This document shows, in pieces, positions 1 to 32,804 of a stretch of 32,804 nt of DNA (position 1 is the stretch's first letter; every line of letters begins with the position of its first letter). The stretch lies in NCBI GenBank assembly GCA_020062745.1, contig JAGUVT010000020.1, positions 1-32,804 on the forward strand, written 5' to 3'. A program made the translations under genes and the position numbers. A model generated the notes under the pieces. The model did no database searches. It was not told the origin of the DNA and saw only the letters and a list, made by a program, of their open reading frames with translations. The DNA is from Deltaproteobacteria bacterium (GTDB lineage: Bacteria; Bacillota; Desulfotomaculia; Desulfotomaculales; JAGUVT01).

Positions 1-1785
1 CTGGCCGGAACCTTCCTGTTTCGTCTGGCCGGTCTGATCACCGGGCTGCCCGCCGGTTTTCTGGTACATTGCCGCCGTCAGCTCATAAAGAGGTCCGGTT
101 ACGGCTTCCATCTTCTCTTTGATGAGCTGGATATTGTCGCCCTTTAAGGTTTCTTTCAGTTCGCCGACGGCCTTTTCGAGCCGCTCGACCATGCCGGGAT
201 CAGCGTTATCCTTTATCTCTTTAAGGGTTTTTTCGGCTTGATAGGCCATACTGTCGGCCTGGTTGCGAATCTCTACTTCTTCCTTTCGCTTTTTATCTTC
301 TTCAGCACATTTTTCGGCCTCCTTGACCATACGCTCGACTTCCTCTTCAGTAAGGTTGGTAGAAGCAGTAATGGTCATGCTCTGAGCTTTGCCCGTACCA
401 AGGTCTTTAGCCGATACATTGACAATACCGTTTGCGTCGATGTCAAATTTAACTTCAATCTGCGGCACACCTCTGGGCGCCGGTGGAATGCCGGTCAACT
501 GGAACCGTCCCAGAGTCTTGTTGTCTGCTGCCATAGGCCTCTCACCCTGCAACACATGAATATCCACCGTGGTCTGGCCGTCAGCGGCAGTGGAAAAGAT
601 CTGGCTTTTAGAAGTCGGAATGGTGGTATTCCGCTCGATCAGCCTGGTACAGACACTGCCCAGGGTTTCAATCCCGAGAGACAGCGGCGTAACATCCAAA
701 AGCACGACATCTTTTACCTCGCCGGCCAGCACCCCGGCCTGAATGGCCGCCCCGACGGCCACACACTCGTCAGGGTTGATGCCCTTATGGGGCTCCTTAT
801 CTAAAAACCTGCGGATAGCCTCTTGCACCGAAGGCATCCGGGTAGCTCCTCCTACCAGCAATACCTTATCAATATTTTTCGGCTGCAAGCCGGAATCAGA
901 TAAAGCCTGACGAGTCGGTCCCATTGTCTTTTCTACCAGGTCAGCCGTAAGCTCTTCAAATTTCGCCCTGGTCATGGTCATATCCAGGTGCTTGGGGCCA
1001 TCGGCATCAGCTGAAATAAAGGGTAAATTAATACTGGCAGTAAGCACACCGGAAAGCTCGATCTTGGCCTTCTCCGCTGCTTCTTTCAAGCGTTGCATGG
1101 CCATCCGGTCTTTGCGCAGATCAATACCGGTTTCTTTTTTGAACTCATCCGCCAGGTAATCCATAACCCGCTGGTCGAAATCATCCCCCCCCAAACGGTT
1201 GTTACCACTGGTGGACTTAACCTCAAACACACCATCGCCCAATTCCAGTATGGACACGTCAAAGGTGCCCCCACCCAGGTCAAAAACCAGGATGGTCTGA
1301 CCCTCTTCTTTATCCAACCCGTAGGCCAGGGCTGCCGCCGTAGGCTCATTAATAATTCTGAGCACTTCCAGCCCGGCAATCTTTCCGGCATCCTTGGTGG
1401 CCTGGCGCTGCGCATCGCTGAAATAAGCAGGTACGGTAATGACTGCTTTTTCCACTTTCTCACCCAGGTAAGCCTCCGCATCAGTCTTTAACTTTTGTAA
1501 GATCATGGCCGAAATCTCTTGCGGGGTATAATTTTTACCGTCAACAGTTACTTTATAGTCTGAACCCATCTGGCGCTTGATGGAACTAACCGTGCGATCC
1601 GGGTTGCTTACCGCCTGACGTTTGGCTACCTGCCCTACCAGCCGCTCGCCGGTTTTGGAAAAACCAACTACCGAAGGAGTGGTTCTGGACCCTTCGGCGT
1701 TAGGAATAACTACTGCCTCCCCACCTTCCATCACCGCCACACAGGAGTTGGTAGTACCCAAATCAATTCCAATCACCTTAGCCAT
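1..1785 (-). CDS. dnaK: Molecular chaperone DnaK (Hsp70), C-terminal end cut by window edge
   Basis: ATP-dependent cytosolic Hsp70 that works with GrpE (encoded just upstream) and DnaJ. The minus frame opens at an ATG at 1783-1785 and reads [15 protein letters not shown], the classic Hsp70 nucleotide-binding start. It continues with [30 protein letters not shown] and [11 protein letters not shown], which are the phosphate and adenosine-binding motifs of the ATPase domain. 595 codons are present. The reading frame is still open at base 1 in a Gly/Gln-rich linker typical of the extreme C-terminus, so only a short tail is missing. An AGGAGGT site lies in the end of grpE, and the grpE stop is one base before this start, so translation is probably coupled. 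Last visible gene of the CIRCE-controlled operon; dnaJ would be expected just left of the window. Confidence 0.97.
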
Positions 1786-1786
1786 T

Positions 1787-2422
1787 CTATTCGACCTCCT
1801 GCTCAGTTATCTCCAGCTTCTTCGCAATCTTAACCAAAACCGGCCGGATTACCTTATCCTTCAGGCAATAACCCCGCCTTAATTCTGCGAGCACCGTATT
1901 TTCCGGGTAATCAGCGCTTTCCTCTTGAATTACTGCTTCATGCCTGGCCGGATCAAACTGCTCGCCAACCGCCGGTATGGGAGACAGTCCTTCCGCTCTC
2001 AACACGTCTTGAAACTGCCTGTAGATCATCTCTATACCGGCTTTAAAATCTTCCACTGATTCACCCCCGGCTTCTAAAGCCCGCTCGAAATTATCCAGCA
2101 CCGGCAGGAGAGCTACCACCAGATGCTCTGCCGCGTACTTCCATAAATTTTCTTTTTCCTGCCTGGCTCGCCGCCGGAAATTTTCAAAGTCGGCCTGAAG
2201 CCGGATCAGGCGGTTATAGTATTCTTCTGCCAGCGCCGCTGGATCGGGCTGTGCTTCTGCTTCCACTTCCGCTTCCAGCACGGTCTCAACTAAATCTGTT
2301 TTCATTCCGGCATCAGCTTCCACTTCCGTAAGCTTTTGACCGGCTGTTTCTCCCTTTGCTGAAATATCCTTTTCCGCCAATTCATCACTTGTTTCCTTAC
2401 CTTCCAAATCTATATTACCCAA
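1787..2422 (-). CDS. grpE: Nucleotide exchange factor GrpE
   Basis: Cofactor that releases ADP from DnaK. 211 residues, with a long acidic N-terminal arm (about residues 1-65, rich in Glu/Asp/Ala), then the dimerising helix ([20 protein letters not shown]) and the C-terminal beta domain ending with [25 protein letters not shown]-type sequence characteristic of GrpE. The start is a TTG at 2420-2422, chosen because a GGAGGT site sits about 8-9 bases upstream (2432-2437) and no in-frame ATG precedes it. It lies between the chaperonin gene (26 bases upstream) and dnaK (1 base downstream). The long acidic arm is common in Firmicute GrpE. Family assignment is firm. Confidence 0.96.
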
Positions 2423-2448
2423 AGCAAGTTCACCTCCACTCCAAAAAA

Positions 2449-4017
2449 CTATGCCTGCCCGGTATCCTGACCAAACATTACTTTTTCTTCCCGTTTTTTG
2501 ATAATGGTGTCTATGCGCAGGATCGCTTCCGCTACTTCACCGGCTGCCTTAAGCGCATAAGCCTTTACCGGCGCCGGGTCAATAATACCCAACTCATACA
2601 TATCGGCCACCTGGCCGGTATCACAATCAACCGCCAGGGAATAACTGCCGGTTTCTGCCTGAACAGCGTTAACATCACCAAGCTTCTCTAACGGATTAAA
2701 GCCGGCATTGGCTACAATTTGGGCCATCGGCCGTTTCAACGATTCTACCACGCAGTCTACTCCGTAAGCCGCCATGCCTCGTGTGCTTTCCCGCACCTTC
2801 TCTACCTCCCGGGCCGCAGCCAGTTCCAGGGAGCCGCCACCAGCGACTACTCCCCCTCTCACCGCAGCCTGCACTGAGGCAGCGGCATCTCTGGCAATGC
2901 GCTCCCTTTCTCCCACCACCTCGGCCGTAGCCGCTCCCACCAACACAGTGGCCATGGGTTTGCCGCCGCCATCCAACACCCATACCTGTTCCAGCTTTTC
3001 GTTACTGGAAACACGGCCGGCATAACCCAGGCACCCGCCCAACTCAACTGCACTTTTTTTTAACCCGGTTCTCTTAATTATCCTGGCGCCGGTATGTTCA
3101 GCTGCTTTGCGCAGCTCTTTATTAGGCACACGCTGGATTACCATCACTCCCGCATCAGTTAAAATTTCCTCAGCGGCATCATCTACACCCCTGTCGACCA
3201 GCACAAGCCCAACGCCCAGATCGACAATTTTTTGGATATTCTCCTTAAATTCAGCCCGCAATTCTAAATAACGGGCAACCCCGGCCTCCGTCCTCAACGC
3301 TTCACCTTCAATTTGCTCGGGTTCCAGAGCATCATCAACTACCAGTACCTTAACCCGCTCCAATTCCTTCGGCATCTGCCGGCCCATCCGCTCTTTGTTA
3401 ATGATTGTGCCCATAAAGACCTGATTTTCCGCTCCTTCTCTGGCCATTATGGCATCTGAAAATTTAAAGGAAATATCCCTTAGTTTCTCTTCACCAATCA
3501 GCACAGCCGCTTTTACCACCAGGTCGGCAATATCTTCACGGTTTCGGCCGGCCACCAGGGCAGCCTGGCGGATCAATGGATCGCCCAGCCCGGCTACCGG
3601 CCGGGAGTGCTCCTGCATCACCGCCAGCGCCCGTTTCAAGCCAATACGCAGGCCTTCAATTACCCTGGCTACCGGCACCCCTCTGACCACCTGTTCTACT
3701 CCAGAAGCGACAAGGGTACCCGCCATGACGGTAGCCGTGGTGGTGCCGTCTCCCACTTCCTCCTGCTGAGCCCTGGCAATATTAATCAACATCCTGGCCG
3801 CCGGGTGGTTGGCTTCCATCATGGACAGAATGGTCACCCCGTCGTTGGTAATAACCACTTCACCAAATTTATCCACCAGCATGGTATCCAAACCCTTGGG
3901 CCCGAGCGTGCCCTCTACCGCCGAGGTAATGGCCCGGATGGCGTTGGCGTTGGTCATCAGGGCCGCCAGCTTCTCATCTACCTCCGACCCCGTACTTGCT
4001 TCCTTTTTCAAACTCAA
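2449..4017 (-). CDS. Archaeal-like (group III) chaperonin, TCP-1/thermosome fold
   Basis: A 60-kDa ring chaperonin resembling archaeal thermosome/CCT rather than GroEL. With the TTG start at 4015-4017 the protein has 522 residues. Visible motifs: [13 protein letters not shown] near 37-49, NDGVTI near 58-63, the ATP-site GDGTTT at about 89-94, a Gly-rich [13 protein letters not shown] in the C-terminal equatorial domain, and [14 protein letters not shown] near the end. The middle contains [17 protein letters not shown] followed by a helical stretch matching the group II built-in lid, so no GroES partner is expected, and none is encoded here. The tail lacks a GGM repeat. The start is chosen because AGGAGG lies 9 bases upstream; a GTG further upstream lies inside hrcA. 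Techtmann and Robb described such bacterial 'group III' chaperonins from Carboxydothermus and a few other Firmicutes, also beside hsp70 genes. Position between hrcA and grpE puts it under HrcA. Confidence 0.93.
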
Positions 4018-4033
4018 ACAATTACTCCTCCTC

Positions 4034-5065
4034 TCAGCCCTGGAAAACACGCTCCAATGCCTGTGAAAGGCTCTTTCGCATAAAATCTATAATGCCTATT
4101 ACCTTAGCATATTCCATCCGGGTAGGGCCAAGCACGCCGATAGAGCCGACCACCCGGTCACCAACCTGATAGGAAGCGGTAACCATACTGCATTCCTGGA
4201 TATCTTTGTGGTTAATCTCACCGCCGATACGGACAGTAACCGCACCGGTATTTTCCTTAACAGCCAGTAAACTACATAACTGTTCTTCCTGCTCCAGCAA
4301 ACTGAGCAGGGTCTTTACCTTTTCCACGTTATGAAACTCCGGCTGGTTTAAAATATTAAATACCCCGCCAAGGTAAACTTTATCCTCACTTTTCAAGGAG
4401 AAGCTGTCTTGAATCAGTTCCATTGCCAGGTCCACAAAATGCCTGTGCCCTACCAGCTCATTATAAATCTCTTTGATCAAGACAAGCTTAATTTTTTCCA
4501 TTGTAAGACCTTGCAGTTTGGCGTTAAGCACACTGGAAACAGTCTCCAGATCGGCCGGTGTAACACTTTCCGGCAGGTCAATCATCCGGTTATGAACCGT
4601 TCCGGTATCCATAACCACAATTACGATGGCATTAGATTGAAATATGGGAACCAGTTGGATATGCTTAAAGGCAGACATGCCGGACTGCGGCTTCAGTACC
4701 ATAGCGGCACACTGGGTCAACTGGGACAACAGTTGGCCGGTACGTTGAATAACCTGACCGATATCCTTAACCTTGGACTCGTATTCCTTGCAGATCAAGG
4801 CCGCCTCTTCACCGGTCAACTCCCGCTGCTGCATTAAATAATCCACGTAATAACGGTAGCCGCGATCCGAAGGAATCCGGCCGGCAGAAGTATGCGGCTG
4901 TTGAACATAACCCAGTTCTTCCAGGTCAGCCATTTCATTTCGAACCGTGGCCGGGCTCACTCCTAATTTATACTTCCTGACAATAGTACGTGAACCTACC
5001 GGCTCGGCAGTGGCTATATAATCATTCACAATAGCCGAAAGCACCATCCGTTTGCGGTCATCCAT
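4034..5065 (-). CDS. hrcA: Heat-inducible transcription repressor HrcA
   Basis: Winged-helix repressor that binds CIRCE and is the usual regulator of dnaK and groE operons in Firmicutes. The chosen ATG at 5063-5065 gives 343 residues beginning [17 protein letters not shown], which matches the normal HrcA start. A GTG at 5084-5086 would overlap the AGGAGG sequence and is less likely. The N-terminal winged helix includes [35 protein letters not shown]-type sequence followed by [20 protein letters not shown], both HrcA hallmarks; the rest is the GAF-like and dimerisation region. The CIRCE operator and a sigma-A-type promoter lie directly upstream, so the operon is autorepressed. The stop lies 16 bases before the chaperonin start. 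Confidence 0.96.
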
Positions 5066-5093
5066 AATTACCCCAAACCGGTTCACCTCCTTG

Positions 5094-5120
5094 TTAGCAC
5101 TCTATCTTTATGAGTGCTAA
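5094..5120 (-). promoter_or_regulatory. CIRCE operator (HrcA-binding site)
   Basis: Perfect TTAGCACTC - 9 bases - GAGTGCTAA inverted repeat, identical to the CIRCE consensus. It sits between the promoter and the hrcA start, so bound HrcA would block transcription of hrcA-chaperonin-grpE-dnaK. Heat or misfolded protein would relieve repression. Confidence 0.97.
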
Positions 5121-5133
5121 AACTCCATTATCT

Positions 5134-5162
5134 AAAATAGCACCTGCCCAATAAATTGTCAA
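5134..5162 (-). promoter_or_regulatory. Sigma-A-type promoter of the hrcA operon
   Basis: On the minus strand, an exact TTGACA (5157-5162) is followed after 17 bases by TATTTT (5134-5139). The predicted start point lies just before the CIRCE element, the usual arrangement for HrcA repression. Confidence 0.75.
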
Positions 5163-5168
5163 GCGCTA

Positions 5169-6293
5169 TCATACAAAAGCCTTAAATACCTCGTTTGCCA
5201 GCGGAAGGACGGCTGGCGTCAACCTCAAAAAATCCTCATTATCCTCCAGCAACCCCAATTTTATCAACCGGTCGATTTCATTCCGGTAAATTTCCTTTAC
5301 CGGTCGCCCGAACCGCTGATAAAAAGCATGGAGATCAAGCCCTTGAATCAAGCGCAGTCCTAAAAAAACCGTCTCGGCCATCTCCGTTTCCGGAAGAATA
5401 ACTTCACGGGATGCCACCGGCAGGTTCCCTCTTCCGATTTTCTCAACATAAGACGTTATGTCAGTTACATTGGCAAACCGGCATCCTCCCAGGTAAGAGT
5501 GCGCCCCCGCTCCCACCCCCAGATAAGGGCGATTAAGCCAATAACCCAGATTATGGATAGATTCCCGGCCGGGACGGGCAAAATTAGAAATCTCATAATG
5601 AATAAAACCATTTGCCGCAAAGAATTCCACTGCCTCCCGGTACATGGCCAGTTCCAGCTCTTCCGGGCAGGGAGTTACCTTACCCTGCGCAACTGCCCGC
5701 TTAAGCGGAGTGCCATCCTCTATCTGCAAATTGTAAGCCGCCACGTGCTCCGGTTCAAAATCCACAATCTGCCTTAATGTCTGCTGCCAGTCAATCATAG
5801 TCTGCCCGGGGATGCCGAAGATTAAATCAATGTTTAAATTGTCAAAGCCCGCCGTCCTGGCCACATGTACGGCCTCCACCGCCTCTGCCGAAGTGTGAAC
5901 GCGGCCCAGCACATGCAGCAGCCGGTCCCGGCTAGCCTGTATACCCAGGCTTAAGCGGTTCGCCCCGGCTGCCCGGAGCACCCGCAGCCCGGCCAGATCC
6001 ACCGTGCCGGGATTGGCTTCTACAGTTATCTCAATCCCCCGGCTCAAGTTGAAAAAGCGGTTTATTTCCTCCAGAACAGCCGCCAGGTTGCCTGCCGGCA
6101 GGCAGGTGGGAGTGCCGCCGCCGATAAAAATGCTCGCCACCTCTTTGCGCTCCGCCCCGTACAGGCCGATCTCCTGAATCAGAGCATCACAATAAGCGCG
6201 GGCCTCTTCTTCGTCATAGGGATAAGAAACAAAATCGCAGTAATGGCATTTCTTGAGACAAAAAGGAATATGAACGTAAAGACCGGCAACCAT
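5169..6293 (-). CDS. hemW: Radical SAM protein HemW (heme chaperone, formerly HemN-like)
   Basis: Member of the coproporphyrinogen-oxidase-like radical SAM family; proteins of this subgroup are heme chaperones rather than true HemN oxidases. 374 residues with ATG start. The 4Fe-4S/SAM motif is Cys12-x3-Cys16-x2-Cys19 (FCLKKCHYCDF), followed by IFIGGGTPTCLP, the ITVEANPGT segment, RLSLGIQ and NIDLIFGIPGQT, and YLGVGAGAHSYL in the C-terminal half. HemW commonly precedes hrcA in Firmicutes, as here, where a 103-base gap carries the heat-shock promoter. In many relatives lepA is directly upstream of hemW; here it is replaced by an RNase J gene. The ribosome site (GGCGGTG) is weak. Confidence 0.92.
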   Translation of the reverse strand: MVAGLYVHIPFCLKKCHYCDFVSYPYDEEEARAYCDALIQEIGLYGAERKEVASIFIGGGTPTCLPAGNLAAVLEEINRFFNLSRGIEITVEANPGTVDLAGLRVLRAAGANRLSLGIQASRDRLLHVLGRVHTSAEAVEAVHVARTAGFDNLNIDLIFGIPGQTMIDWQQTLRQIVDFEPEHVAAYNLQIEDGTPLKRAVAQGKVTPCPEELELAMYREAVEFFAANGFIHYEISNFARPGRESIHNLGYWLNRPYLGVGAGAHSYLGGCRFANVTDITSYVEKIGRGNLPVASREVILPETEMAETVFLGLRLIQGLDLHAFYQRFGRPVKEIYRNEIDRLIKLGLLEDNEDFLRLTPAVLPLANEVFKAFV

Positions 6294-6323
6294 GGCTCAT
6301 CGCACCGCCGTTATAAGGAATGC

Positions 6324-6344
6324 ACACAGGCTTAAAGCCTGTGT
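6324..6344. repeat. Perfect 9-bp palindromic hairpin between rnj and hemW
   Basis: ACACAGGCT - TAA - AGCCTGTGT, a perfect stem with a 3-base loop, lies three bases beyond the end of the RNase J gene. There is no T-run on either side, so it is not a convincing terminator. It resembles short dispersed palindromic elements of the 'cacaggc...gcctgtg' type. Confidence 0.6.
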
Positions 6345-6347
6345 ACG

Positions 6348-8012
6348 CTATACTTCCATGATGATGGGTAAAATCATCGGCCTTCTCCCGGTTTTTTCAT
6401 AAAGGAACCGGTTTAAAGCATCCCTTACCTGGGACTTTATCGTCGACCATTCCGAGATTTTCCTTTGCTCGCACTTTTCCAGGGCGCACTTAACCTTTTC
6501 CCTGGCTTCTTCCAGAAGTTTCTCAGATTCCCGGACATAAACAAAACCCCTTGACACTATATCCGGCCCGGCCACCACCAGGCCGGTTTCTTGATCGATG
6601 GTTAAAACCACGATCAATATACCGTCCTGCGACAACTGGCGGCGGTCCCGGAGCACAACATTGCCCACATCCCCTACCCCCAGGCCGTCTACCAGCACCC
6701 GCCCGGCCGTAACTTTTCCGGCTATCCTTCCAATCCGGCGGGTAAACTCCAACACCTGCCCGTTTTCAACTACAAAAATATGATCCGCCGCAATACCGAC
6801 ATCCCGCGCCAGTCCGGCATGTTTGATCAGCATGCGGTATTCTCCATGAACGGGCACAAAAAACTTGGGCCGCGCCAGGTTAATCATCAACTTCAATTCT
6901 TCCTGGCTGGGGTGCCCTGAAACATGGATCCCGGAAACAGCCTCGTAAATCACATTCGCCCCCAGCTTGAAAAGCTGGTCGATAATCCGGGCCACCAGCT
7001 TTTCATTGCCCGGGATCGGTGTCGCCGCAATAATAACGGTATCACCGGGGATAATTTCCACCTGCCTGTGATCGGACATGGCCATCCGCGTTAAAGCAGA
7101 CATCGGCTCACCTTGAGAACCCGTGGTCAAGATTACCACTTTCTTCTTAGGCAGCCGGTTGGCCTCTTCCAGTTCTACCAGGGTGCCTTCCGGAATGTGA
7201 AGATAACCCAGTTCGCAGGCGATATTAACCACATTTACCATGCTTCTGCCGACCACGGCTACCTTGCGGCCCTGCTCGACAGCCGAATGAACGGCCTGCT
7301 GCAGACGGTGCACGTTGGAAGCAAAGGTGGCAATAATCACCCGGCCTTCCGACTGGCGGAAAACCTCATCAAAAGTATTTCCGACCACACTTTCGGACAT
7401 GGTATAGCCGGGTCTTTCAACATTGGTGCTATCCGACAGCAGCACCAGCACACCTCTGTCCCCCAGTTGGGCCAGGCGGTGGAAATCCGTAACCTGACCG
7501 TCCACCGGAGCATGGTCGATTTTAAAATCACCGGTATGGAGAACAACACCGATGGGGGTATGCACCGCCACCGCCACGGCATCCGGAACACTGTGCGAAA
7601 CCCTGATAAATTCCACCTTGAAGGGGCCGATTTCTACCGTGTCACGCGGTTTTACCGTATGTAATACGGCCTCACCGGCAAGATTCTGCTCTTTTAATTT
7701 CCCCTGTAATATACCAAGGGTCAGCTTAGTACCATAAACAGGAACCTTGATTTGCCGCAAGATATACGGCAGGGCGCCGATGTGATCTTCATGCCCGTGC
7801 GTAAGCACGATGCCCCGCACAAATTCCTTGTTGTCAAGCAGGTAACTGATGTCCGGGATGACGATATCTATCCCCAGCATACCTTCTTCCGGAAACATCA
7901 ACCCACAGTCGATAAGCATAATAGCTTCCCCGAATCTCACCACCATCATGTTTTTGCCGATTTCCCCAAGCCCTCCCAGCGGGATCAGGGACAATTTTGG
8001 TTCACGTGCCAA
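6348..8012 (-). CDS. rnj: Ribonuclease J (metallo-beta-lactamase/beta-CASP RNase)
   Basis: Dual endo- and 5'-3' exoribonuclease of Firmicute mRNA decay and rRNA maturation. With the TTG start at 8010-8012 (AGGAGG seven bases upstream) it has 554 residues, the normal RNase J length. The protein begins near PKLSLIPLGGLGEIGKNM. Zinc ligands are in HGHEDH (72-77), HTGDFKIDH, and the later SGHPSQEEL and FVPVHGEYRML segments of the beta-CASP and third motifs. The C-terminal dimerisation domain runs to the stop. The Bacillus order dapA-rnjB is preserved, so this may be the rnjB-type copy, but the paralogue cannot be decided from this sequence. It has its own predicted promoter. Confidence 0.95.
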   Translation of the reverse strand: MAREPKLSLIPLGGLGEIGKNMMVVRFGEAIMLIDCGLMFPEEGMLGIDIVIPDISYLLDNKEFVRGIVLTHGHEDHIGALPYILRQIKVPVYGTKLTLGILQGKLKEQNLAGEAVLHTVKPRDTVEIGPFKVEFIRVSHSVPDAVAVAVHTPIGVVLHTGDFKIDHAPVDGQVTDFHRLAQLGDRGVLVLLSDSTNVERPGYTMSESVVGNTFDEVFRQSEGRVIIATFASNVHRLQQAVHSAVEQGRKVAVVGRSMVNVVNIACELGYLHIPEGTLVELEEANRLPKKKVVILTTGSQGEPMSALTRMAMSDHRQVEIIPGDTVIIAATPIPGNEKLVARIIDQLFKLGANVIYEAVSGIHVSGHPSQEELKLMINLARPKFFVPVHGEYRMLIKHAGLARDVGIAADHIFVVENGQVLEFTRRIGRIAGKVTAGRVLVDGLGVGDVGNVVLRDRRQLSQDGILIVVLTIDQETGLVVAGPDIVSRGFVYVRESEKLLEEAREKVKCALEKCEQRKISEWSTIKSQVRDALNRFLYEKTGRRPMILPIIMEV

Positions 8013-8149
8013 GTCCGCACCTCCTAACCTTAGTAGATGAAATATAGATTCATAATAGACGCTCTTCATTAAACCGGTGAAATAATTAGGAGAAGGCGGG
8101 AAAGATATTATTACCGACCGAATTTACGCGCTCTTATTAATCAAAACTT

Positions 8150-8178
8150 ATTATACTTTATTTTATCAGGCAGAACAA
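8150..8178 (-). promoter_or_regulatory. Predicted promoter of the RNase J gene
   Basis: Minus strand TTGTTC (8173-8178), 17 bases, exact TATAAT (8150-8155). It lies just downstream of the dapA terminator-like hairpin, leaving a leader of roughly 130 bases before the TTG start. Confidence 0.5.
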
Positions 8179-8203
8179 GCCGCCCTTAATTAAAGAGGAC
8201 GGC
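8179..8203 (-). terminator. Terminator-like hairpin after dapA
   Basis: On the minus strand GCCGTCC and GGGCGGC form a 7-bp stem (one G-T pair) around an AT-rich loop, followed by TTGTTCT. It starts three bases after the dapA stop. The T-rich tail is imperfect, so read-through into rnj is possible. Confidence 0.55.
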
Positions 8204-8206
8204 AAA

Positions 8207-9091
8207 TTACATTAACCTTAAATCTTCCAGGATAGTCTTAATTGTTTCTTTTTCCGATCTGGTGACTTCCACCAGCGGCAGACGGGGACTGCCGGCCTGC
8301 CAGCCGGTCAGGTTCAGCGCGGCCTTGACCGGCGCCGGGTTGGTAGTTATAAAGAGTCCTTTAAACAAGGGGAAAAGCTCTAAATGGATTTCCGTCGCCA
8401 GGGTAGTGTTGCCAGCCGTAAAAGCATTAACCATCTCCTGGATGCGCAACCCCACCAGGTGGGAAGCCACGCTGATTACCCCTTTGCCGCCCAGAGCCAA
8501 GATGGGCAGGGTAATTGAGTCATCCCCACTGTAAATGGCGAAATCGTCCGGCAGCGAGCGCCGCAATTCACTGACCTGATCCAGGCTGCCGCTGGCTTCT
8601 TTAATGGCCACAATGTTTTCTGTTTTGGCCAGGCGTACCACCGTCTGGGGCAAAACGTTTATCGCCGTCCGGCCCGGGATATTGTAAAGAATAATGGGCA
8701 ATTCGGTGCTCTCCGCCACAGCCTTGAAATGCCGGTAAAGCCCTTCCTGCGACGGCTTGTTGTAATAAGGGGCAACCAGCATGACCGCATCCACTCCGAC
8801 CCGCTGGGCAGCCCTGGTCAAAGCTATGCTTTCCGTCGTAGAACTTCCACCGGTTCCGGCAATAACTGCCGCCTTTCCTCCCACTTCCTCTACTACTGCC
8901 CGGAAAAGCTCAATCTTTTCTTCCTTGCTTAAAGTTGGAGACTCACCGGTAGTGCCGGCTATAACCAGTCCGTCGGAACCAGATTGAACCAGGTGGCGGG
9001 CCAGTTTCCTGGCCTGTTCGATATTTACCTCCAGGTTCTTGTTAAATGGGGTAATCATGGCCGTAAGCACCCGCCCGAATTCATTGCGCAA
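8207..9091 (-). CDS. dapA: 4-hydroxy-tetrahydrodipicolinate synthase
   Basis: Condenses pyruvate with aspartate-semialdehyde, the committed step towards diaminopimelate and dipicolinate. With the TTG start at 9089-9091 it has 294 residues, opening [16 protein letters not shown]. Family signatures are [12 protein letters not shown] (Thr47-Thr48), [16 protein letters not shown], Tyr136 in LYNIPGRT and the Schiff-base Lys164 in VAIKEASGS. The start is chosen because an AGAAGGTG site sits about 6 bases upstream; the GTG at 9098-9100 overlaps that site. It follows dapG by 43 bases and closes the lysine/dipicolinate operon. Confidence 0.96.
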
Positions 9092-9134
9092 GACATTCAC
9101 CTTCTTCCAAAAGAATTATCTGCTAAACGGCTGT

Positions 9135-10364
9135 TTATTCTATACCTAAACCAAACTGGCGATGCAGGGCGCGAATGCTCTTTACCATATCTTCACCCTC
9201 AACCAGCACCCAGATGGTGGTATACGAATCGGCCGACTGCAAAACCGGTACTCCTTCCAGCACCAGGGCCTCCACAATTTTTGCCATTACCCCCGGCACC
9301 CCGGTCATGCCGGCGCCTACCGCCGCCACTTTGGCGCACCCGGGCCGAAGCTCGGGATTAAAACCCAGATTCTCCAGCACCTGGACCGCCTTTGTTGCTA
9401 CCATATCTTTCACTGTAAAAAGAACGGTCTCCGGATGGACATTGATAAAATCCACGCTAATCCCGGCCAGAGCCAGCCCTTTGAATATCCTCATCTGGGC
9501 GCCGGAGCCGGCCGGATGGTCCCCGGTATGAATTTTTACCTGCGTAATATCGGGAATATAGGTTATACCGGTAATGGTACGATCCCTGGTAATGTCGATA
9601 GAACCCTTGTAAACCTCGCCATGGCTGGTTACCAGGGTACCCGGCGTATCGCTGAAAGTACATTTAACCCGCAGGGGAATGGCCTTTTGCATGGCAATTT
9701 CCACCGCCCGGGGATGAACCACCCTGGCCCCCTCGTTGGCCAGCTGACAGATTTCATTATAGGTAACCACCCCTAAAGGCCTGGCATCGGAAACGATACG
9801 CGGGTCGGCGGTCATGATCCCTTCCACATCGGTATAAATATCAATCCAGGCCGCGTTTAAGGCCACCCCCAGCGCCGCCGCGGTGGTGTCGCTCCCGCCC
9901 CGGCCCAGGGTAGTTATCTCGCCTTCTTCGGTAACTCCCTGGAAACCGGCTACCACTATAACCTTCCCCTCTTCAGCATACCTGAGAATGTTTTGCACGT
10001 CCACCCTTAAGATGCGGGCGTCACCAAAACTGCCGTCAGTTATAATCCCGGCCCGGTCGCCGGTTAAGAAAACCGCCGGATAGCCTTGCTTACGAATGAC
10101 AGCAGCCATAACCACACCGGAAATAATTTCACCGCAGGACAAAAGCAAGTCCATTTCCCGGAGCGGCACTTCCTGCTTCCCATCACCGACAAAAGAAAGC
10201 AATGTGTCGGTGGCATACGGTTCGCCCCGGCGCCCGATGGCCGAAACCACCACAACGGGGCAATACCCTTCTTCCCGGGCTTCTATTACCCTGGCCGCCG
10301 CCCGGCTCCGCAATTCCTCATCAACCAGCGAGGTGCCGCCAAACTTTTGGATAATAAACCTCAT
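9135..10364 (-). CDS. dapG: Aspartate kinase (DapG-type)
   Basis: Phosphorylates aspartate as the first step of the aspartate family pathway. 409 residues with ATG start; KFGGTS at 7-12 is the kinase signature, with LGRGGSDTTA and YTDVEGIMTADPR in the catalytic domain. The C-terminal part holds two ACT regulatory domains (for example the stretch starting ITGITYIPDITQVKI and the one starting CAKVAAVGAGMTG). The internal position in an asd-dapG-dapA run matches Bacillus dapG, the isozyme tied to DAP and spore dipicolinate. The isozyme name rests on context; aspartate kinase itself is certain. Confidence 0.94.
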   Translation of the reverse strand: MRFIIQKFGGTSLVDEELRSRAAARVIEAREEGYCPVVVVSAIGRRGEPYATDTLLSFVGDGKQEVPLREMDLLLSCGEIISGVVMAAVIRKQGYPAVFLTGDRAGIITDGSFGDARILRVDVQNILRYAEEGKVIVVAGFQGVTEEGEITTLGRGGSDTTAAALGVALNAAWIDIYTDVEGIMTADPRIVSDARPLGVVTYNEICQLANEGARVVHPRAVEIAMQKAIPLRVKCTFSDTPGTLVTSHGEVYKGSIDITRDRTITGITYIPDITQVKIHTGDHPAGSGAQMRIFKGLALAGISVDFINVHPETVLFTVKDMVATKAVQVLENLGFNPELRPGCAKVAAVGAGMTGVPGVMAKIVEALVLEGVPVLQSADSYTTIWVLVEGEDMVKSIRALHRQFGLGIE

Positions 10365-10385
10365 CCAGACGAGTCTCCCGGATAT

Positions 10386-11402
10386 TTACCTTTTCAGGCA
10401 GCCGTACTCGATCAACAGTTCTGCAATCTGCACCGCATTGGTAGCCGCACCCTTGCGCAGCTGGTCGGCTACCACCCAGATGTTCAAGCCTTTGGGAATG
10501 GAGTTGTCTTCCCGAATCCGCCCGACGAACACTTCGTCCCGGTGCAGGCTGAGCAGGGGCATCGGGTATTCCTTTCCGGTCGGGTCGTCGACTACGATTA
10601 CACCCGGTGCTTTTTCAAACAAACGCCTGGCCTCCGCCGCCGTAAGTTTCTCCTCGGTTTCAATGTTTATCGCCTCGGAGTGACTGCGGTAAACAGGCAC
10701 CCGCACGGTGGTGGCGGTAACGGTTACAGAATCGTCATGTAAAATCTTCTGGGTCTCTTTAACCATTTTCCATTCTTCTTTAGTGTAATCCATATCTAAA
10801 AATACATCAATATGCGGAATAAGATTAAAAGCCACCTGGTAGGGAAAAACCTTCGGCTGGTGTTCCTTTCCTTCCAGAACGGCCTTCGTCTGTTCGGTCA
10901 GTTCATCGATGGCTTCTTTACCGGCGCCGGACACCGCCTGGTATGTCGCTACCACCACCCGCTTTATTTTAACAGCGTCGTGAACCGGTTTTAAAGCCAC
11001 CACCATTTGAGTGGTGGAACAATTAGGGTTGGCGATGATCCCTTTATGCCACTTAACGTCTTCCGGATTAACTTCGGGCACCACCAGCGGAACCAACGGG
11101 TCCATCCGGAAGTTGCTGCTATTGTCGATTACCACCGCTCCCCGCTCCACCGCCGCCGGACCGAACTCCTTGCTGGCGGCCCCGCCGGCAAAAAGGGCTA
11201 TATCCATCCCGTTAAAAGAATCAGGGGTGGTTTCCTCAACAATATATGACTCACCCCGGAAAACCATTTCTTTACCGGCCGACCGGGCGGTGGCGCACAA
11301 TCTCAATTTACCCACCGGAAAATTACGTTCTTCCAGTACTTTTAAAATTTCCTGCCCCACCGCGCCGGGCGCCCCTACTACCACTACGTTGTAATCCGCC
11401 AA
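10386..11402 (-). CDS. asd: Aspartate-semialdehyde dehydrogenase
   Basis: NADPH-dependent reduction of aspartyl phosphate to aspartate-semialdehyde. The TTG start at 11400-11402 gives 338 residues beginning LADYNVVVVGAPGAVGQ, with a GGGAGG ribosome site upstream. The nucleotide-binding loop is GAPGAVG (10-16) rather than the commoner GATGAVG. The catalytic Cys128 lies in NPNCSTTQM, and the acid/base His241 in YRSHSEA. An open frame extends upstream by 44 codons but has no matching conserved sequence. It sits 21 bases upstream of dapG and 56 bases downstream of dpaB, in one operon. Confidence 0.95.
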   Translation of the reverse strand: MADYNVVVVGAPGAVGQEILKVLEERNFPVGKLRLCATARSAGKEMVFRGESYIVEETTPDSFNGMDIALFAGGAASKEFGPAAVERGAVVIDNSSNFRMDPLVPLVVPEVNPEDVKWHKGIIANPNCSTTQMVVALKPVHDAVKIKRVVVATYQAVSGAGKEAIDELTEQTKAVLEGKEHQPKVFPYQVAFNLIPHIDVFLDMDYTKEEWKMVKETQKILHDDSVTVTATTVRVPVYRSHSEAINIETEEKLTAAEARRLFEKAPGVIVVDDPTGKEYPMPLLSLHRDEVFVGRIREDNSIPKGLNIWVVADQLRKGAATNAVQIAELLIEYGCLKR

Positions 11403-11458
11403 AATTAACTTCCCTCCCCTTTTTAAGCTTTGGCCGTCTGACAGGGAGGAAATATGGG

Positions 11459-12043
11459 TCAGTAAGCAACTAAAACAGGCTGGAGCTGTTTTCCCTGCAG
11501 GGCCGCTATTACAGTTTCCGTAATTAAATCCCACCTGGCTATCAAAGAAGTAGCCTTGCCGGCCGGATTGTCCTGGCCGAAAGGAACCATATAAATATTC
11601 CTGGTGTTTAACAAAAGACCTATGTTCTTTGCATTCAGACCCAAGCCGTCGTTGGTGGAAATGGCCAGCACCACCGGCCGCTGGTTGCGCAACTGGGCTT
11701 TAACGGCCATCAATACAGGCGTGTCGGTAATTCCGTTGGCCAGCCTGGCCAACGTATTCCCCGTGCAGGGGGCCACTACCACAAGGTCGAAAAGCTTTTG
11801 CGGACCAACCGGCTCGGCATCAACCATGGTGGCAATGATCGGGTTGCCGGTAATTTCCCGCAACTTGTTTTTCCACCCCGCCGCCGGGCCGAACCTGGTG
11901 TCCGTAACATCCACAACCGTACTGATTACGGGGAAGACTTCGGCCCCCTCGGCAACCAGCTTGCGCACCTGGGGCATTACATCTTCCAGACAGCAATGGG
12001 AACCGGTCAGGGCAAAGCCCACCCTCGTTCCTTGCAAACGCAT
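11459..12043 (-). CDS. dpaB: Dipicolinate synthase subunit B (SpoVFB)
   Basis: Flavoprotein-like subunit of dipicolinate synthase, which makes the pyridine-2,6-dicarboxylate stored in the spore core. The second in-frame ATG (12041-12043) is chosen because GGAGG lies 8 bases before it; the protein is then 194 residues. It shows the Rossmann-like start RVGFALTGSHCCLEDVMP, VAPCTGNTLARLANGITDTP, and LLLNTRNIYMVPFGQDNP, which are typical of this family. It follows dpaA by 21 bases. Presence implies an endospore former; expression is expected in the mother cell under a sporulation sigma factor, but no such promoter was recognised. Confidence 0.94.
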   Translation of the reverse strand: MRLQGTRVGFALTGSHCCLEDVMPQVRKLVAEGAEVFPVISTVVDVTDTRFGPAAGWKNKLREITGNPIIATMVDAEPVGPQKLFDLVVVAPCTGNTLARLANGITDTPVLMAVKAQLRNQRPVVLAISTNDGLGLNAKNIGLLLNTRNIYMVPFGQDNPAGKATSLIARWDLITETVIAALQGKQLQPVLVAY

Positions 12044-12064
12044 TACAAGCACCTCCATAACAAG

Positions 12065-12961
12065 TCAACCACCGCACCGTTCTTGCACGATCAGCCCGGC
12101 AATTGTGCGGGCCAGAATCTGCCCGGCTGTTTTGGGAGCAACTCTGGCCGGCAGACCCGGCGCTAAAACGGCAGTGATACCGAGCCTTTCTGCCGCTTTA
12201 AAGTCAGTGCCGCCGGGAGCGGAGGCAAGGTCTATGATCAGAGCCGACGGAGGTACACGGCTTAAGACATCTTCGGTCAAGACCAGCGCCGGTACGGTAT
12301 TGAAAATTACCTCGGCTTCTTTAACCAGCCCGGGCAGTTCCCGGTACGAAAGCGGTTCTAAGCCCATTTCCCTGATCCGGGCATGGTGGGCCGGGTTCCT
12401 GGCTACCACCCTGGTTTTCGCGCCGATTGCCCTCAGCATCCGGGCCAGGGTGCAGCCGGTCCGGCCAAAACCCAGGACAAAGGCCGAACAGCCGTGGATG
12501 GTGACGGGCAGTCTCTCCATGGCCATCTGAATAGCTCCTTCGGCTGAGGGAATGGAGTTTAATATCGCCACTTCATCCATTTTTAAAAGCTCAATCAGGC
12601 GAATACCGCAACGTCCGGCCATTTCCGTCAGCAGCCGTCCGGCAATCCCGACAAACACGGGTATTCCCGCCGGAAATCGCAATAGCAACTCCTCTGTCAG
12701 AATCAACGGCCGGCCGGCAGATGGGCAGTGCAGGTGGCCTTTTTCATCGACCCCCAGCGCCGGTAAAACTACCGCCTGGACATTATCAACCGCTTCCCGG
12801 AGACACTTACAGGCCGTAATCCGTTCTTCATGGCCGCCGCCCGCCGGCAGTCCAACTACCTTTACTGCAGCGCCGGACAAAGCCAATTCACCGGCCAGAG
12901 CCCGCTCCCTGGCATCCCCCCCCAGAACGGCTATCTTAACCCCTTCCAGGCTGGGCTGCAT
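12065..12961 (-). CDS. dpaA: Dipicolinate synthase subunit A (SpoVFA)
   Basis: NAD(P)-binding catalytic subunit that works with DpaB to oxidise the DapA product to dipicolinate. 298 residues, ATG start with GAGGAGG upstream. The N-terminal domain begins VKIAVLGGDARERALAGEL, a DpaA signature. NSIPSAEGAIQMAM (135-148) is followed by a second Rossmann motif, VLGFGRTG (162-169), and LIIDLASAPGGTDF near the C-terminus, as in the family. It lies between dapB (73 bases upstream) and dpaB. DapB and DpaAB draw on the same intermediate, so their co-transcription is noteworthy. Confidence 0.94.
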   Translation of the reverse strand: MQPSLEGVKIAVLGGDARERALAGELALSGAAVKVVGLPAGGGHEERITACKCLREAVDNVQAVVLPALGVDEKGHLHCPSAGRPLILTEELLLRFPAGIPVFVGIAGRLLTEMAGRCGIRLIELLKMDEVAILNSIPSAEGAIQMAMERLPVTIHGCSAFVLGFGRTGCTLARMLRAIGAKTRVVARNPAHHARIREMGLEPLSYRELPGLVKEAEVIFNTVPALVLTEDVLSRVPPSALIIDLASAPGGTDFKAAERLGITAVLAPGLPARVAPKTAGQILARTIAGLIVQERCGG

Positions 12962-13034
12962 GACCCTAAAAACCTCCTCGCGCCCCTTTTAAAAACAGTA
13001 TATGGATTTGCGGCAATGAAGGTGCTTAGACAAA

Positions 13035-13835
13035 TTACTCAAAAAGAAGGTTCTCTAAACCATAAACCACCTCTCTCAAATAAGTTACCTTGCGAACAGC
13101 CAGCAAAACCCCGGGCATAAACGACTCCCTGGTTATGGAATCATGTCTGATGGTGAGGGTTTGTCCAACCCCGCCGAAGATCACTTCCTGGTGGGCCACC
13201 AGGCCGGGCAGGCGCACGCTGTGAATCCGTACCCCGCCCGCAAATTCGCCGCCCCGGGCGCCGGGCAGTTTTTCCATTTCGGCGACCTGCCGCCGGGGCG
13301 GGTCGCCGCGCCTTTCGAGAATCGTTTCGGCTGTTTTCACTGCCGTGCCGGAAGGAGCGTCCAACTTCTGGTCGTGGTGCAGTTCAATAATTTCTACAGC
13401 AGGGAAATACCTGGCTGCCTCGGCGGCAAACTTAATCATCAACAGCGCCCCGATGGCAAAATTCGGGGCAATCAAGCCGCCGACTTTTAACTCTTCAGAA
13501 AGGGCAATAATTTCCGCTATTTCTTCCCGGCTCAAGCCGGTAGTGCCGACCACCGGACACACGCGATGTTCAAGGGCGGTCCTCACATTAACCGCTACCG
13601 ACCGCGGCTCGGTGAAATCAACCATTACATCCGGTTTTCTCCGGTCGAGCGTCCCTTCGAGGTCCGCGTCGATAATCAAACCGGTCTCACCAAATCCCAG
13701 CAACGAACCGATATCTTCCCCCGCGCATCGGGTATCCACGGCGCCGGCCAGTTCCACATCTTCCGCATTCCAAATCGCTTTCAACACTTCCCGGCCCATG
13801 CGCCCGGCCGCGCCGGTAACTACCACTCCTGGCAT
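13035..13835 (-). CDS. dapB: 4-hydroxy-tetrahydrodipicolinate reductase
   Basis: NAD(P)H-dependent reduction of the DapA product towards DAP and lysine. 266 residues, ATG start behind a GGGGGGA ribosome site. The cofactor loop is GAAGRMGRE (8-16); VVGTTGLS and APNFAIGALL follow, then the substrate/catalytic signature ELHHDQKLDAPSGTA with His153, His154 and Lys157. It heads the dpaA-dpaB-asd-dapG-dapA cluster and has its own predicted promoter, back-to-back with that of the Hsp20-like gene. Confidence 0.95.
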   Translation of the reverse strand: MPGVVVTGAAGRMGREVLKAIWNAEDVELAGAVDTRCAGEDIGSLLGFGETGLIIDADLEGTLDRRKPDVMVDFTEPRSVAVNVRTALEHRVCPVVGTTGLSREEIAEIIALSEELKVGGLIAPNFAIGALLMIKFAAEAARYFPAVEIIELHHDQKLDAPSGTAVKTAETILERRGDPPRRQVAEMEKLPGARGGEFAGGVRIHSVRLPGLVAHQEVIFGGVGQTLTIRHDSITRESFMPGVLLAVRKVTYLREVVYGLENLLFE

Positions 13836-13870
13836 TTTGTCCCCCCTAAAAACGATAAAGATTAAACCTT

Positions 13871-13899
13871 ATTGTCTTACATCCGGTCAAATCTGTCAA
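13871..13899 (-). promoter_or_regulatory. Predicted dapB operon promoter
   Basis: Minus strand exact TTGACA (13894-13899), 17 bases, GACAAT (13871-13876). Its -35 box shares bases with the -35 of the plus-strand promoter for the neighbouring Hsp20-like gene. Confidence 0.55.
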
Positions 13900-13920
13900 G
13901 GAAAACGAAAGTGGTATAAT
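13893..13920 (+). promoter_or_regulatory. Predicted promoter of the first Hsp20-like gene
   Basis: CTGTCA (13893-13898), 16 bases, exact TATAAT (13915-13920), about 50 bases before the ATG at 13971. No CIRCE-like repeat is present here, so this sHsp would not be under HrcA. Confidence 0.5.
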
Positions 13921-13970
13921 TACCATGGCCCAAAGCCATAATAACAAAAAAATGTAAAGGATGTGTTAAA

Positions 13971-14393
13971 ATGAAAATAGAACCTGCCGTCCACCAGCAA
14001 GAATATGGACAAAATGCCCCTTTTTCAGTCAACTGGCCGTATCCCACCTCGGGCATGCCCAACCCCTGGCTCAACCAGGCAATTCCTGACGCGATAATTC
14101 CCAGGGTGGATATATTGGATACCGGTTCTTATATTGTTTATATTTACGACCTGGGCGGTGCGGATGGAAACCAGATCAATCTTGAAGTCTCGGCAAGCGA
14201 AGTAGCCTTGACCGCACCCATGGCCGTCTTGACCAAATACCCCAATGCCGCATACATTTACCAGGAAAGACAAAAAGGAACATACACCAGGCTGTTAAAA
14301 CCACCGGCCAACGTCGACCTGGACAACCTGACAGCAGACTTTGAAAACGGTATTTTAACCCTGTCATTCCCGAAAAAGGCCTTAAAAACATAG
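13971..14393 (+). CDS. Hsp20/alpha-crystallin-like protein, short form
   Basis: 140 residues. The C-terminal two-thirds (about 43-137) look like an alpha-crystallin domain: a strand pattern IIPRVDILDTGSYIVYIYDL, a central QINLEVSASEVAL strand, and the closing LTADFENGILTLSFPK, which corresponds to the conserved 'x-GxL-x-L/I-x-x-P' of small heat shock proteins. There is no C-terminal IXI motif, so oligomer assembly may differ from classical sHsps. The N-terminal arm is rich in Pro, Asn, Gln and aromatic residues and contains NPWLNQ (31-36), a motif repeated in the second Hsp20-like protein of this window. ATG start behind AAAGGATG. Holdase function is inferred; a spore-coat role such as that of CotM/CotP-type Hsp20 relatives is an alternative. 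Confidence 0.75.
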   Translation: MKIEPAVHQQEYGQNAPFSVNWPYPTSGMPNPWLNQAIPDAIIPRVDILDTGSYIVYIYDLGGADGNQINLEVSASEVALTAPMAVLTKYPNAAYIYQERQKGTYTRLLKPPANVDLDNLTADFENGILTLSFPKKALKT

Positions 14394-14396
14394 TAA

Positions 14397-14608
14397 CTAT
14401 TCAGGTAGGCACAAAGGAGCAAAGGTGCAAAGGCACAAAGGGAAATGAAAACAATTTGTACCTCTGTACCTTTGTCCCCAAGTTTGCTTCGCTACCCGCC
14501 ACGCTGCGCTCGCGGCCCCGGCCCGTAATGACAAAATGGGCCGCCAGGGCAACGGCAGTCGCCTTGGAGCGTCATTGCAAGGCAGCCGGAGGTCGCCGAA
14601 GCAATCTC
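14397..14608. repeat. Intergenic repeat cluster (imperfect inverted repeat plus REP-like palindrome)
   Basis: No gene is supported here. At about 14408-14433 a run of degenerate 'gcAAAGGtgc/cACAAAGG' units is answered in inverted orientation at about 14455-14479 by TTTGTACCTCTGTACCTTTG. Further on, GTCATTGC (14571-14578) pairs with GCAAT (14601-14605) across a GC-rich core, the pattern of dispersed palindromic elements found in many bacterial genomes. The repeats abut the stop codon of the next gene. Confidence 0.6.
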
Positions 14609-14818
14609 TCAATACGCCAATTTTTCCATTCTAAATTCCATTTCAGATGTTTTTACCCGGTCTTCCGGCACCACAAAACCATCACCAGACCCGGATAAAA
14701 GGTACGGAGAACTGTAAGCAGCGGAGGGGTAACCGGAGCTGCCGGTTAAAAGGTAATACTTCGTTTCACGCCACAGGTAACTAACCGGAATCACTTCGTT
14801 TATTTCCTGCTCTGTCAC
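14609..14818 (-). CDS. Small unknown protein, Tyr/Ser/Gly-rich
   Basis: 69 residues if started at the GTG at 14816-14818, chosen because a full AAAGGAGG ribosome site lies eight bases upstream; nearer ATG and GTG codons fall within or too close to it. No family is recognised. The N-terminus (TEQEINEVIPVSYLWRETKY) looks folded or helical. A low-complexity middle, rich in Tyr, Ser, Gly and Pro (about residues 20-45), is followed by a charged tail. No signal peptide or membrane segment is seen. It lies 36 bases downstream of the SDH-type protease gene on the same strand and probably shares its transcript. Its stop falls at the edge of a REP-like repeat, so the C-terminus may have been truncated. 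Confidence 0.6.
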   Translation of the reverse strand: MTEQEINEVIPVSYLWRETKYYLLTGSSGYPSAAYSSPYLLSGSGDGFVVPEDRVKTSEMEFRMEKLAY

Positions 14819-14854
14819 AATCATCACCTCCTTTTAAGCCGGATCAACCCGGGT

Positions 14855-15841
14855 TTAAACAACAGTACGCCATCCCTGTTTCAAAATGCTTACATTTATC
14901 TTGCATGGTTCGGGAAAGTCACGCCGTTCCACCATACCGGAAAAAACAAATGAATCCTGCCCGTGCACAGACTCTACCATACCGCTCGTCACTTCAAATT
15001 CGCTCCGGTCCCCCCTTACGACTTCAGCAGGATTAAATGGCTCGGCAAGGTGAAGTTCTTCGGCATAATCCTGGTAGAGCGCCCATAAAAGATACTCCAG
15101 TTCGCGCTCGGGATAGATAATATTCAAATTGATTTCTTCAGCCGCCTCCAGCCGGGCAATCATATAGTTGTGAGCATACAATTTCTCGGTTAAGCTGTCT
15201 ACAATATGTTCAATGCGCCCTTCCCGCAAAGGCTGCTGGTGCATGGAAAGAAGCTTTTTGGCCAGCGACCGGATCAACAAATAATTCCGGTGGACGTTAC
15301 CCAGCGCCAAAGGGTGAATACGCTCGGCCAGTAAGGTAAACGACTGCACCTGCTGATCCTCGCTGCGCACCCCGGTCTTATCACCGGCCAGGGCCAGATA
15401 GGAGTAAACATCTTCAATACTGACCGGGATTCTGGCCGCCGGGTTATTCGGATCCTGGGGGTTGAAGGCATTAACCACGCTGGGGTCAATTGGCCCGAGT
15501 TCCCCCATTTTCCCCATCACAACCTCATCCGCGCCAAGACAAATCAATGTTCCGGCGCTATAAGCGCGAAAGGGAACCAGAACACAAAAACGGGCCGCAT
15601 ATTCCCGGATTAGATGAACCAGACGCCAGGGCGTCAACACATCACCGCCCCGGGTATAGAGGAAAAGATCAATTTGCCGGCAATCCCCAATCAATTCCAG
15701 ATGGCGGTAAAAAACCTGGGTCACATCGGGAGCTATCCGGGTACTCACGTTCTCCCGGTCCCCGGTAATATAGCAAAGAACCGCTGAATCTCTCAACTCG
15801 GAAATTTTTTTAACCATTTCCACTCTCTGCAACCGGGCCAT
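14855..15841 (-). CDS. ClpP/SppA-class serine protease of the SDH (serine dehydrogenase proteinase) family
   Basis: 328 residues, ATG start with GGAGG eight bases upstream. The N-terminal 125 residues show the crotonase/ClpP-like fold of the SDH_sah family: RGGDVLTPWRLVHLIREY (about 64-81) corresponds to the oxyanion-hole 'GG' strand-helix, Ser95 in FRAYSAGTLICLGAD is the probable nucleophile, and GKMGELGPIDPSV follows as in SppA/SDH proteins. There is no signal peptide, so it is probably cytoplasmic or membrane-associated. The C-terminal half is helical and of unknown role. It is divergent from the second Hsp20-like gene and followed by the 69-residue unknown protein, suggesting a protein quality-control role. 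Substrates are unknown. Confidence 0.8.
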   Translation of the reverse strand: MARLQRVEMVKKISELRDSAVLCYITGDRENVSTRIAPDVTQVFYRHLELIGDCRQIDLFLYTRGGDVLTPWRLVHLIREYAARFCVLVPFRAYSAGTLICLGADEVVMGKMGELGPIDPSVVNAFNPQDPNNPAARIPVSIEDVYSYLALAGDKTGVRSEDQQVQSFTLLAERIHPLALGNVHRNYLLIRSLAKKLLSMHQQPLREGRIEHIVDSLTEKLYAHNYMIARLEAAEEINLNIIYPERELEYLLWALYQDYAEELHLAEPFNPAEVVRGDRSEFEVTSGMVESVHGQDSFVFSGMVERRDFPEPCKINVSILKQGWRTVV

Positions 15842-15861
15842 CTTATTCCTCCTGCATACTT

Positions 15862-15891
15862 CTTATCGTAACCTTCTCTTTATTATGTCAA
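15862..15891 (-). promoter_or_regulatory. Possible promoter of the SDH protease gene
   Basis: Minus strand exact TTGACA (15886-15891), 18 bases, GATAAG (15862-15867), ending about 20 bases before the ATG. The -10 match is weak and the leader very short. Confidence 0.35.
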
Positions 15892-15987
15892 CAGTTTAAA
15901 AAATTGATAAATATTTTTAGTATAAATTTAAAGAAGTTGCCAAAAATACTTACGGACATCTAAAAATTTTTCAAGGAGGTCGATTTA

Positions 15988-16638
15988 ATGTACGTTTCCA
16001 GCCTCAATCCAAATCAGGTGGTGGCCTTCAACCAGGGCTACCAGACCGGCGCCACGGCCTTACCAGTCACAGTGAGGCCGGGTATGCAGGGTAATACCGT
16101 GACTTACAGTTTCAACCCCTTCTTGAGTCAGTCGGCAGCCATGGCGTTAAATCCCGCCATCACCAGTCAGGCCTTAAACCCGATGTTCAACCAGTCCCTG
16201 GCCTGGGCCTACAACCCCTTAGTAACTCAAAACTGGAGCACCGGGATTAACGCCTGGAATCCCTTTATAAACCAGCAGCAGGCCATGGCCGGTGCCTTCC
16301 TGCCGGGACAGATGGCCCTCAACACCATCCAGTCTTCGGCCGGTCTGGCCCAGATGCGCGTCGACCTACATGAAACCAACAGTGACGTGGTAATTGCAGC
16401 CGAACTGCCCAATGTCAGCTTAAACGATCTGAACCTTACCGTCACCGACGACTCCCTGTCCATTTCTGCCACAGCTTTCGCCGGCAGCAGATGCACCAGC
16501 CTGTTCCGGACGGTGGCTTTGCCGACCTCAATCAAGTCGGAACAGGTGGAAGCCACTTATACCAACGGGATCCTGGAAATCCGGGCGCCCAAGTCGGATG
16601 TGGTTACCCGCCGGAAAATAAAGGTGAATATAGCGTAA
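15988..16638 (+). CDS. Hsp20/alpha-crystallin-like protein with Asn-Pro repeat arm
   Basis: 216 residues, ATG behind AAGGAGGTC. The C-terminal domain (about 122-216) is a good alpha-crystallin match: MRVDLHETNSDVVIAAELPNV, then LNLTVTDDSLSISA, then FRTVALPTSIKSEQVEATYTNGILEIRAPK-type sequence, with the conserved 'Y-x-NGILEI' and an Arg/Lys-rich last strand. The 120-residue N-terminal arm is unusual: it is rich in Asn, Gln, Ala and aromatics and carries repeats of aromatic/Leu-Asn-Pro-x-x-x-Gln at 42-48, 54-61, 63-69, 75-81 and 90-96. Such arms in sHsps normally govern oligomerisation and client binding. The gene is divergent from the SDH protease gene and ends at a terminator. Role as holdase is inferred; a spore-coat role is possible. 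Confidence 0.85.
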   Translation: MYVSSLNPNQVVAFNQGYQTGATALPVTVRPGMQGNTVTYSFNPFLSQSAAMALNPAITSQALNPMFNQSLAWAYNPLVTQNWSTGINAWNPFINQQQAMAGAFLPGQMALNTIQSSAGLAQMRVDLHETNSDVVIAAELPNVSLNDLNLTVTDDSLSISATAFAGSRCTSLFRTVALPTSIKSEQVEATYTNGILEIRAPKSDVVTRRKIKVNIA

Positions 16639-16651
16639 GTAAAAAAACTAA

Positions 16652-16685
16652 AAAGCCGTCTCCACCCTTGCGTAGAGACGGCTTT
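16652..16685. terminator. Terminator after the second Hsp20-like gene
   Basis: A perfect 11-bp stem, AAAGCCGTCTC / GAGACGGCTTT, with a 12-base loop, begins 13 bases after the stop. It is A-rich on the left side, so it could also terminate transcription arriving on the minus strand. Confidence 0.8.
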
Positions 16686-16688
16686 ACA

Positions 16689-16717
16689 ACAAACAAGGGG
16701 ACGGTTCTATTGTTTGT
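16689..16717. repeat. REP-like inverted repeat (ACAAACAA ... TTGTTTGT)
   Basis: An 8-bp perfect inverted repeat flanks a 13-base core GGGGACGGTTCTA. Cores of this 'aaggggacggttct' kind are, from general knowledge, dispersed in Peptococcaceae-type genomes and associated with Y1 (IS200/REP-type) transposases. No transposase is present here. Confidence 0.55.
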
Positions 16718-16805
16718 GACATGGAAGCAAAAACAACAAAAAATAGCCGGGCTTGTTAATTGCCGGCTGCTCGTCGGCTACTTGATTTCCTAAGGTCATT
16801 AAAGT

Positions 16806-16823
16806 GCCCGCACCAACGCGGGC
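16806..16823. terminator. GC-rich hairpin after the small membrane protein gene
   Basis: GCCCGC - 6 bases - GCGGGC, lying 22 bases downstream of the minus-strand gene at 16845-17180. The tail (ACTTTAATG) is only weakly T-rich. It could separate that gene from the plus-strand Hsp20-like transcript. Confidence 0.5.
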
Positions 16824-16844
16824 AATGTTTACTGGTATGGTTTT

Positions 16845-17180
16845 TTAAATCTTGCGCCAGGCCCAAAAAACCCGTAACGCGAAAGGCTGCAGCAGGGCCA
16901 GGCTGAAAGAAACAACTGCCAGCGGTTCCACGCTGACCGGCCCGATTTGAAGGCAGGGAGGAAGCTGTACTTCTAAAAAAGAAACCAGCACTACCAGCGA
17001 CAGGTAGATCCCGCCCGCCACTCCCACCAGGTTAGCCAAAGCCTGGGAGAGGGGACTGACTTTGCCCTCGCCGATAACGCCCCAATCTTTCTCGCGGTAC
17101 AACCGCAGGCGGATCCGTTCCCGCACCGAAAAAACCACAAGCAAAAATAAAATCAAACCAAATATCAGGCCGCCGGGCAT
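16845..17180 (-). CDS. Small multi-pass membrane protein, unknown function
   Basis: 111 residues, ATG start behind GGGTGGG. No family is recognised. A hydrophobic segment at about 3-19 (LIFGLILFLLVVFSV) is followed by a basic stretch (RERIRLRLYREKDW), then hydrophobic segments at about 47-68 and 82-104, predicting three membrane helices. It lies 57 bases downstream of dut on the same strand and is the last gene of that run. There is no sign of frame disruption. Confidence 0.7.
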   Translation of the reverse strand: MPGGLIFGLILFLLVVFSVRERIRLRLYREKDWGVIGEGKVSPLSQALANLVGVAGGIYLSLVVLVSFLEVQLPPCLQIGPVSVEPLAVVSFSLALLQPFALRVFWAWRKI

Positions 17181-17237
17181 TGTCCCACCCCCGTTATATT
17201 AAATATTACTGGGGACGGGCCCAAAATATGCTTAATT

Positions 17238-17741
17238 TTATTTAAGTGAAGGCTGCCGTTGCGCGGAACTGTGCCCCAGGCCGCCGTCCCGGCGGGGCAA
17301 CCGGGGGCAGTCGTCGTCTGTTACATGATAACTGATGAACAACCCTTGAGCAAACGGTTCTTCTTTTTTAAAAGTGAACGGTTGCGAACCGGAATTTTTT
17401 ACTTTAATAACAATCATGCCGTCATTATCCTTATTTGCATAGTAATCGGAATCAATCCAGCCCTGTTCATTACACAGTTCTATTGCATGATTTATTCCAT
17501 AGCTGGAACGTATGTTTATTAAAAGAATTTCGTTCTCAGGCATGTAGGCTTTAATTCCGGTGTAAAAAGCATGGCTTTCACCCGGCTTCAACACAACCTC
17601 TTCTAAAGGCCAGAAATCATAACCGCCCGAACCGGGAGTGGCTCGCTGGGGCATGTGCAAAACTTTGCCCTCAAAACCCCTGGCCACTTCAAATCCGCGC
17701 CGGCGACGGCTTTTTTCAAAAAAACCTCCATCCACACACAT
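17238..17741 (-). CDS. dut: Deoxyuridine 5'-triphosphate nucleotidohydrolase (dUTPase)
   Basis: Hydrolyses dUTP to dUMP, keeping uracil out of DNA and feeding dTMP synthesis. 167 residues from the ATG at 17739-17741. The five trimeric dUTPase motifs can be traced: ATPGSGGYDF, NIRSSYGINHAI, GWIDSDYYANKDNDGMIVIKVKN, KKEEPFAQGLF and a divergent last motif, RRDGGLGHSSA, in place of the usual R-x-GGFGSTG. The start is uncertain: homology begins around RGFEVARGF, there are several upstream ATG/GTG/TTG codons, and homopolymer runs (7 T, 6 A) lie nearby. It lies 28 bases downstream of the M16 peptidase gene. Confidence 0.85.
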   Translation of the reverse strand: MCVDGGFFEKSRRRRGFEVARGFEGKVLHMPQRATPGSGGYDFWPLEEVVLKPGESHAFYTGIKAYMPENEILLINIRSSYGINHAIELCNEQGWIDSDYYANKDNDGMIVIKVKNSGSQPFTFKKEEPFAQGLFISYHVTDDDCPRLPRRDGGLGHSSAQRQPSLK

Positions 17742-17769
17742 TCTCTCCATCCACAATCATTATCATCTT

Positions 17770-19038
17770 CTAGTAACTTTTCATCTGTTCACTGAGCCTT
17801 CGTATTTCGCTATCATCCTTCCAGGGCCCGATAGCAGCCAGAGTGAAACTTTCCGGTTTCAGCATATTTCTCGCCAGTTCCTGAATTTCTCCCGCAGTCA
17901 CCTTGTTTATCCTGGCTACAACCTCGTCTGTAGGAATCACTTTCCCCAGGTAAAGCTTTGATTTACCCAACCTGCTCATACGGGTACTAACACTTTCAAG
18001 GCTCAATAAAAGATTCCCCCTCAACTGATCCTTTGCCCGTTGCAATTCCTCTTTATTTACACCGTTAGTTTGAATATCCTTGATCTCTTTAAAGATCAGA
18101 TTCATCACTTCATTTACATTCTCCTTGCTTAATCCGGCATAAATGCAAAAAAGACCGCTGTCATGATAAGAACTGTGGTAAGAGTAAACAGAGTAAACCA
18201 GGCCCTTTTGCTCCCTGATTGTCTGAAACAACCTGGAGCTAATCCCTCCACCAAGAATAGTATTAATTACTTGAAAAATATAGGTTTTTTCATCTTTTAG
18301 ACTTAAGCCCTGCGTTCCCACACACAAGTGCACCTGTTCAGTGTCCTTCTCCCGGCAGGTTATCTGCCGGTGCGGCGTCGGATTAACCATTACCCGCCTC
18401 TGTGCCTGCCCATCTCTGGATTCTAAAATCGGTTTCAGCTTCGCCAGCGCTCGTTCATGAGCAACATTGCCTGCCACTGCTACCACCAGTTTGCCGGGTT
18501 TATAATGCTGGTTGTAAAACTTTAATAATTCTTCCCTGGAGATGGTGGCAATAATCCCGGCACTGCCGATAATAGGCAGGCCAAGAGCATGGCCTTGCCA
18601 TAAAGCGCTGGTAAAAATATCATGTACTAACTCATCCGGAGTATCTTCGTACATTTTAATTTCTTCAATGATCACATTCCGTTCCCGGTCAATATCTTCT
18701 AAATCAAACTTCGAGTTAAAAAACATATCGCTCAAGAGATCAATGGCCAGATCGAAGTGCTCATCAAGCACGCGAGCGTAATAGCAGGTATATTCCTTGG
18801 TAGTAAAAGCATTTAATTGGCCTCCGACGGCATCCAGCGTCTCAGCAATTTGTCTGGCCGTTCTACCAACAGTTCCTTTAAATAAAATATGTTCAATAAA
18901 GTGGGAGATTCCGCTAAATTCCCGGCCTTCATCCCGCGAACCGACATTTACCCAAAGTCCCACGGCTGCAGAGCGAACATGGGGAACTTCTTCCGTTAGT
19001 ATTTGCACACCATTGGCCAGCGTTATTTCTTGAAGCAC
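17770..19038 (-). CDS. M16-family zinc peptidase (pitrilysin / processing-peptidase-like)
   Basis: 422 residues from a GTG with AGGAGG nine bases upstream. The inverted zinc motif HFIEH (46-50) is followed about 75 residues later by a Glu in ERNVIIEEIKMYED (third ligand region), as in the mitochondrial processing peptidase beta/YmxG group. The C-terminal half carries the QVINTILGGGISSRLFQTIREQKGLVYSVYS segment typical of M16 proteins. The usual Firmicute position, downstream of pnp and upstream of dut, is conserved. Likely a cytosolic oligopeptidase; the physiological substrate is not known from sequence. Confidence 0.93.
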   Translation of the reverse strand: MLQEITLANGVQILTEEVPHVRSAAVGLWVNVGSRDEGREFSGISHFIEHILFKGTVGRTARQIAETLDAVGGQLNAFTTKEYTCYYARVLDEHFDLAIDLLSDMFFNSKFDLEDIDRERNVIIEEIKMYEDTPDELVHDIFTSALWQGHALGLPIIGSAGIIATISREELLKFYNQHYKPGKLVVAVAGNVAHERALAKLKPILESRDGQAQRRVMVNPTPHRQITCREKDTEQVHLCVGTQGLSLKDEKTYIFQVINTILGGGISSRLFQTIREQKGLVYSVYSYHSSYHDSGLFCIYAGLSKENVNEVMNLIFKEIKDIQTNGVNKEELQRAKDQLRGNLLLSLESVSTRMSRLGKSKLYLGKVIPTDEVVARINKVTAGEIQELARNMLKPESFTLAAIGPWKDDSEIRRLSEQMKSY

Positions 19039-19177
19039 CTAAATGTACCTCCTGTAAATTCAGCTTTCTTTTTAAATCTTATATATATATCAAATACTTA
19101 TATTCCCGGGTGAAGAAATGAGAACCTGATGATTAAAATGTCAAAATCCAAAACTATAATTTGCCTCAAGCATTATA

Positions 19178-19199
19178 AAAACCCCAAAAATGAGGTCTT
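19178..19199 (-). terminator. Rho-independent terminator after pnp
   Basis: On the minus strand AAGACCTCA - TTTT - TGGGGTTTT forms a 9-bp stem with two G-T pairs; the strand continues TATAATG. It starts about 34 bases after the pnp stop. Between it and the M16 gene there is a TTGACA but no acceptable -10. Confidence 0.7.
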
Positions 19200-19232
19200 T
19201 AGCAAAGTAAGGATAATTTAAGCACTCCTTCA

Positions 19233-21431
19233 TTAACCTCTTAAAAAACCCTTTCTTCTGGGAGGACGGCTTTTATTATCCCCTCTTTCTTCTGAAATAC
19301 TCATAGCTTCTTTTTTAGAAAGCTTTAAACGTCCCTGGTTGTCGTAACCAATTGCCTTAACCAGGATCCGATCCCCTTCCCTGACCACATCTTCTACCTT
19401 GTTAACCCGCTCAAAAGCAAGCTGAGATATATGCACCAGACCTTCTTTACCAGGCAAACCCAATACACCTGGAATAATCTCTACAAAACAACCAAAATCC
19501 ATACACCGGGTCACTCTTCCCATATATACCTGGCCGGTTACAACTTCCTTGGTAATCGTCTCAATAATCTCCAGCGCCCGTTTGCCGCCCTCTTGATTTA
19601 TAGCCGCGATATACACCCGGCCGTCATCTTCAATATCAATATCCGCTCCGGTTTCCTCTATAATCTTCTTAATTATTTTACCGCCTGGCCCAATTACATC
19701 GCGAATTTTATCAGGATCAATCACCGTATGGATAATCCTCGGGGCATAAGGAGATAATTCCGGCCTATAAGAAGAGATAACCGCCAGCATTTCATTCAAT
19801 ATATGCATCCGGCCGGCACGAGCCTGCTCCAGTGCCCGTTTCAAGACTTCCGAATCCACACCAGCGATCTTAATATCCATCTGGAGAGCGGTAACACCCC
19901 CGGCCGTACCCGCTACCTTAAAATCCATGTCGCCCAGGTGGTCTTCAAAACCCTGTATATCGGTAAGAACGGTAATATTTTCCCCTTCTTTAATCAACCC
20001 CATAGCCACCCCGGCTACCGGGGCTTTGATCGGTACCCCGGCATCCATTAAGGCCAGACAACTGGCACAAACGCTGCCCATGGAGGTCGAACCGTTAGAC
20101 TCCAATACTTCGGATACCAGTCGGATAGTATAGGGAAAAACTTCCTCTGCTGGAATAATTGTCTCTAAAGCCCTCTCCGCCAGCGCTCCATGTCCGATTT
20201 CCCGCCGGCCAGGGGAACGCATCGGCCTGGTCTCACCGGTACTGTAAGGTGGAAAGTTATAATGATGCATAAAACGTTTCGTTTCTTCTATACCCAGGCC
20301 GTCCAAAATCTGCTCTTCCGAGATTGTGCCCAGGGTAGCTACCGAAAGCACCTGTGTCTGCCCTCGGGTGAACAAACCGGAACCGTGAGCACGCGGCAGT
20401 ACACCCACCTCAACTGTTATCGGCCTGACCTCGTCTGGCGCCCGTCCGTCAACACGCATACCGCTTTCGGTAATCAACCGGCGGACTACTTTTTTTTCAA
20501 CGGATTCCACCACTTCTTTAATCATCGCTTCTTGCTCAGGATTATGCTCCAAAAATTGCTGAATTAGATCAGCTTCAACTGTCTCCAGCAAGCTCTCCCG
20601 CTCTGCTTTAGAAAGCCTTTTAGCAGCACATTCACGTACGGCTTCTTCCAGTTTCGCCGTGGCCGGGTCAGTCACATCCTCGATTATTTTCGGATCCGGT
20701 CCGGCAATAACCGGTGTCATTTTAGGTCTGGCCAGTCCCAAAGCAAGCGCCTCTTCCCTAAAGTTATTAATAAACTCAACAACTTCTTTCACCACTTCAT
20801 GTCCAAAAGAAATAGCCTCCAGGATAACCGTTTCAGAGACTTCTTTAGCGCCTGCCTCCACCATCATCACTGCATCAATCGTACCGGCCACTACAAGGTG
20901 AAGGTCGCTTTTTTCTTTCTGCTGCAAAGTAGGGTTGATTACCAATTGCTCGTCCACCCGACCGACAATTACCCCGCCAATCGGTCCATTAAAAGGAATC
21001 CCGGAAATGTGCAACGCCGCCGAAGCGCCGACCATGGCGGCAATTTCCGGAACATTATCCTGGTCAACCGAAAGGACAGTAGCAACTACCTGCACTTCGT
21101 TACGAAATCCGCCAGGAAACAAAGGCCGAATCGGCCGGTCGATCAACCGACCGGAAAGTACCGCCTTTTCACTTGGACGACCTTCTCTTTTAATAAAGCC
21201 GCCCGGTATCTTACCCACTGAATAAAGTCTCTCTTCATAATCCACGGTAAGAGGGAAAAAATCAATCCCTTCTCTGATATGACCGGCCACAGTAGCAGTA
21301 GCCAGGACAACGGTATCACCATAACGGACCAGCACCGCACCTCCAGCCTGCCTGGCTACCTTCCCCGTTTCCAGGCTTAAAGGCCGGCCGCCTATGTTTA
21401 TTTCCCGTTTTAAAGTGGGTTGTAAATACAT
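19233..21431 (-). CDS. pnp: Polynucleotide phosphorylase
   Basis: Phosphorolytic 3'-5' exoribonuclease and polymerase of the RNA degradosome. 732 residues, ATG start with GGAGG upstream. Two RNase PH domains flank a helical linker (the second has [19 protein letters not shown] and [23 protein letters not shown]). The KH domain has the loop [13 protein letters not shown], and an S1 domain begins near [20 protein letters not shown], after which comes a short basic tail. Length and domain order are normal. Conserved rpsO-pnp order, with a hairpin between them. An exact TATAAT at 21482-21487 upstream has no convincing -35. Confidence 0.98.
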
Positions 21432-21515
21432 TTAAGGGTCATACCTCCATATAAAGTTTTAATAAACTTCGCTTTTTTAATATTATATCCTTCCCGGTAA
21501 ACCAAAAATACACTA

Positions 21516-21539
21516 AAGAAGCGGGCAAACCCGCTTCTT
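21516..21539 (-). terminator. Strong hairpin between rpsO and pnp
   Basis: A perfect 10-bp stem, AAGAAGCGGG / CCCGCTTCTT, with a 4-base loop, begins ten bases after the rpsO stop; T-runs follow only after a few bases (TAGTGTATTTTT). It may be an attenuator or a processing site separating rpsO from pnp mRNA. Confidence 0.65.
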
Positions 21540-21548
21540 ACCAGCAAA

Positions 21549-21818
21549 TTATTTCCGCAAACCAAGCTTTAAGATCAAAGAATGATAACGGTCAAAATGG
21601 CGATCCCGTAAATAATTCAACAAAGCTCTCCTTTGGCCAACCATTTTTAGCAATCCCCGCCGCGAATGGTGATCGCCCTTATGGATCTTGAGATGCTCAG
21701 TAAGAGTATTTATCCGTTCGGTCAATATGGCAATCTGCACTTCCGGTGATCCGGTATCATTCTCATGAAGTTTATGTTTGGCAATTACAGATTGTTTCTG
21801 TTCTACAGTTAAAGCCAT
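21549..21818 (-). CDS. rpsO: 30S ribosomal protein S15
   Basis: Primary 16S rRNA-binding protein of the small subunit platform. 89 residues, the standard length; ATG start behind TAAGGAGGTG. Signature stretches: [44 protein letters not shown] and LLNYLRD. It is upstream of pnp as in most bacteria. Confidence 0.98.
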
Positions 21819-21903
21819 ACAACGCTCACCTCCTTAATCTCAAAAATCGCTGCCGGCCAAGTTGACCGTTTAAAGAACGTATTAACCTAGCCGATAGTTC
21901 ATT

Positions 21904-22125
21904 TTACTTGCCTATTATGGTTATTACCAAACGGCCTTCCGGTATGTCTTTGGCTACAATGTCAAACATGCGCCCGGACTTGGCAAAAAAACCACGAAAA
22001 CGGGTAGCCGTTGAAATGCGCCCCGGTATCCCTCCGGCAGCATTAACAATATCTCCAGGTGTAATCTTATCCTGGCGGAAGTCCCGCAAACGTTTTTTAG
22101 CATGTTCGGTAATAATCACGCGCAT
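21904..22125 (-). CDS. Small basic protein, possibly DUF4258/RelE-like
   Basis: 73 residues from an ATG. The opening RVIITEHAKKRLRDF, followed by DIVNAA and a C-terminal strand pair (DIVAKDIPEGRLVITIIGK), is reminiscent of DUF4258/BrnT/RelE-type small proteins ('H-x-x-x-R-x-x-x-R'), but no family signature is decisive. It has a basic N-terminal half. It begins six bases after the preceding small gene ends and lies 85 bases upstream of rpsO, in the same transcription unit. A toxin-like role is only a hypothesis. Confidence 0.6.
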   Translation of the reverse strand: MRVIITEHAKKRLRDFRQDKITPGDIVNAAGGIPGRISTATRFRGFFAKSGRMFDIVAKDIPEGRLVITIIGK

Positions 22126-22131
22126 ATCCGG

Positions 22132-22350
22132 TTAAAAGGCCTGAGACCGGCAGGTCTGTTCATCTTCCTCTTGCGCTAAAAAAGCATAAAGGGCGTCCTG
22201 GAAAGCAACCAGCCCTGCATTATCTATATCTGAGCGCAGGTAAACAGATTCCAATTCTTTCTTTAAGGATTGAAACTCTTCACTCAAACAAATCAAGGCA
22301 ATATGATTTAGCCACTTTTTCATTTCTTCTTCGGGCAGCTCAAACCCCAC
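22132..22350 (-). CDS. Small acidic protein, unknown function
   Basis: 72 residues from a GTG at 22348-22350, eight bases after GGGGGT; an ATG ten codons downstream and a TTG eight codons upstream are alternatives. It is predicted to be mostly helical (KKWLNHIALICLSEEFQSLK, then ESVYLRSDIDNAGLVAFQDA) with an acidic tail (AQEEDEQT). No family is recognised. It has its own promoter and precedes the small basic gene by six bases, so the two look co-expressed ahead of rpsO. Confidence 0.55.
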   Translation of the reverse strand: MGFELPEEEMKKWLNHIALICLSEEFQSLKKELESVYLRSDIDNAGLVAFQDALYAFLAQEEDEQTCRSQAF

Positions 22351-22394
22351 GGGCCAGTACCCCCTGCTTAACAATGGGAAAGATTAACGTGTTC

Positions 22395-22423
22395 ATTGTA
22401 ACATAAAGTATATTTAAAGTAAA
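22395..22423 (-). promoter_or_regulatory. Predicted promoter upstream of the small-gene pair and rpsO
   Basis: Minus strand TTTACT (22418-22423), 17 bases, TACAAT (22395-22400), about 45 bases before the small acidic gene. It could also serve rpsO-pnp, since no other clear promoter precedes rpsO. Confidence 0.5.
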
Positions 22424-22461
22424 TTGCAACTATTCAACCTGCACATTGATGAATTCCAATT

Positions 22462-23397
22462 TTATTCTTGCATTTCCGAACAGCCTGCTTTAACCTGGGC
22501 AATATCCCGTTCTATTTGTTTAACCAGGTCGTCAGGCGTTTCAAATCTTTTTTCCTGACGCAACCGCCTGATAAAAGTAACTCTTATTAAACTGCCATAA
22601 AGATCCTGGTAAAAATCGAGCAAGTGCACTTCAATATTCCGTCTTTTGCCCTGGAATGTGGGCTTCGTGCCGATATTGGCTACCCCCAGAAACATATTCC
22701 CGTTAACGCTTACTTTAACCGCATATACACCGTTAGCCGGCACCAAAACATCTTGCTCTATATTTAAATTGGCAGTAGGAAAGCCAAGCACACTTCCTCT
22801 TTTATCGCCAGTCACTACCTGGCCCTCCACAAAAGGGCCATAACCAAGATACTTAGCAGCTTCTGCAATTTCCCCCTGCGACAATAGACAGCGAATCAAG
22901 GTACTGCTGATAACCTGTCCATCAATAGCCACCGGCTGGATCACCCGCACTTTATAACCATAAACCGGCGCGTACGCCTCCAGTACGGACGGCGTACCCC
23001 GGCCCCGGTAGCCAAAAGTATAATCATAACCTACCACCACACCCTTTAAGCCTAATTCTTCATGTAAAACCTGCTTGATAAAATCTTCCGGCGAGAGCCT
23101 GGCAAAGTCAAGGTTAAAAGGTACTATAAGCAATACCTTTATGCCTAATCCGGCCATGATTTCTTGCTTTGCTTTCGGAGAAAGAAGCAAGGGCGGACTG
23201 TTTTCCGGGTCCAGCACCGCCTGGGGATGCGGATGGAAGGTAAAGACTGCCGGTGTTCCATCCAGTTCATGGGACAAAGATATCAGTTCAGCAATCAGTT
23301 TCTGGTGTCCTCTGTGCACACCATCGAAGTTTCCCAGACCGACCACCAGATTCTTATACTTATTCTTTATTCCCTGCCAGTTATTATAAACATCCAC
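22462..23397 (-). CDS. ribF: Bifunctional riboflavin kinase / FAD synthetase
   Basis: Makes FMN and then FAD from riboflavin. 311 residues from the GTG at 23395-23397, selected because AGGAGG lies nine bases upstream. The N-terminal adenylyltransferase domain shows GNFDGVHRGHQKLI (22-35), TFHPHP, and GYDYTFGYRGRG. The C-terminal kinase domain shows GDKRGSVLGFPTANL, GVYAVKV and NIEVHLLDF. It is downstream of truB by 23 bases, as in many bacteria. Last gene of the rimP-to-ribF run. Confidence 0.96.
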   Translation of the reverse strand: MDVYNNWQGIKNKYKNLVVGLGNFDGVHRGHQKLIAELISLSHELDGTPAVFTFHPHPQAVLDPENSPPLLLSPKAKQEIMAGLGIKVLLIVPFNLDFARLSPEDFIKQVLHEELGLKGVVVGYDYTFGYRGRGTPSVLEAYAPVYGYKVRVIQPVAIDGQVISSTLIRCLLSQGEIAEAAKYLGYGPFVEGQVVTGDKRGSVLGFPTANLNIEQDVLVPANGVYAVKVSVNGNMFLGVANIGTKPTFQGKRRNIEVHLLDFYQDLYGSLIRVTFIRRLRQEKRFETPDDLVKQIERDIAQVKAGCSEMQE

Positions 23398-23420
23398 ACT
23401 GCAATACCTCCTGAAAACTG

Positions 23421-24347
23421 CTACAATATCCAAAATGGTGAAAAGGAATAACGTCCCCCGCCTGCCGGATCCAAAACCGCCCGCGCCACTGACAGTAAGC
23501 CTGAAGAATCATACAGGCGAACCATCTGACCATTTGCCAGGTTCTCCGGCAACTCTACAATTCCCGGCAAATACAACCTTCTCCCGGAACGCACCGCCGC
23601 CACGGCGCTTTCCCTAACCCGTATTACCGGCAGACCAGCCAGGGCATCATCAACTGTGGTCATCAGAGATTGCAAATCGCCTCTCCTGGCCGCATCCTCC
23701 AGCTCTTCCAAGGTACGGGCAGCAGCAAGTTGAAATACGCCTGCTCTGGTACGCACCAAAAAAGACATATAGGCGCCGCACTTTAACCATAATCCTATAT
23801 CTCTGCTTAAAGTGCGCACATATGTCCCTTTTGAACAGGACAGGTTTAAGAGCACTCGCGGATGAGGAGTGCCCCACCCGTCTCCCCGGACTATTTCCAG
23901 AGAATAAATGTAAACAGTACGGGCCGGGCGATCGTCTATAACCTTTCCAGCCCGGGCCAATTCATAAAGTTTCTTGCCCTGCCAGCGGACTGCCGCAGTC
24001 ATCGGCGGAACTTGTTCGATTTCTCCGGTAAACAGGCATAACGCAGCTTCAACCTGTACCCTGTCCAACATCGACGCATCACATATCATTTCCACCTCGC
24101 CATAAGCATCCCCGCTATCAGTAGAAATCCCAAAAGTGACTTCGGCCCGGTATTCCTTATCCGTTACAAGCAGGTACTGGGCAAGCCTGGTAGCCTTGCC
24201 CAAACATATTACCAGTACACCAGCCGCACCGGGATCCAGGGTTCCGGTATGACCGACCTTTTTCAGCCCGGTCAGCCGGCGCACAAAATTGACTACATCG
24301 TGGGACGACATCCCGGGCGGTTTAAGAATATTGATTATGCCGTCCAT
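23421..24347 (-). CDS. truB: tRNA pseudouridine(55) synthase
   Basis: Introduces pseudouridine 55 in the T-loop of tRNAs. 308 residues, ATG start. The catalytic Asp38 lies in GHTGTLDPGAAGVLVICLGKATR. The family core continues with DKEYRAEVTFGISTDSGDAYG, and CSKGTYVRTLSRDIG. A C-terminal PUA-like extension is present. The start overlaps the end of nrnA by 26 bases, indicating translational coupling. Confidence 0.97.
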   Translation of the reverse strand: MDGIINILKPPGMSSHDVVNFVRRLTGLKKVGHTGTLDPGAAGVLVICLGKATRLAQYLLVTDKEYRAEVTFGISTDSGDAYGEVEMICDASMLDRVQVEAALCLFTGEIEQVPPMTAAVRWQGKKLYELARAGKVIDDRPARTVYIYSLEIVRGDGWGTPHPRVLLNLSCSKGTYVRTLSRDIGLWLKCGAYMSFLVRTRAGVFQLAAARTLEELEDAARRGDLQSLMTTVDDALAGLPVIRVRESAVAAVRSGRRLYLPGIVELPENLANGQMVRLYDSSGLLSVARAVLDPAGGGRYSFSPFWIL

Positions 24348-25320
24348 TTCCTTCTCCTAAAAAATTTAAAACGGCCACGATAACCCGCTCCTGCACTTCG
24401 GGCAGGCTCCCTTCCAGCATACAACCGGCAGCCCGGGAATGTCCTCCTCCACCAAAAACCCGGGCTATCCGGTTGACATCCACAGGATTCTTGGAACGGA
24501 AGCCAACTTTAAATTTACCCGGCTCCTTTTCAAAAAAAAGCACCCCTACCTGCACACCCTTAATTGCCCGGGCATAGCCAGCCAGACCGTCGGCATGTTC
24601 GTCTTCGGCTCCCAGGGCGCCAAGCGTCTCCCTGCGCACGGTCATCCAGGCAATTCTCCCACAGGCGCTCAAATTCAAAGTGTCGAGGGCGCTGCCGAGC
24701 AGCCTCAAGCTGGCAAGCGGTTTCTCTTCATAAAGGCGGGTATGGATCTGATCTGCCAGAGCGCCGCCTTCAATCAGCCTGGCGATCCGGTAGTGGGTTC
24801 CCGCAGTAGTATTTTCATACTGGAAAGACCCGGTATCGGTTATAATAGCCGTATAAAGACAGGTTGCAATATCTACAGTTAACGGCATCCCCATTAAATC
24901 CAGGAGATCAAAAACTATCTCTCCGGTTGCCGCCGCCTTACAGTCTATAAAATTAAGCGCGGCAAAAGGTTCGGAACCGATATGGTGGTCAAGACTGATG
25001 ACCACCATATCGTGTTCTAACAAATCCCGGAAGTTTTCTCCCATCCGTTCGGAAATTGAACAGTCCAGGACTATAAGGGTATCGTACCGGCCTGAAGGCG
25101 GCTTTTCATGCGTCTGGAAAAGCTCTGCGCCGGGTAAAAAATTATATATTTCGGGAATCGGATCGGGCCCCGCCATGGTCACTTGTTTGCCGCTATTACT
25201 TAAAGCCAGTCCCATAGCCAGAACCGAGCCGATGCTGTCACCGTCAGGCATAATGTGCCCGCAAACAAGAGCGTTCCTGGTACGTTTGACAGCTTCAGCA
25301 ATGACCGATAAATTATTCAC
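24322..25320 (-). CDS. nrnA: DHH-family phosphoesterase NrnA (nanoRNase / pAp phosphatase)
   Basis: Degrades short oligonucleotides and 3'-phosphoadenosine 5'-phosphate, finishing RNA decay begun by PNPase and RNase J. 332 residues from a GTG behind GGGGG. The metal-binding motifs are His22/Asp26/Asp28 in [21 protein letters not shown], and the DHH signature in [12 protein letters not shown]. The DHHA1 domain ends with the RNA-binding motif [12 protein letters not shown]. It overlaps rbfA by 4 bases and truB by 26 bases. Confidence 0.95.
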
Positions 25321-25679
25321 CCTTCTTTCCCCCGCACCTCTTCCAGCAGCTTTATAACCCTGCTCCCCCGGTCAATAGATTGATCCAGCTTAAAGGTAAT
25401 CTCCGGAGTATAACGAAGCCTGATCCGGTGGCCTAATTCGTTGCGCAGGAAATTCTGCGCTTTTTGGAGAGCATTGATCGTATTTTTTTGTTCTTCGGGC
25501 GGGCCATAAACACTGACATAAATTTTAGCATAGCGCAAATCAGCTGAAACTTCTACCAAAGTTATAGTAGCAAAGCCTACGCGCGGGTCTTTCAGCTCAT
25601 CTCTTAATATTTCCGAAATCTCTTTCTTAATTGCTTCTGCCAGCCGCTCGGGGCGGTAAGACAAGACCCTCACCCCCAT
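25317..25679 (-). CDS. rbfA: Ribosome-binding factor A
   Basis: KH-like 30S maturation factor that acts on the 5' end of 16S rRNA. 120 residues: [32 protein letters not shown] is the RbfA opening, followed by [13 protein letters not shown] and [27 protein letters not shown]. The ATG at 25677-25679 has no clear ribosome site and a GTG or TTG a few codons later is possible. It follows infB by 65 bases; the intervening DUF503 gene (ylxP) found in Bacillus is absent. Confidence 0.95.
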
Positions 25680-25744
25680 TCATTCAGCCATAAGCTGTCC
25701 TGAAAATAACCTTTCTGGGTCATTGCGAGCTTTAAGGCGATCTT

Positions 25745-28432
25745 TTAATCTAATTTACGTTTAACAGTCTCCGTAGTAAAAGCTTCAACAATATCTCCTT
25801 CCTGAATATCATTGAACTTTTCTACGGTCAGGCCACATTCGTAACCCTGCGTTGCTTCCTTCACATCATCTTTAAATCGCTTCAAAGAATCTAATTTGCC
25901 CTCGTGGATAACAATACCGTCTCGTACTATTCTCACTCCAGCATCTCTGGTAATTTTACCTTCTACAACATAACAGCCGGCAATATTCCCAATCTTTGAA
26001 ACTTTAAAAAGTTTGCGGATTTCCACCCTTCCCAAAGGGACCTCCCGGTACTCCGGATCGAGTAGCCCACTCATGGCCGCTTTTATATCTTCTATGGCGT
26101 CGTAGATCACCCGGTATAAGCGAACATCAATGTTCTCGGTTTCGGCTGCTTTTCTGGCATTTACGTCAGGTCTTACATTAAATCCAATCACGATAGCATT
26201 AGAGGCCGAGGCTAACATAATATCAGTTTCCGAGATGGCTCCCACACCGTTATGAATGATATTAACCTTAACCTCATCGGTACTCAGTCTTTCTATGGAT
26301 TGGCACAGCGCCTCCACTGAACCCTGCACATCCGCCTTAACCACAACCCGCAACTCTTTAACCTGGTCTTCTTGAATATGCTTAAAAAAGTCATCCAATG
26401 ACACCCTGGCTGTGGTTTTCATTTCTTCTTCACGCCTCTTCATCTGACGGCGCACGGCAAGATGCTTGGCTACTCTCTCGTCTTCTACCTTTACAAAAAT
26501 ATCTCCGGCCTGCGGCACTTCGGAAAAACCAAGCACCTGAACCGGCATGGAAGGCCCCGCCTTTTTAATACGCCTGCCTTTATCATCCATCATGGCCCGC
26601 ACCCGGCCAAAGGCTGACCCTGCCAGCAAGGCATCACCGACGTTAAGGGTTCCGTTTTGCACCAACATGGTAGCCACCGGGCCACGTCCTTTGTCCAGTT
26701 CAGCCTCAATTACCACACCTCTGGCCAAACGCAGCGGGTTGGCCTTTAATTCAGCCAGTTCAGCCACCAGTAAAATCATCTCTAATAAATCATTTAAACC
26801 TTTTTTCTGAACGGCCGAAACTTCCACACAAATTGTTTCACCGCCCCATTCTTCAGAGACCAGTCCGTGATCGGTCAGTTGTTGTTTAACCCGTTCCGGG
26901 TTGGCATCAGGCTTATCCATCTTATTTATGGCCACAATAATGGGTACGTGCGCGTCTTTAGCATGATTAATAGCTTCAATCGTCTGTGGCATAACCCCAT
27001 CATCAGCAGCTACTACCAGAACAGCAACATCCGTTACCTGCGCCCCCCGTGCCCGCATAGCCGTGAAAGCTTCATGACCGGGAGTATCAACAAAAGTAAT
27101 TTTCTTTCCATTATGCTCAGCCTGGTAAGCGCCGATATGCTGAGTAATCCCACCAGCCTCAGTTGCTGTGACATTAGTCTCCCTAATGGCATCCAAAAGC
27201 GATGTCTTCCCGTGGTCAACATGTCCCATTACCGTAACCACACACGGTCTTTGCACTAAAAGTCCCGGGTCATCTTCCTGTTCCTGCATCAACAGCGCTT
27301 CCTCGTCTACAGGCAGCCTTATTTCTATTTCAAAACCAAACTCCCCGGCTAAAATAGTTGCCGTATCCGTATCCACTTCCTGGTTGATAGTCGCCATTAC
27401 CCCAAGCTGCATCAATTTCTTGATCAATTCCGCCGGCCTTTTATGCAATTTCATTGCCAGTTCCTGAATGCTGACCGATCCGTTCAAAATAACAGGCTTT
27501 TTTTCTATTACCGAAACCGGCTTCCCGCCGTGACCCACTTGCTTACCATCATCTTGCCTGACACCAGACCGTTTACGCTGTGTGCTATAGAGCCCCTTCG
27601 AACTGGGCCGTTCATCACGCCTTTTATCTAAAGCAGCAGGTTTATTCTCCAAACGGCCTTTTGCAAAAACCCGTTTTTCTTTAAAAGGTGTTTTTGGTTT
27701 CTCGGAAAATTTCGGCTTCTCGCCAGAAGGCTTCCCTTTCTCGACCGGTCCTGCCGGCATGCGAATCCCATCTGTAGAAGGAGGTGCTTTAGAGCGAGAA
27801 GTGACCTGCTTTCTAATATTATCTTCATCGACATTAACCCTGGCTGCCGCCATTCCGGGCTGTAACTTGGCACCAGGGCCGTTAACGCTTTTCCCGGCCT
27901 GATCTATGCGACTCACAGGCTGCAGCATTTTCCCTTCACGAAAACGGCCTCCGGGCAAAGGCTCGTTTCTGGCACGATCAACAGGTTTCGACCCGGTATC
28001 CTGCTTTTTTTTAGGCTGTTCCCACAACTTTACAGGGGGCTTGCCCACCGACTGGGGGCCTTCCCGAAAGCGCCTGTCCGGCGGCCTTTGCGGCACCCGA
28101 TCTACCAATCCGGGGCCTTTCTGCTCCCATTTATGCCCATGTTTTTCACGTCCCGTTCCAGCAACCGGCTGCACTCTTTCTCCTGCCCTGCCAACGCCCT
28201 TTTCCTCCGGTACCGGTTTCCCCCGAGGACCAGACGGCGCCTCAGAAGATTCTACTTTTTCCTGATCACTTTTTTTCACTAAATATTGCTGCTTGATTTT
28301 CTCAACATCGTCATCTTCTAAAGTACTCATGTGGGACTTAACAGATACTCCCATCATGTCTAACTTCTTGATGATTTCCTTGTTTTCTATGTTAAGCTCT
28401 TTAGCCAGTTCGTAGACACGTTTTTTTACCAT
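25745..28432 (-). CDS. infB: Translation initiation factor IF-2
   Basis: GTPase that brings initiator tRNA to the ribosome. 895 residues, ATG start behind GGAGGTGA. It opens with an IF2-N helix ([19 protein letters not shown]), then about 250 residues of basic, Pro/Lys/Gly-rich disordered linker, then a second IF2-N domain near 318-345. The G domain has GHVDHGKT (403-410), DTPGH (449-453) and NKMD (503-506). Beta-barrel and C1/C2 domains follow, ending in the tRNA-binding C2 domain ([20 protein letters not shown]). In Bacillus ylxQ precedes it; here only a 70-base gap separates it from ylxR. Confidence 0.98.
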
Positions 28433-28438
28433 AAAAAA

Positions 28439-28468
28439 TCACCTCCAAAAATTATTTTTGCATAACAC
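28439..28468 (-). CDS. Possible 9-codon leader ORF, perhaps a ylxQ relic
   Basis: A strong AAGGAGGT (28475-28482) is followed after seven bases by a GTG that opens a nine-codon frame (MLCKNNFWR) ending at the TGA of the infB ribosome site GGAGGTGA. The full-strength ribosome site with no gene behind it is what would remain if ylxQ, normally found here, had been deleted. Whether it is translated is unknown. Confidence 0.3.
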   Translation of the reverse strand: MLCKNNFWR

Positions 28469-28502
28469 CCGGACACCTCCTTCCACATTCGGAAAGTGCG
28501 CT

Positions 28503-28775
28503 TCATTTCATTAAACCTTTCATTAAACCTTGCTTCAACTCTTCTACTGTTTCCCGACCAACAGGACACTGCAAAGCTTTTTCCAATCTTTTAATTGCTT
28601 TTTGCAAACACTCCGTTTTAGAACAAATATAAGCACCCCGGCCGGAACGTTTACCGGTAAGGTCTACTTCCACACTTCCCTCAGGTGTCCGCACCACCCG
28701 GGTCATTTCCTTCTTTGGTTTCATCTCCCGGCAACCCACACACATCCGGTGAGGGATCTTCTTTATCCTCGGCAC
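28503..28775 (-). CDS. ylxR: YlxR (RnpM) RNA-binding protein
   Basis: Small nucleic-acid-binding protein of the nusA operon; in Bacillus it has been reported to modulate RNase P. 90 residues from a GTG whose G is the last base of the nusA stop (TAGTG). Family marks: RMCVGCREMKPKKEMTRVVR, GRGAYICSKTECLQKAIKR. The C-terminus ends in a duplicated GLMK, from a 12-base tandem repeat in the DNA. Confidence 0.93.
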   Translation of the reverse strand: MPRIKKIPHRMCVGCREMKPKKEMTRVVRTPEGSVEVDLTGKRSGRGAYICSKTECLQKAIKRLEKALQCPVGRETVEELKQGLMKGLMK

Positions 28776-29860
28776 TACCCTTCAACCTCATTTTCATAAA
28801 AACGCTCATACTCTTCAAGATAAAGTTCCCGCATTTGTGACTCGCTTTTAATGTCAATCTTCCAGCCTGTCAACTTGGCAGCCAGGCGGGCATTTTGTCC
28901 CTCCTTACCAATAGCCAGAGAAAGCTGGTAATCAGGAACAATAACCCTGGCTACCTTTTCTTCCTCCCATGTCTCTACCGCTATTACTTTCGCCGGGCTC
29001 AAAGCACTGGCCACAAACTTAGATGAGTCCGGGTTCCATTTAATAACATCAATCTTCTCCCCGTTCAGCTCATTAACAACGTTCTGCACCCTTGTTCCTT
29101 TCTGACCGACACAGGCCCCCACCGGGTCAATACTATCATCCCTGGAATAAACTGCAATTTTTGAACGGGCCCCGGCCTCTCTGGCCACAGCCATCAATTC
29201 CACAACCCCTTCCTGCAACTCGGGAACTTCCAACTCAAAAAGTCTTTTTAAAAGCCCGGGATGGGTCCGTGATACCATAATCTGTGGGCCTTTAGTGGTT
29301 TTTCTCACTTCAATAATGTAGGTTTTAAGCCGGTTTCCTTGACGATAGATTTCTCCCGGTATCTGCTCTGACTGCGTCAGAATAGCCTCTGTTTTTCCCA
29401 GTTCAATAAAAACGTTTCTTTGTTCGATACGCTGAACAACTCCAGTAACAATATCCCCTTCCCGGTCGGCAAACTCCTCAAAAATAATATTACGCTCGGC
29501 TTCACGAATACGTTGCACCACTACCTGTTTTGCAGTCTGGGCAGCAATACGGCCAAAGTTACGGGGTGTAACCTCAGTCTCTATAATATCACCTATTTCG
29601 TATGAAGGGTTAATCTTTAGCGCATTTTCCAAAGATATTTCCAACCGGGGGTCTGAAGCTTCCTCCACAACCGCTTGCTGTGTATAAACCTTAATATCCC
29701 CGTTCTCACGATTAATGGTAACGCGGGCATTCTGCAAAGACCCAAAATTACGTTTATATGCCGAAAGCAGCGCTGCTTCGATTGCTTCCAACAAAACATC
29801 CAACCCGACACCCTTTTCCTTTTCCAGGTCTTGTAAAGCCCCTAAGAAATCCACATTCAT
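28775..29860 (-). CDS. nusA: Transcription termination/antitermination protein NusA
   Basis: RNA polymerase-associated factor for pausing, termination and antitermination. 361 residues, the short Firmicute form without C-terminal acidic repeats. ATG start behind GGGAG. The N-terminal domain opens [27 protein letters not shown]; the S1 domain includes [23 protein letters not shown]1 and KH2 include [18 protein letters not shown] and [23 protein letters not shown]. It is 20 bases downstream of rimP and overlaps ylxR by one base. Confidence 0.97.
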
Positions 29861-29880
29861 ATGATTCTCCCACCGATCAA

Positions 29881-30342
29881 TTAAAATTCTACCGTCAGCC
29901 GGGCTGATGCTATCTGTTCAAGGGGAACTGCCATTTCTACTCCCTTTACTTCCAGCAATACCTCATCTTCACACAAACCTTTTAAGCACCCGGTAAACTT
30001 CTTTTGGCCAGCAACAGGCACAAAAGTGACAATATTAACCAGCCGGCCGGCAAACCGGCGGAAATCATCAGCCTTTTTTAAAGGCCTCTCTATTCCGGGA
30101 GATGAAACCTCCAAAAAATAAGCCTGTGGAATCAGATCCAGATTATCAAGTACCCGGCTGATTTTTTCTGAAACCATCTGACAATCATCCAGGCTGACTC
30201 CTTTACTCTGATCAATAAAAATGCGCAGGTACCACCGGCTTTCTTCTTTTCCATAAGTCACATCCACCAATTCCAGGCCCGTTGCCTCAATTACCGGCAA
30301 TACAGCCTCTTTTACCTCATCCACAACCTTCTGCCTTCCCAC
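29881..30342 (-). CDS. rimP: Ribosome maturation factor RimP
   Basis: Required for 30S maturation. 153 residues from a GTG behind AAGGAGG. The N-terminal domain has VIEATGLELVDVTYGKEESRWYLRIFID-type sequence, and the linker carries FLEVSSPGIERPLKKADDFRRF, the clearest RimP signature; the C-terminal SH3-like domain follows. It is first gene of the nusA operon, with its own promoter and a hairpin in its leader. Confidence 0.95.
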   Translation of the reverse strand: MGRQKVVDEVKEAVLPVIEATGLELVDVTYGKEESRWYLRIFIDQSKGVSLDDCQMVSEKISRVLDNLDLIPQAYFLEVSSPGIERPLKKADDFRRFAGRLVNIVTFVPVAGQKKFTGCLKGLCEDEVLLEVKGVEMAVPLEQIASARLTVEF

Positions 30343-30376
30343 CGGGATACCTCCTTAAATTCGCCATAAGACGAAA

Positions 30377-30394
30377 GAGTGGGAACCCCCACTC
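30377..30394 (-). terminator. Hairpin in the rimP leader (possible attenuator)
   Basis: On the minus strand GAGTGGG - GGTT - CCCACTC is a perfect 7-bp stem, followed by TTTCGTCTT. It lies downstream of the predicted promoter and upstream of the rimP ribosome site. The T-run is interrupted, so termination strength is uncertain. Confidence 0.55.
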
Positions 30395-30434
30395 CTTAAA
30401 AACCAAAGTCCATTCTACCCCACAACCCAAATGT

Positions 30435-30463
30435 ATTCTATCATAAAAAGCAGTTGTTGACAA
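30435..30463 (-). promoter_or_regulatory. Promoter of the rimP-nusA-infB operon
   Basis: Minus strand TTGTCA (30458-30463), 17 bases, TAGAAT (30435-30440). It lies in the 186-base gap after lepA, which holds no gene, giving a leader of about 85 bases. Confidence 0.7.
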
Positions 30464-30528
30464 GAATCATTTCGGTACAAAAAATTTCTCTTCTCTTACC
30501 CCTGCAGGTCGCCGATGGGGAAAGCGCT

Positions 30529-32337
30529 CTATTTCTCCTCCAAGCCCAATACCGCCATAAAAGCCTCCTGGGGAATCTCTACATTACCTACCTGCTTCAT
30601 CCGTTTTTTGCCTTCTTTTTGTTTCTCCAACAGTTTACGCTTACGGGTAATATCGCCCCCGTAACATTTAGCCAGCACATTTTTACGCAGGGCCTTGACA
30701 GTTTCCCGGGCAATGATTTTATTCCCAACAGCGGCCTGAATCGGTATTTCAAAGAGATGGCGGGGAATTAAGCCACGTAACTTATCCACCAGATGGCATC
30801 CCCGGTGGTAGGCTTTATCCCGGTGGACAATACAGGAGAGAGCATCCAGCGCCTCCCCGGCAATCATGATATCCAGCTTCACCAGGTCAGCCTCTCTAAA
30901 ACCGGCCAATTCGTAATCCAGAGAAGCGTACCCCCTGCTGCGAGACTTCAACTGGTCAAAAAAGTCATAAATAATTTCACTCAAAGGCATCTCGTAGGTA
31001 AGCATTACCCTGCCGACGTTCATGTACTCAATATTCTTAAAAACACCGCGCCGTTCCTGGCACAACTCCATCACCGCACCCACATAATTTTTGGGTGACA
31101 TAATAATAGCGTTAACAAAAGGCTCCTCTACTTTAACAATCTTACCAGCAGGAGGCAGCCGGCTGGGATTTTCCATTTCCAACAACTCGCCGTCTATAGT
31201 AGTAACATGATAGACAACGTTTGGCGCAGTGGTTATCAGTTCTAAACCGTACTCCCGCTCCAGGCGCTCCTGTATTATTTCCATGTGCAAAAGCCCTAAA
31301 AAACCACACCGAAAACCAAAACCAAGCGCCTCTGAAGTTTCCGGTTCATAGACCAGGGAAGCATCGTTCAGCTTTAGTTTTTCCAGGGCGTCCCTTAAGC
31401 TTTCGTAGACAACGGTTTCAGTGGGGTAAAGGCCGCAGTAAACCATCGGGGTAACCCTGCGGTACCCCGGTAAAGGCGTGATAGCAGGATGCAAAGCACC
31501 GGTGACGGTATCGCCTACCTGGCAATCTTTCACATTCTTGACGCCGGCCGCCACAAATCCCACCTCACCGGCTTTAAGTGCACCGACAGTCACCGGCGCC
31601 GGGCGAAAGATACCAACTTCACTGACCTCGAATTCCTTGCCTCCGGACATCATCTTCACCGGCATGCCTTCCGTGATGGCCCCCTCAACCACCCGGACAT
31701 AAGCTATGACCCCCTTGTACGGGTCATAATGAGAATCAAAAATCAAGGCCCGCAGAGGAGCTTCGGATTCCCCTCCAGGCGGCGGTATTTTAGCTATAAT
31801 TTGCTCTAAAATCTCCTCTATCCCGGTGCCCAGTTTTGCCGAAGCCATAACGGCACCCGAAGCATCCAGGCCGATTACCTCTTCGATCTCCTGCCTGACC
31901 CGCTCCGGCTCTGCTCCGGGCAGATCAATTTTATTTATCACCGGAATTATTTCTAAATTGTTTTCTGAAGCCAGGTAAACATTGGCCATTGTTTGAGCTT
32001 CTATGCCCTGGGCAGCATCCACCACCAGCAAGGCCCCCTCACAGGCCGCCAGACTGCGGGAAACTTCGTAGGAAAAATCAACATGGCCGGGAGTGTCAAT
32101 AAGGTTTAACTGGTAATCACGGCCGTCTTTGGCCCGGTAAGTCAGGCGCACCGCCTGAGCTTTAATGGTAATCCCCCGTTCCCGTTCCAGGTCCATCTGG
32201 TCGAGAACCTGGTCAACCATCTCCCGTCCGCTTAAAGCGCCGGTGTATTCCAGCAAACGGTCGGCCAGCGTAGATTTGCCGTGATCGATATGGGCAATGA
32301 TACAAAAATTACGTATTCTTTCCTGATACCGCTCCAT
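30529..32337 (-). CDS. lepA: Elongation factor 4 (LepA), ribosomal GTPase
   Basis: EF-G-like translational GTPase. 602 residues, the standard length, from an ATG ten bases after GGGAGG. G-domain motifs: AHIDHGKST (15-23), [20 protein letters not shown] and NKIDLPGA. The domain order continues with the EF4-specific C-terminal domain ([25 protein letters not shown] and [32 protein letters not shown]). It has its own promoter. In many Firmicutes lepA is directly followed by hemW; here it is followed by rimP. Confidence 0.98.
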
Positions 32338-32402
32338 TCGGGAATTTCCTCCCCCGGTTCAATCCTTGCCCGCGTGCTACAAACGAGTAACAGACACATA
32401 GT

Positions 32403-32431
32403 ATTATAGCACCACCTGGAGAAGGTATCAA
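32403..32431 (-). promoter_or_regulatory. Promoter of lepA
   Basis: Minus strand TTGATA (32426-32431), 17 bases, exact TATAAT (32403-32408), with a leader of about 60 bases. Confidence 0.75.
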
Positions 32432-32455
32432 TCGAGTGGAGCATTTTACCGAAGG

Positions 32456-32791
32456 TTAGCGAAAATCATCAGTGTTTCTTTTATGGCCGATGCGATACCA
32501 GCAATCCTTCAAAACCGCCCAAACAGAGCCGCCATTTTCAGCAAGTTGCCGGGATGTGCCATTTGCTTTTTCAAGCAAGCACCGGGTATCCAAAGAAGGC
32601 ATGATTACCTTAAAAGTTTCACCGAGCAATTCCAGTTCCAATGCGCCGCTGTTCTCCTTTACCAATCGCCAGGCACAGACCGGTACAGCCGGCTCTCTCT
32701 GTTCATTAAAGTTGGCCAGGGAAAAATAAAACCCGCTTGCAACAAAAGCAAGAAACAATGCCAGGACTATTCCAATACTGAATTTCGGCAC
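32456..32791 (-). CDS. Unknown protein with N-terminal membrane anchor
   Basis: 111 residues from a GTG behind GAGGGG. The N-terminus (KFSIGIVLALFLAFVASGFYF) is a single hydrophobic segment preceded by Lys, predicting a signal anchor or uncleaved signal peptide with an external domain of about 85 residues. That domain has three Cys and a Trp-rich end (GGSVWAVLKDCWYRIG). No family is recognised. It ends 118 bases before lepA, which has its own promoter; what lies upstream is beyond the window edge. Confidence 0.65.
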   Translation of the reverse strand: MPKFSIGIVLALFLAFVASGFYFSLANFNEQREPAVPVCAWRLVKENSGALELELLGETFKVIMPSLDTRCLLEKANGTSRQLAENGGSVWAVLKDCWYRIGHKRNTDDFR

Positions 32792-32804
32792 CTACAACCC
32801 CTCA

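Follow-up and report, generated by a model that had tools for sequence, protein, structure and literature searches.

A chaperonin gene within a CIRCE/HrcA heat-shock operon

The window, meaning the whole stretch of 32,804 nucleotides that was analysed, carries a chaperonin gene (cpn) between hrcA and grpE. Coordinates without a contig label are window positions. The features of this region are the following:

1–1785, minus strand: dnaK, cut by the contig end (TIGR02350, 959 bits)
1787–2422, minus strand: grpE, nucleotide exchange factor of DnaK (NF010738, 171 bits against a cut-off of 137)
2449–4017, minus strand: cpn, Group III (archaeal-like) chaperonin of 522 aa with a TTG start at 4017 (profiles, structure matches, tree and alignment)
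4027–4032, minus strand: AGGAGG, ribosome-binding site of cpn read from the sequence, nine bases 5' of the TTG
4034–5086, minus strand: hrcA, heat-inducible repressor (TIGR00331, 370 bits against a cut-off of 197)
5094–5120: perfect CIRCE operator, TTAGCACTC-N9-GAGTGCTAA, expected HrcA binding site (operator search)
5134–5162, minus strand: sigma-A-type promoter, TTGACA-17-TATTTT with an extended -10 TG (10 of 12 consensus positions; a consensus match only)

The four genes hrcA-cpn-grpE-dnaK stand head to tail on the minus strand, with gaps of 16, 26 and 1 nt. The exact start of hrcA is uncertain, with an in-frame ATG lying about 20 nt further in. Shuffling the sequence 100 times gave an expectation of 0 for a perfect CIRCE. 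Inspection of the minus strand from CIRCE to the start of dnaK revealed no terminator-like site which, together with the gaps of only 1–26 nt, suggests that these genes are co-transcribed. Contig C78 of the same genome begins with VVDADYEVK-stop, which looks like the last codons of DnaK, followed at position 77 by dnaJ, its first full gene. No sequence overlap was found between C49 and C78, and the operon is most likely hrcA-cpn-grpE-dnaK-dnaJ, with dnaJ across the contig break. This predicted arrangement resembles the class I hrcA-grpE-dnaK-dnaJ operon in having hrcA first, CIRCE at the promoter and the order grpE-dnaK-dnaJ, but differs in the chaperonin gene inserted between hrcA and grpE.

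The initial annotation had placed the chaperonin in a CIRCE/HrcA operon, and hrcA upstream, grpE and dnaK downstream and the perfect operator bear this out. Profile matches, the tree, structure comparisons and gene neighbourhood together support its reading as a whole, namely Group III identity, the CIRCE/HrcA operon and a transcription unit shared with grpE-dnaK. Elsewhere in the window, at 15988–16638 on the plus strand, lies a gene for a 216-aa protein that carries an HSP20/alpha-crystallin domain at its C-terminus and matches no NCBIfam model strongly; it is possibly a small heat-shock protein.

The protein is a Group III chaperonin related to Ch-CPN

The open reading frame is real and its product matches the Pfam family Cpn60_TCP1 with 358 bits in a profile search. 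Against the NCBIfam models the best scores are those of the archaeal thermosomes (290–291 bits, with cut-offs of 400–671), while the GroEL models reach 35–161 bits with cut-offs of 352 or more. All these scores thus fall under the models' own cut-offs, as would be expected of a third group. By sequence, the nearest natural protein of solved structure is Ch-CPN from Carboxydothermus hydrogenoformans (5x9u, 475 bits, E 3e-141), whereas the natural thermosomes and CCT score no more than 237 bits. The best solved-structure match overall is 9rwq, with 684 bits. In this entry the chain's molecule name reads "Ancestral Group II Chaperonin (ACII)", and the title gives ACIII, the resurrected ancestor of Group III; this title and the 684-bit likeness to the window protein identify it as ACIII. 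An AlphaFold model of the window protein, built from 23 sequences, had a mean pLDDT of 88.8, and in a Foldseek search it retrieved the two Ch-CPN structures first (5x9v and 5x9u, TM 0.88 and 0.87), with thermosomes next.

The initial annotation had suggested a phylogeny as one of its checks. We computed an unrooted maximum-likelihood tree of 56 chaperonins, in which a branch with support 92/88 separates all 43 Group III rows, including Ch-CPN and the window protein, from the remaining sequences. This support is taken as moderate, since the branches between the groups are long. The GroEL branch (100/100) and the thermosome branch (100/99) both leave the window protein outside, and placement inside GroEL is therefore excluded.

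The features considered diagnostic of Group III, among them Arg155 and Asp373 of Ch-CPN for ATP hydrolysis, were described by An et al., 2017 (PMC5635000). The alignment shows a 6-column gap relative to thermosomes after window residue A156, where the nucleotide-sensing loop is absent. The eight GroEL rows of the alignment are gapped there too, so this gap separates the window protein from Group II only. R158, equivalent to Arg155, occurs in every Group III row (43/43) but is missing from all GroEL and thermosome rows; following the features of An et al., 2017, it is the predicted arginine that takes over the role of the sensing loop. D377, equivalent to Asp373, is likewise found in all 43 Group III rows, and D90 is present in the window protein. 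The built-in lid and the lack of GGM repeats in the tail, both asserted beforehand, are visible in the alignment: the tail is short with no GGM, and a lid segment is present, with helices at 238–242 and 244–266 (alignment and model), which all eight GroEL rows lack.

In Ch-CPN, the lid-tip hydrophobic residues Leu237, Phe243, Tyr246 and Phe253 were reported as strictly conserved (PMC5635000). The window protein keeps L241, Y250 and F257 at the equivalent positions and has Val247 in place of Phe243. Across the wider set of 43 rows none of the four residues is strictly conserved, and strict conservation of the lid tip hence fails as a mark of the group. The Phe243 column holds 39 F, 3 I and 1 V, the window protein being the only one with Val. 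Since Ile occupies this site in three other Group III rows, Val247 is likely tolerated.

In sum of family, two-helix lid, missing sensing loop and the two catalytic residues, the window protein resembles Ch-CPN (5x9u/5x9v, PMC5635000), with which it shares 47–48% identity in the fold alignment; Ch-CPN is also encoded in the same operon with CIRCE (locus L101). The comparison confirms, at the level of sequence, a Group III chaperonin, very probably an orthologue of the Carboxydothermus Ch-CPN. A recently transferred, true Group II thermosome from archaea is a very improbable reading. The archaeal models do score best among the NCBIfam profiles, Foldseek does rank thermosomes directly after Ch-CPN, and the overall fold and built-in lid are shared with the archaeal thermosome and CCT. 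Nevertheless, the 290 bits stay far under the thermosome cut-offs, the host is bacterial, the sensing loop is missing and the lid tip differs. The protein lies on a separate branch of the tree, in a bacterial clade with Pelotomaculum proteins that are 81–82% identical to it, and the same gene order recurs across the phylum. Even less probable is a divergent GroEL paralogue: the window protein has the Cpn60_TCP1 family, the Cpn60 fold and the GDGTT ATP motif in common with GroEL, but it scores at most 161 bits on GroEL models, is kept out of the GroEL branch with full support, possesses the lid segment missing in 8/8 GroEL rows, and coexists with a normal GroEL.

Two chaperonins with a CIRCE each

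This second Cpn60, encoded on contig C89, is a GroEL with a GGM-type tail and needs GroES, the gene for which stands in front of it. The groES-groEL pair is preceded by its own perfect CIRCE. When the genome, which is 99.65% complete, was searched with up to 3 mismatches allowed, the only two CIRCE sites were those of the hrcA operon and of groES-groEL. The proposal that the chaperonin has no GroES partner is accordingly correct for the operon but not for the genome. The presence of groES-groEL elsewhere makes the Group III chaperonin an addition rather than a replacement. Replacement of GroEL is ruled out more broadly, as GroEL scored above the family cut-off in 80/80 of the Group III carriers tested in the phylum (of 123). 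No GroEL was found in genome bin G407; since this is a metagenome assembly, the case supports no claim. With a CIRCE at each locus, both chaperonins of the window genome are predicted to be controlled by HrcA, as stated for Firmicutes by Techtmann and Robb, 2010, as cited in PMC5904260. This one genome thus contains two chaperonins of different groups, likely under one repressor.

We consider it highly probable that the gene encodes a Group III ring orthologous to Ch-CPN, expressed from a heat-inducible operon repressed by HrcA through CIRCE, and that this ring works beside GroES-GroEL. By homology to Ch-CPN, the protein would form a double ring with eight subunits in each ring. Each chamber would be closed by the ring's own lid helices and not by GroES, and stressed proteins would be folded inside with the use of ATP. 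Release of HrcA upon heat would induce the operon, so that the chaperonin would be made together with HrcA, GrpE, DnaK and DnaJ. GroES-GroEL would operate alongside, and the same HrcA would control it from the second CIRCE. Ring structure, ATPase activity and heat protection are known from work on Ch-CPN and on the resurrected ancestor (PMC5635000, PMC12696368, PMC5220055), and we infer ring assembly, ATPase activity and heat induction for the window protein. A handover of clients from DnaK to the Group III chaperonin has been proposed from gene order and not shown (same three sources), and any such handover would be conjectural here too.

Group III genes are common in the phylum and accompany hrcA

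The initial annotation had described the class as known and rare. The former is correct, but rarity has to be rejected: Group III genes, one copy each, occur in 123 of 398 phylum genomes sampled (31%) and in 84 of 271 genera. The asserted coupling to the HrcA switch is also supported but had already been published for Group III genes (Techtmann and Robb, 2010, as cited in PMC5904260), and the location in the dnaK operon and the control by HrcA are attributed to the same study in PMC5904260, PMC5635000 and PMC5220055. The gene is thus ordinary for its lineage, being of a published kind in an operon context published since 2010 and common in the phylum.

Conservation of the locus was assessed with 80 related loci from named genomes. 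Wherever that side of the gene is present, hrcA lies upstream of cpn (79/79), as it does in another 25 genomes that are divergent or of variant type. Of the 80 loci, 69 have a CIRCE that is perfect or has one mismatch; three others are cut by contig ends and eight are truly without it. From among the most divergent carriers of the phylum 20 were compared, and all 20 have hrcA-cpn-grpE-dnaK complete with a perfect CIRCE. One of these 20 is the L101 genome, whose protein is the aligned Ch-CPN sequence itself (branch length 0). For the field this means that many genomes of the phylum possess a Group III chaperonin, encoded in a single copy and adjacent to hrcA wherever looked at.

A few Group III genes look damaged. 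One consists of two overlapping frames, as after a frame shift (L118, genome G015), another has two internal stops (G317:C21:9500–10999) and a third is a shortened frame (G311:C1:1290286–1291632). Some lineages may be able to do without the gene; alternatively, the sequences may contain errors. At L081, what seemed to be an insertion in the gene was a stretch of masked N.

Loci without dnaK and a possible link to HrcA

Eight Armatimonadota-type loci (L066, L069, L072, L074, L076, L078, L082 and L083) retain the hrcA-cpn association, accompanied by grpE in all cases where the contig extends far enough, and have neither CIRCE nor dnaK adjoining hrcA-cpn. TTGACA-type promoter sequences without CIRCE precede hrcA at these loci, and several CIRCE sites in these genomes stand directly in front of GroEL genes. 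All three of the genomes that were searched for DnaK encode it at another place. Locus L041 is labelled Armatimonadetes, but it clusters with Desulfofundulus and a CIRCE is present, so it was treated as Bacillota-like. At L082, from Candidatus Zipacnadum, hrcA and the Group III gene are separated by an extra ORF without a family assignment (L082:4127–5001). New in this comparison is that cpn remains with hrcA despite the loss of CIRCE and dnaK in Armatimonadota.

A second type of variant is shared by six Bacillota genomes belonging to a single class (G398 with locus L050, G408, G409, G444, G445 and G446). Here the operon lacks grpE and dnaK and has one ORF of about 80–110 aa between cpn and dnaJ, followed in G445 by a longer gap. 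The ORFs are located at:

L050:6629–6955
L153:7153–7440
L154:6464–6742
L159:5654–5974
L160:6505–6756
L161:6274–6549

The ORF matches only positions 223–303 of the HSP70 profile (PF00012). Its model, built from six sequences with a pLDDT of 81, corresponds to subdomain IIB, in lobe II, of the DnaK nucleotide-binding domain. Within each sub-group the Nei-Gojobori dN/dS of the ORF is 0.13–0.30, a range indicative of purifying selection and not of decay. That a conserved, free-standing DnaK subdomain IIB takes the place of grpE-dnaK in these six genomes is the second new element of the comparison.

With these variant operons, gene order becomes a weaker argument for a link to DnaK, and hrcA emerges as the more constant neighbour of cpn. 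The proposed DnaK partnership can be tested against natural operons that no longer contain dnaK. The variants also bring up a possible added function, in which the Group III ring would help to fold active HrcA, and its titration by unfolded proteins would lift repression. GroE is a known activator of HrcA in Bacillus subtilis and several other bacteria (review PMC6032397), which makes a link between the Group III chaperonin and HrcA testable, and cpn follows hrcA in all the loci counted above, even without dnaK or CIRCE. Against this, the GroEL found in all 80 tested Group III genomes could suffice alone, gene order can be preserved by vertical descent, and in Candidatus Zipacnadum the extra ORF separates the two genes. 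We regard such a feedback as unlikely. A broader proposal, which we would advance only as speculation of similarly low probability, is that the Group III chaperonin might be the folding partner of HrcA and not of DnaK, that hrcA-cpn might be the lasting unit, and that the IIB fragment might be a regulator binding GrpE or J-proteins. The Group III ring folding stressed proteins beside GroES-GroEL, under HrcA, remains our preferred reading.

The stand-alone subdomain IIB, more than the Group III gene itself, is the part that deserves separate study. A search of open papers yielded no description of such a protein, which is weak evidence of novelty. A phylum-wide search with a profile of the DnaK fragment recovered mainly full-length DnaK and, among the matches listed, a short frame only in G398. 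This genome also encodes a full-length DnaK, with grpE downstream, at another location.
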